DNA from: Planctomycetota bacterium
GTDB lineage: Bacteria > Planctomycetota > Planctomycetia > Planctomycetales > Planctomycetaceae
Assembly (NCBI GenBank): GCA_003671275.1
Contig: QWPB01000063.1
Span: forward strand, 1 to 64,000
Direction of reading: 5' to 3'
DNA length: 64,000 nucleotides
Shown: one piece after another, positions 1 through 64,000 of the stretch
Position numbering within the stretch: position 1 is the first letter of the stretch
Layout: each line of letters starts with the position of its first letter
The notes under the pieces: generated by a model
The model's input: the letters and a program-made list of their open reading frames with translations, nothing else
Database searches by the model: none
What the model was told of the DNA's origin: nothing
Position numbers and translations under genes: made by a program

Positions 1-430
1 AACATCGTTAGATGCCACGCTTGCTTCCACCAGATTTCCAAAGATCAAAGCCAAGTGCCTCGCACTTAACTCGCAGGCCAACAAGAACTTACGCCCCCAC
101 CAACCCACTCCCCCCAGAAATTGCGTTCCCGGCGGGTCGAGCAGTTTATGACTCCTCTCAGGGCATGTCAATCATCCGAAGCAAGTTTTTTCCGGATGTC
201 CGCCAGTGCCTCTTTGTGCAGGTTTCTATCGATGACCTGCCCAACGGCTCGATGTTGATGTTACCCGGCTGGCGATCCGGTTTCCACTAAAATCGCACAA
301 TCTCCTTTGAGACAAGTGGATACGATTTCCATTCATTTTTGACATCGCCTTAGCTTCCTGCTGTCTGCATCCTCGGAAACAATTCCGATTCCTGTCAGAA
401 TGCCTACGTACCCTTTGGAGAATTCTGAAC
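1..430. other. Intergenic region upstream of panB
   Basis: No convincing gene is seen; the short open frames here have no recognisable protein character. A TTGACA hexamer lies at 339-344, but no good -10 box follows at 16-18 bases. A TTTGGAG stretch at about 413-419 could serve as a weak ribosome binding site for panB, ten bases before its ATG. Confidence 0.5.
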
Positions 431-1243
431 ATGAGTGCGTCTCCCTCGAAAGCGAATCGGTCCGTGACGGTTCCGGATTTTGTCAAAGCCAAGTCTGTGG
501 GGCGCAAGCTCAGTATGTTGACGGCGTACGATGCGCTGTGGGCGCGGATGTTTGATGAATCTGACGTGGATGCGCTACTTGTGGGGGACTCCTTGGGGAT
601 GGTGGTTCAAGGGCACCAAACGACGTTGCCCGTAACTCTCGATGAAATCATCTATCACGCCAAGATGGTCACTCGAGTCACCGAGCGGGCACTGGTCGTG
701 GTCGATTTGCCATACATGACCTATCAGGTCAGCAACGAGCAGGCAGTAATGAGCGCGGGGCGCATCCTGAAAGAGACCGGCGCGAGTGCCGTGAAATTGG
801 AGGGTGGACAGGCCCAGGCAGAGGCCATCGCAGCGCTCGCTCGAGTCGAGATTCCCGTGATGGCACATGTTGGCATGCGTCCGCAGTCGATCCGCAAGTT
901 CGGTCGGCACTCCGCGATTCAGCGGGATGCAGATCAGTTGCTGGCGGATGCCCTCGCGGCGGAACAGGCCGGGGCATTTTCGGTCGTCCTGGAGTTAATC
1001 CCTCGATCGATCGCTGCCGAGATCACGCGGCAGCTGTCGATCCCCACCATTGGAATTGGAGCAGGCCCCGACTGCGATGGCCAGGTGCTGGTTTCTCCGG
1101 ACATGTTGGGGCTTACGGGGTTTCGCCCCAAATTCGTGAAGCCGTATGCGCAATTGCGTGAAGTCGTGCAAGCAGCCGTGCGGGAGTATTGCCAGGAAGT
1201 GCGAGATGGTGAGTTCCCCAACGACACGCACAGCCATCAATAG
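431..1243 (+). CDS. panB: 3-methyl-2-oxobutanoate hydroxymethyltransferase
   Basis: Ketopantoate hydroxymethyltransferase transfers a hydroxymethyl group from methylene-tetrahydrofolate to alpha-ketoisovalerate, the first committed step of pantothenate and CoA synthesis in the cytosol. The 270-residue length is normal for PanB. Family motifs are in order: LTAYDA near residue 33, the metal-binding stretch LLVGDSLGMV near 50, the Asp of VVVDLPYM near 95, AVKLEGG near 120 and AHVGMRPQ near 142, then GIGAGPDCDGQVLV near 205. The ATG at 431 follows a weak TTTGGAG site. A small coiled-coil gene starts 47 bases downstream on the same strand. No other pantothenate gene is in the window. Confidence 0.96.
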   Translation: MSASPSKANRSVTVPDFVKAKSVGRKLSMLTAYDALWARMFDESDVDALLVGDSLGMVVQGHQTTLPVTLDEIIYHAKMVTRVTERALVVVDLPYMTYQVSNEQAVMSAGRILKETGASAVKLEGGQAQAEAIAALARVEIPVMAHVGMRPQSIRKFGRHSAIQRDADQLLADALAAEQAGAFSVVLELIPRSIAAEITRQLSIPTIGIGAGPDCDGQVLVSPDMLGLTGFRPKFVKPYAQLREVVQAAVREYCQEVRDGEFPNDTHSHQ

Positions 1244-1290
1244 TGTTCAGCATTCAAGCTCGGCAGCTGCCACGGAGGGGGGACACCACC

Positions 1291-1494
1291 ATGCATCTCG
1301 AAGAACGGTTGATTCGAATTGAGTCCGCGCTGATGGAGTTACAGCGGCAGGTGGAGTTACTGCACGAAGCGCTGCTCGATCAGCAGCGGGATGTCTATGG
1401 TGTGCAGACACAGGTTCGAAAGATCGAGGCGCTGGCCAGCGAATGGGCCGATCAGCCGCGCTCGCCCGAGGAAGAACGCCCGCCGCATTACTGA
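1291..1494 (+). CDS. SlyX-like short coiled-coil protein
   Basis: A 67-residue protein that is mostly one amphipathic helix with regular heptads (LEERLIRIESALMELQ, then repeated Leu, Gln and Glu), ending in a charged Pro-rich tail. Length, composition and start resemble the SlyX family of small coiled-coil proteins, whose function is unknown. The ATG at 1291 is preferred over the upstream in-frame ATG at 1243 because a GGAGGGGGG ribosome binding site lies just before it and the coiled coil begins there. It follows panB by 47 bases and may share its transcript. The SlyX assignment is by general resemblance only. Confidence 0.7.
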   Translation: MHLEERLIRIESALMELQRQVELLHEALLDQQRDVYGVQTQVRKIEALASEWADQPRSPEEERPPHY

Positions 1495-1536
1495 GGGGGC
1501 TGGCGGTGGTTCCTGGGAGGAGGAGTCGGACTGGAA

Positions 1537-2409
1537 TTACGTAATGGGCTCTCGTTCGCCCGACTCGCGAAACGCTCCCGTTTGAAGATAGCGGCGAGTG
1601 GCCTCCATGGCCGCTGGGTTCCAACACTGGAAGGAATGCAGGCAGCGGACAGTGAAGGAATCCGTGGCTCCCACCAGTCGGGCACTGTTGACGGTCACGA
1701 TCCCATCATCATCTCCCGGGATGAGGGGATTGAATCCCTCGGCGGTTCCACGGGCTCCGGCAATGACGCCAAACTCAAAGGACGGGACCGGCAGCGTTGC
1801 TGTGAAATTGTCCGGTTCCGCGATCAGTTCCTGACCAGCCGGACCAAAAATTGTTCGAAACAACAGGTTCTGTCGCAGCATCGTGGCAATTTCGGCTCCG
1901 GCATTTGGTGTCCCGATCATCACCAGTCGACCAATGCGTGGATCGGAATAACTCTGACACCAGCGACGCACCACCAGTCCCCCCATGCTATGCACGACAA
2001 AGTGAATCTTCTCGATCCCCTCCAGTGACTCGATGATCGACTGCAGTTGATCGGCAAACTGATTGATCGTGCGCTGAGTGCTGGGATAGTCGATGGCGAC
2101 GAATTGATACCCGTCCGGTTCGAGAAAGCGACGCATCGCGTCCCACGATTTGGATGATCGTAAGATGCCATGCAGAGCAATCACCGCGGTTCCCGTCATC
2201 GGTTCCAACTGTTTTTCAATGCGGGCCTGGTCCAGGGCTTTCTGGCAATCCTCGTGAGTCCCCCATGCGCGACGGATATCACTGGGATCAAGCAGGCGAC
2301 TGTGGCCTGACAGGACGTGCTGTTGAATGCGCCAACCGCGAAAGAAGGCTCGATCTTCCCAGAACTGCCGACCACCCATCGTGGGAAAAGGAACGTTGAG
2401 ACGCGGCAT
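1537..2409 (-). CDS. Alpha/beta hydrolase, lipase-like
   Basis: A 290-residue alpha/beta hydrolase. The nucleophile elbow is seen as HSMGGLV (GxSxG type, Ser nucleophile), preceded by the oxyanion strand AVIALHGILRSS and followed by MIGTPNAGAE, a pattern typical of lipases and PGAP1-like esterases. A DDDGIVTV stretch and a late His (CLHSF) are candidates for the acid and base of the triad. No signal peptide is visible, so it is probably cytoplasmic. I chose the ATG at 2409, which has a GGGGG stretch just upstream, over the one at 2439. The substrate cannot be told from sequence. It is convergent with the SlyX-like gene and downstream of the FG-GAP gene. Confidence 0.85.
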   Translation of the reverse strand: MPRLNVPFPTMGGRQFWEDRAFFRGWRIQQHVLSGHSRLLDPSDIRRAWGTHEDCQKALDQARIEKQLEPMTGTAVIALHGILRSSKSWDAMRRFLEPDGYQFVAIDYPSTQRTINQFADQLQSIIESLEGIEKIHFVVHSMGGLVVRRWCQSYSDPRIGRLVMIGTPNAGAEIATMLRQNLLFRTIFGPAGQELIAEPDNFTATLPVPSFEFGVIAGARGTAEGFNPLIPGDDDGIVTVNSARLVGATDSFTVRCLHSFQCWNPAAMEATRRYLQTGAFRESGEREPIT

Positions 2410-2478
2410 GGAACCCCCAGCGAGAGAGAGGAGAGGCATTTATCATTACGAATTCGTGTGGCCAAGCGATGCCCGGAC

Positions 2479-3654
2479 TCAGCGCGATGCAGCGGTGCGA
2501 TTCCAGTAGATTTTCAGGTTATGCGTCGCCCGTCCGCCAGCGATCACTTCGGGGTAGCCGTCCCCGTTAAGGTCGCCGGTGACCAGATCCTCGGAGGCCA
2601 TCCCGCCGAGGTCGAGCGGATGTCGGTCCCATTTCGTCCCGGCGTCGTTGCTGGCCCGGTAGTAGTAGACCGCCACTTTGCCGTCCGTGTTTGGCTCACG
2701 ATGGCCCGCGATGATCTCGTCGACGCCGTCATGGTCCAGGTCAGCACACCCCAGCGCGTGCCCCTGCTTGAAGCTGTCGTCGATCACCTGCCGATCGGCG
2801 AGTTGGCCTTCCGGGAGCGGCATCGGGCCGGTGTAGACGACGACGCTGTGGCCGTGCATTGGTTCGACGGTCGCCAGGAAGAATTTGTCCTTGCCGAGCC
2901 GCCCGAGCTTTACTTCACCCGCCCCGGTTTCCTCCGGTTTGGTGCCTGCCGTTCCGGTGCCGATCTGCCGCTTGGAGAACTTGCCGCTGCCTTCATGTCG
3001 AAACAGGAACACCCCCTCCTGGCTCGAAGTCAGTGTGCCATCCACGTGGTCTCCATTGAGGTCGAGGTGCCAGTGGTTATGCACCCGGTGCAGCGACTCG
3101 TCCATCACGGTCAGCGGCCAGCGGTCGGCCGTCGGGGCATTGGGAATCTCAAACGCCAACAGCCGCACGCCGGGAGCTTCACTCGGGTTGAGCGGCGAGA
3201 CGACCAGTTGAGGCCGGTCCTTCCCGAGGACGTTCCCGAACCGCATGCGATGGGTCGAGACCTCTTTGGCAATCGGGAACACCTGCCACTTCTCATCCAG
3301 CGAGGCCCCGCGCTTCAGCCAGTACATCGTCCCGAGCTTGGTCCACCCGGCTCCGAGGGCAAAGTCGATCTGCCCATCGCCGTCGATGTCGAAGGGGGCG
3401 ATGCAGACGTGATCGCGCTCGACTTGATCCTCGATGATGACGCGCGGCTTCCAGGTGGGATTCTCGTACCACAAGACGCGGTTCTCGGTGACGGCGATGA
3501 CATCCGGCTTTCCGTCCGTGTTCACATCGGCCAGAGAGACCGCGTAGCACGCAACCTTGGCGACCGCCGAATCCAGCTCTTGAGTCTCGAACTGGATCTC
3601 TCCAGCCGAGAGGACCGACGACAACAGCAACAGCAGGCCAGAGAGTGCGCGCAT
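2479..3654 (-). CDS. Exported FG-GAP/VCBS repeat protein
   Basis: A 391-residue exported protein beginning with a clear signal peptide (MRALSGLLLLLSSVLSAG). The mature part carries about five FG-GAP/VCBS units, each built around a calcium-binding-like loop: DVNTDGKPDVI, DIDGDGQIDFA, DLNGDHVDGT, DLDHDGVDEII and DLNGDGYPEVI. Such repeats form beta-propellers and are very common in Planctomycetota secreted or surface proteins; the ligand is unknown. The ATG at 3654 is chosen because the signal peptide starts there; an upstream in-frame ATG would add 27 unlikely residues. A long open frame on the opposite strand is only a shadow of this gene. Confidence 0.85.
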   Translation of the reverse strand: MRALSGLLLLLSSVLSAGEIQFETQELDSAVAKVACYAVSLADVNTDGKPDVIAVTENRVLWYENPTWKPRVIIEDQVERDHVCIAPFDIDGDGQIDFALGAGWTKLGTMYWLKRGASLDEKWQVFPIAKEVSTHRMRFGNVLGKDRPQLVVSPLNPSEAPGVRLLAFEIPNAPTADRWPLTVMDESLHRVHNHWHLDLNGDHVDGTLTSSQEGVFLFRHEGSGKFSKRQIGTGTAGTKPEETGAGEVKLGRLGKDKFFLATVEPMHGHSVVVYTGPMPLPEGQLADRQVIDDSFKQGHALGCADLDHDGVDEIIAGHREPNTDGKVAVYYYRASNDAGTKWDRHPLDLGGMASEDLVTGDLNGDGYPEVIAGGRATHNLKIYWNRTAASR

Positions 3655-3787
3655 GGGAACCTCGTGGATGGACAGCATCGATGCTGCCAGCGTACACGAG
3701 GCACGTTCATGTTCACCAGCCAAACCGCGAGTCAACCTTCGGCAGGGATCTCACCCGAAGTAATTCTCAGTCCCCCGCTTTGAGATT

Positions 3788-4807
3788 CTACCCCAGCCGT
3801 TTGCCGTACTGTTCCGCGTAGTATTTCAAGTAGTCGCCCGAGCGAATCCGGCGGACCCACTCCTGGTTCGCGATATACCAGTCGATTGTTTCCTGAATGC
3901 CGCGTTCAAACGTGTACTGCGGCACCCAGCCCAGTTCCTGCTCAGCCTTGGAGCAGTCGATTGCATACCGCAGATCGTGCCCCGGTCGGTCAGCCACGTT
4001 GCGGATCAGGCTTTCGGTCTTGCCCAGCTTCTGGATCAGCAGCTTGGTGAGATCGATGTTCTTCATCTCGCAGCGTCCGCCAAAGTTATAGACCTCGCCG
4101 ACCCGGCCTTTGCGGAGAGTGGCGTCGATCCCGCGGCAGTGATCGACCACATGAATCCAGTCCCGGACGTTTGTTCCCGCTCCGTAGACCGGCACCTGCT
4201 GATCGGCCAGCAGATTCGAGATGAACAGCGGGATCAACTTCTCGGGGAACTGATAGGGACCGTAGTTGTTCGAACACCGGGTCGTCAGGCACGGGAAGTG
4301 GTACGTATGGTAGTACGCCCGCACCAGCAGGTCCGCAGCTGTCTTCGACGCCGAATACGGGCTGTTGGGGGCCAGCGGAGTCTCTTCGGTGAACAGCCCC
4401 GTCTCACCCAGCGAGCCGTAGACCTCGTCGGTCGAGACCTGGACATAGCGGGGGATGTTGAACTTACGGCAGGCGTCCAGCAGCGTCTGGGTGCCGACAA
4501 TGTTCGTGGTGATGAATGGTCCGCTGTCGAGGATGCTGCGGTCGACGTGGCTTTCAGCGGCGAAATTCAGGACCGCGTCGATCGGAGTGCTGGCGAGTAC
4601 CCGCTCAACTTCGGCCCGGTCGCAGATGTCGACCTTCTCAAATTGATAGCGTGGATCGCCTTCAAAGTCGGCGAGATTCTCAAGATTGCCCGCGTAGGTC
4701 AGCTTGTCGACGTTAATGATGGTCAGCTCGGGATGCTCGTTCAGCTCCATGCGAATGAAATTGGAGCCAATAAAGCCGCAACCGCCAGTAACGAGAATGG
4801 TCTTCAT
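3788..4807 (-). CDS. rfbB: dTDP-glucose 4,6-dehydratase
   Basis: RmlB/RfbB converts dTDP-D-glucose to dTDP-4-keto-6-deoxyglucose in deoxysugar (rhamnose-type) synthesis. The 339-residue length fits. Seen in order: the NAD-binding glycine motif GGCGFIGSN at the N-terminus, NFAAESHVD near residue 80, the active-site DEVYGS near 125, the catalytic YSASK near 158, and RCSNNYGPYQFPEKLIP near 185. The ATG at 4807 puts the Rossmann motif at its usual place; the frame upstream to 4930 lacks conserved character. No other rml gene is nearby, so the rest of the pathway must be elsewhere. Confidence 0.95.
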   Translation of the reverse strand: MKTILVTGGCGFIGSNFIRMELNEHPELTIINVDKLTYAGNLENLADFEGDPRYQFEKVDICDRAEVERVLASTPIDAVLNFAAESHVDRSILDSGPFITTNIVGTQTLLDACRKFNIPRYVQVSTDEVYGSLGETGLFTEETPLAPNSPYSASKTAADLLVRAYYHTYHFPCLTTRCSNNYGPYQFPEKLIPLFISNLLADQQVPVYGAGTNVRDWIHVVDHCRGIDATLRKGRVGEVYNFGGRCEMKNIDLTKLLIQKLGKTESLIRNVADRPGHDLRYAIDCSKAEQELGWVPQYTFERGIQETIDWYIANQEWVRRIRSGDYLKYYAEQYGKRLG

Positions 4808-5135
4808 GAGTGGGAGGTGGTCAGAGAGGCGAGATGAATCAAAATGAGCGACGAGGCTCGACACCTGCCTCGTCTGGCGAATCATGTGCCAGAGTTTAGC
4901 GGAAATGCCTTTGCCGAACCCGCTTCGCAATCCCGTGATCGGATTCAGTGGCTGGTTGACGGCACAATCGGATTATTCCTCAGCGCCCGGCTCCTCGGAG
5001 ATTTCCCGTTCTGACTTCACTGGCGGCTCCGCGCCGGCGCGTGCCGAACCTCACGAATGATTGACAGTGACTCGCGCGGGATGGACGATGATTCAACTCA
5101 TCTCGTCAAAATGCTCGAATGGAGCGCGACTCACC
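4808..5135. other. Divergent intergenic region, rfbB / sulfatase
   Basis: This stretch of about 330 bases separates rfbB (minus) from the sulfatase gene (plus). No gene is convincing within it. It should hold promoters for both directions; one candidate for the sulfatase is listed separately at 5061-5089. Confidence 0.5.
5061..5089 (+). promoter_or_regulatory. Candidate sigma-70 promoter of the sulfatase gene
   Basis: A perfect TTGACA -35 hexamer (5061-5066) is followed after 17 bases by GACGAT (5084-5089), which keeps the A2, A5 and T6 positions of the -10 box. It lies 46 bases before the sulfatase ATG. Seen by eye only. Confidence 0.3.
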
Positions 5136-6680
5136 ATGCGATTGTCTGCATTGTTCTGGCTGCGATGTCTGATTGTTGGTTTGGGATGCCTGCGGGGCGA
5201 AATGACCTTGGCGGCGGAAGCCAGCCGGCCCAACATCGTGTTCCTGTTCTCAGACGATCACGCTTACCAGGCAATCTCTGCCTATGGCGATGAGCGAAAG
5301 CTCCTCGCAACGCCGCATATCGACCGGATTGCGAAACAGGGGATGCGGTTTGACCGGTGCCTGGTCACGAACTCGATCTGCGGCCCCAGCCGGGCGTGCA
5401 TACTGACGGGAAAGTACAGCCACAAGAACGGCTTCTACAACAACACGAACAGCAAGTTCGACAGTTCACAGACGACATTCCCCAAACTTCTGCAGGGGGC
5501 GGGGTACCAGACCGCGGTGATCGGCAAATGGCACCTGATGACCGACCCGACCGGGTTTGATGAATGGCACATCCTTCCTGGACAGGGGGTGTACTACAAC
5601 CCGCCGATGATTCACAACGGCCAGAAGGTCAAGCACGAGGGCTATACGACCGACCTGATTACGGACTTCTCGCTGGAGTGGCTGAAGAAGCGCGACCCCA
5701 GTAAGCCGTTCCTGCTGATGTGCCAGCACAAGGCCCCCCACCGCGAATGGTCACCGGCCCTGCGTCATCTGGGTCACCAGGGAAAGACGCCCTTCACCGA
5801 ACCTCGGAACCTGTTCGATGACTACGCCAACCGGGGGCTGGCCGTTCGTGACCAGGACATGACCATTGAAAAAACCTTTACGGAACTGGACGCCAAGCTG
5901 AAGACCCCCGGGTCGCTGAACGCCGATCAGAAGAAGGTCTGGGACGCCTACTATGAGCCGCTGAACAAGGAATTCCGCGAGAGTCAGATGTCGGGCAGCG
6001 ACCTGGTCCGCTGGCGATACCAGCGGTACATGCACGACTACCTGGGCTGCATCAAGGCGGTCGATGAAGGAGTGGGGCGCGTGCTGGACTACCTGGACGA
6101 GGCGGGCCTTGCCGAGAATACGATTGTGGTCTATTCGTCGGATCAGGGGTTTTACTTGGGCGAACACGGCTGGTTCGATAAGCGGTGGATCTTCGAAGAG
6201 TCCCTGCGAACACCGCTGGTTGTCCGATGGCCCGGCGTGACGAAGGCGGGACAAATCTGCGACGAGATCGTCTCGAATGTGGATTTCGCACAGACATTTC
6301 TGGAAGCTGCGGGCGTCACCGCACCGTCTGACATGCAAGGGGCCAGCCTGATCCCCCTGCTCAAGGGCCAGACGCCCGAACACTGGCGTAAGAGTTTTTA
6401 CTACCACTACTACGAATACCCCCAGCCGCATCGCGTCCGCCCCCACGAAGGGGTCATTACCGCGCAGCACAAACTGGTTCGGGTATACGCACCCGAAGAG
6501 CCCTACTTCGAGCTGTATGACCGGAAGGTCGATCCCGCTGAGATGAAAAGCTTCGCAAACGATCCGGCCTACGCAGAGACCGTCGAAACGCTGAAGGGCG
6601 AACTGGCTCGGCTGCGGGCGGAACTGGATGTTCCCGCTGAGACACCCCGAGAAGCGTTCGGGAATGCCCCCCTGAAGTAG
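5136..6680 (+). CDS. Sulfatase, resembling N-acetylglucosamine-6-sulfatase (mucin-desulfating type)
   Basis: A 514-residue exported sulfatase of the alkaline-phosphatase superfamily that hydrolyses sulfate esters, probably on polysaccharides. After a signal peptide (MRLSALFWLRCLIVGLGCL) come the metal-binding FLFSDDHAYQAISAYG, the formylglycine site CGPSRACILTGK (Cys type, CxPxR), GKWHL, and a C-terminal SSDQGFYLGEHGW. The DDHAYQAISAYG wording is what I associate with the GlcNAc-6-sulfatase-like subfamily, but the substrate is an inference. Activity needs a formylglycine-generating enzyme that is not in this window. The ATG at 5136 is chosen because the signal peptide starts there. A DUF1570-type gene follows after 36 bases, probably in the same operon. 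Confidence 0.92.
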   Translation: MRLSALFWLRCLIVGLGCLRGEMTLAAEASRPNIVFLFSDDHAYQAISAYGDERKLLATPHIDRIAKQGMRFDRCLVTNSICGPSRACILTGKYSHKNGFYNNTNSKFDSSQTTFPKLLQGAGYQTAVIGKWHLMTDPTGFDEWHILPGQGVYYNPPMIHNGQKVKHEGYTTDLITDFSLEWLKKRDPSKPFLLMCQHKAPHREWSPALRHLGHQGKTPFTEPRNLFDDYANRGLAVRDQDMTIEKTFTELDAKLKTPGSLNADQKKVWDAYYEPLNKEFRESQMSGSDLVRWRYQRYMHDYLGCIKAVDEGVGRVLDYLDEAGLAENTIVVYSSDQGFYLGEHGWFDKRWIFEESLRTPLVVRWPGVTKAGQICDEIVSNVDFAQTFLEAAGVTAPSDMQGASLIPLLKGQTPEHWRKSFYYHYYEYPQPHRVRPHEGVITAQHKLVRVYAPEEPYFELYDRKVDPAEMKSFANDPAYAETVETLKGELARLRAELDVPAETPREAFGNAPLK

Positions 6681-6716
6681 CCGTCCGTACTCACTCTTCG
6701 TCCAGGCAGGTCGTTC

Positions 6717-7952
6717 ATGCTTCGTTGGCTCCTCGTACTGCTCATCGGCGGATGGACGTTGGCCTACGGGCCGATTGCCGAAGCCCAGTCATCCCGGACG
6801 CGGACGCCGAAGCTGGAGATTCGGGTCGAGCCGGGGCCGGTCCCGCTCTATCGAACTCGTAATTATGCGGTGATGACCGACCTGCCAGAGGACGAGGCCC
6901 GCGAGCTGTTGGCGCGGCTGGAAACCATGCTGGTTTTGATCAGCCGGTATTGGGGCAAGCCGAATTCGCAATCCATCGACATGTATGTCGTACGTGATGT
7001 GAAGAAGTGGCCGGAAGGAATTCTGTCCCCCGAGGGGTTGGATCACATCGAAGCAGGCGGGGGAGTTACGCTCGGTCAGACCCAGCAAAACGCATTGACC
7101 GGGCAGATTCTGGCCTCGCGGGCGATGGTCTATGCGGTGGCCGATCGCGGGACGCCTCAACACGAAGCGGTACACGCTTACTGCATGCTCAATTTCGGTC
7201 GCACCGGTCCCGTCTGGTATTCAGAGGGGATGGCGGAGATGGGTCAGTACTGGGTCGACAAGGATCCAGCGGTGCATTGCCATCCCGAAGTCGTCAAGTA
7301 CCTCAAGTCCGAAACGCCCAAACCGCTGACCGAGATCACCGAATTGGCCCAGCAGACCGGCGACAGCTGGCAGAATTACGCTTGGCGGTGGGCGCTGTGC
7401 CATCTGCTGGCGAACAATCCGAACTACGCCCCCCGGTTTCATCCGCTGGGGATGGCCCTGCTCAATGGACAACGAACCAGTTTCGAAGACGTGTACGGCC
7501 CCATGGCCAGGGAGATCTCGTTCGAGTACCTCCAGTTCCTGAAGAACTTTGACATCGGCTATCGGGCGGACCTGTGCGGGTGGGACTGGAAGGCCAAATT
7601 CTCCGCCGTTCTGACTCGCCCCCTGACCGCCAAAATCAAGGCGGCGGGTGGCTGGCAACCCGCCCGCATCCTCGTGAAATCCGGCGAGACGTATCAATAT
7701 TCGACACAGGGAGAGTGGGCCCTGGCCAAGGATGGTGAAAAAGTGACAGCTGCCGGTACCGCCAACGGACAAGGCCGCCTGGAAGCTGTGATCTTCCACA
7801 ACTACGAGTTGAGCGAGGTCATTGAACTGGGAACCGAAGGCACATTGACCGCTCCGATCGAGGGCAAACTGTTTCTTCGCTGCCGTGACTCGTGGGCCGA
7901 ACTGGGGGACAACTCCGGTGAAGTGACGGTGAAGCTGACGAAGCCCGAGTAG
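6717..7952 (+). CDS. Exported DUF1570-like, zincin-type putative peptidase
   Basis: A 411-residue protein with a signal peptide (MLRWLLVLLIGGWTLAYG, cleaved near AEAQS). The centre has HEAVH near residue 146, the zinc-binding HExxH of gluzincin peptidases, and about 20 residues on WYSEGMAEM, which supplies a candidate third zinc ligand (Glu). This is the arrangement of the DUF1570 family common in Planctomycetota; peptidase activity is inferred, not proven. The roughly 130-residue C-terminal part is rich in beta strands (SGETYQYSTQGEW and onward) and may bind substrate or carbohydrate. It follows the sulfatase by 36 bases, which suggests joint action on extracellular glycoconjugates. Confidence 0.75.
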   Translation: MLRWLLVLLIGGWTLAYGPIAEAQSSRTRTPKLEIRVEPGPVPLYRTRNYAVMTDLPEDEARELLARLETMLVLISRYWGKPNSQSIDMYVVRDVKKWPEGILSPEGLDHIEAGGGVTLGQTQQNALTGQILASRAMVYAVADRGTPQHEAVHAYCMLNFGRTGPVWYSEGMAEMGQYWVDKDPAVHCHPEVVKYLKSETPKPLTEITELAQQTGDSWQNYAWRWALCHLLANNPNYAPRFHPLGMALLNGQRTSFEDVYGPMAREISFEYLQFLKNFDIGYRADLCGWDWKAKFSAVLTRPLTAKIKAAGGWQPARILVKSGETYQYSTQGEWALAKDGEKVTAAGTANGQGRLEAVIFHNYELSEVIELGTEGTLTAPIEGKLFLRCRDSWAELGDNSGEVTVKLTKPE

Positions 7953-8116
7953 CGCCTGCCTGTCGAGCCACGGATGAGGGGCAGGTACCATGTCCGCCCG
8001 TGAAAGTTGTTCGATTGCAGCCGTTTGAGCGGCCTTCGGACTCATGCACCAACAACTATTCGTTCGTTCACATAAAACGCTGAATCCCGCTTGTGGCGGC
8101 TCTCATACCGCCCTAA

Positions 8117-8219
8117 CATGAACCGCTTCCCTCCGCGCAGGGCAGCTTCGCGGGCCGCAGGCTCGCTGGTTTTCCGGCGGCAGGCCACCTCACGGTCCCG
8201 GAAAGCGTTGCGGTTCATG
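8117..8219 (+). repeat. 10-base inverted repeat spanning a start codon
   Basis: The arms CATGAACCGC (8117-8126) and GCGGTTCATG (8210-8219) are perfect reverse complements 83 bases apart. The downstream arm contains the ATG at 8217 that I take as the start of the next gene. In RNA, pairing would bury that start codon. Confidence 0.6.
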
Positions 8220-9182
8220 CCCCGTCTGTTTGTTAATCTGTTGGCCGATGGCGTCCCCGTCGAAGAGGTGTACCTCCTCGCCGATCGCCAGCTCCGAGCC
8301 AATCGCCACGCTGAGACCTATCTGCTCGCCCAGCTTCGAGATAAGACCGGACAGATCAGCGGCCTCCACTGGAATGTCAATGAGGCCACGGCCTCCGCAC
8401 TACAGTCTGGGGACTATGTCAAGGTACGCGGCAAGGTCCAACTCTTTCAAGGAAACCTCCAGCTGATCCTGAACCGGATCGAAAAGGTGACCCCCGAGTC
8501 GGTTGAGGCAGCGGACTTCCTGCCCGAAACCTCCGTCAATACTGAGCGGCTGCTGAGTCGGCTGCGAGCGATTCTGGTGAGTATCGATGACACTCCCATC
8601 CGGATATTGATGGAGTGTTTCCTCGACGATGCCGAATTCATGGAGCGCTTTGCGGCGGCCCCGGCGGGGATTCGGCTGCATCATGCCTACGCCGGCGGGT
8701 TGATGGACCATGTGGTCAATCTGCTGGAAACGATTCTGCGGATTGCCGATCTGTATCCGAAGGTCGACTCGCGGCTGCTGCTGGCGGGAGCCTTCCTGCA
8801 CGACATTGGCAAGGTCCGGGAACTCGAATACGAATCGGTGTTTGGCTACACCGACGAAGGCCAGTTGATCGGCCATCTGGTGCAAGGGGTCGAGATGGTC
8901 AACGAGCGGCTTCCCGAGGCGGAACGCCGCCTGGGTCGACCGTTCCCGCCCGAGACGCTGCTTCGCATCAAGCATATGCTCGTGAGTCATCACGGCACCT
9001 ATGAATTCGGCAGCCCCAAACTGCCGATGACCCCAGAAGCGATCGCGCTGCATCATCTCGACAACCTCGATGCGAAGGTCAACGAGTACATGACCTTGAT
9101 TGAGAATGACCCCAGTCCGCAATCGACCTGGACCCCATACCAGGCCACGATGCAGCGGAAGATTTTCAAAGGGGGCGGCTGA
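8217..9182 (+). CDS. OB-fold plus HD-domain protein, YhaM-like 3'-5' exoribonuclease
   Basis: A 321-residue protein with an N-terminal OB-fold nucleic-acid-binding domain (residues about 10-100; LLAQLRDKTGQISG and VKVRGKVQLFQGNLQLI) followed by an HD metal-dependent phosphohydrolase domain. The HD motif is seen as HHAYAGGLMDHV, LAGAFLHDIGK, and later HMLVSHHGTYEFGS. This is the layout of YhaM/CBF1-type 3'-5' exoribonucleases, which trim single-stranded RNA and DNA in the cytosol. The ATG at 8217 begins the conserved part (MPRLFVNLL); an in-frame ATG at 8118 would add an Arg-rich stretch that does not look conserved. The start codon lies within an inverted repeat. argF follows after about 90 bases. 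Confidence 0.85.
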   Translation: MPRLFVNLLADGVPVEEVYLLADRQLRANRHAETYLLAQLRDKTGQISGLHWNVNEATASALQSGDYVKVRGKVQLFQGNLQLILNRIEKVTPESVEAADFLPETSVNTERLLSRLRAILVSIDDTPIRILMECFLDDAEFMERFAAAPAGIRLHHAYAGGLMDHVVNLLETILRIADLYPKVDSRLLLAGAFLHDIGKVRELEYESVFGYTDEGQLIGHLVQGVEMVNERLPEAERRLGRPFPPETLLRIKHMLVSHHGTYEFGSPKLPMTPEAIALHHLDNLDAKVNEYMTLIENDPSPQSTWTPYQATMQRKIFKGGG

Positions 9183-9274
9183 ACCAAACCCGTTCCCGAA
9201 AGGTCCGGAATCGAGACGCCCCCCTCCCACTCGACCCCTTCGAGTGTTGCCCCGAAATGTCAGGAACCGCAGTG

Positions 9275-10186
9275 ATGCGACATCTCACTTCGCTGTTCGC
9301 TTTGTCGAACGATGATGTCCGCGAAATCCTTGCCTTGGCTCGCGATCTGAAATCGCGATTGCGCCGTGGTGAGCGCCCCGCGTTACTCGCCGGACAGGTG
9401 CTGACCCAGGTCTTCGAGAAACCCTCACTCCGAACTCGCTTGAGCTTCGAAGCGGCCATGATGCAGCTGGGCGGCAGCAGTATCTTCCTGTCGCGGAAAG
9501 ATGCCGGGTTGGAAGGGCGCGAGGCGGTGTCGGACGTGGCGCGCGTAATTGGCGGCTACTCGGACATTATTGCATTGCGAACGTACGCTCAGTCACTGAT
9601 CGACGACTTTGCCCGCTGGTCGGGGAAGCCGGTTGTGAATGGCCTGTCCGATGATTGCCATCCGTGCCAGGCACTGGCCGATATGCAGACGATCCAGGAA
9701 GCGTTTGGCCAGTGGAGCGGACTACGGCTGGCCTACGTGGGTGATGGGAATAATGTTGCGGTGTCTCTGGCGGAAGCCTGTGGACATCTGGGGATGAGCT
9801 TCGCCATCGGAACACCCCAAGGATACGAGCTGTCGCGAGACTTCGTATCGCGTGTCCGCCGCCGGTTCCCCAAGCTGGAATTGTTGGAATCCAACGACCC
9901 GCACGAAGCGGTCAAAGACGCTGATATCGTCTACACCGATGTCTGGACCAGCATGGGACAGGAAGACGAGAAGGACACCCGGCAGAAGATCTTCTCGGCG
10001 TTTCAGGTGACCCCCGAACTGATGCAGTCGGCAGCTCGAAGCGCACGGTTTATGCACTGTCTGCCCGCCCGACGGGGTCAGGAAGTGACCGACGAGGTCA
10101 TGGACGGTCCGCAAAGCCTGTGCTTCCCGCAGGCAGAGAACCGGATGCATCTCGCCAAGTCGGTCCTGGTCTGGGCTCTGGGATAG
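9275..10186 (+). CDS. argF: Ornithine carbamoyltransferase
   Basis: Condenses ornithine and carbamoyl phosphate to citrulline in arginine synthesis. The 303-residue length fits. The carbamoyl-phosphate site SLRTRLSFE is near residue 48 (usually STRTR; Leu replaces Thr), HPCQALADMQT near 128, DVWTSMGQE near 224 and the ornithine-site MHCLPARRG near 262. The start at 9275 (MRHLTSLFALS) matches the usual N-terminus; an ATG at 9257 in the same frame would add six residues. The arginine pathway gene argH lies 6.6 kb away on the other strand, so the two are not in an operon here. It converges on the truncated haemoglobin gene. Confidence 0.95.
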   Translation: MRHLTSLFALSNDDVREILALARDLKSRLRRGERPALLAGQVLTQVFEKPSLRTRLSFEAAMMQLGGSSIFLSRKDAGLEGREAVSDVARVIGGYSDIIALRTYAQSLIDDFARWSGKPVVNGLSDDCHPCQALADMQTIQEAFGQWSGLRLAYVGDGNNVAVSLAEACGHLGMSFAIGTPQGYELSRDFVSRVRRRFPKLELLESNDPHEAVKDADIVYTDVWTSMGQEDEKDTRQKIFSAFQVTPELMQSAARSARFMHCLPARRGQEVTDEVMDGPQSLCFPQAENRMHLAKSVLVWALG

Positions 10187-10224
10187 CAGTCTGCCGTTCC
10201 GCGAAATTTTCCCGCAGGAATCCG

Positions 10225-10593
10225 TCAGACGTTCACGATGTCGGCTTTCAGGCTCAGCACGAAGTCCACAACTTCGCCCTGCTCCGCGGCGGGAACCTGG
10301 AACTTGTCGAGGGTCAGCTGGGCGTGACCCAGGAAGACCGCCCAGTCACTTTCGCTGATCCGCATTCCTCGGTGCGTGGTGAGCATATCCCGGCCTGTGT
10401 AGTACAGCGGTCCACCGGTGTTCGCACACAGGAAATCGATCAGCAACTGCCGTTCACGCTGGACTCCGTCTGCTCCCCGATGCGCCCAGAAACGTCCGAG
10501 CTGAGAATCGGATTGCAGACGGGGCAGCAGATCATGCGCCACAGCAGCCAGGGCGTCGTAACCGCCCAGGCGTTCGTACAGCGAGCGAGACAT
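10225..10593 (-). CDS. Group I truncated haemoglobin
   Basis: A 122-residue 2-on-2 globin. The N-terminal LYERLGG, central GGPLYYTGRDM and the proximal haem-ligand His of TTHRGMRI place it in the TrHb group I type, whose members bind O2 or NO and often act in NO detoxification or oxygen chemistry. The residue where most members have the B10 Tyr appears to be Leu (HDLLPRL), which would weaken hydrogen bonding to bound ligand; this rests on a by-eye alignment. The ATG at 10593 has an AAGGTGG ribosome binding site five bases upstream, so it is preferred over an upstream GTG at 10602. It lies 120 bases downstream of recG on the same strand. Confidence 0.87.
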   Translation of the reverse strand: MSRSLYERLGGYDALAAVAHDLLPRLQSDSQLGRFWAHRGADGVQRERQLLIDFLCANTGGPLYYTGRDMLTTHRGMRISESDWAVFLGHAQLTLDKFQVPAAEQGEVVDFVLSLKADIVNV

Positions 10594-10713
10594 CGCATCC
10601 ACCTTCTATGCGGAGGCCGGTAAGCGGATCCAAGTTTTCCTCTGGAAATTGTAACGGCACCACCGGTTCTGTCGCAGGTCCACACCAATTCCGGCGTGCC
10701 AGCCGCGAATGCA

Positions 10714-12855
10714 CTACCCGCCACGCGGAAGGTCCATCATCTGACCAAATCGGTCCAGAACCCGAACCTTGAGCGGTAGGAACTCGGGGCGATCGATCGC
10801 CTCCAGTTCCACGAGACGCTGCGCCGCCTCCCGCGTCTCCAGCAGGAGTGCGTGATCTCGGGTCAGGTCCGCCAGCTTCAAGGGCAGACTGCCACTCTGA
10901 CGTGTCCCCAGGGCGTCACCCGGTCCCCGCAACTCGAAATCGACCTCGGCAATCTTGAAGCCATCGCTGGTCTCTTCCAGTGAATGCAGCCGGGTCGTGG
11001 CTTCGGGCGAGTCGGCCTCGGAGATCAGGAAGCAATATCCCTGGTGCTTTCCCCGTGCCACACGCCCCCGCAATTGATGGAGCTGTGACAGGCCGAATCG
11101 TTCGGCTTCAAGAATCACCATAAGGGTGGCATTCGGAACATCGACGCCGACTTCAATCACCGTGGTCGCAACGAGGGCTTGCAGATCCCCCTCGCGGAAC
11201 TGGGCCATGGTCCGGGCCCGCTCAGTCGGGTCCATTTGCCCGTGTGCCAGTCCCACCGAGAACCCCGCCAGTTCGGTACGCGGCAGTTCGCGATAGATCT
11301 GCTCGGCTCCCTGCTGGTCGTCGTCGTTACCGCCTTCAATTCGCGGGCTGACAATGTAAAGCTGGCGGCCTTCCTTGAGCTTCTGGCGAATGAAGTCCCA
11401 GCAGCGTTTCTTGCTACCCTGGCCATAGATGCGACTGGTGACGACCTTTTGCCGTCCCGGAGGCAGGTCTGACACGACCGTCAGATCGAGGTCTCCGAAC
11501 TGCGTCAGGCAGAGGCTGCGGGGAATCGGCGTGGCCGTCATGATCAGCATGTGTGGCGCAAACCCGGCCTGCTCCGAGAAACGCGACCGCTGGGCCACCC
11601 CGAATTTGTGCTGTTCATCAATGACGACCAAGCCGAGGTTCGAGAATTTCACCTTTTCCTGAATGATGGCCTGGGTTCCGATAACCATCTGAAGATCACC
11701 ACGTTCCAGTCCCTGGTGGACTTCCCGTTGGGCGGCAGCTCCGATCCGCCCCGTCAGCAGGCTGCGCCGCACCCGGCTTTGGCCGAGGATGGACTCGATG
11801 GTCTCCCAGTGCTGAGAGGCCAGGATTTCGGTCGGGGCCATCAGGGCGGCCTGCCAGCCGGCAGCCACCGCAGCCAGCATGGCGTAGATCGCGATCACAG
11901 TCTTCCCGGCCCCGACATCGGCCTGAATCAGCCGATGCATGGCCCGGCCCGTGGCGAGATCCGCCGTCAAATCACGGATCGCCTGATCCTGTCCAGCGGT
12001 GAGCGGAAAGGAGAACAATCGCCGAATGCGGGCGTCGACCTTCGCGGGGATCTCGATGGACGGAGCTTTGGAAGTCGTCGTCCAAGCCCGCCGGCGAAGA
12101 GCCAGTCCCAGCTGAAACTCAAAGAGATCATCCCATAGCAATCGTCGCCGGCCCGCAAAATACTCGGCGACCGTCTCCGGGGTGTGGACCTGCTTCAGCG
12201 CGGTGGCGATGTCGACAATCTTCCACCGTTCGAGTGCCTTGGCATAGTGATGCTCCGGAACCTGCGAGGCGTACGCCGCGACGACCAGTTCGGTCAGCTT
12301 CTGCATCTCGGCCTGCCGAATTCCTTCCGTCAAGGGGTAACGCGGAATCACGCCAAAGCCCAGATCGCGATCCTCATCACTCAGCCACTGCATCGTGGGG
12401 TGTGAAAACTCCCACTTGCCGAGCTTCTTTTTGGGCTTCCCCGCCAGCAAGATCAGCTGGCCCATCTGCAGCTTCTGAAACATCCACGGCTGGTTGAACC
12501 AGGTGGCCCGGACGTACTGCCCATCGCAATCGAACAGGGCACTGGTCATGTGCTTACCGGTGCTGGTCATCCTCGCATCTTTGTCGCAGATGACTCCGCG
12601 AACACTCTGAATCACATCCTCGACGAGTTGTTTGGGGGTCTTGACCTGAGACAGATCGAGCACGTCACGCGGCAGGTGCCAAAGCAGATCGTAGACCGTG
12701 TGGATTTCGAGCCTGGCTAAAAGCGCAGCCCGAGCCGGTCCCACACCCGATACATACTGGATGGGGGTCGCCAGGGGATCGTCGGTCGGCACCGAATGGT
12801 TCGTCACTTCAGAAACTCGCCCGCTATCGATCCCCATTGGACCCGATGAGGCCAT
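10714..12855 (-). CDS. recG: ATP-dependent DNA helicase RecG
   Basis: RecG remodels stalled replication forks and branched recombination intermediates. The 713-residue length is normal. An N-terminal helix-hairpin-helix-like segment (YVSGVGPARAALLARL) precedes the OB-fold wedge domain (residues about 80-200). The helicase core follows: Walker A DVGAGKTVIA near residue 320, VVIDEQHKFGV (motif II, DEQH form as is usual in RecG) near 417, TATPIPRSL (motif III), and motif VI LHQLRGRVARG near 600. The ATG at 12855 is used; an ATG six codons inside is equally possible. rnhA and infA lie upstream on the same strand. Confidence 0.96.
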   Translation of the reverse strand: MASSGPMGIDSGRVSEVTNHSVPTDDPLATPIQYVSGVGPARAALLARLEIHTVYDLLWHLPRDVLDLSQVKTPKQLVEDVIQSVRGVICDKDARMTSTGKHMTSALFDCDGQYVRATWFNQPWMFQKLQMGQLILLAGKPKKKLGKWEFSHPTMQWLSDEDRDLGFGVIPRYPLTEGIRQAEMQKLTELVVAAYASQVPEHHYAKALERWKIVDIATALKQVHTPETVAEYFAGRRRLLWDDLFEFQLGLALRRRAWTTTSKAPSIEIPAKVDARIRRLFSFPLTAGQDQAIRDLTADLATGRAMHRLIQADVGAGKTVIAIYAMLAAVAAGWQAALMAPTEILASQHWETIESILGQSRVRRSLLTGRIGAAAQREVHQGLERGDLQMVIGTQAIIQEKVKFSNLGLVVIDEQHKFGVAQRSRFSEQAGFAPHMLIMTATPIPRSLCLTQFGDLDLTVVSDLPPGRQKVVTSRIYGQGSKKRCWDFIRQKLKEGRQLYIVSPRIEGGNDDDQQGAEQIYRELPRTELAGFSVGLAHGQMDPTERARTMAQFREGDLQALVATTVIEVGVDVPNATLMVILEAERFGLSQLHQLRGRVARGKHQGYCFLISEADSPEATTRLHSLEETSDGFKIAEVDFELRGPGDALGTRQSGSLPLKLADLTRDHALLLETREAAQRLVELEAIDRPEFLPLKVRVLDRFGQMMDLPRGG

Positions 12856-12923
12856 GAAGGGGAATGCCGAGATTCTCGAAAATGGCAGTCCTCATCACAA
12901 TTTCAGCCTGTCGCGATTCGTCA

Positions 12924-12943
12924 TTGCCCGTTCTGGCGGGCAA
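12924..12943 (-). terminator. Hairpin after rnhA, possible terminator
   Basis: TTGCCCG (12924-12930) and CGGGCAA (12937-12943) form a perfect 7-base-pair stem with a 6-base loop, about 40 bases past the rnhA stop. There is no clear T-tract, so termination is uncertain. Confidence 0.3.
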
Positions 12944-12985
12944 ACCAGACGCCCACACTCTTTGAATACCACTTCGGGCCCCGCT

Positions 12986-13492
12986 CTACCGAAACGCCTG
13001 GGAAGCGGCGACGGCGAGTTCGTCGCAACGTTCGTTTTCCGGATGACCGGCATGGCCTTTGACAACCGTGAACCGTACCTCGTGCCGACTCAGCAGTTCG
13101 TCCATTGCCTGCCACAGCTCGACGTTTTTCACGGGCTTCCACTGACTGCCATCCCGGCGACGCCACCCGTTGCGTTTCCAGCCGGGGAGCCATTCACTCG
13201 CACCCTGGGCCACGTACATACTGTCAGTGATCACTTCGACTCGCGAGGAGCTTTTCAGCGCACGCAGTCCCTCAATCACCGCCATCAGTTCCATCTGATT
13301 GTTGGTGGTGTCCGGGGAACCGCCCGATGCCTCACGCTCTTTTCCTGAGGCGGGATGTCGCAAAATATAGCCCCAACCACCGGGGCCCGGATTCCCGCTA
13401 CATGCCCCATCCGAATACAGCTGAACAAACGGCCGGGAGGGGGATCCCCCGACAGGCGTAGAGAGGACGGCAGGGGGGCCGGATTCACTCAT
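12986..13492 (-). CDS. rnhA: Ribonuclease HI
   Basis: Cleaves the RNA strand of RNA-DNA hybrids, for example R-loops and primers. The 168-residue protein carries all four acidic residues of the RNase H1 active site in context: [14 protein letters not shown] near residue 27, the Glu of NNQMELMAV, the Asp of ITDSMYV, and the final Asp of NERCDELA, with the catalytic-loop His in KGHAGHPEN. About 20 poorly conserved residues precede the domain. The ATG at 13492 is chosen over one 11 codons upstream. It sits between infA and recG on the same strand. Confidence 0.96.
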
Positions 13493-13582
13493 CAAAGTCA
13501 GCCTTCTGAGGCGTACCCCGACCATTCAACGCCCCGGATTTCCCGAAAACCCGTCAGCGGACCCATTAAACGCAGTCTTCGC

Positions 13583-13807
13583 CTAGCGCTCGCGGAACGT
13601 AATCCGGCCACGCGTCAGATCATACGGTGACAGTTCCACCCGCACCCGGTCGCCGGGCACAATACGAATGAAGTTCTTCCGCATCCGTCCCGAGACGTGC
13701 GCCATCACCATCAAACCATTGTCGAGTTTGACACGAAATTGAGTATTGGCCAGCGCCTCAACGACGTTGCCCTCCATTTCGATGCCAGCTTCTTTTTCCT
13801 TCGCCAT
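13583..13807 (-). CDS. infA: Translation initiation factor IF-1
   Basis: IF-1 binds the ribosomal A site during initiation. The 74-residue protein is a single S1-type OB fold with the family sequence features [32 protein letters not shown] and [14 protein letters not shown], ending in GRITFRER. The ATG at 13807 (MAKEKEAG) gives the usual length; the frame runs 11 codons further up to 13840. It stands 90 bases upstream of rnhA. Confidence 0.97.
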
Positions 13808-14089
13808 CCGCCATCCAGCTCCAAACCGAGAAAAATCCACCTAAGCAACCCGGCAGTATACCCGAATCAGCGCCACGGAGCAAATCGCGATCCCAGCAAC
13901 TCGAAGGGGACCGCGACTCGGCCTTCACTCGACCGGACATTGAAAGCCGATCATGTACCCGTCCCGATCGTAAAAAATGTCTGCCGTATTCCGTCACGGC
14001 GACTCTCGGGAGCCTCCGCGGCCCCCCCTGCGACCGTTTGCCGGATCACCTCGAATGATCGAACCCACAATCTCCAATGGGACGGAGCG

Positions 14090-15127
14090 TTAATCCCACC
14101 GCATATCCAGCTCCACTTCCAGTTCAATTCTCTCGCCTTTTCGGAGTAACTCGAGCGTGACCACATCCCCGGGCATATGCTCACCGACACGCTCGATCAG
14201 CTCATTCATCTGTGTGACACGTTTGGCGTTCAGCGTCACCAGAATGTCGTCAATGCGTATCCCCGCCAGTGCGGCGGGCTCATTTTCATAGACCTTGGTC
14301 ACTCGCAACCCTAGTGAATCCGCCGTTCCGGTCAGCCCCAGCAGCGCGCCGCTGTGGCCTTTCACATCCTCGGATTGAACCAGCTGGTCCCAGTCTTTGT
14401 GGTAGATGGCGGTCGGCACGTGGTAGTTGAACTCCAGTGGCTGGCCGATGCGACTGTTGATGGCGATCACCTCGCCCCGCATGTTGAACAGTGGTCCCCC
14501 CGAATCGCCGCCGACCAGTTCGCAATCCGTCTGAATCAGGCTGGGGCCGAGCAGGGCGATGCGGCCCAATCGCACCGGAGCGGAGCGGCCTTTCTGAAAC
14601 CCACCGGGGTGCCCCATGGCGATACACCAGTCGCCCAATGCGGGCTTGGAAGCATCTAAAGCACTGCGAGGGCAGTGCGGCCAATCGGTGCGGCTCCCGG
14701 AGATGCGAATCAGCCCGCTGTCGAGGGGCTTATTACGGCCCAGCGTGATCCCGCTCACCTGTTGACCATCGGACAGGGTGATCTCGACAACTTTGCCGGG
14801 GCGGCCCGAGACATGACCAGCGGTCATAATCAGCCCCTCGGACGAGATAATCACACCACTTCCGTGAGCTGGGCCGACCCGGACCGCGACGGTCGCGGCG
14901 CTCAGCTGCGGCATCAGTTGCTTCACATGCGACTGCATGGCACGTAGATCGTCGAGTGACTCCGGCACCGATTTCCGAAAGACCTCCGGCAGTTCGGTGA
15001 GTTTTTCGGAGAGATCCCGAGCCGTCGTGCGTGAGGCATCCGCCAGCGCATCGTCCGCCTGGACCCGCGCGATCCAGAAGCCGACCGCCAAGGCCATCAG
15101 GTAAATCGACAGCAACCGCACCCGCAT
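14090..15127 (-). CDS. Exported trypsin-like serine protease with PDZ domain (HtrA/DegQ type)
   Basis: A 345-residue envelope protease. An N-terminal signal or anchor segment (MRVRLLSIYLMALAVGFWI) is followed by a trypsin-fold domain with a complete triad: His in MTAGHVSG, Asp in KPLDSGLI, Ser in GGDSGGPLFNM. A single C-terminal PDZ domain (residues about 255-340; VYENEPAALAGIRIDDIL) would bind C-termini of substrate proteins. The layout is that of HtrA/DegQ-like quality-control proteases, though the one PDZ and the GDSGGP form differ from classical DegP. The ATG at 15127 begins the signal segment. The upstream frame reads through a dispersed intergenic repeat and is not coding. Confidence 0.88.
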   Translation of the reverse strand: MRVRLLSIYLMALAVGFWIARVQADDALADASRTTARDLSEKLTELPEVFRKSVPESLDDLRAMQSHVKQLMPQLSAATVAVRVGPAHGSGVIISSEGLIMTAGHVSGRPGKVVEITLSDGQQVSGITLGRNKPLDSGLIRISGSRTDWPHCPRSALDASKPALGDWCIAMGHPGGFQKGRSAPVRLGRIALLGPSLIQTDCELVGGDSGGPLFNMRGEVIAINSRIGQPLEFNYHVPTAIYHKDWDQLVQSEDVKGHSGALLGLTGTADSLGLRVTKVYENEPAALAGIRIDDILVTLNAKRVTQMNELIERVGEHMPGDVVTLELLRKGERIELEVELDMRWD

Positions 15128-15516
15128 AGTGGTCTCCTGACAGGAGCCGAAGGGGGGACAGGCGTCCTGCCTGGCATCACGCCCGTGGGGGCGATCCACA
15201 ATTAGACTAGCCGACACGGGCGTCCTGGAGCCAGCCCGAGCCGCACAATCGTTCGGAACGGAATGTTCCGGCAGACCGGACGATGACGAAGCGACTCTCC
15301 CATAAACAAAAATCGACCTGACGCCAGCAGTTCTTGCCCGAACTTGGTCAATGAGGATCGACGTTTAGAGGAACGATGAAAAACGCTATCCTCCGGCCAC
15401 TCGCGAGGGCGTCTCAACGCGGGAATCCGGCAGGAATCGCCGCGTGGCGAAGCCAGCCCGGCACGCACACCGGGCATGACCCGCATGGGTGACCGTCCCC
15501 AAACACTGAACTGGCC
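15128..15516. other. Divergent intergenic region, protease / phosphoglycerate mutase
   Basis: About 390 bases with no confident gene. It contains a degenerate dispersed repeat (15161-15228, listed separately). A 38-codon open frame at 15376-15492 is preceded by AGAGGA and could be a leader peptide, but its composition is not persuasive. Confidence 0.5.
15161..15228. repeat. Degenerate HGRDAR-type intergenic repeat
   Basis: A 9-base inverted repeat, ACGCCCGTG (15179-15187) and CACGGGCGT (15215-15223), overlaps two direct copies of GGCGTCCTG (15161-15169 and 15220-15228). Read on the minus strand, part of it translates as HGRDARQDACPP. Similar strings appear in spurious translations of dispersed GC-rich intergenic repeats in Planctomycetota and other phyla. 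This is the only copy I see in the window. Confidence 0.55.
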
Positions 15517-16722
15517 ATGAAGTACGCTCTGATCATTCCCGATGGTTGTGCCGACGAAATCCAGCCGTCCTTGGGGGGGCGGACCCCGTTGCAGGCAGCC
15601 CGCGTCCCCCATATGGATGCCATCGCCCAAGCCGGCGAGACGGGGCTCTCCCTGAATGTGCCCGACAGTCTGCCAAGCGGCAGTGATGTCGGAACCATGA
15701 GCCTGTTCGGCTACAACCCCCTGGAATTCCACACCGGTCGGGCCCCCATCGAAGCCGCCGCGCAAGGTATCGCACTGGGGCCCGAGGACTGGGCGATCCG
15801 CTGCAATTTTGTCACGGTCGTCAATGAAGTCATGAAGAGCTTTACAGCGGGGCAGATTCCGAACGATGTCGGAGCTGCGCTGATCCGTGACCTGCAGCAT
15901 GCCTACTGCGGTCATGAGAACATTAAATTTCACACGGGGGTCAGCTACCGCAATCTGTTGATCTGGCGGGGCCGGGATCGTCGGGCGCCGTTCAGCAACG
16001 ACACTCACACCATCCCTCCGCACGACATTACCGACCAGCCAATTGCCGATCACCTGCCGCTGGGCAGCGGAGCCTGTGATCTGCGGGCGATCATGGAGAA
16101 AAGCCGGCCTCTTTTCGCCGCAAATGCATTGAATGCGGCCCGTGGGAATCTCGCCGCGACCCAGTGCTGGTTGTGGGGGCAGGGAAAAGCTCCGGCACTC
16201 AAAAACTTCCGGGAACGATTCGGCGTGCAGGCAGCTGTGATTACGGCGGTTGACCTGCTGCGGGGACTGGGACGGCTACTCGGATGGGAAATTGTGGAGG
16301 TGCCAGGGGCCACGGGCTACCTCGATACCGATTACGCAGCGAAAGGTCGATCCGCGATCGAAACCCTGAAAAGCGGTACCGATTTCATCGTCGTCCATGT
16401 CGAAGCCACGGATGAGGCCAGTCATGAAGGACACGCTCAGGAAAAGGTCCACGCCCTGGAAGCGATTGACCGGGAAATCGTCGGTCCCGTGCATGCGTAC
16501 CTGAAATCACAGGGCGATTATCGCATTCTGATTTCACCCGATCACCCGACGTTTCTGCGAACCAAAACCCACAGCCATGGCTTTACGCCCTTCACCATGG
16601 CCGGGTGCGGACTGGCTGCCAATGGCGCGACAACTTATGACGAAATCGCCGCTTCCCAAACGGGAATCAGGCTTCCCGAGGGGTGGGATCTGATGGGACG
16701 GTTCCTGAACTCGGCTGGCTGA
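15517..16722 (+). CDS. apgM: Cofactor-independent phosphoglycerate mutase, archaeal type
   Basis: Interconverts 3- and 2-phosphoglycerate in glycolysis and gluconeogenesis. The 401-residue protein belongs to the alkaline-phosphatase superfamily branch first found in archaea (ApgM). It starts directly with the metal-binding strand YALIIPDGCAD, carries the phospho-Ser site SGSDVGTMSLFGYNP near residue 55, then FHTGRAPIEAAAQGI, and in the C-terminal half the metal ligands HVEATDEASHEG and SPDHPTFLRTKTHSHG. The enzyme needs divalent metal and no bisphosphoglycerate. The ATG at 15517 fits the family start. It is convergent with argH. Confidence 0.92.
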   Translation: MKYALIIPDGCADEIQPSLGGRTPLQAARVPHMDAIAQAGETGLSLNVPDSLPSGSDVGTMSLFGYNPLEFHTGRAPIEAAAQGIALGPEDWAIRCNFVTVVNEVMKSFTAGQIPNDVGAALIRDLQHAYCGHENIKFHTGVSYRNLLIWRGRDRRAPFSNDTHTIPPHDITDQPIADHLPLGSGACDLRAIMEKSRPLFAANALNAARGNLAATQCWLWGQGKAPALKNFRERFGVQAAVITAVDLLRGLGRLLGWEIVEVPGATGYLDTDYAAKGRSAIETLKSGTDFIVVHVEATDEASHEGHAQEKVHALEAIDREIVGPVHAYLKSQGDYRILISPDHPTFLRTKTHSHGFTPFTMAGCGLAANGATTYDEIAASQTGIRLPEGWDLMGRFLNSAG

Positions 16723-16784
16723 TTCGCCCGCCCTCTTTCGATCCGCTGGTGACGCGATGTTCAACAATCAATGTCGCCAGTCGG

Positions 16785-16809
16785 TCCGCCAAAGAGCGTT
16801 CTTTGCGGA
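16785..16809. terminator. Hairpin between convergent apgM and argH
   Basis: TCCGCCAAAGA and TCTTTGCGGA pair into a ten-base-pair stem with one bulged C and a GCGT loop. It lies in the 111-base gap between the ends of two convergent genes, where a bidirectional terminator is expected. There is no long T-tract. Confidence 0.4.
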
Positions 16810-16833
16810 ACAAAAGGCGACACCCCCGATCGG

Positions 16834-18228
16834 TTATTGTCCGACGCACCCCGACGCGAAACGCTGCTTCCAGCGAGAAAGCTGTTCCGTCACAGGTCCG
16901 AACCCGCCGGAGCCGTAGCTCTGCAGGGCCTTCACGACGTTGCGGGAGCCGAGGGAGTGCTTCACATCCGCGTCGATCAGCGGGTGGGCCGCCTTCAGTT
17001 CATCAAGGCTCAGATCAACCAGTCGGCACTTGCGGCCTTCGCACAGGCCGACCAGCTTACCGACGATCTCGTGTCCGCTGCGCATCGGGACGCCTTTGAG
17101 GATCAGGTACTCCATCAGCGTCGTGGCATCGAGGAACCCATCTTCGAGCCGGGCTTCGATCGACTCTCGCTTGAGTTCCGCCCGCCGCACGATTTCGGCG
17201 GTCAGTTCCAGCGAGGCAACCACCGTGTCGTACGCCTGAAACATCGCCAGCTTGTCCTCTTGCAGGTCGCGGTTGTACGCCAGCGGCAGCCCCTTCACCA
17301 GCACGAACAGTTGCTGCAACGCCCCGATCACGCGACCGGTCTTGCCGCGAATCAACTCCAGCACGTCCGGGTTCTTTTTCTGAGGCATGATCGACGAACC
17401 GGTCGTGAACGCATCGGGGAGATGCAACACATTGAACTCGGTCGTACACCATAGAATCCACTCCTCGGCCAGCGTGCTAAGGTGTACCGCGATCAGACTC
17501 AAGGCCGAGGTAAACTCAATCAGATAGTCGCGATCGCTCGACACATCGAGACTGTTCGCCGCCACGTCCGCGAATCCCATCAACTCCGCCGACTTGTGCC
17601 GATCGATCGGCAGCGTCGTCCCCGCCAAGGCCGCAGCTCCCAACGGTGACACATTGACCCGCTTCCGGCAGTCGGCCAGCCGATCGCGATCGCGTTGGAA
17701 TTTCTCACAGTAGCAGAGCCAGTAATGCACCGCGCACACCGGCTGAGCCCGTTGCATGTGCGTGTACCCCGGTAGCACGATGTCGATGTCTCGATCGCTC
17801 CGCTCGACAAAAGCCCGCTGCACCTCGCCCAGCAGATGATCGACATGGTCGATCGCATCGCGGGTATAGAGCTTGAGATCAGTCGAGACCTGGTCGTTGC
17901 GGCTGCGACCGGTATGCAGCTTGCGTCCGACATCGCCAAGACGAGCGATCAAAGCCGACTCGATGTGCATGTGGACATCTTCGAGTTCGGTCTTCCAGAC
18001 CATCTCGCCGCGTTCGATTTCCGCCCCGATCTGATCGAGTCCGGCATGCAGTTGATCGCGCTCGGTCGGAGTGATCAGCCCCACCTCAGCCAGCATCGCC
18101 GAGTGGGCTTTGGAACCGCGTATATCGACCTCAGCCAACCGGGCGTCGAAGCTGATCGACTCGGTGAACTTCTCGACCCGTTTGTCGGTGGCTTCCTGAA
18201 ATCGTCCGCCCCATGGTTTTGCCGACAC
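16834..18228 (-). CDS. argH: Argininosuccinate lyase
   Basis: Splits argininosuccinate to arginine and fumarate, the last step of arginine synthesis. The 464-residue length is normal. The fumarase/aspartase superfamily signature [15 protein letters not shown], whose Ser is the catalytic acid or base, lies near residue 278. [14 protein letters not shown] near 107 and [11 protein letters not shown] near 155 (His base) are the other conserved segments. It begins [12 protein letters not shown], the standard N-terminus. It is divergent from the SpoIIE-type phosphatase with about 295 bases between. Confidence 0.97.
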
Positions 18229-18524
18229 GCTGAGTGACTCCTGAAGTGTGGGTGTGCCACGAAGTATACAAAGACGGTGATGGAGGCTGTACCGGGTGGG
18301 CCTTGAGTCTCTGAAGCGATCGTCCGGGAGAGAAGCCGGTGTCCAAGGAAGCTGAGGGAGGCTCAGTCACCCATGGGGGTGAGAATTCATAAGGGAACTT
18401 TGAAAAATCCCGAAATTTTCGATGTGAATTTCTCCCTTGTTGTGGTTCGAAAGATAACACTACGTGGATCGAACACCCGTCACGGACAGCGTTCTGCTGT
18501 TCCAGACTCTAGGGCCACAACACG

Positions 18525-19730
18525 ATGCGCATTCTCGTGGGCTGGGATGAACCCGGCGAAGCGGAACTGATCCAGATGTACCTGAACGTCGGGGACAACC
18601 CCGATGCCACGATTGTGGTGACCGATCCGGAGGAGTTTCGGAGGCTGGCGACCACTCAGGATTGCTGGAATGCGATGCTGATGTCGGTCAGCCACCCGGA
18701 TATTGATTCGGCGTATGCGGTGTTTCAGGAGATTCGCGAGTACCGACCGGAATGCCCGATCGTCGGGGCGTGTCGGATGCATGATGTCTTTCGCATCGCC
18801 CGGTTCCTGACGAATGGCCTGCGCTCGTACATCCCTCGGGATGAAGCCGGAGACTACATGTTTCTGCTGAGTGCGATCATGGATGCCGCCCTGAAGCAGG
18901 CTGATGCCGAGCGCGAACGTGAAGTGGCTGAGAAGTTGCGGCGGGAAATCGATTCGGTCCGGCGGTTGCAGGAATCGATCATTCCGCAACAGATTGCCAG
19001 CCCGAACGGCTACGAAATCGTGGCCCGTTACGAGTCGTCGCAGATCCGCGTGCTCGGTGGGCAGCCGGTGACGATGGCCGGGGGTGACTACTACGACGCC
19101 TTCTTTCTTCCTGACGACACGATCGTGCTGCTGGTGGGGGATGCCTCGGGACATGGGATGAAAGCGTGCATGTCGATCATGACGATGCACACGCTGATCC
19201 AGATGATCCGCACCGAACGATTCCGCGACCCGGCGACACTGGTCGCTTACATCAATGAACGACTATGCAAGCAGAAGATCGTCAACGAAGATGGCGGGTT
19301 TATCACGCTGCTCTATGGTGTACTCGATCCCAAGACGAACATTCTGACCTGGTCGAGTGCCGGCCATCCCGTGCCAATGCTGCAAAACATGATCACAGGG
19401 GAAATCGTCAACGTCAGCAGCGATGACGCTTGTGGCCTGCCGCTGGGGGTCTTTGATGCCGCCGAATTCAGCGCCCAACAGGTCGAAATCCCCGTGAACA
19501 GCCGCCTGCTGTTCTACTCCGATGGACTGGCCGAAGCGTTCAGCAATGCGCCCGATGGATCGCATTCCGAATTCGGCATCCCGGGCATCACGCGGACCAT
19601 GAAAGCCAGTGTCGATCTCTCGTTGCCCGTGGCCCTGCAGCAACTGTTCGATGATTCGAACGCCTTCACCCAAGGGCAGGGGCGGCACGATGACACATCG
19701 ATGCTGCTGCTCGAACGTCGCAGCGTGTAA
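18525..19730 (+). CDS. SpoIIE-type PP2C phosphatase with degenerate receiver domain
   Basis: A 401-residue cytoplasmic signalling protein. Residues 1-125 have a CheY-like receiver fold (MRILVGWDEPGEAEL at the start, PIVGACR, GLRSYIPRD), but the strand that normally holds the phospho-acceptor Asp reads MLMSVSHPD: Ser stands where Asp is expected. A coiled-coil linker (about 125-155; AEREREVAEKLRREI) leads to a PPM/SpoIIE phosphatase domain with metal-binding GGDYYDAF, VGDASGHGMKA and a late GRHDDTSMLLL. Family members dephosphorylate anti-sigma-factor antagonists in partner-switching systems. No such partner is adjacent. The ATG at 18525 starts the receiver directly; there is no clear ribosome binding site. 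Confidence 0.88.
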   Translation: MRILVGWDEPGEAELIQMYLNVGDNPDATIVVTDPEEFRRLATTQDCWNAMLMSVSHPDIDSAYAVFQEIREYRPECPIVGACRMHDVFRIARFLTNGLRSYIPRDEAGDYMFLLSAIMDAALKQADAEREREVAEKLRREIDSVRRLQESIIPQQIASPNGYEIVARYESSQIRVLGGQPVTMAGGDYYDAFFLPDDTIVLLVGDASGHGMKACMSIMTMHTLIQMIRTERFRDPATLVAYINERLCKQKIVNEDGGFITLLYGVLDPKTNILTWSSAGHPVPMLQNMITGEIVNVSSDDACGLPLGVFDAAEFSAQQVEIPVNSRLLFYSDGLAEAFSNAPDGSHSEFGIPGITRTMKASVDLSLPVALQQLFDDSNAFTQGQGRHDDTSMLLLERRSV

Positions 19731-19841
19731 TCGTTGTCGGGAGTAATCCCCGATGGACAGTTTCCGATGCGGGCGGACTTGCCTCCGGCTCCTGGGAATC
19801 TACGATCTGGGAATTCGTCCGTTTATCATCCGGGAGCCTCC

Positions 19842-20198
19842 ATGGCCAGCACTGTCGATTGGTACTACCACCGCAAGGGATGCGTGACCTGCAAGAAGAT
19901 GGATGACCTCCTCGCCACACTGGAGATCACCGCCCGCGAAGTCGTCTCGGCAACGAAGAACCGCCTTGGCTTTCCGGAGGCGCTGGAACTGCTGGACCAG
20001 GTGACGAAGGTCATTGCCAGCAAGGGGACCAAGCCGGTTCAGGTGGATCTGAAGAAGAATCCGATGACTGAAGACGAGGTGCGGAGGCTGCTGATCGGAC
20101 CGACCGGTAACCTCCGAGCACCAACAATTCGTAAGGGAAAGACCTTGTTTGTCGGATTCCACGCCGACACCTTTACCGCCGCCTTGGCAGGGAAATAG
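19842..20198 (+). CDS. ArsC/Spx-fold thioredoxin-like protein
   Basis: A 118-residue protein of the arsenate reductase (ArsC)/Spx thioredoxin-like fold. The N-terminus WYYHRKGCVTCKKMDDLL gives a CxxC site where ArsC has its CxxS or single Cys. The C-terminal half has RRLLIGPTGNLRAPTIRKGKTLFVGF, close to the ArsC-family RPIL-type loop but without its exact Arg-Pro. Arsenate reduction is therefore not assured; a general thiol or glutathione-linked role is possible. The ATG at 19842 follows CGGGAG. The frame reaches 19734 but that extension looks non-coding. It follows the phosphatase gene by 111 bases. Confidence 0.75.
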   Translation: MASTVDWYYHRKGCVTCKKMDDLLATLEITAREVVSATKNRLGFPEALELLDQVTKVIASKGTKPVQVDLKKNPMTEDEVRRLLIGPTGNLRAPTIRKGKTLFVGFHADTFTAALAGK

Positions 20199-20199
20199 G

Positions 20200-20220
20200 T
20201 CCGGACTCGCAGAGTCCGGA
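20200..20220 (+). terminator. Perfect hairpin after the ArsC-fold gene
   Basis: TCCGGACTC and GAGTCCGGA form a perfect 9-base-pair stem with a 3-base loop, directly after the stop codon at 20196-20198. No T-tract follows, so it may be a processing or stability element instead of an intrinsic terminator. Confidence 0.45.
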
Positions 20221-20353
20221 AACACTGAAATAACCTTGTCCGGGAACGAATCACTGGTTCCTGATGCAATCTGGGGTAGAATGTGTGCGTGGGTGTCACG
20301 TACTTGAGGGGTGACACCTCCCGCCTTCACTCCCACCGATCGAGGATTTCACA

Positions 20354-20932
20354 ATGCCCCGCATGTTGCTGGCAACCGCTTTGCTGTTCTGCTTCATGGC
20401 CCACCTTTCCGCAGAAGACAAGAAACCCGAGGCTGCCGTGCCCGCTGCCCTGAACTTCACCGTGAAAAGCCTGGATGGAAAAGACGTGGAGCTTTCCAAG
20501 TACCAGGGCAAGGTCGTGATGATCGTCAACGTCGCCAGCCGGTGCGGCGCCACACCGCAATACGCAGCTCTGGAGAATCTTCAGAAGACATACAAAGACG
20601 ACGGACTGGTGATCCTGGGGTTCCCATGCAATCAGTTTGGCCAGCAGGAACCTGGCTCGGCGGAAGAGATCCGCGAGTTTTGCAGCAACAAGTACAACGT
20701 GACCTTTGACATGTTCTCCAAGGTCGACGTGAATGGCGACCAGGCCGCCCCTTTGTACAAGTTTCTGACCGGTGCCGAGACCAACCCGCAGTTCGCGGGC
20801 AAGATCGGCTGGAACTTTGAGAAGTTCGTCATCGGTCGTGACGGCAAGGTCGCCGCCCGTTTCAAGACCGGTGTCGAGCCGGACTCGGAACCGGTTGTCG
20901 CGACCATCAAGCAGGAACTCGAAAAGAAGTAG
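20354..20932 (+). CDS. Exported glutathione peroxidase-family protein
   Basis: A 192-residue thiol peroxidase of the GPx/BsaA family, which reduces peroxides using thioredoxin or another thiol. A signal peptide (MPRMLLATALLFCFMAHLSAE) sends it to the envelope, unlike cytosolic GPx. The peroxidatic Cys is in NVASRCGATPQY (Cys, not selenocysteine), followed by LGFPCNQFGQQEPGS and the active-site WNFEKFVI. The additional Cys in GFPCNQF and EFCSNKY could resolve the sulfenate. It ends at a strong intrinsic terminator. Its neighbour upstream is the ArsC-fold thiol protein. Confidence 0.92.
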   Translation: MPRMLLATALLFCFMAHLSAEDKKPEAAVPAALNFTVKSLDGKDVELSKYQGKVVMIVNVASRCGATPQYAALENLQKTYKDDGLVILGFPCNQFGQQEPGSAEEIREFCSNKYNVTFDMFSKVDVNGDQAAPLYKFLTGAETNPQFAGKIGWNFEKFVIGRDGKVAARFKTGVEPDSEPVVATIKQELEKK

Positions 20933-20960
20933 TCATGGCATTTGCAGCCGACTCACGAGA

Positions 20961-20988
20961 AAGCCCAGAGTGACCTCTGGGCTTTTTT
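20961..20988 (+). terminator. Intrinsic terminator of the glutathione peroxidase gene
   Basis: AAGCCCAGAG and CTCTGGGCTT form a perfect 10-base-pair stem around a TGAC loop, running into six Ts. It lies 28 bases after the stop codon and ends just before the convergent sulfatase gene. Confidence 0.85.
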
Positions 20989-20998
20989 CATGGACGAC

Positions 20999-22528
20999 CT
21001 ACGGAGCCTTGCCTTCTCGCGGGACCGGCAACCTGACCTCGCCTTGTGGCTGGTCCCACATTCGCCAGGGGTCGTGTAGTCGCCGCATTTCCGCCAGAAG
21101 CAACGCCTCCATTTCGGCCAGTTTCGGGGCGTACTGGGGGTCACCTGCCAGGTTCGTTTGTTTCGAATGAGGCGTGACGCCCGTCAAGGCAACGACCTCT
21201 GGAGTGGTATGCTCTGGCAGGTATTCGTGCGGGTTCTCGATCAGATGGAACAGTTGTTTCTCGCGGACCCGCCCCTCGAGGACATCATACTGGATCAGCT
21301 TCCAGTCCCCCTTCCGGACGCATCGCATCCCCGGTTTAGTCCCGCCACAGTAGGCACCATAAAGCACATCGCGGATCGTCGCTTGCTTCCCTTCGAGCAC
21401 CGGACGAAAACTGATACCTTCATTCGATTCGGGAACGGGGACACCCGTCAGATCGCAGAACGTCGCCAGCAGATCGAGCAGGTAGATGTTTCCTTCCACG
21501 CGACTCCCGGGCGAGATTCCGGGGCCCCGCACGATGAACGGCACACGCCACGTATGCTGGTACAAGTTCTGCTTTCCCTGCAGTCCGTGACGACCAATCG
21601 CCATCCCATGATCGGCGGTGTAGAAGATATAGGTGTTGTCCAGTTCGCCCATGGATTCCAGCTTCTGGAGAACCCGGCCAATCTGGATATCGATATTCTC
21701 GCTACAGGCCAACTGCCGCCCGATCTCATTGCGGATGGTGGCTTCGTCCCGCCGTTCCCAGACACCACTAACGGCCACCTCGTCCCGCAGTCCGGGGTGG
21801 CCATGCGAGAACGGATGCTTCGGCAGGTAATTGGAGGGCAGTGGCGGGAGCAATGCATTCAGTGGGGGTGACTGGCTCTGGTCCGTATGATTGATGGCTC
21901 CATACTTGGCGAGCAGTTCGGGTCGGCCATCCCGTTCATCATGGGGATGTGAGAATCCAAAGTAGATCAGAAACGGATCGGCATCCCGGGCCACCTCGCG
22001 GGCGTTCAGGTACTCCATGACACGATCCCCGTGCCAGGGACTTCCGGACTCGTCGGTCGGACCTCGTTTCGTGGCATCGTTCCGGACCGTGAACAGCTTG
22101 TTGGCCGCTTCGTAGCTGTTGCCTTGTTTGCAGGTCCGCATGGTGTCGAACCCCGCACGATTGAACACTGCGGGAATCGTGGATTTCGGCAGGTCGGAAG
22201 GACAACGATTCCTGGCATCGGGAGCGGTGGGCAAATGCCACAGCGTCCGACCGCTCATGATCATATGCCGCGAGGGAGTGCAGACCGCCCCGGAGTTCGA
22301 CCCCATGTGATAGGCCCCATCGAACGTCATCCCTTCCCGGGCGAGCCGCTCGATGTTCGGCGAGTCCAGCCGCGACTGTGGGTTGTAGACTTTGAGGTCG
22401 AATGGCGACTGATCATCCGCCAATATGAATAGGATATTGGGTCGCCGCACCGTATCGGCAGCGGACACCGAACCGCCCGGAACCAGCAGTCCGAAGAACA
22501 GTCCCCACATAACAAAACATTGCGACAT
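20999..22528 (-). CDS. Exported sulfatase (formylglycine type)
   Basis: A 509-residue sulfatase of the alkaline-phosphatase superfamily. A signal peptide (MSQCFVMWGLFFGLLVPGG) precedes the metal-binding LFILADDQSPFDL, the Cys-type formylglycine site VCTPSRHMIMSGR, and the C-terminal metal site YTADHGMAIGRHGLQGKQN. The overall pattern is of the arylsulfatase/heparan-sulfatase-like group common in Planctomycetota; the exact subfamily and substrate are not resolved, and it differs clearly from the other sulfatase in this window. The ATG at 22528 has a GGGAGG ribosome binding site about six bases upstream. It needs formylglycine maturation encoded elsewhere. It is convergent with the peroxidase gene. 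Confidence 0.92.
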   Translation of the reverse strand: MSQCFVMWGLFFGLLVPGGSVSAADTVRRPNILFILADDQSPFDLKVYNPQSRLDSPNIERLAREGMTFDGAYHMGSNSGAVCTPSRHMIMSGRTLWHLPTAPDARNRCPSDLPKSTIPAVFNRAGFDTMRTCKQGNSYEAANKLFTVRNDATKRGPTDESGSPWHGDRVMEYLNAREVARDADPFLIYFGFSHPHDERDGRPELLAKYGAINHTDQSQSPPLNALLPPLPSNYLPKHPFSHGHPGLRDEVAVSGVWERRDEATIRNEIGRQLACSENIDIQIGRVLQKLESMGELDNTYIFYTADHGMAIGRHGLQGKQNLYQHTWRVPFIVRGPGISPGSRVEGNIYLLDLLATFCDLTGVPVPESNEGISFRPVLEGKQATIRDVLYGAYCGGTKPGMRCVRKGDWKLIQYDVLEGRVREKQLFHLIENPHEYLPEHTTPEVVALTGVTPHSKQTNLAGDPQYAPKLAEMEALLLAEMRRLHDPWRMWDQPQGEVRLPVPREGKAP

Positions 22529-22674
22529 ACTGGCCTCCCGTTTTGATGAACGTTCGAAGTCAGATGCTGGCGGAGGCGGAATGAATTCGCAAGTCCCGGG
22601 CATGCGCCACAATCGGCGGTTGATCCCTCACCGTCACGCGGCAGTACGCCTGCGAGGGCTCCCTGAGCGCTCTT

Positions 22675-22998
22675 TCAAGGGGAGCGAGGGCCCGAAGAAT
22701 CGGAGGCCTGAGACGGCTCGATGGCCACTCCTTCGTCATCCGACGGAAGGTGGGAGCGATCAAGAGCCAGCGTCAGCCCCAATAACCCCAGCACCAGCCC
22801 ACCGATGATGGACGAGATTCCCGCTTCGACCGCATGGATGACCGTCGATTGCTTCTGAGGGGCCATCGACTGGCCACTGTGTGCAGCCTCGACATAGACA
22901 GCCGAAAACTGGTGGAGCGTGCTGACTATAGAAAGTGTGGGCCAGGCCAGGGCAATGACCAGCAACAGGCACCCCACAAGAAACTGATGACGAAACAC
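22675..22998 (-). CDS. Small two-helix membrane protein of unknown function
   Basis: A 107-residue protein with two hydrophobic segments (FLVGCLLLVIALAWP near residue 6 and IIGGLVLGLLGLTLAL near 65), separated by a roughly 35-residue polar loop, and an acidic Ser/Pro-rich tail. I chose the GTG at 22998 because GGGGGAG lies just upstream and the first membrane helix begins at once; the open frame continues to 23133. I do not recognise a family. The topology suggests a small inner-membrane protein with both ends on the same side. It lies upstream of the sulfatase gene on the same strand. Confidence 0.55.
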   Translation of the reverse strand: MFRHQFLVGCLLLVIALAWPTLSIVSTLHQFSAVYVEAAHSGQSMAPQKQSTVIHAVEAGISSIIGGLVLGLLGLTLALDRSHLPSDDEGVAIEPSQASDSSGPRSP

Positions 22999-23112
22999 GA
23001 CTCCCCCTTGGTTCCACGGCCCGTCTCCATGAAACTCTCGCTCCGTGAAAAAGTCTTCCGCGAATTGGTTCCCGCAGCTCGATTCTGGATCACAGCTTTT
23101 GCCCAATCGCGA

Positions 23113-23139
23113 CAATCCACACAATCCACACAACCCTCA
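23113..23139. repeat. Short 9-base tandem repeat
   Basis: CAATCCACA occurs twice in tandem, followed by a diverged third copy (CAACCCTCA). It lies in the 292-base gap between the small membrane gene and the small plus-strand gene; nothing else is seen in that gap. Confidence 0.5.
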
Positions 23140-23290
23140 GTTGGTTACCTCGGAGGCCCCCCCCCATGGGAAATCCGCCGACATCGCGCCAGGCCACGGA
23201 CGATACCAGTCTTACGGGGAGCTGGAAGGACTGGCCCTCTCAAAAGGCACCGCCTTTTTCGTTCATCCTCGATGGAGGGGAATCACCAGC

Positions 23291-23467
23291 GTGACTGAGC
23301 AAACCACCCCGTTGACCGATCTGCGAGTCGCCCTGCGAATGGTCACCAGCCTGGAAAAGCAGGCCCGCCGGAGCGAAGACCCCGAGATGAAGCGGATTCT
23401 TCTAACATCGGGATGTGACATGATCGACCGTGTGCTGCTGCAGCCATCAACGCCTGTCGTTACCTGA
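23291..23467 (+). CDS. Small unknown protein
   Basis: A 58-residue product from a GTG at 23291, with GGAGGGG about 11 bases upstream. It looks like a single helical hairpin (LRVALRMVTSLEKQARRSED, then MKRILLTSGCDMIDRVL) with alternating hydrophobic and charged residues. No signal peptide or known domain is visible. The open frame extends upstream to 23045, but that part reads like translated non-coding sequence. It could be spurious, but its amphipathic pattern argues for a real small protein. Confidence 0.45.
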   Translation: MTEQTTPLTDLRVALRMVTSLEKQARRSEDPEMKRILLTSGCDMIDRVLLQPSTPVVT

Positions 23468-23610
23468 TTGATCCCGCGAATCGGAACACCCAATCACCAC
23501 ACGGGGTGGGTTTCCCAGGGCCGGTCCGACGCTGCGTCGTGGGGCACGATAACTTTCCCCAACCCGGTTCATTCCCCAACTTGGAAAGTGGCGACACCGC
23601 GATCGCGCGC

Positions 23611-23961
23611 TTAATAAAATTCAAGGGGCAGGAACCGGTCGCAACCAGCAGCCATGAGTCGCCCTTCGAGGATGCCCCGACGCTCGAAATCATTGTACCC
23701 GTTCAGACCGGAGTACAGGGCGTTTCCCAGAACCAGCACAGCCACCTCGACCACGCGCATCGGGAGCCGAAACTCCCGCAAGTCGGCGTAGATTTCTTCT
23801 TCGCTCAGAATCTCTCCAAATTTCCGACCGCAAAAGGTCAGCTCGATCCCTCGCAAGTTGGGAATCCATTCATAATCAAACGGTCCATACCGTAGCCGGC
23901 GGTGGATCACCCAGATACGGGTGTCCTCGATCAGCACTCCATGGGTACGCAGTTCAGACAT
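23611..23961 (-). CDS. Conserved-looking hypothetical protein
   Basis: A 116-residue soluble protein with well-mixed alpha/beta composition (TRIWVIHRRLRYGPFDYEW, FCGRKFGEILSEEEIYADL). There is no signal peptide, membrane helix or catalytic motif that I recognise. The start at 23961 (MSELRTHGVLIED) is the only good ATG. It is divergent from the thioredoxin-like gene. Codon pattern and aromatic-rich composition look like a genuine protein, but no function can be assigned. Confidence 0.65.
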   Translation of the reverse strand: MSELRTHGVLIEDTRIWVIHRRLRYGPFDYEWIPNLRGIELTFCGRKFGEILSEEEIYADLREFRLPMRVVEVAVLVLGNALYSGLNGYNDFERRGILEGRLMAAGCDRFLPLEFY

Positions 23962-24381
23962 GAGAACCTCGGGGCGGACGCGGTAATCGCTACCGCAGCA
24001 TCAACCGTATGCGACCACCGCACACGGCTCAAGAGGGGTGATGGAAAACGCCCGTTCTCCGCTGTGGTGTCGGCAGTTTTCTCCTGTCCCAGCCCAAGGA
24101 GGCCACCCGACAGCTGGGCTGTTCGGGCAATCTTGTGGGAACCCTCGAATTGACTGCACATGCTGTGCGGCTTGCGCCGATTACTCCGAGACGAGCGATT
24201 GTCCGGGCGCGTCATCCCTGCCAGTCATGAGGAACACGGGGGCGGAGTCTTCCACTCCCGATTGACCTGAGACAGCGTATGGAAAACCGCATCCGACGGA
24301 TCGTTCAGGAGTTCCTCCGCTGCCGGTGATCACCAGCCCCCTCCGCTCCGAGTGTGGTGCTGTTTCAGGAAGTGCAAGACC
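23962..24381. other. Divergent intergenic region, no gene seen
   Basis: About 420 bases between a minus-strand hypothetical gene and the plus-strand thioredoxin-like gene. Short open frames on both strands are rich in Cys, Ser and Pro and look non-coding. A 7-base inverted repeat, CAGCCCA and TGGGCTG, lies at about 24090-24122. No promoter stands out. Confidence 0.4.
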
Positions 24382-24858
24382 ATGATTCAGTGGACTCGCC
24401 GTGAGGCGATGATGGCTGCCTGCGGATTATGTCTGGGGTGGACCGTTCCGGCTCGGGCGGGAGAGACGGAGAACAAAACGATTACATGGCAGGCGAACCT
24501 GAAAGCGGCCCACCGTCTGTCGCTGGAGCAGAACAAACCGCTCATGGTCGTCTTTGGGGCCGAGTGGTGTACCTATTGCAAGAAGCTGGAAAAAAACACC
24601 CTCTCGAATCCTCAACTCTCGAAGTACATCAACGGGACATTCATCTCGATCCACGTGGACGTGGATGAGGAAGAACGAGTCGCCCAGATTCTCGAGGTAA
24701 AGGCTCTGCCCTGTACGGTGATTCTCAGTCCGCATGCCGACCTGCTGGGACGCATTGAAGGGTTCCAGCAGCCCGCTGCATTTTATCAGAAACTGATGGC
24801 TGCCAAGAAGCTTCATCTGCAAACCACCGTCGAGCCAGTGTCCACGGTCACCCGATAA
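24382..24858 (+). CDS. Exported thioredoxin-like protein, probable Tat substrate
   Basis: A 158-residue thioredoxin-fold protein. The N-terminus MIQWTRREAMMAACGLCLGW has a twin-arginine pattern followed by a hydrophobic stretch and an ARAGE cleavage site, suggesting Tat export. The redox site is EWCTYCKKLEK (WCxxC), and the cis-Pro loop is KALPCTVI. This arrangement matches the Thioredoxin_7/DsbD-C-terminal-like group that shuffles or reduces disulfides in the periplasm. The ATG at 24382 begins the signal. It is followed after about 80 bases by a histidine phosphatase gene on the same strand. Confidence 0.83.
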   Translation: MIQWTRREAMMAACGLCLGWTVPARAGETENKTITWQANLKAAHRLSLEQNKPLMVVFGAEWCTYCKKLEKNTLSNPQLSKYINGTFISIHVDVDEEERVAQILEVKALPCTVILSPHADLLGRIEGFQQPAAFYQKLMAAKKLHLQTTVEPVSTVTR

Positions 24859-24940
24859 CATCGACCCGTCGACACGGGCTGGGATACTGCTCGCCCGTTT
24901 TGCATTGAGGTCCGCGCGTTATTGCCAACAAGAGGCAGCC

Positions 24941-25603
24941 ATGTCTTCGGAGACGATGGTTTATCTAGCTCGCCATGGTGCCACAGATCACAATCTGGCG
25001 GTGCCCATTCGATTGCAGGGAAATGCCATTGATGGCGATCTGGCGGCCATCGGCATCGAACAGGCTCGCGGGCTCTCCGAAAGACTGGCTTCCCTCCCGA
25101 TCCGGGCGGTGTATTCCAGTGTGATGCGGCGGGCCTGTCAGACAGCGGCGATCGTGGCGGAACCCCATCAGCTGACAGCTCAACCCGTCGAGGGATTGCA
25201 CGAGATTGCCGTCGGACAGTGGGAAGGACTGTCGTGGGCGGAGATCCAGTCACGCCATCCCGAGGCATTCGCGGCGTTCTTTGCCAATCCGGCGGAATCG
25301 CCCTACCTGGGTGGGGAGTGTTACGAAGATGTTTTACGGCGGGCCCGTCCGGTCCTGCACCAGATCATCGAACGACATGTGGGCCAGGCGGTGGTGATTG
25401 TCACGCACAATGTGGTAAATCGAGTGTTGCTGGCGAACTGCCTGGGCCTCCCCCTGGTGCGGGCTAAGTTCCTGCATCAGTCAAACTGCTGTTTTAACGA
25501 ACTCCGCTGTGCCCCAGGAATTACCGATGTGCGGAGTATTAACCAGGACGCCCACGTCTGGCCCTGGATTCGCCCGGCTGCGGGATTCCGATCGCCATTG
25601 TAA
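24941..25603 (+). CDS. Histidine phosphatase family protein (phosphoglycerate mutase-like)
   Basis: A 220-residue cytoplasmic phosphatase of the branch-1 histidine phosphatase superfamily. The catalytic LARHGATDHN (RHG motif, phospho-His) is at the N-terminus, YSSVMRRACQTA near residue 50 gives the conserved Arg, and VIVTHNVVNRVLL near 148 supplies the second His. Members include cofactor-dependent phosphoglycerate mutase and broad phosphatases (CobC, GpmB-like); the insert pattern does not decide between them, but the glycolytic role is probably filled by ApgM at 15.5 kb. The ATG at 24941 follows AAGAGG. It precedes the GspF-rich operon by about 110-160 bases and may or may not be cotranscribed. 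Confidence 0.85.
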   Translation: MSSETMVYLARHGATDHNLAVPIRLQGNAIDGDLAAIGIEQARGLSERLASLPIRAVYSSVMRRACQTAAIVAEPHQLTAQPVEGLHEIAVGQWEGLSWAEIQSRHPEAFAAFFANPAESPYLGGECYEDVLRRARPVLHQIIERHVGQAVVIVTHNVVNRVLLANCLGLPLVRAKFLHQSNCCFNELRCAPGITDVRSINQDAHVWPWIRPAAGFRSPL

Positions 25604-25764
25604 AGACCGCGTTTTGGCAGTAATTCTCAAAATGGTCGATTGCGCCCACACGACGGGGGCATTACACGTAGACCAAGGGATCGACAAATCTCAGTCCTCT
25701 GTAGACACTCTGCGTGGATTCATTCGGATCGCCGGTATTCGCTGTTTCTCGGAGGTTGTTTCCC

Positions 25765-26811
25765 TTGTTGCCCGCCGCCCCCTGGAGTTCGGAAGAACTG
25801 CTGCTCCTGAATGAGGAGTTACTGCTGGCCTTGCGTTCAGGGGTTGGGCTGGAACTGGGTCTACGAAATGCCGAGCCAGCCGGTGGTGGCCGTTTGCGCG
25901 AATTTGCCCGCAGCCTTTCGCGATCGATGGATCAGGGAGCCAGTCTGCCTCAGGCACTGGCAGCCATGGACCCGCCCCCTCCGGCGATGTATCAGGTGAT
26001 CGTCGCAACGGGGTTGCGAGGAAATGCTCTCGAATCCGTACTGATTCGCATGGGTAGTTTTGCCCGGTTGGTGAACGATCTGCGGCAGACCTTGCGCCGA
26101 GCCATGATCTACCCCTGGATTGTCGCCACGACCGCTTTTGTGCTGTCCGTATTCATGTCGGTGTTTATGGTTCCCCAGCTGCTGGCCTTTGTGGAGGATC
26201 TGCGAGTGGAGCCGACCTTTCCCATTCGGCTGGCTGGCTGGCTGCATCATTATGTCCGTGAGTGGTCGTTGGGGATCATTCTGGGGCTGGGACTGTGGTG
26301 GGGGCTGGTATGGGGTCTTCGGCGGTTTACCCCGGGCCAGGGAGCCTTGGGGCAGATGGCTTGTGTGCCGGGGTTCAGTTCCCTGGCGCGCTGGGCGGAT
26401 CTGGCACGACTGTCTCATTTGCTGGCGATCCTGACGGAGTTCGGAATCCCCCTGCCAGAGTCACTGCGTTATTGCCGAGATGCCATTCAAGATCGGAACC
26501 TCCAGCAGTTTTGTGATCAGGCAGCCGTGGAGATCGAACAGGGGAGAACTGTCAGCGAACGGTTATTGCTGACTCCCGGCGTACCCACGTTCCTGCAATG
26601 GACCCTGTCCGGGGCAGCTGGCCCTCACGACTTGGCGACTAATCTACATCAGGCTGCGGAAGTCTATCGCGAACGGACATTGCAACGGGCCGAGTGGCTC
26701 GGTCGCATCCTGCCGGGGGTTCTGGCAGTCAGCCTGGGAGCCACACTGGTCCTGCTCTACGCGTGGACGGTCATCAGCGTATTGCGAGCGTTGTGGGAGA
26801 TTCTACTGTGA
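25765..26811 (+). CDS. GspF/PilC-type platform protein 1
   Basis: A 348-residue inner-membrane protein of the T2SSF family (type II secretion GspF and type IV pilus PilC). It has two cytoplasmic T2SSF four-helix domains (about 12-130 and 210-310), each followed by membrane helices (IYPWIVATTAFVLSVFMSVFM, LGIILGLGLWWGLVWGL, and ILPGVLAVSLGATLVLLYAW at the end). Such proteins couple the assembly ATPase to pilin addition. The TTG at 25765 is chosen because GGAGG lies nine bases upstream; an ATG at 25714 in frame is the alternative. Its stop overlaps the next start (GTGA). It is the first of three different GspF-like genes in tandem. Confidence 0.82.
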   Translation: MLPAAPWSSEELLLLNEELLLALRSGVGLELGLRNAEPAGGGRLREFARSLSRSMDQGASLPQALAAMDPPPPAMYQVIVATGLRGNALESVLIRMGSFARLVNDLRQTLRRAMIYPWIVATTAFVLSVFMSVFMVPQLLAFVEDLRVEPTFPIRLAGWLHHYVREWSLGIILGLGLWWGLVWGLRRFTPGQGALGQMACVPGFSSLARWADLARLSHLLAILTEFGIPLPESLRYCRDAIQDRNLQQFCDQAAVEIEQGRTVSERLLLTPGVPTFLQWTLSGAAGPHDLATNLHQAAEVYRERTLQRAEWLGRILPGVLAVSLGATLVLLYAWTVISVLRALWEILL

Positions 26812-27842
26812 CAGAGTCCCCCACCCCTCGTCAGCCACTGGACGCCGTCACCGCCGCAGAAGCACTGCAGCGGACCGTGCGAGCCGGTGTCCCCTTGGCG
26901 ACCGGCCTGCGGGCCTATGCCGAAGAATGCCCAGCCGCCTCACGAAACGGGCTGATCGGACTGGCGGAAACGGTCGAATCCGGTGTGCCGGTCGAGACCG
27001 CCCTGGAGTCCCCCCGACACGCCTTGCCCCCGTACCTGGCGGCCTTGATTCGGGCAGGGCTGGAGACCGGACAGCTGGGAACCATGCTGGAAGAATTTTT
27101 GAGACAACAGCGGCGCGGCCGACGGGTGGGACAACAGCTGTCGCTCGATCTGATCTATCCGCTGTTCGTGATCTATTTCTCAGCGGCAATTGGCCTGTTG
27201 ATGCTGATCTTTGTGGTACCGATGTTTACATCCATCTTTGAAGACTTTGGGCTCACGCTGCCCAGCTTGACCGATTCGATGATCCAGCTGTCTCGGCTTG
27301 CCGTGTATCTTCAAATTCCCATTGCGGTCGGCATGCTGGTGAGTGGCGGACTCCTGATCCTGATGCTGGCGGGACAAGTCGTACTCCCGATGCTGGATCG
27401 GAGCCGCTGGCTGGGGGGCGGGGCTCGCGCCGCCAGCTACTCGGAATTCTGTTCCCTGCTGGCCCCGCTGGTCGAGGCGCAACAATCGCTGCCACGGGCC
27501 CTGGATGCATGTGCCCGCGCGCTGTCTCACAGCCGACTGCGGACGAAGGCGCTCCTGCTCTCACAGAAGTTCGATGGATCGCAGTCCCTGGAGGACGCCG
27601 CGGACGAGGTGGGAATGCCCGTCGAGCTGGCCCATCTGTTCCGATGGGAGCAACGCGGAGCTGCGTTTGGCCAGATTCTGCGATCCTGGGCGGACCTGTT
27701 CACGCTGGCTGCCGAGGGCCGCTCGCGGGTGATGCTGGCGTGGATTTCTCCGGTGGTTGTCGTCGTCGTGGGAGTCTTCATCGGTCTGCTGATTCTCTCG
27801 TTGTTTCTACCCCTGATTCGTCTCACCAACTCCCTGTCCTAA
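26808..27842 (+). CDS. GspF/PilC-type platform protein 2
   Basis: A 344-residue T2SSF-family protein and the most canonical of the three. The first T2SSF domain (about 15-120) carries IRAGLETGQLGTMLEEFL, the typical G-E-xG signature; helices LDLIYPLFVIYFSAAIGLLM and GMLVSGGLLILMLAGQVVL follow; a second domain (about 205-305) leads into the last helix (VVVVVVGVFIGLLILSLFLP). The GTG at 26808 overlaps the preceding TGA, so translation is probably coupled. The open frame upstream of this GTG is only a shadow of the previous gene. Confidence 0.88.
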   Translation: MTESPTPRQPLDAVTAAEALQRTVRAGVPLATGLRAYAEECPAASRNGLIGLAETVESGVPVETALESPRHALPPYLAALIRAGLETGQLGTMLEEFLRQQRRGRRVGQQLSLDLIYPLFVIYFSAAIGLLMLIFVVPMFTSIFEDFGLTLPSLTDSMIQLSRLAVYLQIPIAVGMLVSGGLLILMLAGQVVLPMLDRSRWLGGGARAASYSEFCSLLAPLVEAQQSLPRALDACARALSHSRLRTKALLLSQKFDGSQSLEDAADEVGMPVELAHLFRWEQRGAAFGQILRSWADLFTLAAEGRSRVMLAWISPVVVVVVGVFIGLLILSLFLPLIRLTNSLS

Positions 27843-27853
27843 GGAGCTGCACC

Positions 27854-29359
27854 ATGTGGATCATTGTGATTCTGCTGCTCCTTCCGACGCTGGGGCGGGC
27901 GGTACTGGTCGTGGATCGGCGGCGACAACGAGCCCTGCCGATCCAACGTCGGCAGAGCTGGGAGTTGTCATTGCGTTTGCTGGGCGGGCTCTCCCTGGTG
28001 GGAGGCGTGTCACTGCTGGTCGTGACCACCATGATCACGGCGGGGATGTATCAATCCTGGCCGTTCTACGGAATGTTGAGTGCCGCCCTACTGTACATCG
28101 GTAAGCAGGCCCTGACCGTGCGAACCCCGATGCCCGGGTCTCACGAGGATCTGGACGATCCCGATGTCCTGGAGCGCTACACACTGGGCTCGCTTCTCGA
28201 CGACCCCGTCGCGGGACGGATGCGGAGTGTGGCCTGGTTCCTAGTGGTCTATCCGCTGCTGTTTGTCGCCGCGACAATTAGTCTGTTCGCCGTCCCACTG
28301 ACCCTGCTTCTCCTGTTGTGCCTCGCGGGAACATTACGCTCGCGCCGTTCGCTGGAAACGCAGATCCTATGGCTGCTGGCAATCTGCGTGCGGCATCAGA
28401 TTCCCATGGCGGATGAGTTGAAACACTTTGCCGCCGCGCAGCCGGTGACGATACGCCGAAAACTTCTACAAGCGGCCAAGTCGCTAGAATCAGGCGAGCC
28501 CCTGGCGCTGGTTCTGGAACGCCAGCGGTTTGTCTCGGCGTCCAACGCCTGTGCGATTCGTGTGGCTGGTGGACATAACCAGCTGGATCAGACGCTCCTG
28601 CGTCTGGCCGAGGAGGCCACCGATCGGATGCGTTCGACCTCACTGGACCGCCTGAGCGGGGGCCTGCTGCACGTGGCTGCCCTGTTCATGATCGGAACCA
28701 CACTGTTGTCGTCGATCATGTATTTCATTGTCCCCAAGATGAAGGTGATCTTCGAGGGCTTTGGCATGGAATTGCCGCCCATTACCAAACATCTAATCCA
28801 ACTCAGTGACCTGACCGCCAAGGGACAATCCTGGACGATCTTCTGGGTCGGATCGGCATCGTTTTTGATCACTGGATTGTCGTTCCTGCAACTGGTCGGA
28901 TGGGGCAGCTTGAAGTTCCCGCTGCTGATGCAATGGTTCCCCCGTCGAGACGGCCCCGAGGTTCTGCGAACCCTGGCGGCGATCATCCGGGGTCAAGCCG
29001 CATTGCCGGACCAGTTACAACTGGCGGCTGAGCGTCCGGGGCGACCGGATCTGGGTGCCCGCTACCATCGTCTCTCTGTCGCCGTCCGCGCGGGAGGAGA
29101 TCTCGGGGCGGCCCTGTGCCGGGAGCAACTGGTTTCATCGATCCAGGCCGATGCCCTGACGGCTGCCGAGCGGGCGGGACATCTGGAGTTCATGTTGACC
29201 TCGCTGGCGCATTCGACACAGCGGAATCAGCAGCGGGGACTGGCCCTCTGGGCCGAATTGATCGGTCCGATTGTGGTTCTGATGGCGGGAATCGCCGTGG
29301 CCTATGTCGTCGTCGCATTGTTCATGCCGCTGGTCCGGCTGATCGGAGAGCTCTCATGA
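27854..29359 (+). CDS. GspF/PilC-type platform protein 3 with extra N-terminal membrane region
   Basis: A 501-residue protein. The last 310 or so residues are GspF-like: two T2SSF domains (about 172-275 and 375-470; IRVAGGHNQLDQTLL and ERAGHLEFMLTSL mark the two G-rich signatures) with helices after each. The first 170 residues are extra and hold four to five membrane helices (IIVILLLLPTLGRAVLVV, LGGLSLVGGVSLLVV, FYGMLSAALLYIG, VVYPLLFVAATISLFAVPLT) absent from ordinary GspF. The ATG at 27854 has a strong AAGGAG site eight bases before it, the only clear one inside this operon. It ends ATGA-overlapped with the first pseudopilin gene. Confidence 0.82.
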   Translation: MWIIVILLLLPTLGRAVLVVDRRRQRALPIQRRQSWELSLRLLGGLSLVGGVSLLVVTTMITAGMYQSWPFYGMLSAALLYIGKQALTVRTPMPGSHEDLDDPDVLERYTLGSLLDDPVAGRMRSVAWFLVVYPLLFVAATISLFAVPLTLLLLLCLAGTLRSRRSLETQILWLLAICVRHQIPMADELKHFAAAQPVTIRRKLLQAAKSLESGEPLALVLERQRFVSASNACAIRVAGGHNQLDQTLLRLAEEATDRMRSTSLDRLSGGLLHVAALFMIGTTLLSSIMYFIVPKMKVIFEGFGMELPPITKHLIQLSDLTAKGQSWTIFWVGSASFLITGLSFLQLVGWGSLKFPLLMQWFPRRDGPEVLRTLAAIIRGQAALPDQLQLAAERPGRPDLGARYHRLSVAVRAGGDLGAALCREQLVSSIQADALTAAERAGHLEFMLTSLAHSTQRNQQRGLALWAELIGPIVVLMAGIAVAYVVVALFMPLVRLIGELS

Positions 29360-29793
29360 TCGGACGACCTCAGTCCACGAAATCGTTCTCCTTGGTGGAG
29401 GTTCATCAGCCTCGTCGTTGCGGCACGACAATGGTCGAAATGGCCGTCGCCGTGGCTCTGATCGCGGCCCTGATTTCCATCCTGGTGCCGATATTGTCGC
29501 GAGCCCAGGTATCTCGAACCGAGGGACTGGTTCGCGAGCGGGCACTGACCTCCGTCGTCAATCTGCTGGAACGGGCGAGTCTGTTGACAGAACGGACTCC
29601 CGAAACCCTGGCTCCGCTGGGGCAGGAGATGATCGCGGGACTGGAGATCCCCGATCCGCTATGGACGTTTGAGCGGACCACGGAAGCGGATGGCCCGCTC
29701 GTCCGGTTGCAGGCCACGCTCTCCTGGAGCACGAACCGGACCACACGCAGTTCGGTGGCCCTCGTCCGCTGGTATCCGGGAGAACAACCATGA
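29356..29793 (+). CDS. Pseudopilin-like protein 1 (prepilin signal, Glu+5 present)
   Basis: A 145-residue protein with a type IV prepilin-like leader of about 23 residues (ending RRCG), then TTMVEMAVAVALIAALIS: a Gly at -1, hydrophobic helix, and Glu at +5. The usual Phe at +1 is Thr. The remainder is a short globular domain ending in an NRTTRSSVALVRWYPGE strand pair. Size and position suggest a minor pseudopilin (GspH/GspI-like class), but no subfamily can be named. The ATG at 29356 overlaps the previous stop by four bases (ATGA). Processing would need a PilD-type peptidase that is not in this window. Confidence 0.78.
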   Translation: MIGRPQSTKSFSLVEVHQPRRCGTTMVEMAVAVALIAALISILVPILSRAQVSRTEGLVRERALTSVVNLLERASLLTERTPETLAPLGQEMIAGLEIPDPLWTFERTTEADGPLVRLQATLSWSTNRTTRSSVALVRWYPGEQP

Positions 29794-30320
29794 GATCGTT
29801 CCGGATAGAAACCTCTGCCCCCTGCCGTCGAGGCTGGATGCTGGTCGAGCTGATTGTCGTCCTGTCTCTGGCCACCATCATCGGCGGCGCAGCCCTGATG
29901 CTGACCTCGCGAATGCTGGGAGCCCAGCACCGCATGGCGAGCTCCCTTGTCGAATATCGAACGCTGTCACAGCTCGAGCTGCAGCTGCGGAATGATGCCC
30001 GCAACGCCGGACGGATCGAACGAGTTGACGGTCTGGACGCCGCACCGTGGCAGTTGCGTTTTCCGAGCCATGATGCCGATCCGGTCTACACGTTTTCTGC
30101 GGATCGCGTCGAGCGGCATCTCGGCGGGCAACTTGCCGGACGCTGGACCGGCTGGACAGGACGTTGGGAAACCACGGTCGACGCCGATGGTCGACGGGCC
30201 CGGTTGGAACTGCTGGGCACGGATGCCGTGGTGGGAGAACCCCCTCGAACGCCTCGCGGTCGAATGATCGTGGTGCAGCGGTGGGAACTGGTGACCACGA
30301 ACGGGAGGCCCCACCCATGA
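29790..30320 (+). CDS. Pseudopilin-like protein 2 (GspJ-like position)
   Basis: A 176-residue protein with leader ...CRRG followed by WMLVELIVVLSLATIIGG, so Gly at -1, Trp at +1 and Glu at +5, then a long helix (EYRTLSQLELQLRNDAR) and a beta-rich globular domain. The length and the third-from-last place among the small pseudopilins recall GspJ, which partners GspI and GspK at the tip of the type II pseudopilus; this is inference from order and size. ATGA overlap with the gene before and after indicates coupled translation. Confidence 0.76.
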   Translation: MRSFRIETSAPCRRGWMLVELIVVLSLATIIGGAALMLTSRMLGAQHRMASSLVEYRTLSQLELQLRNDARNAGRIERVDGLDAAPWQLRFPSHDADPVYTFSADRVERHLGGQLAGRWTGWTGRWETTVDADGRRARLELLGTDAVVGEPPRTPRGRMIVVQRWELVTTNGRPHP

Positions 30321-30730
30321 GAACCTCTCCTCGACCGGCCCACCCCCGAAAGGGCTGGGCGCTGCTGTCCGCGCTGGTTGCCGTATTGATCGTGGCGGCC
30401 CTATCCGCCGGGCTCATACGAGCGATTCTGGCCAGCCATCGCGAGATCGAACTGCAGGAACATCTGGCCCAGGCGGACCAGCTGGCGGAATCGGCCCGCA
30501 TCCGCGTGGCGACCCAGTTGCAGAAGACACCGAATTACACGGGTGAAGTCTGGAAACCCGCCGCTTCGGGTGGGTCCGCGATGCAGGCCACCATCACGGT
30601 GACAGGCACGGGAGCATCGCCGCAGGCCCGCGTGGTGTGTCTTGTTCCGGCGGATGTCCCGCATCCCGTCCGGGTCGAGCGAGCCTGGTCATGGACCCCC
30701 GCGCCACCCCCTGAAACACCTTCTCCATGA
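30317..30730 (+). CDS. Pseudopilin-like protein 3 lacking Glu+5 (GspK/PilX-like)
   Basis: A 137-residue protein with leader ...PRKG then [20 protein letters not shown]. Gly -1 is present, but position +5 is Ser, not Glu. Loss of Glu+5 is the hallmark of GspK, the pseudopilin that caps the tip of the type II pseudopilus. At 137 residues it is much shorter than GspK (about 300), so the large alpha domain is missing; a PilX-type minor pilin is the alternative. The C-terminus is Pro-rich ([12 protein letters not shown]). The ATG at 30317 overlaps the previous stop, and the next gene overlaps its own stop, both as ATGA. Confidence 0.7.
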
Positions 30731-31659
30731 GATCGATCATGACCCCAGCACTTCCGGTTCCACAGACCATCTGCCGCACCCGTTCGGGGTTCACCCTGAT
30801 CGAGCTGCTGGTTGTGGTGGCCATTATTGCCGTGCTGATTGCCCTGTTGCTGCCCGCCGTACAGCAGGCCCGCGAGAACGCCCGCCGCACGCAATGCCTG
30901 AATAACCTCTCGCAGATTGCCCTGGGGCTCAGCAGCTACCACACCGCCCATCGGGTCTTTCCGCCGGGAACGATCAACCCCACGGGTCCGGTCGATCGCC
31001 TGCCCACGGGATACAAGCATTCGTGGGTGGTCCAGCTGTTGCCCTTCATGGGGGAAGAGAATCTCGCCAAGCTGTTTGATCCCCAGGTCAGTATCTTTGA
31101 GCAGGTGCAACTGCGTCAGCGGGAGCGCGCGATCGGGGTTCCCTGGATGTTCTGTCCCAGTACGCCTAATGCTTCGACGGGGGGACTGGGCACCTATGCG
31201 GGGAACCACCATGAGGTGGAAGCCCCGATTGACACGACCAATAACGGGATGCTGTTTCTGAATAGCAGCCTGCGACTGCGCGACGTGGATGATGGTCAGC
31301 AATACACGTTACTGGTGGGGGAGATCCGCGTCCCTCAGCGGTGGTTTGTGGGCACCCATGAGTCTCTCCGGAATACCGGTCATCCATTCGATGGACCGAA
31401 CTTTGGCAACCCCGCCACGGGGCCCGGAAATGCCTGGGAACTGCCCCCGGAGGAATCGCCCGATGCCGTTCCCGTGGATCAAGACGCCGTGCAAGCTCAG
31501 AAACTCCTGCGGGTAGGGGGCTTTGGCAGCAACCACACCACAGGAGCCCAGTTTGCCTTCGTGGATGGCAGTGTGCGATTCATCAGCCAGTATGTGGACA
31601 CCGCTTTGTTTCGTCGTTTAGGCAGTCGCCGCGACGGAGAAATCGTGGGAGATTACTGA
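30727..31659 (+). CDS. DUF1559 prepilin-like protein 1
   Basis: A 310-residue protein with the canonical class III prepilin signal RSG then [20 protein letters not shown], followed by the DUF1559 signature [16 protein letters not shown] and a globular beta-rich domain (residues about 60-300) with a late [12 protein letters not shown], near-diagnostic for Planctomycetota. Dozens of such genes are usual per genome in this phylum, mostly scattered; the function is unknown, presumably pseudopilin-like or surface-exposed. Here it is locked into an operon with GspF-like genes by an ATGA overlap, and its stop shares one base with the next ATG. Confidence 0.93.
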
Positions 31660-32681
31660 TGATGGCTCCGTCACGCCCCTCCCTGGACAGCCATCGGCAC
31701 TCGGGTTTCACCCTGATTGAGCTGCTGGTTTCGATCGCCATCATGGCGGTGGTCGCCGCCCTGACCCTGCCCGCGATTCAGCAGGCCCGGGTACGGATGC
31801 GCGGTGTTCAAAGCCAGTCGAATCTCGCCCGGCTGGGCGAGGCTTTTCATGCCTACCACCTGTCGCAAGGGAGCCTGCCCGCCGGATCGATTGACGGGCA
31901 GTCCCCCGCCCGCGCCATGCCCGACCGGTTTGTCTGGGGATGGGGACTCCAACTGCTGCCTTATCTGGACGAGACGAATCGTTATCGAGCACTCGACCCG
32001 GCACGGGGAGTATTCGCGGAGTCTCACCGTGCCGTGACACGGTCGGCCCCGCCCGTGTTCGTCTGCCCGCTGGGAACTCCGAAAAAGCCGCTGGGTTATG
32101 CCGCCTGTCACCATGATCGTGTGGCCGAGATTACTGAAAGCAACTCAGGCGTGTTCTGCCTGAATCAACCCGTTCGACTATCGGACCTGGTGGATGGAAC
32201 GCAGTATTCCCTGTTCGTGGGTGAAGCTGCGGGAGTGCGCTGGAGCGAGGGAACCTTTGGAAGCCTGCGACACGTGGGCATAACTTACGACCCCCACGAT
32301 GCCTCACAACTGGCGGGGCTGACTCCCGCCGAGGTACGTGCCGCTCGTCGTGAGATGGCCCGCGAAAACGAATCGCAGGCCAAGCGGGAGCGAGGGGGAG
32401 AGAATCCGGACGAAATGGCTTCGGGAACGTTCGAGTTGGAAAATGAAAACGGAGGAATGCCCGGAGAATGGATAGACAATGGAGAGCATCCGCCCGCGCC
32501 ACCCACGTCCGAAGTCCTGAAACGTGATCGACCGCCCACCAGCTTTGCTCCTGTGGGAGGAGCCGGCACCCGCTTCCTGTTGGGTGATGGTTCCGTGCGA
32601 GTGATCTCTTCGAGTATCGACTTGTCGATCCTTCGCCGCCTGGCCAACCGGTTTGATCACTGGACCGCTGGCGAATTCTAA
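31659..32681 (+). CDS. DUF1559 prepilin-like protein 2
   Basis: A 340-residue paralogue of the preceding gene: HSG then [20 protein letters not shown] with LPAIQQARVRMRG, and a final RFLLGDGSVRVISSSID. It carries an inserted acidic and charged stretch (about residues 222-275; rich in Arg, Glu, Asn and Gly, for example EMARENESQAKRERGGE) missing from paralogue 1, probably an exposed loop. The ATG at 31659 overlaps the stop of its neighbour by one base (TGATG). The two DUF1559 genes next to each other look like an old duplication, as only the N-terminal signal and the end motif stay close. Confidence 0.92.
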   Translation: MMAPSRPSLDSHRHSGFTLIELLVSIAIMAVVAALTLPAIQQARVRMRGVQSQSNLARLGEAFHAYHLSQGSLPAGSIDGQSPARAMPDRFVWGWGLQLLPYLDETNRYRALDPARGVFAESHRAVTRSAPPVFVCPLGTPKKPLGYAACHHDRVAEITESNSGVFCLNQPVRLSDLVDGTQYSLFVGEAAGVRWSEGTFGSLRHVGITYDPHDASQLAGLTPAEVRAARREMARENESQAKRERGGENPDEMASGTFELENENGGMPGEWIDNGEHPPAPPTSEVLKRDRPPTSFAPVGGAGTRFLLGDGSVRVISSSIDLSILRRLANRFDHWTAGEF

Positions 32682-32690
32682 GGGCAAGCG

Positions 32691-34496
32691 ATGCGGCCTC
32701 GACACTACCTCACCGGACTGATGAGTCTCTGTCTGAGCCTGTACCTTGGAGCTGTGGCCACAGCTCAGAACATCGAGGATTCCCCCTCGGCGATACAGGT
32801 CTCGGATGTCGAGTGGGGATTCGACGGAACAGTGCGTGGCAAAACTTTTATTCCGTTGAGATTGAACATCAAAAACCCGGGCGACCAAGGGCGGGATCTC
32901 ACCCTGCGCCTGTTGCGGAGCGATGGGCTCAGCGATGTTTCCGAAGAGTACCGCCAGCAGATTCACGTTTCGGCGGGGATCTCCCGGCGCGTGCAGTTCC
33001 TGCCCTTTATCAACGATGCCTCCGATCCCTGGATCTTACGATGGGGGGATGGGGATGATGAGATGCTGGAACTGCGCACGAATGGGGCCGATGATGGCGT
33101 GGCGTGTCTGGTATCGAGCAACGACCCGACCGCCACCACGGGCGCGTTACCCCGATGGGACGAGGAGACGTTTCCCTCCTCGGTTCAGGCTCTGGATGGA
33201 TTGCGAGTCCTGGTTCTGGATCATGAGCCGGTATGGACACGCGCCCAGAAAAAAGCCTGCGAAGACTGGGTGCGGCTGGGCGGTCGGATCGTGCTGTTGA
33301 AACCGACCGGCGGGGACACGATCCCTTTTGGTCCGGGCCTGGAATTCCTCAACCATATCGATGCCACGACCCCCTGGGGAGCTGGACGGGTAAGCCGACT
33401 TGCCATCCCGGCCCGCGAGTTCCAGCGCTCGACGATCGAGCGGCACATCCTGGGACGCCGCCTCTCTCTGGGAGATCTTCAGCACAAGCTGGAGATGTTC
33501 GAGCGGAACGGACAAATGTCGTATGACCGTTCGCAGGTTCTGGGGACGCTCAAGGAGCTGGCGGCTTTCAGTCAGCGCTGGTGGCTGATCTATCTGATGG
33601 TCTTCCTCTACGTGGGTTATCAGTACCGGGTGGGGTCGCGTTACGGCTTATTGCTGAAGAATCCACGTGGGTTGTATTGTCGGATGGTGGGCGCAACTGT
33701 GGTGGCGTCGATCGTGATCTGTGTGCTGTCGCGAGTCGGATTCCGAAATGCTGATCGGGTCCGGACCGCTGCCATCGCTCGCCCGGTGTCACCCGGTGTC
33801 TATGACGTGGAAGGGTGGGCCACTCTTTCAACCGGATTGAATGGAGGATTGCACCAGTTTTCAGTCGTGGGTGACGGGCCGGTGTATGGGGCGGGCGAAT
33901 CGTATGGCCAGAGCCCGGTACGGGTCACCGAACAAGGATGCGAAATCGACCAACCGGCCTTCGCCACGCAGAAGATGGCCTACCGGATTCGGGCGAATCT
34001 ACCAGACATCAGCGGAAATCTGACTTCCGGGGACCTGCAAACCACACTGCTGGCTGCCCTGAGAAATCCCACCGGATCGCCAAGAATCCACGAGGCGGCC
34101 ATCCTGACCGGGAGCAGCCTGCTGCGGCTTCCCCGGGCCAATTCCCGACAGGGCATCCTGGAACCAGGCAGTTCCTCATCCATGGCGGACTGGATCCGCG
34201 AGCAGACCGTCCGACAACACCATCGCCGTCGGTTTCATGCCCTGGGAATGTGGGGTTCCCTGGTTTACTCGCCCTCGGAGGAAGAGCAATATCAGATGAT
34301 CTTCGATGAATTGCTGGGCAACGCCTTCCGGGTGGGGATCAATGTCTATCCCGATTCATTCGTAGTCCCTCCGGGGCAAGCCCGTGTCGTTCTGATGACC
34401 GACTGGCCGAAGGAACTGGCCTTTACGGGGGATTATCCGGATATCGAGGGGCGCATGCTCTACGTGATCGATGTTCCCTTGCGATCGACCGAGTGA
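32691..34496 (+). CDS. Unknown membrane protein with DUF4350-like extracytoplasmic domain
   Basis: A 601-residue protein with a signal peptide (LTGLMSLCLSLYLGAVATA). Residues 30-130 are a beta-sandwich (GKTFIPLRLNIKNPGDQGRD). Residues 170-225 (LDGLRVLVLDHEP, then EDWVRLGGRIVLL) look like the flavodoxin or amidotransferase-like domain found outside the membrane in DUF4350 proteins. Two membrane helices follow (WWLIYLMVFLYVGYQ near 305, MVGATVVASIVICVL near 330), then a second large beta-rich domain. I do not recognise a named family. It is nine bases after the DUF1559 gene and its stop overlaps the ABC-2 permease start (GTGA), so it probably works with that permease. Confidence 0.72.
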   Translation: MRPRHYLTGLMSLCLSLYLGAVATAQNIEDSPSAIQVSDVEWGFDGTVRGKTFIPLRLNIKNPGDQGRDLTLRLLRSDGLSDVSEEYRQQIHVSAGISRRVQFLPFINDASDPWILRWGDGDDEMLELRTNGADDGVACLVSSNDPTATTGALPRWDEETFPSSVQALDGLRVLVLDHEPVWTRAQKKACEDWVRLGGRIVLLKPTGGDTIPFGPGLEFLNHIDATTPWGAGRVSRLAIPAREFQRSTIERHILGRRLSLGDLQHKLEMFERNGQMSYDRSQVLGTLKELAAFSQRWWLIYLMVFLYVGYQYRVGSRYGLLLKNPRGLYCRMVGATVVASIVICVLSRVGFRNADRVRTAAIARPVSPGVYDVEGWATLSTGLNGGLHQFSVVGDGPVYGAGESYGQSPVRVTEQGCEIDQPAFATQKMAYRIRANLPDISGNLTSGDLQTTLLAALRNPTGSPRIHEAAILTGSSLLRLPRANSRQGILEPGSSSSMADWIREQTVRQHHRRRFHALGMWGSLVYSPSEEEQYQMIFDELLGNAFRVGINVYPDSFVVPPGQARVVLMTDWPKELAFTGDYPDIEGRMLYVIDVPLRSTE

Positions 34497-36067
34497 CGGA
34501 CCTGACCTCCCTGGTTTTCTTCATGAAGCTTCTGGCCCTTCTCAGTCATACATTGGCCCATCAGGCCCGCTGCCCGGTCGCGCACCGCCTACGCATCGGC
34601 AACTTGTTACTGATGACGCTGATTGTGGCAATGGCGCACTTCACCGCCTCGATTTACGAGGGTGTGGGCCGGGAGATGATTCGGCTGTTATCCGGACTCG
34701 ACATGCTGCTGATTGTCGTGGCGGGCAGCAGTCATTTCGGATCGGTAATCACGGAAGAAAAAGAGCAGGGGACGCTGGGACTGTTGAAGCTGGCGGGGTT
34801 CTCCAACCTGGGATTACTGCTGGGGAAGTCTGCGGCCCGCGTGTTGTCCGTCCTGTTGATCTTCCTACTCCAGTTACCGTTTGCCTTTCTGGGGGTCATG
34901 CTCGGCGGTGTCTCACCGGGGCAGGTCATTGCCGTGTTTCTGGCTCTGGCAGCCTTCATGATCCTGGTGGGGAATCTGGGGCTGTTTTTCTCGCTGGTTT
35001 GTCGACGAAACTCCCTGGCGGTTTCGTTAACGACCCTGACGGGGATGCTGGTGATCTGGGGAGACTCAATCATCGGGTTCATCCTGACGGCGGGGCATAC
35101 CCGTCGGATGCTCTGGGTCACGGGCGCATTGCAGTGGATCGAAAGTCAGCTGAATGTCATTTCGATCGATGACCGCCTGCGAGCCATCATCATGTTCCGC
35201 GGTGTCGATATTCTCGGGCCGCAGATCGGACAATCACTGGGGTTGTCGGTGGGGTTATTTCTGGGGGCCTGGGCTTTGTTCGACCGCTTCACCGAAGGGA
35301 CGGAATCGGTCGAAAGAGAACCCCGCCTTTCCCCCCGACGATGGCGTTTATGGGGTACGACCCACGTCTGGAAAAACGCCATCGCCTGGAAAGATTTTCA
35401 TTTCCCGTCCGGTGGGTGGGGTATCTGGCTGGCGAAGGGGCTGGTCCTGGCCGGAGCCATCATGGCCGGGATGGCGTTCGAGGCCCAGTACAAAGCAATG
35501 ACCGGAAGCCAGCTCCGGGAAATCGTGGCCTACGGATGCGTGGGACTGATGATTATCGAGATCCTGCAACTGGCGGGAAATCTCTTTGGCGAAGAGTACC
35601 ATTCCGGAACCCTGCCGAATCTTCTGCTGATCCCCCAATCGCTTTCGCAGATGGTGTTCTCCAAACTCTGGGCTGGGGCACTCCACCTGATCCCCTCCAG
35701 CGTGGCGGCCCTCGCCGCCATCGGCGTTGCCGGGAAAGAGCAGCTGTATTCCGGTCCACAGATGCGACTGCTGGCATGGACAGCGGGGTTAATCTTGTTG
35801 TGTCATTTGACGGTGTTCTATTCCCTGCAGGTCAAACGGGGGGCGCTGGCGATGGCCTGTGCGACGCTGATCGTTGCCGGAGCGGTGCTGCTGCCATCGC
35901 TGGCGATGGCGACACAGATGCTTCTGGCTGATCAGCAAATTCCCAGGAGTTTCCAGGGCCCCGAGGCCTGGGCCCCTCTGGCCTATATTGCGATCATGGG
36001 GTGTGGGGGGCTGCAGTTTGCCACAGTAATGGCGATTCATCGGGCGGGCGAAGAGGGCGTGAGCTGA
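34493..36067 (+). CDS. Double ABC-2-type permease
   Basis: A 524-residue polytopic protein with two ABC-2-like halves. Each has the marker segment after its second helix: ITEEKEQGTLGLLKLAGFS near residue 85 and FGEEYHSGTLPNLLLIPQS near 370, the EExxGT pattern of ABC-2 permeases. About twelve membrane helices can be counted. Two half-permeases fused in one chain would form a complete channel pair, but no ATP-binding subunit is in the window. The GTG at 34493 overlaps the upstream stop. It is the last gene of the tight operon; 127 bases separate it from the next. Similar permeases accompany auxiliary extracytoplasmic proteins in gliding and export systems. Confidence 0.8.
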   Translation: MTDLTSLVFFMKLLALLSHTLAHQARCPVAHRLRIGNLLLMTLIVAMAHFTASIYEGVGREMIRLLSGLDMLLIVVAGSSHFGSVITEEKEQGTLGLLKLAGFSNLGLLLGKSAARVLSVLLIFLLQLPFAFLGVMLGGVSPGQVIAVFLALAAFMILVGNLGLFFSLVCRRNSLAVSLTTLTGMLVIWGDSIIGFILTAGHTRRMLWVTGALQWIESQLNVISIDDRLRAIIMFRGVDILGPQIGQSLGLSVGLFLGAWALFDRFTEGTESVEREPRLSPRRWRLWGTTHVWKNAIAWKDFHFPSGGWGIWLAKGLVLAGAIMAGMAFEAQYKAMTGSQLREIVAYGCVGLMIIEILQLAGNLFGEEYHSGTLPNLLLIPQSLSQMVFSKLWAGALHLIPSSVAALAAIGVAGKEQLYSGPQMRLLAWTAGLILLCHLTVFYSLQVKRGALAMACATLIVAGAVLLPSLAMATQMLLADQQIPRSFQGPEAWAPLAYIAIMGCGGLQFATVMAIHRAGEEGVS

Positions 36068-36194
36068 ATTCGCACACCTTGCACAGCGGACTTCCCGTAA
36101 GCGGCAGCGACCGCCGGTTCCTCTTGACTCCCGGTCGAGGTCTGGCGGATAACCTCGCGGTCTGAAGTTCGTTCCTGGCAGGGAGGCTGGGTCC

Positions 36195-36827
36195 ATGCGA
36201 CGCATCGCGGCATGCACAGTGATCGTGACCTATCTGGCGGTACTCGGCTTCGGCCTGATCAGCCATGCGGTGGGTTTCAAATCGACCGACCATGTCGGCA
36301 TGTACTTCCTGATCTGGGATATGTACTGCGGCTGGAGTGGATATGAACTCCGTCACCATTTGGTCGCCGAAGGGGCCAGCGGGCAGTATTACGAGTTGAC
36401 CCCGGTGCCGTGGGGTGAATTTACTCCCTTCGGATCAGCCCCGCGGACCAGTTACGACAATTCCGCGTCGTTCACGGATGCCATCGCCCGGCATGTTCTC
36501 GAACACACCGAGCACGAAGAAATCACCCAGATCATCCTTGTCGAAGAGGCCTGGTCTAAGAAATACAACCTGCCCGATACGCTCTGGTCCCGGTACTACG
36601 AAGAACCCAAAGAGCCCCGCAGCTATTACCGGACGCGGGCTGTACTGAATTCCCACGGCGAGTTTCGTGAGCGGTTTCTCGATTGGGGGGGGTGGTTGGC
36701 CTATCGGTCGATCACGGACAACCCCCGCTTGCAGCAGAAGATGGCCGGGCGACCGTTCTTGACCACGGAGCAGTTTGGTCCAAGCAGCGTACGTCCGGTG
36801 AGCCATACGGTGATCGAACACGAATAG
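36195..36827 (+). CDS. Unknown membrane-anchored protein preceding HTTM gene
   Basis: A 210-residue protein with one N-terminal hydrophobic segment (ACTVIVTYLAVLGFGLISHAVG), probably an anchor, and a soluble part rich in aromatic residues (FLIWDMYCGWSGYE, KYNLPDTLWSRYYEEP). No motif is recognised. The ATG at 36195 has a GGGAGG site 12 bases upstream. It is followed after 63 bases by the HTTM-domain gene. That closeness suggests a shared job, perhaps as a partner subunit for the HTTM membrane protein. Confidence 0.7.
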   Translation: MRRIAACTVIVTYLAVLGFGLISHAVGFKSTDHVGMYFLIWDMYCGWSGYELRHHLVAEGASGQYYELTPVPWGEFTPFGSAPRTSYDNSASFTDAIARHVLEHTEHEEITQIILVEEAWSKKYNLPDTLWSRYYEEPKEPRSYYRTRAVLNSHGEFRERFLDWGGWLAYRSITDNPRLQQKMAGRPFLTTEQFGPSSVRPVSHTVIEHE

Positions 36828-36890
36828 CGAACGGTTTGACCGGTCGGTCCCAGGGTTGAGCGGAGTGATTCCACTCCTGAAGGTGATCTC

Positions 36891-38387
36891 ATGAATGCCC
36901 CCGCACCATCACCCGTCCCGGCCTCCTGGTGGGATAAGGTCGAACAATTCTTTTTTGCTCCTGAACGCCCGGTTGGGGTGGCGCTGGTCCGGATCACAAT
37001 CGGTCTGGTGCTGCTCATTCCGACACTGCACCGCGTATTCCGCGTGCGTGAGTTCTACTCCTCGGACGGTGCCCCGTCGCCGATCTGGAACAACTATGGC
37101 CAGCCGGGGTTTCTGCCGATTCCCAATGCCCCCATGGCTGCCGGGCTCTATGCCTTGCTGATTCTATCCCTGGTGACCACCAGCATTGGCTGGCGAACGC
37201 GAATGTCGCTGGCCCTGGCAGCGGTACTGACAGCCTATCTGGGGATGCTGGACGTCATCAGCACGATAACCAAGTACACCGTCGTTTCCACGCATGTGCT
37301 GGCCCTGCTGGCGATGTCGGATTGTGGCAATCTGTGGTCGGTCGATGCCTGGCTGGCCCGACGGCGAGGCACGTCACTGCGAATCGATGGTCCGGCCTGG
37401 CCCCGGCGACTGATCCAGATCCTGATTGGTGTCGTCTATCTGGGGGCGACCATGACCAAGATTCACACACCCGCATTTTTCACCGGCGATCAACTGCGCT
37501 ACTGGATGCTGACCAACGTCAATAGTGCGAACCCCACGGGTGAGTTTCTGTCGCAGTTTCCCGGGATGATTATCGGAATGGCCTACGTCACCGTGATGTG
37601 GGAAGTCCTGTTTCTGTTTGTCGCCTGGCGCGGCTGGCCTCGGCTGATCATGCTGAGTACAGGGCTGATCTTCCACTTCCTGACAATGTTGACGCTAGGG
37701 CTGTTTGTATTTCCATTCCTGTATTTCGCCGTATACCTGGCCTGGTTGGAGCAGGGCGATCTGACCTGGTGGCGGCAAACATTGAGGAAGAGTCCCTCCC
37801 TCCCCGAGCCGGTCATGCTTCAGCCCGGGGTCACCCGGAAATTCCCCAGTGGCCCGGCCTGGGCGGGTGTGGTCGGCGCGGTCTTCCTGCTGGGTGTGGG
37901 GATCGATCGAGCCTCGGACCCCTTTGGAGACCATCGGGCCGAGGGGCGACATGTCCTGCAGCCGATTTCGGAAGAACGTGTCGCTCAGCTGTTGCGGAAC
38001 GACGAAGATGTCCATGTCACCGACAAGGTCTTTGCCCTGGATGTGGGTTCCGTACGGTTCAATGACAACCTGGTCGATCGTCGTCAGACGTTTGCCTACG
38101 GCGAGACGGTCCTGATCCAATGCAGTCTGCAACCGCCCCACGAAGACATGTATGTCGAGGTCTATCTGCGCGATGCGGCCGGTCAAGTCCACCGCCGGTT
38201 ATGGCAGGTCGTGTCCCGCGAGAATCTACGGGGGCATTTCTGGTTTCTGATGGACGATTCACTGGCTCCCGGCGACTATTCGATTGTCATGCGAATCGAC
38301 GGAAAAGACGCCGCTCAGCGTTCCCTCCAGCTGGAGGGCGGTTCCGGCGTCGCTCAGGTCGGGTATGAAGAGGCTGTCGAGAAGTAG
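36891..38387 (+). CDS. HTTM-domain membrane protein with C-terminal beta domain
   Basis: A 498-residue protein whose first 340 residues form an HTTM (horizontally transferred transmembrane) region, related to vitamin K-dependent gamma-carboxylases, with about eight helices. Typical features are FFFAPERPVGVALVRITIG at the start, a region around GTSLRIDGPAWPRRLIQILIG, and IHTPAFFTGDQLRYWM. Residues 365-490 are a soluble beta-sandwich (VGSVRFNDNLVDRR, YVEVYLRDAAGQVHRRLW) that is not part of HTTM. Carboxylase activity is not implied, as most bacterial HTTM proteins lack it. AAGGTGA precedes the ATG at 36891. Confidence 0.83.
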   Translation: MNAPAPSPVPASWWDKVEQFFFAPERPVGVALVRITIGLVLLIPTLHRVFRVREFYSSDGAPSPIWNNYGQPGFLPIPNAPMAAGLYALLILSLVTTSIGWRTRMSLALAAVLTAYLGMLDVISTITKYTVVSTHVLALLAMSDCGNLWSVDAWLARRRGTSLRIDGPAWPRRLIQILIGVVYLGATMTKIHTPAFFTGDQLRYWMLTNVNSANPTGEFLSQFPGMIIGMAYVTVMWEVLFLFVAWRGWPRLIMLSTGLIFHFLTMLTLGLFVFPFLYFAVYLAWLEQGDLTWWRQTLRKSPSLPEPVMLQPGVTRKFPSGPAWAGVVGAVFLLGVGIDRASDPFGDHRAEGRHVLQPISEERVAQLLRNDEDVHVTDKVFALDVGSVRFNDNLVDRRQTFAYGETVLIQCSLQPPHEDMYVEVYLRDAAGQVHRRLWQVVSRENLRGHFWFLMDDSLAPGDYSIVMRIDGKDAAQRSLQLEGGSGVAQVGYEEAVEK

Positions 38388-38444
38388 ACCTCGAACCGTG
38401 TACACACGCACCCAGAGGCATGTCGCTCGGATGCCATCCGGCAT

Positions 38445-39728
38445 TCAAGGGGGCGGGGCGATGACCTCACAAGGCTTCTGGGCCGAGTAGATGCCGTGAT
38501 GTCGATTCACCATGCAAGCGGTCGTACAGGCCAGAGCGTGGTACAGCACAGCCTCGCCCCCAAACATTTCAACGGCCATGACGATCCCGGTGATGGGAGT
38601 CCGCGTGGCTGCCATAAACACAGCGACAAAGCCCAACGAAGCACACAGATCCACCGGGCAGCCCGTCTGGACAGCCAGCGTGTGGCCGAGAGTGGCTCCG
38701 ATAAAGAATAGCGGTGTGGCTTCGCCCCCTTTCAACCCGCTGCCGAGCGTGATGGCGGTCAGCAGCAGTTTCCAGAACCAGCTGAAGACGGAGACCCCGC
38801 CGGGCTCAAAGGCTCCGGTCAGGGAGACGCCCCCCGGTGTCGGTGACGTGATACCGATCCCCAGATAATCGCGAGTTCCCAGCAGCCCGGTAATCACGAG
38901 AACGATCACCCCGCCCAGCAGTGGTCGGAGCAGCGGCGACTCACTCGCCCGGCGGAATAATGCCTGACAGGCGTGATGCGTTGCGACAAACAGCCGACTG
39001 ACCAGTCCAAAGGCCACTCCGCCGCCGATTGCAAAAATGATCAATCGCCCGTTCCACGGAGCCAGCCCGCCGGTCGCACCCGCTGGAAGGAGGCTGGCCA
39101 CTGCGTACTGGGTATGCTCGATCCCCCACGCGGCACAGGTCCGATCGCTGATGATCGCAGTCATCAGGCAGGGAATAATTGCCCGGGTCTCCATCTGCCC
39201 GAGTCGAACGACTTCCAGGGCGAACAGCGCTCCGGCGACGGGTGTCCCGAAGACGCCTCCAAATCCGGAGGCCATCCCCGCCAGAAGCAGGATGCGGAGT
39301 TCCCCCGGCCTGAAGCGGCGGGTGAACCGGGCGATGCCCCCGGCAATGGCTCCGCCCATCTGGACGGCTGTACCTTCCCGCCCCGCCGATCCCCCCCCCA
39401 GATGCGTCAGCAGGGTGGTCACAAGTACCAAGGGAGCCATCACGGGCGAAACGCCCGCGCCCGGCTCCTGAATCTGTTGAATCAGTAAATTATTTCCAGC
39501 TTCCACCTCGCGGCCATACCGGGCGTATAACCACCCGACGACCACTCCCATGAGGGGTAACAGTCCGATCAGCCCTGGGTGGGCCGTGCGCCCCTGGGTC
39601 ACCACGTCCAACGTCGCCAGAAACAGCGCACAGGCCGAGCCGGTCAATCCGCCGAGTACGATCAGCGCACACCACAACTCGCACCACCGTGACAGGTCGA
39701 GGTCGTGATTCGAACTCGACGAGGCCAT
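38445..39728 (-). CDS. CLC-family antiporter, fluoride (CLC-F) clade by motif
   Basis: A 427-residue CLC-type anion transporter with about ten to twelve helices. Motifs differ from chloride CLCs: where GSGIP is expected the chain reads AGNNLLIQQIQ, and the gating Glu sits in GGGSAGREGTAVQMGG (GREGT, not GREGP). I associate the GNN and GREGT pair with the fluoride/proton antiporter subgroup that expels F-. The late LKGGEATPLFFIGATLGH keeps the usual pore-lining form. No fluoride riboswitch is evident upstream. The ATG at 39728 lies 31 bases after the upstream lipoprotein stop, with a hairpin between. Chloride transport remains possible until tested. Confidence 0.85.
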   Translation of the reverse strand: MASSSSNHDLDLSRWCELWCALIVLGGLTGSACALFLATLDVVTQGRTAHPGLIGLLPLMGVVVGWLYARYGREVEAGNNLLIQQIQEPGAGVSPVMAPLVLVTTLLTHLGGGSAGREGTAVQMGGAIAGGIARFTRRFRPGELRILLLAGMASGFGGVFGTPVAGALFALEVVRLGQMETRAIIPCLMTAIISDRTCAAWGIEHTQYAVASLLPAGATGGLAPWNGRLIIFAIGGGVAFGLVSRLFVATHHACQALFRRASESPLLRPLLGGVIVLVITGLLGTRDYLGIGITSPTPGGVSLTGAFEPGGVSVFSWFWKLLLTAITLGSGLKGGEATPLFFIGATLGHTLAVQTGCPVDLCASLGFVAVFMAATRTPITGIVMAVEMFGGEAVLYHALACTTACMVNRHHGIYSAQKPCEVIAPPP

Positions 39729-39739
39729 GGCAGAACCTC

Positions 39740-39758
39740 TTCGCGAGGAACTCGCGAA
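39740..39758 (-). terminator. Hairpin between lipoprotein and CLC genes
   Basis: TTCGCGAG and CTCGCGAA form a perfect 8-base-pair stem with a 3-base loop, one base after the lipoprotein stop and 11 bases before the CLC start. Without a T-tract it may reduce readthrough or protect the upstream mRNA instead of ending transcription. Confidence 0.45.
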
Positions 39759-39759
39759 A

Positions 39760-40053
39760 TTAGTAGGTCGGGATCAGGTTCAGTGATGTGGTCTGGTAAG
39801 GCATGGGAATCCCCGCCTGCATCACCCCGCCCGAGTAGTATGCATTCGGAGCGATCCCATTGGGAGCGTACGCTCCGCACCCGCCAGGACCGCAGGGACT
39901 GGCCGGATATGCCGCACCATAGCCGCCACCACCCCCGCACGGCTGGCAACCACCGCCGTAGCCGCCACCAAACATCGGATGGAACAGGCCGCAGCATCCG
40001 GAACCGGAAACCATCAGAGCCAAACCGAGACTTGCGATTGCGAACCGATTCAT
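39760..40053 (-). CDS. Gly/Cys-rich small lipoprotein
   Basis: A 97-residue exported protein. The signal peptide (MNRFAIASLGLALMVSGSGC) ends in a lipobox-like SGSGC, so a lipid-anchored Cys near residue 20 is likely. The mature chain is low-complexity: runs of Gly, Tyr and Cys (GGGYGGGCQPCGGGGGYG) with about six Cys residues, then a Pro/Ala-rich tail. Similar Cys/Gly-rich tails occur in Planctomycetota envelope proteins and could form disulfide crosslinks or bind metal; this is inference. The ATG at 40053 has GGAAGG upstream. A long leader and a candidate promoter precede it. Confidence 0.75.
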   Translation of the reverse strand: MNRFAIASLGLALMVSGSGCCGLFHPMFGGGYGGGCQPCGGGGGYGAAYPASPCGPGGCGAYAPNGIAPNAYYSGGVMQAGIPMPYQTTSLNLIPTY

Positions 40054-40176
40054 GAGACGACCTTCCGGGAGAGGGGAGTGTTCGAGAGGACCAGGTTCCG
40101 AAGCGATGTCCAGATCTGGCGATGACCGAGTTGAGGTCGGAGCAGCTGACATTCAGCCGCCATCAGCCACCTGCGT

Positions 40177-40196
40177 GAGGCACAGAGAAGTGCCTC
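40177..40196 (-). promoter_or_regulatory. Hairpin in the lipoprotein leader
   Basis: GAGGCAC and GTGCCTC pair around a 6-base loop. It lies about 125 bases before the lipoprotein start and could affect mRNA stability. Confidence 0.35.
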
Positions 40197-40239
40197 GAGG
40201 AGGGCCTCGCCGAGGAGTCGTCCGCAGCGAGCGGGCGGA

Positions 40240-40269
40240 ACATTACGACTAACTCAAAAAAACGGTCAA
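40240..40269 (-). promoter_or_regulatory. Candidate promoter of the lipoprotein gene
   Basis: On the minus strand TTGACC (40269-40264) is followed after 18 bases by TAATGT (40245-40240). The spacer includes a T-run. Seen by eye only. Confidence 0.35.
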
Positions 40270-40358
40270 GACGGACGGCGATGTTTGCCGGTCCCGGTTT
40301 TGGGTTTCCCCTTTTTTACAAAGAAGCCGAGGTTACCCAGCTTTTCATCAAGTCTGCG

Positions 40359-41501
40359 TCACACGGGTCGCGAAGGCTGCCGCATTTCACGGTACAACGT
40401 CACATGCCGCTCGATCATTTTCCCAACGGAAAGCTCCGTCTCGACATACTTCCGGGCCTGCTCTCCCAGCGTCTGACGGAGCGTCTCATCCTGCAGCAGG
40501 CGGCGCGTATATTGGGCGAATCCGGCACTGTCTCCCACGTTGACCAGATAACCGTGCGCGCCATGCTGGACGAGTTCCTGATTCGGGGGAATCGCGGTCG
40601 CCACAATCGGACAGCCACAGGCCATGGCCTCCATCAGGCTGTTCGACATCCCCTCAAAGTCACTTCCGAGCCACGCCACATCGGCATGTCTCCAGAGCGT
40701 GGCGGCATCGGACCGATGTCCGACAAACTGAACATGCGTCGTGACTTCGACTTGTCGGGCATACTCTTCCAGATAACCCCGCTGTGGACCATCTCCCACG
40801 ATCACCAGATACACCCGAGGGTCCGCCTGCCGCAGTAACTGCATGGCCCACAAGAGGTCCGGTATCCGTTTCTGCGGAGCGAGCCGCCCGACACACAGCA
40901 CGATCCGGGCATTCTCGGGCAACCCCAGCGTCTTCAAGAAGGCAGCTCGGGGCTCTTTCGGAAATGCCGGTGTGTCCACACCGTTCGGGATCATCCGCAG
41001 CTGATCTTCGCGATACCCCAGCGGGCGGTAAAAGTCGACCACGGCCCGGGAGTTACCGATCAGCCGGGCCGTGCGCGCGACCAGTTGCCGGTCAACCCAC
41101 AGCTGCCAGCCGCTCTTCCAACTGTCGACGCAGCGTTCGGAAACCACGATTCGCGAGGATGAACGGGCGGGCCAGGCCAGGCGGCCATAGCTGTTGGCGG
41201 CAAAGAGCCATGTATGCAAGATATCCGGTGACTGCCTGGCCAGATGAGTCCGCAATCGGAAGAAGGCTGCGGGGTCGAATTTCCAGCGTTTACCGATGAT
41301 GGTCACTGGAATTCCCGCGTCTTGCAGCAGCGTCTCATACGGTCCGCCACTAGTCAGGCAGGTAACACTCACCGCAAATTCCGGACGTGGTAACCCGGCA
41401 GCCAGCAGAGCGAGTTGCTTCTCGGCTCCCGACTGGACCAGCGTCGGAATGAGTAGTTCGATCCGGGTAGTCCCTGGGACCGCGAGAGGGGAAGACTCCA
41501 T
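40359..41501 (-). CDS. GT4-family glycosyltransferase
   Basis: A 380-residue GT-B glycosyltransferase of family 4. The N-terminal half opens with IELLIPTLVQSGAEKQL, the usual loop after the first strand. The C-terminal nucleotide-sugar half has IVLCVGRLAPQKRIPDLL, VIVGDGPQRGYL and the EX7E retaining-enzyme motif in DFEGMSNSLMEAMACG. It probably adds a sugar to a lipid-linked or capsular glycan at the cytoplasmic face. The start is uncertain: ATG at 41501 is chosen for the short N-terminus, with another ATG at 41558. It ends a minus-strand group with the TPR lipoprotein and AAA ATPase. Confidence 0.92.
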   Translation of the reverse strand: MESSPLAVPGTTRIELLIPTLVQSGAEKQLALLAAGLPRPEFAVSVTCLTSGGPYETLLQDAGIPVTIIGKRWKFDPAAFFRLRTHLARQSPDILHTWLFAANSYGRLAWPARSSSRIVVSERCVDSWKSGWQLWVDRQLVARTARLIGNSRAVVDFYRPLGYREDQLRMIPNGVDTPAFPKEPRAAFLKTLGLPENARIVLCVGRLAPQKRIPDLLWAMQLLRQADPRVYLVIVGDGPQRGYLEEYARQVEVTTHVQFVGHRSDAATLWRHADVAWLGSDFEGMSNSLMEAMACGCPIVATAIPPNQELVQHGAHGYLVNVGDSAGFAQYTRRLLQDETLRQTLGEQARKYVETELSVGKMIERHVTLYREMRQPSRPV

Positions 41502-41622
41502 TGTCGGCACCGGGAGAACACCAGACGACCGCAGACCCACGCCCAGGGGTCCAATCATGCAGGCATCGTGACAGGGCGGCTAGCGAGAGTCCATCCCGGT
41601 TGCGATCCGGGGGCTCGAAGCC

Positions 41623-42531
41623 TTACTGGGGTTGCGAGTGCCCCGCGCCCTGCTTATCGGATGCGGCGGTCAGGTCCACAGCCGGGACGACTTCTACGGT
41701 TCCCATCGGTCCCAGATTCCGATAGCTGGCGGGGGAAATCGCGGGTTCAATGGCCGGTGGACCCGTAAGGACCGCTGTTTGAATCCCGCCGCCCCGGGTC
41801 CGTTGCCGCTGGATCTCGGCCAGCCACCGCTGGGCCTCGATCATCTTGGGCTCTTTGACCAGTGCGAGACGCAGCTGTTCTTCCGCCTGGGCCAGTTGAT
41901 TCTGATCCTTCAGGATCAGAGCGGTGTTATAGTGGCCGGCAGCGGGACCAACACTTTGGGCGAACTGAGTCTGGGCCGCATTGATTTCGCCGATATGGAC
42001 GAGGGCCACTCCCAGCTGATGGCGGATTGTCCGGTCTTCGGGGCGGGACTCCGAGGCAGCTTTCAGGGAGGTCACGGCGGCGGGCCAGTCCTGATGACTC
42101 ATCTCCAGCTTTCCCATTTCCAGATGGGCATCCGCTGACTTGGGATTGATTTGAAGTGCCGCCTCCAGCCGGGCTCGGCCCTCTGTCGGACGATCTTGTA
42201 ACAGATCCAGGCGAGCCAGACCGACCAAGGCTAGAACTTCGTTCGGACGAGTTTTCAAGACCGCAGCATAGTGGGTCCGGGCCTCGTCGAAATTGCCAGC
42301 TTCTTCCATCCACTGGGCATAGCTCAGCTTGAGCCGCTCGGGGTCTTCGACTTTCTTATCGGGGAAATCGGCTTCCACGGACTGTTGACCGTCGCCGTAA
42401 CTGACTTCGGGGCGAGCGAACGGATTCTTGGAACCCTCGTTGTCTGATGTCTTTGAGGACCAGACACAGCCGGGCGTGCCTGACAGTATCAGGCCGACGA
42501 TCATCCATGACCCGATACGCGTAGTGTCCAT
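41623..42531 (-). CDS. TPR-repeat lipoprotein
   Basis: A 302-residue protein with a lipoprotein signal (SWMIVGLILSGTPGC, Cys near residue 22) and about five tetratricopeptide repeats across residues 65-250 (AQWMEEAGNFDEARTHYAAV, ALVGLARLDLLQDRPTEGRA and AHLEMGKLEMSHQDWPAA are clear units). TPR lipoproteins often serve as scaffolds for secretion or pilus assembly, as with TadD and PilF. The tail is Pro/Thr-rich. The ATG at 42531 begins the lipoprotein signal. It lies 23 bases after the AAA ATPase gene, so the two are very likely cotranscribed. Confidence 0.85.
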   Translation of the reverse strand: MDTTRIGSWMIVGLILSGTPGCVWSSKTSDNEGSKNPFARPEVSYGDGQQSVEADFPDKKVEDPERLKLSYAQWMEEAGNFDEARTHYAAVLKTRPNEVLALVGLARLDLLQDRPTEGRARLEAALQINPKSADAHLEMGKLEMSHQDWPAAVTSLKAASESRPEDRTIRHQLGVALVHIGEINAAQTQFAQSVGPAAGHYNTALILKDQNQLAQAEEQLRLALVKEPKMIEAQRWLAEIQRQRTRGGGIQTAVLTGPPAIEPAISPASYRNLGPMGTVEVVPAVDLTAASDKQGAGHSQPQ

Positions 42532-42554
42532 CCGACTTACCCCACAGCCTGGGA

Positions 42555-43859
42555 CTATGCCGCGCGGGTAAGGGGGCTCCGCAGACGATGGGCCACCGCC
42601 ATGAGAAGATCGGTCCGCGCCCGCACGGTCTCTTTGTGGAATCGGCAAAGTGCCTCGACTCCCTGAAGCAGATTTTTCGGGTCACAGCATTTGGGTGGAC
42701 TTTGCGGGCTGTAGTGGCCCTCGAACAGCTGGTCGACGGCCCCTTCCTCGACTTCCATTCTCCGGCGACGGGCTTCTTCCAGCAGGATTGCGGAAAACCG
42801 ATCCCGATCGGGCGCTGGCAGTTCCACGCGCGTCATGATTCGGCGAATCACGGGGGCGGGAATCGCCGGAGCATCCGGCCCCGCCACAAATACCAGCCAG
42901 GCATCCACCGGCAACGTGATTCGCCGCCCGGACACCGTCGTCAGGAGATCCGATTGGTCCTCCAGCGGCAGAATCCACCGATTCATCAGTTCCACAAACG
43001 AAGACGTGTGCCGCCCCAGGTCATCCAACACCAGGATGCCACCATTTGCCATCACCTGAAACGGCGCGACAGGACAGGCTGCGGAGACCGGTTGAGCGAT
43101 ACGAACCTCAGCCGGGCTTAGATCGAGCGACCGGTAAATTGCCGGACGGCGAACCTTGCGCCAGCGGGCGTCGCCCTCGGCGAGACACGCCGGCGTGACC
43201 TCTTCAATACGCGGCGAACTGTCCAATGGATGGTGAATGGCCGGGTCGAAGATCCGCAGACAGCAGTCGCCGGTCCATACGGCATATGGGACGTAGATCG
43301 CTTCCGAAGAGTGCTCGACGAGTTGAGCCAGACGGCCTGCGACGAGCGACTTGCCATTCCCGGAATCGCCGGTCAGCAGCAGCGCCCCCCCCGAAGCAGC
43401 AGCCAGCTGCAACTCTTCGAGCGTGGTGTCGTCCAACACGACGCCTTGCAGAGTCTGTGCCAGATCGTCAGCGGTGATCCCGGTCCCATCGAACCGCTGC
43501 TGACGGCACTGATCCAGATAGTCGTTGAGCGAGACGGGCGCTGGCCCCATATACCGCGAGGCAGCGAATGCGTCGCACGCCCGATTCCGTCCCGCCGATG
43601 TCGGACAGTACCGCACCGGGTCCGGTGCATGCGAAGTGACGGGCAATACCAATCCCGCAAGATCGAGAGATCTCAGCAATTCCTCGATGATGGCCTGCGG
43701 TAACCGAATCTCACGACACAGCTCCTCAGCCGAGGCACTGCCGCGGGGATGCAGATGCTTAAGCAGCAGCTCCTGCAATACCGGTAGCGGGACCCCGCTG
43801 GCCTCCAGAGAGGCGGGCGGTGTCGGAACGGCGATGGTGGGATATCCGCTCTCCGACAT
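42555..43859 (-). CDS. AAA ATPase with N-terminal winged-helix-like region
   Basis: A 434-residue cytoplasmic protein. Residues 20-75 (VLQELLLKHLHPRGSASAEE) look like a winged helix. An AAA domain follows: Walker A LTGDSGNGKSLV near residue 163, Walker B GGILVLDDLGRH near 272, and a GRRITLPVDAWLVFVAG sensor-like strand. The region GAVDQLFEGHYS begins a C-terminal helical lid. I do not recognise a named subfamily; the Planctomycetota context with a TPR lipoprotein suggests a role in envelope or pilus assembly. The ATG at 43859 is chosen over one at 43940 because the extra residues look non-conserved. Confidence 0.82.
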   Translation of the reverse strand: MSESGYPTIAVPTPPASLEASGVPLPVLQELLLKHLHPRGSASAEELCREIRLPQAIIEELLRSLDLAGLVLPVTSHAPDPVRYCPTSAGRNRACDAFAASRYMGPAPVSLNDYLDQCRQQRFDGTGITADDLAQTLQGVVLDDTTLEELQLAAASGGALLLTGDSGNGKSLVAGRLAQLVEHSSEAIYVPYAVWTGDCCLRIFDPAIHHPLDSSPRIEEVTPACLAEGDARWRKVRRPAIYRSLDLSPAEVRIAQPVSAACPVAPFQVMANGGILVLDDLGRHTSSFVELMNRWILPLEDQSDLLTTVSGRRITLPVDAWLVFVAGPDAPAIPAPVIRRIMTRVELPAPDRDRFSAILLEEARRRRMEVEEGAVDQLFEGHYSPQSPPKCCDPKNLLQGVEALCRFHKETVRARTDLLMAVAHRLRSPLTRAA

Positions 43860-43985
43860 AGTGAGACCTTGGGTATGTTTCCCTTTCCGAGCCAGTGGGT
43901 CAGCAGGCGACCCGGGGTAGAAATGAAACTGGGAGGACACGTTCCCTAAGACACGGTCCCCCCAGTTTCGATCGCCCCCGGAAAA

Positions 43986-44666
43986 TTAATTGCCGCCTCC
44001 GCCTCCACCACCGCTTTGCACCGATTGATAGGTGATGGCCGGAGGTGTACGGAGTTCGAGTTCCTGTTCGTAGATCCAGTTGACTTCTTCCGCCGAACGT
44101 CCTGCCGGGTGAGTCACACGGGTCAGGACGGGAGGCATCGCATCGGTCCCTGCCAAGCCCGCAATCGTTGATTGCACGGTAGCAACACGCGTCTGATTCA
44201 TGGCGGGGTCGTTCATCGACTGCACATAAATCCGACGATGTTCCGTCGGGGCACTTTGAAGGATCCAGCGGACCTGCTTTTCACCCGCCTGGTTCAGGCC
44301 GTTGGTTTCGGGATCAAAGTGGTATTCGTAGAGTGTGGTGGCCATTTCCCAGCCGTTGCTCGTCTGGGCCTGCCAGACGCTACGGACCGCTTCACGATCC
44401 GAACAGACGTAGGGATGCGGCCAATACTTGGCAGCGTGGTACCGGTGCATGTACAGCTGCTTTTCACCGGTCGGACGCGGGCGCGGGGGCCAGAATTTCC
44501 CGTACTGATAGACCTGTCGGTCACCGACGGGATCTTCGGCGTGCATTGCGTACCACTCTTCGGAACCCCTTTTGGGGCCGTTGCTTGAGAACGGCCAGCC
44601 CGCCAGCAAACTGGCACTGGACAGTCCCACCATCGCTGCACATGCAGCCCAGTTCAGATATCGCAC
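43986..44666 (-). CDS. Exported protein of unknown function
   Basis: A 226-residue protein with a signal peptide (YLNWAACAAMVGLSSASLLAG), a basic, Trp/Tyr-rich mature domain (KFWPPRPRPTGEKQLYMHRY, WPHPYVCSDREAV) and a poly-Gly tail (GGGGGGN). I choose the GTG at 44666 because GGGGGGAAC lies just upstream and the signal peptide starts at once; an in-frame ATG at 44771 would place 35 polar residues before the signal. No enzymatic motif is recognised. It lies upstream of the AAA ATPase gene on the same strand, 126 bases away, and is divergent from the HtrA-like operon. Confidence 0.7.
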   Translation of the reverse strand: MRYLNWAACAAMVGLSSASLLAGWPFSSNGPKRGSEEWYAMHAEDPVGDRQVYQYGKFWPPRPRPTGEKQLYMHRYHAAKYWPHPYVCSDREAVRSVWQAQTSNGWEMATTLYEYHFDPETNGLNQAGEKQVRWILQSAPTEHRRIYVQSMNDPAMNQTRVATVQSTIAGLAGTDAMPPVLTRVTHPAGRSAEEVNWIYEQELELRTPPAITYQSVQSGGGGGGGN

Positions 44667-44919
44667 GATTGTTCCCCCCGGAACGCAGCCGCCCTGGCTC
44701 TCTCCGCCTTGATCCCGGATTTCGATGATCTTGGTGCGAGAGCGCGGCCCATCCTGAGAGTTCATCGGCAATCGACCCTGCCGGGATTGACGAGAAGTCG
44801 CGAAATGCCGGATGTAGCGAACTGACTCGAGTTCCGCGTTCTCCGGTTTCTCTCTCCTCTCCGACCCGACGAACGTCTACGATGATTGTCTGTACCCGGT
44901 TCTGTCGAAGGGGTTGCTC

Positions 44920-46629
44920 TTGAACACCCACATGTTGTCCCCGCTGATCCTGATGGTTCTGACCGTCCACTCAGTGGCCGCAGCTGAGGTCGCTCCCCAA
45001 GTTCTGAAAGCCCAATCCGCTCGCATCGCCACCGTTGCCCAGGCCATGCCCGCCGTAGTCGCGATCTTCGATAATGAGGGGAAAGGCGGTGGTTCCGGGG
45101 TTCTCATCCAGCGGGACGGTCTCACGGTGACCAACTTCCACGTCGTGGAAGGGATGGGACCGTTCATGAAGTGCGGGCTGAGCGATGGAAAGCTGTACGA
45201 CGCCGTGGTCATCGGCATCGACCCCACGGGGGACGTGGCACTGATCCAGATGCAAGGGCGAACCGACTTTCCGGTGGCTGAGATTGCGGATAGTGATACG
45301 GTACAGATGGGGGACTGGTGCTTCGCGATGGGGAACCCGTTCCTGTTGGCGACCGATTACCAGCCCACCGTGACTTATGGCGTGGTAGCCGGAACCCATC
45401 GGTATCAATACCCGGCGGGCACCTTTCTCGAATACACCGACTGTCTGCAGGTCGATGCCTCGATCAATCCCGGAAACTCCGGCGGACCGCTGTTTAACAA
45501 CCAGGGCCAACTAATCGGCATCAACGGACGGATCTCCGTCGAGAAACGTGGCCGCGTGAATATCGGGGCGGGATACGCCATCTCGATCAACCAGGTGATG
45601 CACTTCAAGGACCACTTGCTCAGTGGCCGGATCGTGGACCACGCCACATTGGGAGCGACGGTCACGACCGACGCCGAAGGACGAGTGGTCATTGCCCAGA
45701 TTCTCGAACAGTCCGAGGCCTTTCGGCGCGGCTTGCGATCCGGCGATGAACTCGTCGAGTTCGCGGGCCGACCGATCCGGAGTGTGAACCAATTCAAGAA
45801 TGTCCTGGGGATCTATCCTGCCGGATGGAAATTGCCACTGACCTACAAACATGAGGGCGAACAGAAGTCGATCGTTGTCCGGCTGCGAACGCTGCATCGC
45901 CGGGCGGAACTGGTGGGCGAGGACGAAGAGGCCCCGCCCGAACACCCCCGGCCCAAACTCCAGTTGCCCGAACTTCCCTTCGAGATTCCGGGACTGAACA
46001 AGAAACCGCCGCATGCTCACCTGTTTGAAGGAAAGGCCGGGTACGGGAATTTCTACTTCAACAAGCTGGCGACGGACCGGGCCATAGAGTCGATGCTGCC
46101 CTGGGGCCAGTTTGCGGCAGCCACGGGAACCTGGTCCCTGAACCTGAAAGGTCCCCGGAATGTGCCGATGCAGATCAAACTGACGGACACGACCGTCGCC
46201 GCGCGGATCGATGAGACCGCTTACATCCAGAATCTGTCTGAACCCTATCTCGATAAGCCGCCGGGTTCCGGGGGTCTGCTGATTGCGATGGACCATTTGC
46301 GGCGAATGCTGATTGCCCCGCACAAACAGTTCTCCGAGTTCTACTACGCAGGTTCGGAGCCGCTGGATGGCTCCGGTCCGCGAGTGGATGTGTATGTCGC
46401 TCTGCACAGCACGGCGATCAGCCGCTGGTACTTTCAACGGGAACCAATCGCACTGGTGGGCTGGGATACCGCGATCGAAGAAGACACCGACGAATGCGAA
46501 ATCCGGTTCACCGAACTGGCCGACTTCGGCGGTCGCAAGCTGCCGAAGAAGCTGACGGTACGCCGGGCCGAGAGTCTGTTGGGTGAGTTTGAAATCGAGT
46601 CGGCGACGATGTCGGGGGAGCAGCCGTGA
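44920..46629 (+). CDS. HtrA-like serine protease with PDZ and extra C-terminal domain
   Basis: A 569-residue exported protease. After a signal peptide (LSPLILMVLTVHSVAAA) comes a trypsin-fold domain with an intact triad: His in VTNFHVVEG, Asp in DPTGDVALI and Ser in NPGNSGGPLFN. A PDZ domain (about 245-330; SEAFRRGLRSGDELVEF) follows. The last 220 residues form an additional domain (LFEGKAGYGNFYFNKL to the end) not present in DegP and not recognised. GAAGGGG lies six bases before the TTG at 44920; an ATG at 44932 is the alternative start. Its TGA overlaps the start of a catalytically dead relative (GTGA). Confidence 0.86.
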   Translation: MNTHMLSPLILMVLTVHSVAAAEVAPQVLKAQSARIATVAQAMPAVVAIFDNEGKGGGSGVLIQRDGLTVTNFHVVEGMGPFMKCGLSDGKLYDAVVIGIDPTGDVALIQMQGRTDFPVAEIADSDTVQMGDWCFAMGNPFLLATDYQPTVTYGVVAGTHRYQYPAGTFLEYTDCLQVDASINPGNSGGPLFNNQGQLIGINGRISVEKRGRVNIGAGYAISINQVMHFKDHLLSGRIVDHATLGATVTTDAEGRVVIAQILEQSEAFRRGLRSGDELVEFAGRPIRSVNQFKNVLGIYPAGWKLPLTYKHEGEQKSIVVRLRTLHRRAELVGEDEEAPPEHPRPKLQLPELPFEIPGLNKKPPHAHLFEGKAGYGNFYFNKLATDRAIESMLPWGQFAAATGTWSLNLKGPRNVPMQIKLTDTTVAARIDETAYIQNLSEPYLDKPPGSGGLLIAMDHLRRMLIAPHKQFSEFYYAGSEPLDGSGPRVDVYVALHSTAISRWYFQREPIALVGWDTAIEEDTDECEIRFTELADFGGRKLPKKLTVRRAESLLGEFEIESATMSGEQP

Positions 46630-47693
46630 GAAGAACAACCGTGCTGAATCGGCAATCCCGAAGGTTTCTCCCGTGGGTGATGTGGGCCTGGGTGTTCGGA
46701 GTGGGACTGTGGGGAGGGAATCACCCGTTGTCCGCTGCGGATCGCTCGCCGGTCGAGGCTGAAGTGCAGTCCAAAGTCGTCAAGCTCTACGGAGCGGGCG
46801 GGCTGGCAGGACTGCAAGGGTACGGCACCGGGTTCATCGTTTCACCCGATGGGCATATCGCCACGATCTGGAGCCACCTGCTCGACGCCGATGCCGTGGC
46901 CGTGGTGTTGTCCAATGGACGTCGCCTGATGGGGCGGGTCGTCGCAGCTGAACCCAAGCTCGACCTCGCCTTGTTGAAGATCGATGCCACGGGACTCGAA
47001 CACTTCGACCTGACCCGTTCGGCAGCCGGGGGTCCGGGGACGCGGGTCTTCGCTTTCAGCAACATGTTCAAGGTCGCTGCCGGAGACGAACCAGTCTCGA
47101 TGCAGCACGGGATCATCTCGGCCCGGACCAAGCTGGCGGCGCGGCGCGGACGGTTCGCTTCGAACTATTCCGGACCGGTTTATGTCGTCGATGCCATCAC
47201 CAATAACCCCGGAGCCGCCGGGGGGATTCTCACCGATCGACGAGGCCAGTTACTGGGAATGCTGGGACGCGAGCTTCGTGATGCCCAGTCACAGGTATGG
47301 GTGAACTATGTCGTCCCTGCAGGCGAGATCACTCCGACGCTCCAAGCCATGATGCGTGGCGAGTACACCCGCGAAAAGGTCGTTGATCCGCTGGCCAATG
47401 CCCGCGAGATTCCTCCGCGAACGTTTGGGCTGATTCTGGTTCCGGACATCGTATATCGGACGCCCGCCTACATCGACGAGATCGTCCCGGGCTCGGTGGC
47501 GGCTACCGCTAAACTCCAGCCGGATGATCTGATCGTGTTCCTGAATGGCAAGGTCGTGGGCTCGGTCCGCACACTGCAGGCTGAGTTGAATCTGCTCCAG
47601 CCCGGGGAGGACGCCGAGTTCGTTATCCGCCGGGGATCGGAACTGATTACCGTCCAGTTTCCGGTGCCCCTCTCGCTGGATGAGAAGCAGTGA
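46626..47693 (+). CDS. HtrA-like pseudoprotease with PDZ domain (catalytic Ser replaced by Ala)
   Basis: A 355-residue exported protein with the same fold order as its neighbour: signal peptide (FLPWVMWAWVFGVGLWGG), trypsin-like domain, PDZ domain (about 260-350; GSVAATAKLQPDDLIVFLNG). His (IWSHLL) and Asp (KLDLALLKI) of the triad remain, but the nucleophile motif that should read GNSGGP is NNPGAAGGILTD: Ala replaces Ser. It cannot act as a normal serine protease. It probably regulates or assembles with the active partner encoded just before it; the GTG at 46626 overlaps the partner's TGA and implies coupled, balanced synthesis. queG overlaps in the same way. Confidence 0.86.
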   Translation: MRRTTVLNRQSRRFLPWVMWAWVFGVGLWGGNHPLSAADRSPVEAEVQSKVVKLYGAGGLAGLQGYGTGFIVSPDGHIATIWSHLLDADAVAVVLSNGRRLMGRVVAAEPKLDLALLKIDATGLEHFDLTRSAAGGPGTRVFAFSNMFKVAAGDEPVSMQHGIISARTKLAARRGRFASNYSGPVYVVDAITNNPGAAGGILTDRRGQLLGMLGRELRDAQSQVWVNYVVPAGEITPTLQAMMRGEYTREKVVDPLANAREIPPRTFGLILVPDIVYRTPAYIDEIVPGSVAATAKLQPDDLIVFLNGKVVGSVRTLQAELNLLQPGEDAEFVIRRGSELITVQFPVPLSLDEKQ

Positions 47694-48796
47694 GCGGAGC
47701 ACCGCCTGCTCCCGACGAGATGTCACGGGCCATCAAGGAGCAGGCACACTCTCTCGGATTTGAACTGGTAGGAATCGCTCCTGCGGTGGCCCCTGAGACC
47801 CTGGCCCACTTCGAAGCCTGGCTCGCCCGCGGATTCGCGGGCAAGATGGCCTACATGGAGCGCCGCTGGGAAGCCTATACCCATCCCGAACATGTACTTC
47901 CCCCTGTGCGATCCGTGGTGATGCTCGGCATGGTTTATGGTTTTCGAGCCGAAGTCCGTGCCCGGGACCGGACCGCAACGGACGCCTCGCTCGTAAACGA
48001 CGCGCGGTCTCACCCCGCCATGGGCCGCATTGCGGCCTACGCGCAAGGCACCGTCGATTACCACAATCTCATCCGGGAGCGACTCAAGCAGCTCAGCGGT
48101 GCGATCCATACCCTGGCACCCGGCTCACGGACACGCGGGGTGGTCGACACCGCTCCACTTCTCGAACGAGACTTCGCTCGCCTGGCCGGACTCGGCTGGT
48201 TCGGCAAGAACACGCTGCTGATCAACAAACAGCGGGGAAGTGGTCTCTTCCTGGCCGCCCTGCTGACTGACCTGGAGTTGGAAACGGACGCCCGGCACGA
48301 CACCAGCCACTGTGGAAGCTGCACTCGATGCCTCGATGTCTGCCCCACCGGAGCCTTGCCGGAACCGTATCTGCTCGATGCCACACGGTGCATTTCGTAC
48401 CTGACGATTGAGCTGCGCGACCAGCCGGTTCCAGAAGAGTTACGCCAGGGAATTGGCGAATGGATGTTTGGTTGTGACTTATGTCAGACGGTTTGCCCTT
48501 GGAACCACAAGGCTTCCCTCGGGTCGGTTCCCGAACTGCAGCCGGACCCCGCACTCATCGGACGGACATTGAAAGAGTGGCTGCAATTGACCCCCGAGCA
48601 GTTCACCGAACAGCTGAAAGAAACTCCCTTGAGCCGTCCGGGCTGGGCTGGAATCCTGAGAAATGCCTGCATCGTGGCCGGGAATCTCAAGGCGTTGGAG
48701 GTAGTTCCGGAACTGACACAGTTGGCCGGAGATCCCGACCCCCTCGTCCGCGAGGCAGCCTGCTGGGCACTCACCCAGCTTGCTCGTGGGGGTTGA
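47690..48796 (+). CDS. queG: Epoxyqueuosine reductase
   Basis: QueG reduces epoxyqueuosine to queuosine in tRNA, the last step of the pathway, using cobalamin and two [4Fe-4S] clusters. The 368-residue length fits. The cofactor domain (residues about 1-180; DTAPLLERDFARLAGLGWFGKN is family-typical) precedes two ferredoxin-like cysteine sets: CGSCTRCLDVCPTGAL near 207 and GCDLCQTVCPWN near 260. A HEAT-like repeat closes the chain (REAACWALTQL). The GTG at 47690 overlaps the pseudoprotease stop (GTGA). The link with the HtrA-like pair is positional, with no clear functional reason. Confidence 0.95.
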   Translation: MSGAPPAPDEMSRAIKEQAHSLGFELVGIAPAVAPETLAHFEAWLARGFAGKMAYMERRWEAYTHPEHVLPPVRSVVMLGMVYGFRAEVRARDRTATDASLVNDARSHPAMGRIAAYAQGTVDYHNLIRERLKQLSGAIHTLAPGSRTRGVVDTAPLLERDFARLAGLGWFGKNTLLINKQRGSGLFLAALLTDLELETDARHDTSHCGSCTRCLDVCPTGALPEPYLLDATRCISYLTIELRDQPVPEELRQGIGEWMFGCDLCQTVCPWNHKASLGSVPELQPDPALIGRTLKEWLQLTPEQFTEQLKETPLSRPGWAGILRNACIVAGNLKALEVVPELTQLAGDPDPLVREAACWALTQLARGG

Positions 48797-48926
48797 AATA
48801 ACGCCACCGGGTGGTCGTTCAGGGGGGCGGCTGGTCCGGCAGAACCCTCCGGAGAAATGATCTTGGTAGGGCTGAGCCACATGTCGTAAACTCCTGTGGC
48901 CTAGAAACTCACATCAGGAGCACGGA

Positions 48927-49817
48927 ATGGATTCCGTCCCGGACGAGGTGCCGGAACTCTGGCAGGAGGCCCATTCCCGCCCTCCCCTGTTTCCCACTCC
49001 CACAGCCAATCCCTGGCGGATGTTCTGGTGGCTGCTGGTGGCGAGCGCCCTGTGCCTGGCACTGCTCGATCACCGTCTGTCTGGTTTTATCAAGTCGCAT
49101 CGGTTGCGGGGCGATGCTGCCGACCTGTTGCACGCAGCGGAACATTTCGGGACTCCGTTTGGAGCCGTGCTGATCCTGGTGACCATCTGGTTGACGCACC
49201 CTGAGCTGCGCCAGCGGTTGGGACGAGTCCTGTGGGTGCCGGTGATTGCCGGGATGTCGGCGAACATCATGAAGCTGATGATCAGCCGGCGGCGGCCCAA
49301 TGCCTTTGAATTTGAACAGTCAATTCTGGCGAGCTTTGAGGGGCTCTTCCACCTCGGAGCGGGGGGCTCGCGATTGCAGGGATTTCCCTCTGCCCATACC
49401 GCCTTTGCGTTTGGTTTCGCAGTTATGCTCGGATCGATGTGGCCCGTCGCCCGAAAATGGTTCCTGTGCCTGGCAGCTCTGGTCGCCGCTCAGCGGGTGG
49501 GCAGCTGTGCTCATTTCCCCAGTGACGTGTGTGCCGGAGCCGCTTTGGGGTGGCTGATCGGGTGGTACAGCACCGGCAATGGCTGGCTGGCCCGAATGTT
49601 CACGCGGATGGAAGACTGGTGGTTTCCGCCGCGACTGCCCGCTCCCCTGGGAGCCTCAATGGGACCGACCTCTCCGCCCCGATGGTCCGAGGGCCGTCCC
49701 CTGACTCCTTCGCCGGGACTGATTACCGGCTCGGTGGCGTCACGCCAAGCCGCCATTGTGCCTGTGCATGCGACACTCCCTTTATCCCATGAGTCACACG
49801 ATCCCCGGGGTTCGTGA
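48927..49817 (+). CDS. PAP2-family membrane phosphatase
   Basis: A 296-residue polytopic protein of the PAP2 phosphatase superfamily with about six helices. The three catalytic segments are present: KLMISRRRPN (KxxxxxxRP) near 116, GFPSAHTAFAFGF (PSGH-type with Ala for Gly) near 151, and RVGSCAHFPSDV (SRxxxxxHxxxD-type) near 190. Such enzymes dephosphorylate lipid pyrophosphates, including undecaprenyl pyrophosphate recycled from glycan synthesis. The C-terminal 80 residues are Pro/Ser-rich and cytoplasmic or periplasmic. A GT39-type glycosyltransferase gene follows after 36 bases, so a role in lipid-linked sugar handling is likely. Confidence 0.87.
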   Translation: MDSVPDEVPELWQEAHSRPPLFPTPTANPWRMFWWLLVASALCLALLDHRLSGFIKSHRLRGDAADLLHAAEHFGTPFGAVLILVTIWLTHPELRQRLGRVLWVPVIAGMSANIMKLMISRRRPNAFEFEQSILASFEGLFHLGAGGSRLQGFPSAHTAFAFGFAVMLGSMWPVARKWFLCLAALVAAQRVGSCAHFPSDVCAGAALGWLIGWYSTGNGWLARMFTRMEDWWFPPRLPAPLGASMGPTSPPRWSEGRPLTPSPGLITGSVASRQAAIVPVHATLPLSHESHDPRGS

Positions 49818-49853
49818 ACGAGCGGCCAGACAACTGGTCCGAGGATTACCGTC

Positions 49854-51656
49854 ATGTCCGACTTTTCGAGAACCCGTTGGTGGGTCCTGGCCGCAGCCCT
49901 GGTCACTTTCATGACGGGCCTGGGTTCGACACGTCTGTGGGACGAGGACGAAGGCTGGTTCGCCGCGACCGCCGCCGAGATGCATCGTCGGGACGAATGG
50001 ATTGTCCCATGGCACAACGGCCAGGTCTTTACCCACAAACCCCCGCTCATGTACTGGGGGATGCGACTCGGTTTCGCGACATTCGGCGTGAATGAGTGGG
50101 GAGCGCGTATCGGGTCGGCCCTGTTCGGCACGGCGACCGCCCTGCTGACCTGCTGGATCGGCTGTCGGCTGTTTGCCCGCTCGGTCGGGCTGTGGGCCGG
50201 ACTGGCCATGGCCACCTGTATCATGTTTGGGGTGGTGTCACGAGCGTCGACGGCGGATGCCTATCTGGTCTTTTTCATGACGCTGGTCATGGCCGCCTAT
50301 ATCCGGTGGACACCGGGATTTCAGACGAACGATGCCGTCGAAACGGGTCTGTCCCGCTGGTTGCCGGCTCGATGGAGCGGATTTGTCGCCATGTATGCCG
50401 CCATGGGGCTGGCCGTCCTGGTCAAAGGTCCGATCGGCATCCTGCTGCCGGGGACGGGCATCGGCCTGTTTGTCCTGCTGCAGCTCACCCGCGGTGAAGT
50501 CCGGTGGCTGCCGCGAGGGCTGGCCATCGCTCGCTGGATTCCCCGTGTCTTTTGGGAGATGCGGCCCATCACGGCAATCGCCACGGTAGTCGTGGTTGCG
50601 GGCTGGTGGTTCGGAGCCGTGGAAGCCCGAACGGGAAGCGGATTCATTGCCGAATTCCTCGGGGTCCACAATGTCCAGCGGTTCCTGACCCCAATGGAGA
50701 AGCACAGCGGTCCCATCGTCTATTACATCCCCGTCGTTTGGATCGGGTTCTTCCCATGGTCGCTGTTCCTGATCCCGAGTGTGGTCTCGGTCTGGAGGCG
50801 GTTGCGTTTCCGCCAGGATGAAGCGGGGCATGCCGTGGAAAAGGACCAGGCAGCGTGGCGATTCGCGGTGTGCTGGTTCGCCATCATCTTTGTATTCTTC
50901 TCCCTCGCGAAGACCAAGTTGCCGAACTACGTGCTGCCTTGTTACCCACCGCTGGCCTTACTGGTGGGAGGCTGTCTGGAGCGGTGGCTCCGGGAGCCGC
51001 GAGAAAACTGGCGGTTCTGGTCCCGATGGGCCTTTGGCAGCCTGGCCGGGGTCGGCGTCGCGTTCCTCGTTCTGCTCCCCCTCCTGTTGCTGGCCACTTC
51101 CCACGGGGAACCGTGGCTGGTTCGGCTGGGAGTGCAATCCACGCTGGTGGCCGATCTGCTGCCCGTGGCGTGGGTCGGGGTTCCTGCCTTACTGGGAGGT
51201 GCCGCCTGTTTCTGGCTGGCGGAACGCGGTCAAGCCGAACGGATGCTGGCGGTCTTCTCGGTCACGGCGGTGATTTTCAGCTTGAGTATTTTGAGTGGGG
51301 CGGCCCGGCATATCGATCGGCATCAGACGAGTGCCACACTGGCCGAGTGTCTCCAGCCGAATGCCGACGGCACGCCCGTCCCGGTCGCCGCGTTCCGGTT
51401 GAATTCGCCAACCCTGGTCTATTACGCCAATCAGCCCGTGCCGCGAATCTCGCGTCCCCATGAAATTGTCCAGCACCTGGCGACTCCTGGCTGCCTTCTG
51501 GTCACGACGGACGAGGGGTGGCACCAGCTGGATGAAGACATCCGACACAAACTGGAGACGGTACGAGAGCTTCCCCGGTTTCCGATCGAGGGGAAGGTGA
51601 TGGTTTTGCGTCGCCGGACGGAAGTGACGGCTACAGTGGCAGAAGTGATTCACTAG
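49854..51656 (+). CDS. GT39-family membrane glycosyltransferase (ArnT/PMT-like)
   Basis: A 600-residue polytopic protein with about 12 helices and the GT39/GT-C features: an acidic first periplasmic loop (TRLWDEDEGWFA, the DE motif), HKPPLMYWGMRLGF just after, and a later LAKTKLPNYVLPCYPPLALLVGG. These enzymes move a sugar from a polyprenyl phosphate to lipid A, protein or glycan on the outer face of the inner membrane. The C-terminal 110 residues are a soluble domain. The acceptor cannot be told. The PAP2 gene upstream would recycle the lipid carrier. Confidence 0.9.
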   Translation: MSDFSRTRWWVLAAALVTFMTGLGSTRLWDEDEGWFAATAAEMHRRDEWIVPWHNGQVFTHKPPLMYWGMRLGFATFGVNEWGARIGSALFGTATALLTCWIGCRLFARSVGLWAGLAMATCIMFGVVSRASTADAYLVFFMTLVMAAYIRWTPGFQTNDAVETGLSRWLPARWSGFVAMYAAMGLAVLVKGPIGILLPGTGIGLFVLLQLTRGEVRWLPRGLAIARWIPRVFWEMRPITAIATVVVVAGWWFGAVEARTGSGFIAEFLGVHNVQRFLTPMEKHSGPIVYYIPVVWIGFFPWSLFLIPSVVSVWRRLRFRQDEAGHAVEKDQAAWRFAVCWFAIIFVFFSLAKTKLPNYVLPCYPPLALLVGGCLERWLREPRENWRFWSRWAFGSLAGVGVAFLVLLPLLLLATSHGEPWLVRLGVQSTLVADLLPVAWVGVPALLGGAACFWLAERGQAERMLAVFSVTAVIFSLSILSGAARHIDRHQTSATLAECLQPNADGTPVPVAAFRLNSPTLVYYANQPVPRISRPHEIVQHLATPGCLLVTTDEGWHQLDEDIRHKLETVRELPRFPIEGKVMVLRRRTEVTATVAEVIH

Positions 51657-51665
51657 CCCCATAAG

Positions 51666-53105
51666 TCAGGCGAACACCCCCTCAATAATCCGCCCATGGT
51701 CGAGGATCGGATGCGGACGTCCCTGCGAATCGGGTAACCGAGTATCCAGCGGCACTCCGAGCGCCTCGTAGACAGTGGCCGCGATATCGGCAGGGCCCCA
51801 GGGAACCGTGGTCGGCCACATCGCCTGGGCATCGCTGGCTCCGATGACCTGGGGCCGGGTACCGCCCCCCGCAAAGAAGATCGAACCGCACATCCCCCAG
51901 TGATCCCGGCCCCCGGCGGAGTTGATCTTGGGTGTCCGACCGAACTCGGTCAGGAACACCACCAGCGTGCGGTCCAGCATCCCGCGCTGTTTCAGGTCGC
52001 GAACCAGCGCGGCACATGCTCGATCGGTCCCGGCCAAGTGATATCCTCGACGGCACATCTCCGAGATATGTGGCATCTGCTGTCCAGCGGCGTTGTGGTT
52101 ATCCCACAAGTTGCCGTAATCCGGGTCGTAGCCGTAATCGACCATGACAAAGCGGGCCCCCGACTCCACAAGCCGCCGCGCCATCAGACAGCGTCGGCCA
52201 ATCTTGGTCGTCCCGTAGTCGGCGACCGTGGCGGGGATCTCCTGCGAAATGTCAAACGCCGATCGGACCTGGGGCGAAGTCAGCAGATGGGCGGCTCCTT
52301 CGAACTGCCGGGCCTGGGCCATCGTGCGCTGCGCGGCGTCCAGTTGCCGATCGACGACATCCAGTTGCTGATGCAGTCCGAGACGTGAATGCAGCCGATC
52401 GACGGAAAGCCCTCCCACGGGCTGTAACTCCCGAGGAGAGAGGTCTTCGGATGCAATCGGGCTGGGGTTCGCTTCTTTTTGCCCCACCGTGAAGTCCGGC
52501 TGTTCCGGCACACCTCCCAGGCAGAAGGGGGCATACCCATTTCCCAGCCAGCCCCCGACAAACAAGTTATACGGCGGAGGACCGGGCCGGGTGATCCCCG
52601 GAACGGCGATATACCCCGGCAACCCCTCCCGGGGACCATGCAGGTACGACACCACCGATCCTATATTCGGTTCGGCATACAGTTGAGCCATCGTGACCTT
52701 ATGTCCGGACAAGGTATACGCCTGGCTCAATAGATGGTCGTTACTGTCGTGGGAAAAGCTGCGGACCAGGCACAACTGGTCGGCAATCTGTGCCAGTTGC
52801 GCCATCGGCTCGCCGAACTGGACACCGGGAATGTTGGTGGCGATGGCGGAAAGCGTGCCGCGGATCTCCTCGGGGGCCTCGGGCTTGGGATCGAACGAAT
52901 CGATATGCGTGACCCCGCCCCCCATCCAGAGAAAGATGACCGCATCGGCAGTCGGTCGTGACGATTCCGCTGCCCGGGCAGCGGACTGCCAATGGGCCGG
53001 AACCACTGACCCCGCAATACTTAAGGCTCCCACCCGCAGCAGGTCCCGCCGGGACAACAGCGATGCACAAGGCAGCCCAGACGTAAGCATCGAGGAGGGG
53101 GACAT
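51666..53105 (-). CDS. DUF1501 protein with Tat signal
   Basis: A 479-residue exported protein of the DUF1501 family, which is strongly expanded in Planctomycetota. The N-terminus has a twin-arginine signal (LSRRDLLRVGALSIAG). Family landmarks are FLWMGGGVTHIDSFDPKPE, SHDSNDHLLSQAYTLSG, and the late FLTEFGRTPKINSAGGRDHW with GGGTRPQVIGASD. The fold is related to alkaline phosphatase/sulfatase, but no activity has been shown to my knowledge. DUF1501 genes usually sit beside a DUF1549/DUF1553 gene; none is adjacent here. It is convergent with the GT39-type gene with only nine bases between. Confidence 0.93.
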   Translation of the reverse strand: MSPSSMLTSGLPCASLLSRRDLLRVGALSIAGSVVPAHWQSAARAAESSRPTADAVIFLWMGGGVTHIDSFDPKPEAPEEIRGTLSAIATNIPGVQFGEPMAQLAQIADQLCLVRSFSHDSNDHLLSQAYTLSGHKVTMAQLYAEPNIGSVVSYLHGPREGLPGYIAVPGITRPGPPPYNLFVGGWLGNGYAPFCLGGVPEQPDFTVGQKEANPSPIASEDLSPRELQPVGGLSVDRLHSRLGLHQQLDVVDRQLDAAQRTMAQARQFEGAAHLLTSPQVRSAFDISQEIPATVADYGTTKIGRRCLMARRLVESGARFVMVDYGYDPDYGNLWDNHNAAGQQMPHISEMCRRGYHLAGTDRACAALVRDLKQRGMLDRTLVVFLTEFGRTPKINSAGGRDHWGMCGSIFFAGGGTRPQVIGASDAQAMWPTTVPWGPADIAATVYEALGVPLDTRLPDSQGRPHPILDHGRIIEGVFA

Positions 53106-53313
53106 CGCGCGGCCTCGGAAGACAGATCAATTCTCATTGATTATTGTGATCGACCGGGGGCGTTCGCAAGAGCCACTGTTTCTGCCGATTCCCGTGGCCC
53201 GACCGGTTCCCATTCCCGAAAACACTGATGGCAACTGACAATCAACTCGACAGACCGCCACCCGGCTGCCAGAATTGGGACTCGCAATTCCCCGTCTCTT
53301 GATCGTGAGAGCC

Positions 53314-53505
53314 ATGGACACCCACACTCCCGCCACCACCAGTTCTGTCCCGGATGTCTTTGGCGACGCCGATGTTCAGCAATTCACGGCGGACGATACC
53401 GAAGCCGGTCAGGCCATCTGCCAGATGCTGTCCATGTTTTTCGCATACACCGTGGGCGTGATGGTCTTGTCGACGCTCGTCACCATTTATTGGACCACCC
53501 GGTAG
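53314..53505 (+). CDS. Small single-helix membrane protein
   Basis: A 63-residue product with an acidic N-terminal part (PDVFGDADVQQFTADDTEAG) and one C-terminal membrane helix (MFFAYTVGVMVLSTLVTIYW). No family is recognised. The ATG at 53314 follows GTGAGAG; the open frame begins at 53275. It is divergent from the DUF1501 gene and convergent with the PfkB gene. The clean helix at the end supports a real small membrane protein. Confidence 0.55.
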   Translation: MDTHTPATTSSVPDVFGDADVQQFTADDTEAGQAICQMLSMFFAYTVGVMVLSTLVTIYWTTR

Positions 53506-53537
53506 TTCGCCACTTCCGGTGCGCTGGCCTGCTGACA

Positions 53538-54440
53538 TTATAACCCCAGCTCAGCCCGCAGCTGGCGGTAGTCTTGGGCCACGTCGGGCATGGCTCCCGA
53601 GCGGGAAGCCACGATCCCTCCAGCGCGATTGGCAAAACGGGCTGTTTTCTCCAGTGGCTGTCCCTCGAGCGACAGCATGATGAATGCGGCCGAAAAGGCA
53701 TCGCCCGCCCCCACGGCGTCGACCAGTTGAATCGACTCGCCGGGCAGATCCACAATCTCCTCGTGGCGGGCCACGAAACAACCCCGCTCCGCCCGCGTGA
53801 CGATCACGGTCTCGACGGGAAAGCGAGCCTGGAGATTGCGAGCAAAGGCCCGCTCACTCTGACTGGCCAGCCCCAGTTCAGCGGCCACAGTGGAGAGTTC
53901 ATCGATATTCAGCTTGGCCACCCGGCAGTGCGTCAGTGAATGCTCCAGGGAGTCACGGTCGTACCAGTCCTGCCGCAGGTTCACATCAAATACGACAAGC
54001 CCCTGTGTCCGCTGGATGAATTCTTGAATGGCCTGCCGGGCCACGGGTGAGCGCTGTGCCAACGAGCCAAAACAAACCGCGTCCGCCCGATCGGCCAGTT
54101 GCAGCAGGGCGACCGTGGGCTCCAGATGGTCCCAGGCCACCTCTTCATGGATCACATAGGTCGGATGTCCGGGATCGCGCATATCGACGGTCACGCGACC
54201 GGTCTCGTGATCCGCATCCCACTGAATGGCCGAAGTGTCCAGACCCTTGCTCACGAAATAGTCGTAGAGGGCCCGACCGGCTTCATCGGTACCCAGTCGG
54301 GTCGCCACGACTCCCCGGGCTCCGTGCTGGGCGGCGTGATAGGCCACATTGGCGGTGGCCCCTCCGGGTTTGCGTTCGGTCCCAAAGATATCCCAGACAG
54401 CCTCACCCAAACCAACGACGATCGGCAGATTGCTGTGCAT
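53538..54440 (-). CDS. PfkB-family carbohydrate kinase
   Basis: A 300-residue ribokinase-fold kinase. The N-terminal VVGLGEAVWDIFGTE and KPGGATANVAYHAA (signature 1 region) are fructokinase-like, and the C-terminal DAVGAGDAFSAAFI (signature 2, with catalytic Asp) is complete. Most likely it phosphorylates fructose or a related sugar using ATP in the cytosol; the exact substrate is open. The ATG at 54440 is used. It is the last gene of a same-strand series that starts with the SDR gene at 57253, 36 bases after a small membrane-protein gene. Confidence 0.92.
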   Translation of the reverse strand: MHSNLPIVVGLGEAVWDIFGTERKPGGATANVAYHAAQHGARGVVATRLGTDEAGRALYDYFVSKGLDTSAIQWDADHETGRVTVDMRDPGHPTYVIHEEVAWDHLEPTVALLQLADRADAVCFGSLAQRSPVARQAIQEFIQRTQGLVVFDVNLRQDWYDRDSLEHSLTHCRVAKLNIDELSTVAAELGLASQSERAFARNLQARFPVETVIVTRAERGCFVARHEEIVDLPGESIQLVDAVGAGDAFSAAFIMLSLEGQPLEKTARFANRAGGIVASRSGAMPDVAQDYRQLRAELGL

Positions 54441-54476
54441 TATCGGAACCTCCGCAAATGATCGGGAATCAGAACC

Positions 54477-54698
54477 TTACCAACGGACCGGGGAAATCCA
54501 GCCACCTGCCAGCCCAATACCAAACACAAAGACCACCAGCAGCAAGAACTGCAGTGCGATCCGCGCCTTCTGCCAGCCCAGTATCTCGACCAGCGTCCGT
54601 CCCTTGGGAGTCTGCTCCAGAAACCATCGCCAGTGCCAACTGCCGTACGCGGCGATCAGAGCGGTGCCTAAACCAATGACAAGTGCCTGACGATTCAT
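54477..54698 (-). CDS. Small two-helix membrane protein
   Basis: A 73-residue protein with two hydrophobic helices (ALVIGLGTALIAAYGSWHW and IALQFLLLVVFVFGIGLAGGW) joined by a short basic loop (KGRTLVEILGWQKAR). No family is recognised. The ATG at 54698 begins just before the first helix; the longer open frame to 54749 overlaps the previous stop and adds nothing conserved. It sits between the M16 and PfkB genes with short gaps, so it is likely cotranscribed. Confidence 0.7.
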   Translation of the reverse strand: MNRQALVIGLGTALIAAYGSWHWRWFLEQTPKGRTLVEILGWQKARIALQFLLLVVFVFGIGLAGGWISPVRW

Positions 54699-54745
54699 GC
54701 GGGGGATTCTGGCCGGGAAATGAGGGCTCGGTCTGATGGCGAATG

Positions 54746-55966
54746 TCACTCGCCGACGGGGGCGACCCCGATGGTGACCACGGTCATGTTTTCCGGAGGA
54801 TAGGCCCGGGCATAGGCACTCACCTGCTCGACAGTCAGCTCCTCGACTCGCTGGCGAATCTCATCCATGGTGGTCACCCGGCCCAGATGAAACCAGTCGC
54901 GGGCAATCGAGCTGGCCCGCGATCCGGTCGATTCCTGTTGCATGATCAGCGAACTTTTTGCCCGAACCTTGCACCGCTCCAGTTCTTCGTCGGTGATCGT
55001 GGCGGCCAGCCGTCGCAGTTCGCCCAGCGTCACGTTCCAGGTCTCCTGCGCCCGCTCGGTCGTCGTCCCCGCATAGACGATGGTCCGTCCCTCGGTCTTC
55101 AGCGTGTTCAAGGAAGCATAGACCGTATAGACCAGACCCCGGTTCTCGCGGACTTCGGTAAACAATCGCGAACTGCTGCCTCCCCCGAGAATGCTGGTGG
55201 CGGCCCACGCGGCGTAATAATCCGGATGACTCGACGATACCGCGGGGTAAGCCCACGCCAGATGCGTCTGAGCCGAGTGATGTTCAATATGCAGCTTCCC
55301 CCCCACGGCGGGGACTCGCAATGGCTGTTCGGGAGCCGTACCCTTCCAACTGCCGAGCAGGGACTCCAGTTCGGCGATGACCTGTCGGGCATGAACGTTT
55401 CCCGCGATTCCGAGAATGGCCCCCTGGGGCACCACGCCCCGGCGGTAATGCCTCCGCACATGCTCCCCGGTGATCGCCTCCAATTCTTCCAGCGCCCCAT
55501 CCGAGGGACGGCCCCACGGCATGTCGTAGCAGCGTTTGCGAAGCTCCACGACGGTCTTCCGCTGCAGGTCATCTTCCTGGGCCAGCAGTCCCTGCTCCAG
55601 TCCGGCCATGACTGGTTCAAACTGGCTTTCATCCAGATGGGACTGGGTCAGGATTTCGCTGTAGATCCGCAGGGCAGGAAGCAGATTATCCGCCAGCATC
55701 GCCCCGGTGAAATTCAGGAAGTTCCAGCCCACCTGCTCGTCTCGCTGGACGCCCAGCCGATCCAGGGCGGAAGACAGTCCGCGATTGGAATACTGCCCCG
55801 CGCCACGCGTGATCCAGTCCGCGAGTGCGGCGGCGGTCCCGTTAGTCCCCGGTTCCTCGTACAGGCTCCCCGCAGGCATCATCAGGGAGAACGACGCGGA
55901 TCGCACATCGGCCATTTCCTCAATGAGGATGGTCAGGCCGTTCGCGAGAGTGTGGATGTGGATCAT
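54746..55966 (-). CDS. M16-family peptidase homologue without HxxEH
   Basis: A 406-residue protein with two M16 (insulinase/MPP-like) domains: TLANGLTILIEEMADVRS at the N-terminus, and in the second half LAWAYPAVSSSHPDYYA with ILGGGSSSRLFTEVRENRGLVYTVYA, the R-Y substrate-binding motif. The zinc site expected as HxxEH after the first strand is GTNGTAAALADWI; both His and the Glu are missing, so no zinc-dependent cleavage is expected. Inactive M16 proteins usually pair with an active one, and none is adjacent. There is no signal peptide. The ATG at 55966 begins the conserved part; the frame runs to 56146 through the Nudix gene region. Confidence 0.85.
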   Translation of the reverse strand: MIHIHTLANGLTILIEEMADVRSASFSLMMPAGSLYEEPGTNGTAAALADWITRGAGQYSNRGLSSALDRLGVQRDEQVGWNFLNFTGAMLADNLLPALRIYSEILTQSHLDESQFEPVMAGLEQGLLAQEDDLQRKTVVELRKRCYDMPWGRPSDGALEELEAITGEHVRRHYRRGVVPQGAILGIAGNVHARQVIAELESLLGSWKGTAPEQPLRVPAVGGKLHIEHHSAQTHLAWAYPAVSSSHPDYYAAWAATSILGGGSSSRLFTEVRENRGLVYTVYASLNTLKTEGRTIVYAGTTTERAQETWNVTLGELRRLAATITDEELERCKVRAKSSLIMQQESTGSRASSIARDWFHLGRVTTMDEIRQRVEELTVEQVSAYARAYPPENMTVVTIGVAPVGE

Positions 55967-56018
55967 GGGGAAGGAGATTTCCGAAATGCGAGGCCCCCGG
56001 TGCGGGCAGGGTGTCCGA

Positions 56019-56456
56019 TTACTTTCCGATATATCGGGCCATGGCGGCCAGCAACGGATCGATCGTCTGTTCCTGAATCCTGTGAGGCGGACGCCACTCG
56101 AACCATTGATATCCCGGATGTTCCGAGACCTCGATCGAGACCTCACGATTCAGCCGCGCCAGAAAAATGACCAGCGTCTTCATCCGCAATTCCCCCGCGC
56201 TGCGGGCCTCGCGAACGGCGTACTTGTGCTCAAACCGAAAGAACGGATCGAGGTCCACGGCCTCTAGTGGGATCCCGGTCTCCTCGGACAACTCCCGCCA
56301 GGCAGTTTCGAGGTCCGTCTCACCGGGGTCAACATGTCCCTTGGGCAGATCCCACCGGTCCTTGTGACGCATCAGCAGAAATCGCTCCACCGGCTGGCCA
56401 ATCACGACCAGCATGCCGCATGCACGAACCTCGGGAAGCGGCTTGAAACTGGCCAT
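56019..56456 (-). CDS. Nudix hydrolase, diadenosine tetraphosphatase-like
   Basis: A 145-residue cytoplasmic Nudix protein. The Nudix box is complete (GHVDPGETDLETAWRELSEE followed by TGI), and the approach strand MRHKDRWDLPKGHV is the form seen in bis(5'-nucleosyl)-tetraphosphatases, so hydrolysis of Ap4A or a similar dinucleotide is likely. The late HPGYQWFEW fits. The ATG at 56456 overlaps the SDR stop by one base (TAATG), indicating translational coupling. The M16 homologue follows after 52 bases. Confidence 0.9.
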   Translation of the reverse strand: MASFKPLPEVRACGMLVVIGQPVERFLLMRHKDRWDLPKGHVDPGETDLETAWRELSEETGIPLEAVDLDPFFRFEHKYAVREARSAGELRMKTLVIFLARLNREVSIEVSEHPGYQWFEWRPPHRIQEQTIDPLLAAMARYIGK

Positions 56457-57253
56457 TACTGCTTGCCCTCTTCTCGCTTGGACCACCACGGCAATGTGAT
56501 CCCCCCATCCATCAAAACTGTGCTGCCTGTCATGTAGTCGCAATCACTCGACATCATGAACCGCGCCAGGCGGCCCATCTCTTCCGGCGTCCCCATCCGA
56601 CCCCACGGAATCCCTTCGGCTCCCTGAGCCAGCTGTTCGTCGGAGAAGAACTTCCGCTCCCCGGGAGTATCGATCCAGCCGGGATGCAGGATGTTGACGC
56701 GAATGCGATGCCTGGCGAGTTCAATCGCCGCCGTGCGGGCCATGTGGTCGATGGCCGCCTTGGCCATGTTGTAGGCCATCGCGGTGGGAATCGGCAGGTA
56801 GGCATGCGGCGAACTGACGACGAGGATCGCCCCCCCCTGGCCCTGCTGGATCATCTGCTGAGCTGAGGCCCGAACACCGAAGAAGGCCCCCCACATGGAC
56901 ACGTCGATCGTCCGCTTGAAACCGTCCATCTTCGCGTCGACCATCGTCTCGCGATCGCTGTACGCGGCGTTCGAGACGTATCCGTCGATTCGCCCGTGTT
57001 CCTTCACGAAGTCCGCGACCATCGCTTCGACCGCCGACTGATCCGCGACATCGCAGCGATGCAGCGTGGCCTGGCGGCCCAGCTTGCGAATTTCCGCAGC
57101 TGTCTCTTCGGCTTCCTCCGGATGGGACCGGAAATTGACCCCAATGTTGGCTCCGGCAGCTGCCATTTCCAGCGCACAACCGCGTCCGATCCCGCGTGAT
57201 GCTCCCGTGATGAGGATATTCTTTCCCGTCAGATCCATGTCGTTGTCCGCCAC
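56456..57253 (-). CDS. Short-chain dehydrogenase/reductase
   Basis: A 265-residue classical SDR. The NAD(P)-binding TGASRGIGRGCA is at residue 17, VSNAAYSD takes the place of NNAG near 94, the catalytic Ser is in VVSSPHAY near 147, and YNMAK (YxxxK) near 160. FRSHPEE after the second strand, with its Arg, suggests NADP preference. The C-terminal MTGSTVLMDGGITLPWW is typical of the glucose 1-dehydrogenase/FabG-like group; the substrate is unknown. The ATG at 57253 is used, with a second possible Met five codons inside. It is divergent from riboflavin synthase. Confidence 0.92.
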   Translation of the reverse strand: MADNDMDLTGKNILITGASRGIGRGCALEMAAAGANIGVNFRSHPEEAEETAAEIRKLGRQATLHRCDVADQSAVEAMVADFVKEHGRIDGYVSNAAYSDRETMVDAKMDGFKRTIDVSMWGAFFGVRASAQQMIQQGQGGAILVVSSPHAYLPIPTAMAYNMAKAAIDHMARTAAIELARHRIRVNILHPGWIDTPGERKFFSDEQLAQGAEGIPWGRMGTPEEMGRLARFMMSSDCDYMTGSTVLMDGGITLPWWSKREEGKQ

Positions 57254-57431
57254 AAATGCTCAACCGTGGTACAGCTTCAGCCCCGCTCTGCCGGGCCGCT
57301 GCCGGGAGAGAATATCAAGTCCCCCGGTATCGGAACAAACCATGGCCCCCGGCGTGATCCTTGCTGTTTCGATTAAACTCCGTAATTCTGAACAGCTGCG
57401 TGTCTACCGTCTGTCGAGGAACCCGCGGGTG

Positions 57432-58028
57432 ATGTTTACCGGTCTTGTGGAAGCGTTGGCTGTGGTTCGGTCTCTGACACCGGATGGAGTGTCGCTGACC
57501 CTCGCGATCGAGGCTCCCGGTGATTTGCCCGGGGCGGACACTGTCCGACTGGGTGACAGTGTGGCGATCAATGGTTGCTGTCTGACCGTGGTGGCGATCG
57601 AGGGATTGGTCTGGTCGTTCCAGGCGGGTTCCGAGACTCTCTCCCGAACAAATCTGGGTCTGTTACGGATCGGACACCGAGTGAATATCGAACGTTCCCT
57701 GCAAGTCGGGGCGCGGCTCGGGGGCCACTTTGTACAGGGGCACGTTGACGGGCTGGGACACGTCAATCAGATCAACCGCGAGGGGGAATGGACTCACATG
57801 TCGTTTCGAGTGCCGCCCGAACTCACGCGGGCGATGGTCGAAAAAGGTTCCGTCACCGTTGATGGCATCAGCCTGACCATTGTCGCGGTTGACGAGGCCA
57901 CCTTTCGCGTGGCGCTGATCCCGCACACACTGCAGATGACCACACTTGGCAACCGGAATGTCGATGATCCGGTGAATATCGAAACCGACATTCTCGGCAA
58001 ATACATCCAGAAGCTACTGGGAAAGTAA
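57432..58028 (+). CDS. ribE: Riboflavin synthase, alpha subunit
   Basis: Dismutates two molecules of 6,7-dimethyl-8-ribityllumazine to riboflavin. The 198-residue protein has the two-fold lumazine-binding repeat: MFTGLVEALAVV at the start, VAINGCCLTVV near 50, GGHFVQGHVDGLG near 97 for repeat 1, then VTVDGISLTIVAV near 140 and IPHTLQMTTLGNR for repeat 2. The ATG at 57432 gives the universal MFTG start. The frame extends far upstream but only as a shadow of the SDR gene. A small unknown gene follows after four bases. Confidence 0.96.
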   Translation: MFTGLVEALAVVRSLTPDGVSLTLAIEAPGDLPGADTVRLGDSVAINGCCLTVVAIEGLVWSFQAGSETLSRTNLGLLRIGHRVNIERSLQVGARLGGHFVQGHVDGLGHVNQINREGEWTHMSFRVPPELTRAMVEKGSVTVDGISLTIVAVDEATFRVALIPHTLQMTTLGNRNVDDPVNIETDILGKYIQKLLGK

Positions 58029-58032
58029 CCCG

Positions 58033-58452
58033 ATGAACTGGCTGAAGCACGCCTTTGCGATCGATGGCCCCGAGGGAGAACCGACCGAAGCAGAGACGGC
58101 TCTGGTCGACCGTCTGTGCCGGGAAGTGGTTCGCCGCCGTCTGACCGTACCCGCGATGGTCTTTCTGGAAGTGTCCCGACCGCTGAACACGCTGGGAGCA
58201 CAGGCTCTGCATTTTTTCACCCCTCTGCTGGGGATGTTTTCATCACCTGCCCCACCCGTGACCTCGGGGGGAACGCCTGAAACAACACCGCGCCCCGCGC
58301 ATCTGATCCTGGCCAGTTACCTGGAACGCCCCGGTGCCCTGACCCGTATGTGTGACCGGCTGGAAGCGCTGGAGAAAGAACACGAATCGGCGGGCACGCC
58401 TGCCGAAATCCACCGACCGACCGGCCCCCTGAACGAGATTCATGCGAATTGA
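58033..58452 (+). CDS. Conserved-looking small protein downstream of ribE
   Basis: A 139-residue protein: an N-terminal alpha-helical part (TALVDRLCREVVRRRL), a hydrophobic middle (VPAMVFLEVSRPLNTLGAQALHFFTPLLGM) that may lie on the membrane, and a Pro/Thr linker before a charged helical end (LTRMCDRLEALEKEHESA). No domain is recognised. The four-base gap after ribE points to a shared transcript. The composition looks real; the function is open. Confidence 0.7.
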   Translation: MNWLKHAFAIDGPEGEPTEAETALVDRLCREVVRRRLTVPAMVFLEVSRPLNTLGAQALHFFTPLLGMFSSPAPPVTSGGTPETTPRPAHLILASYLERPGALTRMCDRLEALEKEHESAGTPAEIHRPTGPLNEIHAN

Positions 58453-58614
58453 CTCGCGAAAACCAGCGACCCATCGGGCGTCCGCCTCGCACCGGCTCTA
58501 GAACGGGTTCTCGCGAAGGCCGTTGAATTGTGGCTGATGAGGGGGAGTTCCGTGTACGCTACGGCCATGGTCATTGTTCATCCGGCCCCCTCTTCCTCTG
58601 TCTGGTTCCGCGTC

Positions 58615-60006
58615 ATGGATTATCGCACGGCATTCTTAGGACCGCTGTGGTCGATCGGGCTGGCCGTATTGCTGGGCTGTGAAGCGTCACCGCCTCCCGC
58701 AGCGACAACGGAACCGGTCCTGACTGACGTTCAAACACCAACGCCACCGGCAGCCTCACCTGAAGCCATACCGACAGCGAAGAACGATCCACTCAAGGAT
58801 GTGGCTCCGCCCGGCCCGGTGGTGCCGTACTTCAACCCGCTGACCGAGACCGAAATCAGCGAAGGCTGGATCTCGCTGTTCGACGGTCACTCACTCTTCG
58901 GGTGGGAGCCGAACAACAAGGAGGTCAACTGGGCTGTGGCGGACGGCACGATTACTGCCGACAGCGGGCCGATCGGGCTGCTGCTGACCTACACGCCGTT
59001 TGCGGACTACCAGTTCCGCTGCGACTACAAGATGGCAGCGGGCGGCAACAGCGGGGTCTTTCTGCGGACGCTGGCCGAGCCGAAGGATGTCCAGAAGGAC
59101 TGCTACGAAGTCAACATCGTCGACGAGCACCCCTCGGGCTTCCTGACCGGAGCGATTGTTGGCCTCCAAAAGACAGCTGAGCCGATCACCGGGTCGGGCG
59201 ACTGGCATACCTTCTTGTTGACGGCCAGCGGAACGAAGATCTCCGTCGCGATCGATGAGAAAGAAGTCTGTACCTACGACGACACCCGCCCCGCAGCCCG
59301 CAAGTCGGGACTGATTGGTTTGCAGAAGAATGTCGGAAAGATCGAGTTCAAGAACGTGGCCCTCAAGCCGCTGAACCAGAAGCCCCTCTTCAATGGAACC
59401 GACCTGACCGGCTGGCGAACCGTGCCCGGCAGCAAGGGAGAGTTCACCGTCGAGGACGGCACGATCCACGTGAAGGGCGGCGAAGGATTCCTGGAATCGG
59501 AGAGCCAGCACAAGGACTTTGTGCTGCAGGCTCAGGCTCGGACGAATGCCGCAGCGGTGAATACAGGGATCTTCTTCCGGGCAGAAGCTGGGACGGAGAA
59601 GGCGAAGTCGAATGGGTATGAGATGCAGGTGGACAACAGCGAGATCGCGAAAACTCTTCCCATCATCATCTCGCCAGACGCTTCAGCAGATGAACAACGC
59701 GCTGCCAGGATTCAGGATCGAGGAAGTCCTCTGAACGCCGGGACAGGAGCGATTTTTCGCCGCGTCAATGCTCGATTCCTGCCTGCAACTGACAAAGAAT
59801 GGGCCACCGTGACCCTGATCGCCAGCGGCCCGCGTTTTTCGACCTACGTCAACGGCTACGCCGTCGTCCACTGGGAAGACACCCGCAAGCCCGACCCGAA
59901 CCCCCGCAAGGGCCAGCGTCTCGACGCCGGACATTTCAGCCTGCAAGGCCACGACCCCGGCACCGATGCCTCATTCCGGGCGATCACGGTGGGCGACACA
60001 CCGTAG
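58615..60006 (+). CDS. Double DUF1080 lipoprotein (putative glycan-active)
   Basis: A 463-residue lipoprotein: signal MDYRTAFLGPLWSIGLAVLLGC with lipobox LLGC, a Pro/Thr-rich linker (residues 25-70), then two DUF1080 (3-keto-disaccharide hydrolase/laminin-G-like) domains. Domain 1 (about 85-265) has WISLFDGHSLFGWEPNN and GGNSGVFLRT; domain 2 (about 265-460) opens LFNGTDLTGWRTVPGS and has VNTGIFFRAEAG. The segment between MQVDN and GTGAIFRR in domain 2 is about 20 residues longer than usual. Members are thought to bind or cleave sugars outside the cell. The ATG at 58615 begins the lipoprotein signal. Confidence 0.88.
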   Translation: MDYRTAFLGPLWSIGLAVLLGCEASPPPAATTEPVLTDVQTPTPPAASPEAIPTAKNDPLKDVAPPGPVVPYFNPLTETEISEGWISLFDGHSLFGWEPNNKEVNWAVADGTITADSGPIGLLLTYTPFADYQFRCDYKMAAGGNSGVFLRTLAEPKDVQKDCYEVNIVDEHPSGFLTGAIVGLQKTAEPITGSGDWHTFLLTASGTKISVAIDEKEVCTYDDTRPAARKSGLIGLQKNVGKIEFKNVALKPLNQKPLFNGTDLTGWRTVPGSKGEFTVEDGTIHVKGGEGFLESESQHKDFVLQAQARTNAAAVNTGIFFRAEAGTEKAKSNGYEMQVDNSEIAKTLPIIISPDASADEQRAARIQDRGSPLNAGTGAIFRRVNARFLPATDKEWATVTLIASGPRFSTYVNGYAVVHWEDTRKPDPNPRKGQRLDAGHFSLQGHDPGTDASFRAITVGDTP

Positions 60007-60073
60007 TAGGGGATTGCTCAAGTCCGACAACATTGACGGTTTGATCTTCACTCCCAATGTCTGGAGGTTCTCC

Positions 60074-61444
60074 ATGCGAACAGTCTATCTGGCAGTGTTG
60101 TGGCTCGGATGGGTGGGTGTCGCGCGGGCGGATGAGCCTGCGTGGCAGTCCTTGATGCCACATGTCCATGGGAATGACAAGGTCATCGGCCACTGGACTC
60201 GCGAGGCCGACCAGTTAACCGTGGCTGCGGCCCCGGGGGCCCGACTGGTGCTGCCGGTTGCTCCGTCTGGGGAGTATGACTTCCGCATGAGTTTCACTCG
60301 CGAAACGGGACAGCACTCGATCGGCCTGTTGTTCGTCCACGGCGGGCGGATATGTGCCTTCGAGGTGGATGCCTGGGGCCAGCATCTGGCAGGGTTTCAG
60401 AATGTGGCCGGTCAAGATATCCGCCAGAATGCCTCGCGCCGGGAAGGGGTGCCCCTTCGCAACGGACAGCGTTACACGTTGACGCTGGAAGTGCGGCGGG
60501 ATCGGTTGCGGGGATTGCTGGATAACCAGGAGATCGCGGTGCTGGCCACGACGGGGGCGGATCTCTCGCTGTCCGATCTGTGGAGGCTGCCGCAAGCAAC
60601 GCATCTGGCGGTGGCCGCGTGGGATTCCACCACAACGTTTCATTCCATCGAAGTGCGGTCGCTCAGCGGGACCGCTTTCGCGATTCGTCGTCCGGGATCT
60701 CCCGTAGTCGCAGGACTGACTACGCCAACTAGTCCCGCTCCCGCACCGCCGCGTCCCGCACGCACCGGCCAGCGCGTGGTGATCGTGATTGCCAATCAGG
60801 ACTTCTATTACCGCGAGTACGGCGATCCCCGCGAGGAACTGGAACGGGCAGGCATCGAAGTCATCGTCGCGGCGGGGCGTAAAGCCCCTTGCCGACCACA
60901 CAACGGCTCGGGACAGGGGGCCGATGGAGGAGTGGTCACCCCTGATATCACACTGGCCGAGGTGAAGGCGGCGGACTTCGATGCGGTCCTCTTTCCGGGA
61001 GGCTGGGGTTCCTCGATGTACCAGTACGCCTTTCGCGGACGGTATGACAACGCCGTCTACAACGGAGATCCCCGAACCAAAGCGGAAGCCAACCGGGTCA
61101 TCAACGAGTTTCTGGCAGCGGATAAATACGTGTGTGGACTGTGTAATGCGGTGTCTGTGCTGGCCTGGGCCCGGGTCAATGGGCAAAGTCCCTTGCAAGG
61201 CAAGCGGGTCTGCGCTCCTCCACGCGAAGCCCCTCTGGGGGTCTACAACGGTCAACGGGGACAGCCGTCTTGCCGCTGGCATCCCGAGCAAAACGGGGCG
61301 ATCCTCTCCCCCGCAGGAGCGATCGGAGATCCGGCAACGGATCGGGACGATGTTCTCGTCGATGGTCGGATCATCACAGGCGAGAACGACCCCTCCGCTC
61401 GCGAAATGGGCCGCCGGATTGTGGAAGTCCTCCGCCCGCGATAG
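60074..61444 (+). CDS. DJ-1/PfpI-family protein fused to an exported N-terminal beta domain
   Basis: A 456-residue exported protein. A signal peptide (MRTVYLAVLWLGWVGVARA) leads into a DUF1080/laminin-G-like beta domain (about 25-205; YDFRMSFTRETGQHS, AGFQNVAGQDIRQNA). After a Pro/Ala linker (about 222-240) comes a DJ-1/PfpI class I amidotransferase-like domain (about 243-456) with the nucleophile elbow YVCGLCNAVSVLAW and acidic residue in VIVAAGRK. PfpI-like domains are usually cytoplasmic proteases, deglycases or chaperones; an exported fusion is uncommon. TGGAGG precedes the ATG at 60074. It follows the DUF1080 gene by 67 bases. Confidence 0.83.
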   Translation: MRTVYLAVLWLGWVGVARADEPAWQSLMPHVHGNDKVIGHWTREADQLTVAAAPGARLVLPVAPSGEYDFRMSFTRETGQHSIGLLFVHGGRICAFEVDAWGQHLAGFQNVAGQDIRQNASRREGVPLRNGQRYTLTLEVRRDRLRGLLDNQEIAVLATTGADLSLSDLWRLPQATHLAVAAWDSTTTFHSIEVRSLSGTAFAIRRPGSPVVAGLTTPTSPAPAPPRPARTGQRVVIVIANQDFYYREYGDPREELERAGIEVIVAAGRKAPCRPHNGSGQGADGGVVTPDITLAEVKAADFDAVLFPGGWGSSMYQYAFRGRYDNAVYNGDPRTKAEANRVINEFLAADKYVCGLCNAVSVLAWARVNGQSPLQGKRVCAPPREAPLGVYNGQRGQPSCRWHPEQNGAILSPAGAIGDPATDRDDVLVDGRIITGENDPSAREMGRRIVEVLRPR

Positions 61445-61521
61445 CCATTGTCGGTTGTCAGGTCGCGGGGGCAGTTCGTAATGTCCCCTCTCCCCGATCC
61501 CCACCTCCATCCCCACTGCCC

Positions 61522-61917
61522 ATGATCATCGGCCTCGGTACGGACATCATTGAAGTTCCCCGCATCGGCGAGATGATCGAGCGCCACGGCGAACTGTTTC
61601 TCCAGCGGGTCTTCACCGAGGAGGAGATTCGCTACTGCCAGCAGCGGAAGGCCGCTCTCCAGCATTACGCGGGGCGATGGGCGGCCAAGGAGGCAGTCAT
61701 GAAGACCCTCGGCACCGGGTTCACCAAAGGAGTCGGCTGGACCGATATCGAGGTCGTCTCGCAGCGGAGCGGCCAGCCAGTGATCCGTCTGGCGGGAACC
61801 ACGGCCGAGATCGCCTCGAATCTGGGGATCGATCAGATTCTGATTACCATCTCGCACTGCCGGGCCTACGCCACTGCCACCGCGATCGCTGTTCAATTGC
61901 GACCGCGAGCGGGTTGA
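61522..61917 (+). CDS. acpS: Holo-[acyl-carrier-protein] synthase
   Basis: Transfers 4'-phosphopantetheine from CoA to acyl carrier protein, activating it for fatty acid synthesis. The 131-residue length is normal. The conserved IGLGTDIIEVPRI with its Mg-binding Asp starts the protein; RVFTEEEIRYC is near 32, GRWAAKEAVMKTLGTG (Mg Glu and CoA Lys) near 52, and ISHCRAYATATAIAV near the end. The ATG at 61522 gives the standard N-terminus. It is convergent, 19 bases apart, with the CoA-disulfide reductase gene. Confidence 0.96.
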   Translation: MIIGLGTDIIEVPRIGEMIERHGELFLQRVFTEEEIRYCQQRKAALQHYAGRWAAKEAVMKTLGTGFTKGVGWTDIEVVSQRSGQPVIRLAGTTAEIASNLGIDQILITISHCRAYATATAIAVQLRPRAG

Positions 61918-61936
61918 CCGTTGAGGAGTCATCGCC

Positions 61937-63586
61937 CTACTGGCTGTCGCGCCAGAGCAAGTAGGTCCGATAGCCACCGCCAATATTGCGAACTCGATAT
62001 CCGGACTGCAACAGAATACGAGTGGCCAGATAGCCGCGCTGACCGACCTGACAGTAAACCGCCAGATCACGATCGCGTGACAGCTCCGCGAGACGGTCGC
62101 GCAGCTCGTCGACCGGAATGTTCACAGCTCCGGGCAGATGTCCCTGTCCAAACTCTGCCGCAGTCCGCACATCGATCAGCAAAAGACCGCTCGCATACGA
62201 CTGGGCGAGAGCGTCTTCGAGATCAATCTGCGGATGGTCACCCCGCCGTAGCCCGCCCGCCACAAACCCCAGCATGTTGATCGGGTCTTTCGCAGACCCA
62301 TACTGCGGGGCATAAGACAGCTCCGCCTCCTCGAGGTCTTCGACCGTCATGCGAGCCTGGATGGCCATGGCGAGGAGATCGATCCGTTTATCGACTCCGG
62401 CACCGCCGACCCCTTGTGCCCCCAGGATCTGGCCGGTGTCCGGATCGAACAAAAGTTTGAGCGTCATCCCCTCGGCTCCGGGATAATAACCCGCGTGATG
62501 GGCCGGATGGATGTAGACCTTGCGAAACGGACGGTTTGCCCGGCGCAGCGATTTTTCGGATTGCCCCGTCATGGCCACCGTCTTGCCAAACAGACCGAGG
62601 ATGGCTGTTCCCTGTGTACCGCGATAGCGCGTGTCGCGGCCAAAGATCTGGTCGGCGGCAATTCGGCCCTGGCGATTGGCGGGGCCTGCCAGGGGAACCT
62701 GTGTCGGGACCCCGGTCACGGCGTCCCGGATCTCGACGGCATCTCCGACCGCGTAGATATCTGGATCAGTCGTCTGCATCTGGTCTGTCACACGGATACC
62801 GCCGCGCGGCCCGATCTCCAGCCCGGCATCGACCGCCAGCTGATTCTCAGGACGGACTCCCACACCGAGGATCACCAGCTGGGCCATCAGTATGAGGCCC
62901 GACTTCAGGTAGACCTTCAATCCTTCCGGGACGGACTCAACGGCTATCGCGGAATCACCCAAATGAAGAGTCACGCCACGTTCCTCCAGCAGCATGCGCA
63001 GAGGAGTGACGATCTCTTTGTCGAGAGGGGGAAGAATCTGATCACTCAGTTCGACGACTGTCGTGGCGACCCCGCGATGGACGAAGTTCTCCACCAGTTC
63101 CAAACCAATGAAACCGGCCCCGACCACCACCACCTGCTGGATGCCTCGATCCACAGCCGCCTTGATGCGGTCGACATCCTGCAGGTTTCGTAGCGTCTCC
63201 ACTCCCGGCAGGTCGATGCCCGGTAACGGGGGACGAATCGGGGCCGCTCCGGGCGCGAGGATCAACTTATCGTAGGACTCTTCGTACGTGTTTCCTGTCG
63301 CGTGATCGGTCACGCGAACGACCTTCCGCTGGCGATCGATGGCTTCGACGGAATTTCGTGTCCGGACATCAAGGCGGAATCGCTCGCGCAGCCGTTCCGG
63401 GGTCGTCACCAGCAATTTATCGCGATCACTGATCACGCCCCCAACATGATAAGGCAGCCCGCAGTTCGCGAACGACACATCCGGTCCACGTTCGAACAGG
63501 ATGATTTCGGCGGCTTCCGACAGCCGCCGGGCCCGGGTCGCAGCCGATGCTCCGCCAGCCACTCCACCAACAATGAGAAGTTTCAT
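61937..63586 (-). CDS. CoA-disulfide reductase / persulfide reductase with rhodanese domain
   Basis: A 549-residue flavoprotein of the CoADR-Rhd family, which reduces CoA disulfide, CoA persulfide or polysulfide using NAD(P)H. The FAD site LLIVGGVAGGASAAT is at the N-terminus, the redox Cys in SFANCGLPYHVGG near 43, and the NAD site VVVVGAGFIGLELVE near 157. A dimerisation domain follows, then a rhodanese domain (about 465-545) with active-site VYCQVGQRGYLA. The rhodanese Cys would pass sulfane sulfur to the flavin site. The ATG at 63586 starts the FAD motif. An ArsR-family gene lies 156 bases upstream on the same strand. Confidence 0.93.
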   Translation of the reverse strand: MKLLIVGGVAGGASAATRARRLSEAAEIILFERGPDVSFANCGLPYHVGGVISDRDKLLVTTPERLRERFRLDVRTRNSVEAIDRQRKVVRVTDHATGNTYEESYDKLILAPGAAPIRPPLPGIDLPGVETLRNLQDVDRIKAAVDRGIQQVVVVGAGFIGLELVENFVHRGVATTVVELSDQILPPLDKEIVTPLRMLLEERGVTLHLGDSAIAVESVPEGLKVYLKSGLILMAQLVILGVGVRPENQLAVDAGLEIGPRGGIRVTDQMQTTDPDIYAVGDAVEIRDAVTGVPTQVPLAGPANRQGRIAADQIFGRDTRYRGTQGTAILGLFGKTVAMTGQSEKSLRRANRPFRKVYIHPAHHAGYYPGAEGMTLKLLFDPDTGQILGAQGVGGAGVDKRIDLLAMAIQARMTVEDLEEAELSYAPQYGSAKDPINMLGFVAGGLRRGDHPQIDLEDALAQSYASGLLLIDVRTAAEFGQGHLPGAVNIPVDELRDRLAELSRDRDLAVYCQVGQRGYLATRILLQSGYRVRNIGGGYRTYLLWRDSQ

Positions 63587-63649
63587 GACAGTTCCCTTCC
63601 TGTGTGTGAGCCCAACGATGCAGAGCCCGACCGCTCACGAAGAACAACG

Positions 63650-63698
63650 ACGCCAGCCGAGGGCCTGTTGCCGCCACGTTTCCTACGGAAGCTGGCGT
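63650..63698. repeat. 8-base inverted repeat upstream of the reductase gene
   Basis: ACGCCAGC (63650-63657) and GCTGGCGT (63691-63698) are perfect reverse complements in the 156-base gap between the ArsR-family gene and the reductase gene. It could be an operator or an intercistronic RNA hairpin. Confidence 0.4.
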
Positions 63699-63742
63699 TT
63701 CACGGAACAGACCCGCTTGACGGCCATGGCATCCGCCGGCGG

Positions 63743-64000
63743 TCAGGGCACACATCCGAAGCGGGATTCGATACACCCCATGATGCTGGCGAGGTGCTGT
63801 TCGGCGATCTGGTAGAAGTTCTTGCGACCGTCTTTCTCGCTGGTTAGAAAGCCACAGCGTTGCATCAGGCGCAAATGTTCCGAGGCCATATGGCTGGGGA
63901 TTTCACAGGCTTCCGCCAGTTCACCGACGGTATAGCGGCCCTGCAGGAGCATCTGCACGATCCGCAATCGATGGGGATGAGCGAGGGTCTTGAGACATTC
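63743..64000 (-). CDS. ArsR-family transcriptional regulator (partial, cut by window edge)
   Basis: The last 85 codons of a winged-helix repressor; the 5' end lies beyond base 64000, and the frame is open to the edge (reads ECLKTLAHPHRLRIV). The helix-turn-helix is YTVGELAEACEIPSHMASEHLRLMQRCGFL and the wing SEKDGRKNFYQI, as in the ArsR/SmtB family, followed by the last helix. Cys residues occur in the recognition region (EACEIP), in RCGF and in the last helix (MGCIESRFGC), so thiol- or metal-based sensing is possible. The apparent start at 63967 is an internal TTG, not the real start. It probably controls the reductase gene downstream. Confidence 0.85.
   Translation of the reverse strand, partial: ECLKTLAHPHRLRIVQMLLQGRYTVGELAEACEIPSHMASEHLRLMQRCGFLTSEKDGRKNFYQIAEQHLASIMGCIESRFGCVP

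Follow-up and report, generated by a model that had tools for sequence, protein, structure and literature searches.

A conserved HtrA-type protease gene in Planctomycetota is accompanied by genes for two predicted pseudoproteases, a candidate envelope protease system

Results

A contig of a Planctomycetota bacterium (GenBank accession number QWPB01000063.1), of which the first 64,000 nucleotides are referred to here as the window, was found to carry a gene for an active HtrA-type serine protease, P1, joined to a gene for an HtrA-type paralogue that lacks the catalytic serine, P2. A third HtrA-type paralogue, P3, occurs in relatives. The loss of Ser in P2 is old and fixed. The three old paralogues probably act as one secreted envelope protease system in which P2 binds P1 and sets its activity, and a probability of about 0.6 is given to this reading.

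Three samples of relatives were compared. The class sample comprises 59 loci chosen from the best P2 matches obtained when 297 class genomes were searched, and the second sample comprises the best 80 of 405 places from a scan of a second contig collection; the two overlap in some genomes. The outside-class sample consists of 26 loci of the same phylum, contributed by every outside-class genome, out of 273, with a P2 match below 1e-50. Active-site positions 193 and 195 are given as chymotrypsin numbers.

P1 (569 aa; forward strand, 44920–46629) is predicted to start at a TTG codon at 44920, with 44914 as an alternative, and includes a hydrophobic leader, a trypsin-like domain (PF13365, 45091–45522, from Pfam and the AlphaFold model), one PDZ domain (PF13180, 45649–45882) and a C-terminal domain. 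Its TGA stop codon (46627–46629) overlaps the GTG start of P2 at 46626, such that the two open reading frames are joined by GTGA (46626–46629), in agreement with the initial annotation. P2 (355 aa; forward strand, 46626–47693) has a leader, a trypsin-like domain without the nucleophile and one PDZ domain. Signal peptides had been proposed for both proteins, and as far as the translations show this holds, since hydrophobic N-terminal leaders were seen by eye in each. In Pfam searches both proteins were above the cut-off for Trypsin_2 (E 2e-29 for P1 and 1e-20 for P2) and for a single PDZ domain, as first described, which is the architecture of the HtrA/Deg (S1C) family. The cut-off of 416 bits for NCBIfam degP_htrA_DO (TIGR02037) was reached neither by P1 (225.8 bits) nor by P2 (94.4 bits).

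The His-Asp-Ser triad of HtrA/Deg (S1C) proteases is complete only in P1, in the motifs NFHVV, DVALI and NPGNSGG (45466–45486, with the Ser codon at 45478–45480). The corresponding motifs of P2 are WSHLL, DLALL and NPGAAGG (47205–47225), in which His84 and Asp113 are present, Ala198 (codon 47217–47219) replaces Ser and the oxyanion-loop Gly196 is retained. These motifs bear out the initial reading of His, Asp and GNSGGP in the first protein and His, Asp and GAAGGI in the second. Downstream, a gene on the same strand that from its sequence we take to be QueG-like (47690–48796) overlaps the P2 stop by another GTGA and occupies the place that P3 has in many relatives; P1, P2 and this gene may share one transcript here.

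Ser was absent from the nucleophile position of P2 in all 59 class loci, all of the best 80 of 405 and all 26 outside-class loci. The residues found there were A 43, G 10, P 3, H 2 and T 1 in the class sample, A 55, G 23, E 1 and P 1 in the best 80 of 405, and Q 11, Y 6, P 5, F 2, E 1 and D 1 outside the class. The expectation that relatives would conserve Ala was only half correct, as Ser never occurs and Ala is one residue among A, G, P, Q, Y, F, H, T, E and D. The nearest relatives within the best 80 of 405, L099 and L135 (73% and 72% identity), read NPGAAGG; Ser in close relatives had been named beforehand as the sign of a strain-level mutation or sequencing error. Nothing beyond the single substitution favours such an origin, or a decaying pseudogene, and the chance of either is practically negligible in view of the absence of Ser from the three samples, the strong conservation of P2-specific alignment columns and the 100/100 support of the P2 clade. 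Sequencing error and strain mutation are ruled out by the relatives without Ser in all three samples.

The triad of P1 was intact in every row with a letter at the site: Ser in 57/57 class rows, 72/72 of the best 80 of 405 sample and 25/25 outside the class, His in 56/56, 71/71 and 24/24, and Asp in 56/56, 71/71 and 25/25, respectively. Gap rows were excluded from these counts (for Ser, 1/58 in the class and 2/74 in the second sample; for His and Asp, 2/58 and 3/74; for His outside the class, 1/25), and P1 of locus L090 is divided between two ORFs. P2 keeps His and Asp in the window protein, as had been noted, but neither is fixed, with His in 30/59 and Asp in 29/59 of the class sample. In the closer sample, the best 80 of 405, His is found in 66/80 and Asp in 57/80, and outside the class the aligned His is absent from most of the 25 readable P2s. 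Cryptic catalysis by another nucleophile could make use of His84 and Asp113 of the window protein and of the His common in its closer relatives, but the class counts and the lack of His in most outside-class P2s make it very improbable; as a general feature of P2, a cryptic triad is ruled out by this drift. As judged from the alignments, P2 is a conserved pseudoprotease.

Gly193 was present in P2 in 59/59 class rows and in 107/107 when the best 80 of 405 and the outside-class rows were pooled (one row being a partial domain). P3 has lost the triad, with Tyr at the nucleophile position in 52/53 class rows, 54/55 of the best 80 of 405 sample (including one from the window's own genome) and 26/26 rows outside the class, one gap row in 56 being excluded, and it lacks Gly193 throughout (0/53, 0/55 and 0/26, respectively). 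Its His is mostly Asn within the class. Taken with the argument made for MamO (see Discussion), the presence of Gly193 suggests that P2 may still build a peptide-binding groove, whereas P3, with a residue other than Gly at 193 and a bulky Tyr at 195, looks locked.

AlphaFold modelling of the window proteins and relatives gave a mean pLDDT of 84.8 for P1 and 87.7 for P2. In fold searches the P1 model matched DegQ and DegP with Z about 30 over 285–290 residues, and the protease domain of P2 matched DegS and MamO with Z about 23 over approximately 185 residues (rmsd 2.7–2.8). The matches of the whole-chain P2 model had an rmsd of about 10–14, so its PDZ domain would be placed differently from those of the matched structures. 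According to these models both proteins adopt the HtrA fold. Aromatic N-terminal residues clasp the known HtrA trimers; by our own reading such residues are absent from the N-termini of P1 and P2, and this was counted against the proposed system.

The C-terminal domain of P1 (46006–46626), described initially as an unknown domain of 220 residues, is indeed present and without a Pfam match in the window protein, its size being about 207 aa. In the model it is mostly beta, with about a dozen strands and some helices. The domain was found in 235 of the 297 genomes of the class, in most of them as a single match. DUF4292 was weakly matched by 4 of 25 members (best E 0.0015), a PDB sequence search with the domain gave a best match of only E 0.08, and in fold searches with the whole P1 model the matches were all taken up by the protease domain.

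P1 and P2 adjoin in 57/59 class loci and in 74 of the best 80 of 405 and are fused in four genomes; the two genes usually stay together, as had been anticipated. P2 stands without P1 despite sufficient room in 2/59 and 2/80 loci, respectively. All three genes occur together in 53/59 class loci and in 52 of the best 80 of 405, the latter count being partly cut by contig ends. The order is strictly P1-P2-P3 in 52 of the 53 complete class loci, and in the other, L080, the called start of P3 precedes that of P2. In these 53 loci, in-frame NTGA overlaps by a strict count join P1 to P2 in 23 and P2 to P3 in 19. P3 is less tightly linked than P1 and P2 are to each other: in 25 of the best 80 of 405 it does not adjoin P2, and 17 of these leave 2.2 kb or more of space; six of these loci (L101, L109, L111, L113, L119 and L125) seem to come from genomes with P3 on another contig. 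At the 26 loci outside the class, P2 and P3 were found in 26 and P1 in 25. Three genomes (G132, G018 and G021) have the three genes at separate places and still contain one live and two dead copies; the P2 genes of the first two are L039 and L043 of the class sample.

Natural in-frame fusions of P1 and P2 were found in four genomes of three families, with lengths of 979 aa (L199, 2952–5891 on the forward strand, and L206, 4279–7218 on the reverse strand), 973 aa (L209) and 1126 aa (L213), and the P2 half is without Ser. These fusions bear on the possibility that P2 is a competitive brake, a decoy or holding chaperone that would compete with P1 for unfolded or signal peptides and leave them uncut. 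Retention of the HtrA fold, the PDZ domain, the groove-forming Gly193 and the following Gly-Gly would suit such a role, but fusion in cis argues for action on P1 itself, and position 195 of P2 is occupied by quite different side chains (A, G, P, Q, Y, F), bulky ones among them; we regard the brake as quite improbable.

Presence of P2 and P3 in the 297 class genomes was scored with thresholds of best E below 1e-35 for P2 and below 1e-40 for P3, set after inspection of the tables and counted by eye. By these author-set thresholds the two genes were both present or both absent in 296 of 297 genomes (both in 242, neither in 54, P2 alone in 1, P3 alone in 0); one borderline genome, G015 (P2 at 2e-34), was scored as lacking both. 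Of the 54 genomes scored as having neither gene, 45 belong to a single family, f2, and are all of its sampled members. The system can thus be done without, and a large part of the co-occurrence reflects one clade and few independent losses. In a midpoint-rooted tree of 92 rows, P1, P2 and P3 each formed one clade (support 100/100, 100/100 and 100/99), with similar branching within the clades, each of which extends beyond the class; the tree gives no order of origin for the three. Co-occurrence, dispersal without loss, fusion, trees and overlaps together argue that P1, P2 and P3 belong together. One genome placed in the same phylum but outside the class (L189, G420:C91) carries P1-P2-P3 with class-like scores (P2 E 2.5e-120), as a result of transfer, contamination or a placement issue.

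In the genome of the window, P3 lies on a separate contig (G000:C133; L230:5531–7516) and has the motif SPANYGGPL. It is closely downstream, on the same strand, of two sucC- and sucD-like genes, presumably sucC-sucD. P3 is trypsin-like and contains two PDZ stretches; by Pfam, its class members also end in an alpha/beta-hydrolase domain, for which the closest solved sequence is that of LC-Est1C (E 2e-12). In several loci outside the class P3 is shorter and, judged by length, without this esterase-like domain. The P3 at L046:8196–10178 combines a pseudo-trypsin domain, PDZ and the esterase-like domain, and there are possibly two dead enzyme domains in most genomes. Ser was found at the presumed esterase nucleophile in 8/51 readable rows of one sample and 2/51 of the other, some of these rows also having a His further on, and the idea of P3 as a fully dead double pseudoenzyme is weakened by this minority. 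P3 differs strongly from P1 and P2 in its second PDZ and esterase-like domain and may act apart from them, which was counted against the preferred reading.

Upstream of P1, the 59 class loci encode an NPCBM-domain protein in 54, protein C4 in 51, C5 in 49 and a large protein, C9, in 33, the last count being limited by the length of the stretch taken. C4 and C5 are families without a Pfam match in the members scanned. These genes share a strand in nearly every case, and 22/26 outside-class loci contain one or more of the four. When four loci were extended, three contained homologous MoxR-like, DUF58-like and BatA/VWA-like genes before C9 (in the one scanned with Pfam, AAA_3 E 5e-62, DUF58 E 1e-49 and BatA E 2e-12), and the fourth contained only a homologue of the second VWA protein. 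One extended cluster (L215:8558–18220 and L046:1–10178) consists of MoxR-, DUF58-, BatA/VWA- and VWA-like genes, C9, C5, C4, the NPCBM protein and P1-P2-P3; C4 was unassigned in that particular genome. A separate 6-kb contig of the window genome carries C9 and part of C5, and P1-P2 are not beside the cluster there. This genome has thus lost both the P3 linkage and the upstream cluster, a further point counted against the preferred reading.

The conserved neighbourhood raises the alternative that P2, and P3, are independent PDZ/trypsin-fold adaptors or chaperones of a MoxR/VWA-type envelope complex, with no part in the P1 oligomer or in its regulation. Conservation of the NPCBM, C4 and C5 genes within the class and of cluster members outside it is in its favour, as are the extra PDZ and esterase-like domain of P3. 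The four P1+P2 fusions, however, tie P2 more closely to P1 than to the other genes, and the window keeps the P1-P2 pair away from the rest of the cluster; such independent adaptors appear unlikely, though with an appreciable share of the probability.

Discussion

These data are best read as describing a hetero-oligomeric protease of the envelope in which P1 supplies catalysis and P2, with or without P3, is a non-catalytic subunit. That the proteins touch, that one acts on another in trans and that the system is tied to MoxR is what we infer, as is the direction of the regulation. The initial proposal of a mixed envelope assembly in which the dead subunit senses ligands or gates the active one is supported in part, with sensing and gating as putative roles of P2. 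P1 would be the only catalytic subunit. P2, itself non-catalytic, would be dedicated to P1 and bind it directly, most likely by the protease-domain oligomerisation of HtrA proteins. The groove of P2, with its oxyanion-loop Gly and no nucleophile, and its PDZ domain may bind substrate or signal peptides, and through this binding P2 would set the activity or the substrates of P1. P3 would be a second, more strongly locked pseudoprotease (non-Gly 193, Tyr 195) serving as scaffold or adaptor. The system would serve a membrane complex encoded upstream in most of the relatives examined, made up of the NPCBM protein and conserved secreted or coiled-coil proteins and, where loci were extended, including MoxR, DUF58 and BatA/VWA proteins.

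A bolder form of this proposal, held tentatively and with some doubt, is an obligate P1-P2-P3 heterotrimer, in which two different dead neighbours would help to form a single active site and would switch it. The heterotrimer would provide proteolysis at the end of an envelope machine of the MoxR/VWA kind, old within the Planctomycetota. If true, paralogous subunits would divide the work between them in a family that has hitherto been regarded as homotrimeric.

Fusions and inherited dead partners suggest that the dead copies are working parts of a machine. Genes that are likely to be annotated automatically as serine proteases would thereby receive a common role in one conserved cluster of the Planctomycetota, an ordinary and old envelope system with active and dead HtrA proteins. 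It becomes possible to test, as a general question, how HtrA proteases are controlled in trans by subunits without catalytic activity, and the natural fusions are directly expressible.

Among the matches listed in literature searches, which covered few subscription papers, neither a planctomycete HtrA pseudoprotease set nor the MoxR link appeared in titles or abstract openings, and a word search in the Planctopirus limnophila essential-gene paper (PMC10632474) found no passage on these genes.

Compared with DegP, DegQ and DegS (S1C), the proteins share the fold and the PDZ domain, with the triad in P1, and differ in the extra C-terminal domain of P1 and in the dedicated dead paralogues. To our knowledge, the known bacterial DegP, DegQ and DegS act as homo-oligomers. 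Arabidopsis Deg5 and Deg8 are described as synergistic HtrA paralogues of one compartment, one of them without detected casein-degrading activity (PMC3640471). They were crystallised as S266A and S292A variants, names which imply that both natural proteins have Ser, whereas P2 and P3 are without it. For HTRA1, active and Ser-to-Ala subunits are reported to form active mixed trimers, in which an S328A subunit can restore an assembly-defective active one (PMC11252331). The combination of a dead Ser-to-Ala subunit with an active one is similar to that proposed here, but those trimers, as presented there, are a laboratory design and not a natural gene set.

The closest parallel is the magnetosome pair MamE/MamO, likewise an active HtrA protease and a trypsin-fold pseudoprotease of one gene cluster. 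In the MamO study, MamO is required for MamE-dependent proteolysis with its own triad dispensable, a non-Gly residue at position 193 is argued from its crystal structure to bar the active loop form, and the pairing of active and dead HtrA proteins is stated to have arisen several times in magnetosome clusters (PMC4794232). With MamO and the HTRA1 mixed trimers as precedents, activation of P1 would be at least as likely as inhibition. MamO, as described there, resembles P3 in lacking Gly193, differs from P2, in which Gly193 is present, and has a TauE-like transporter domain where P2 has a PDZ domain. The NCBIfam MamO cut-off of 800 bits was reached by neither P2 (42.7 bits) nor P1 (59.3 bits), and both were far under the MamE cut-off too. 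P1/P2 are thus best read as analogous to MamE/MamO yet as a separate lineage, unlike that pair in having two dead lineages, in extending beyond one class of the phylum and in being linked to a MoxR/VWA-type cluster. The principle of an active HtrA protease with a dead paralogue is already known from the magnetosome clusters; what is new is its age and spread within one phylum, the two dead lineages, the natural fusions and the MoxR-type neighbourhood.
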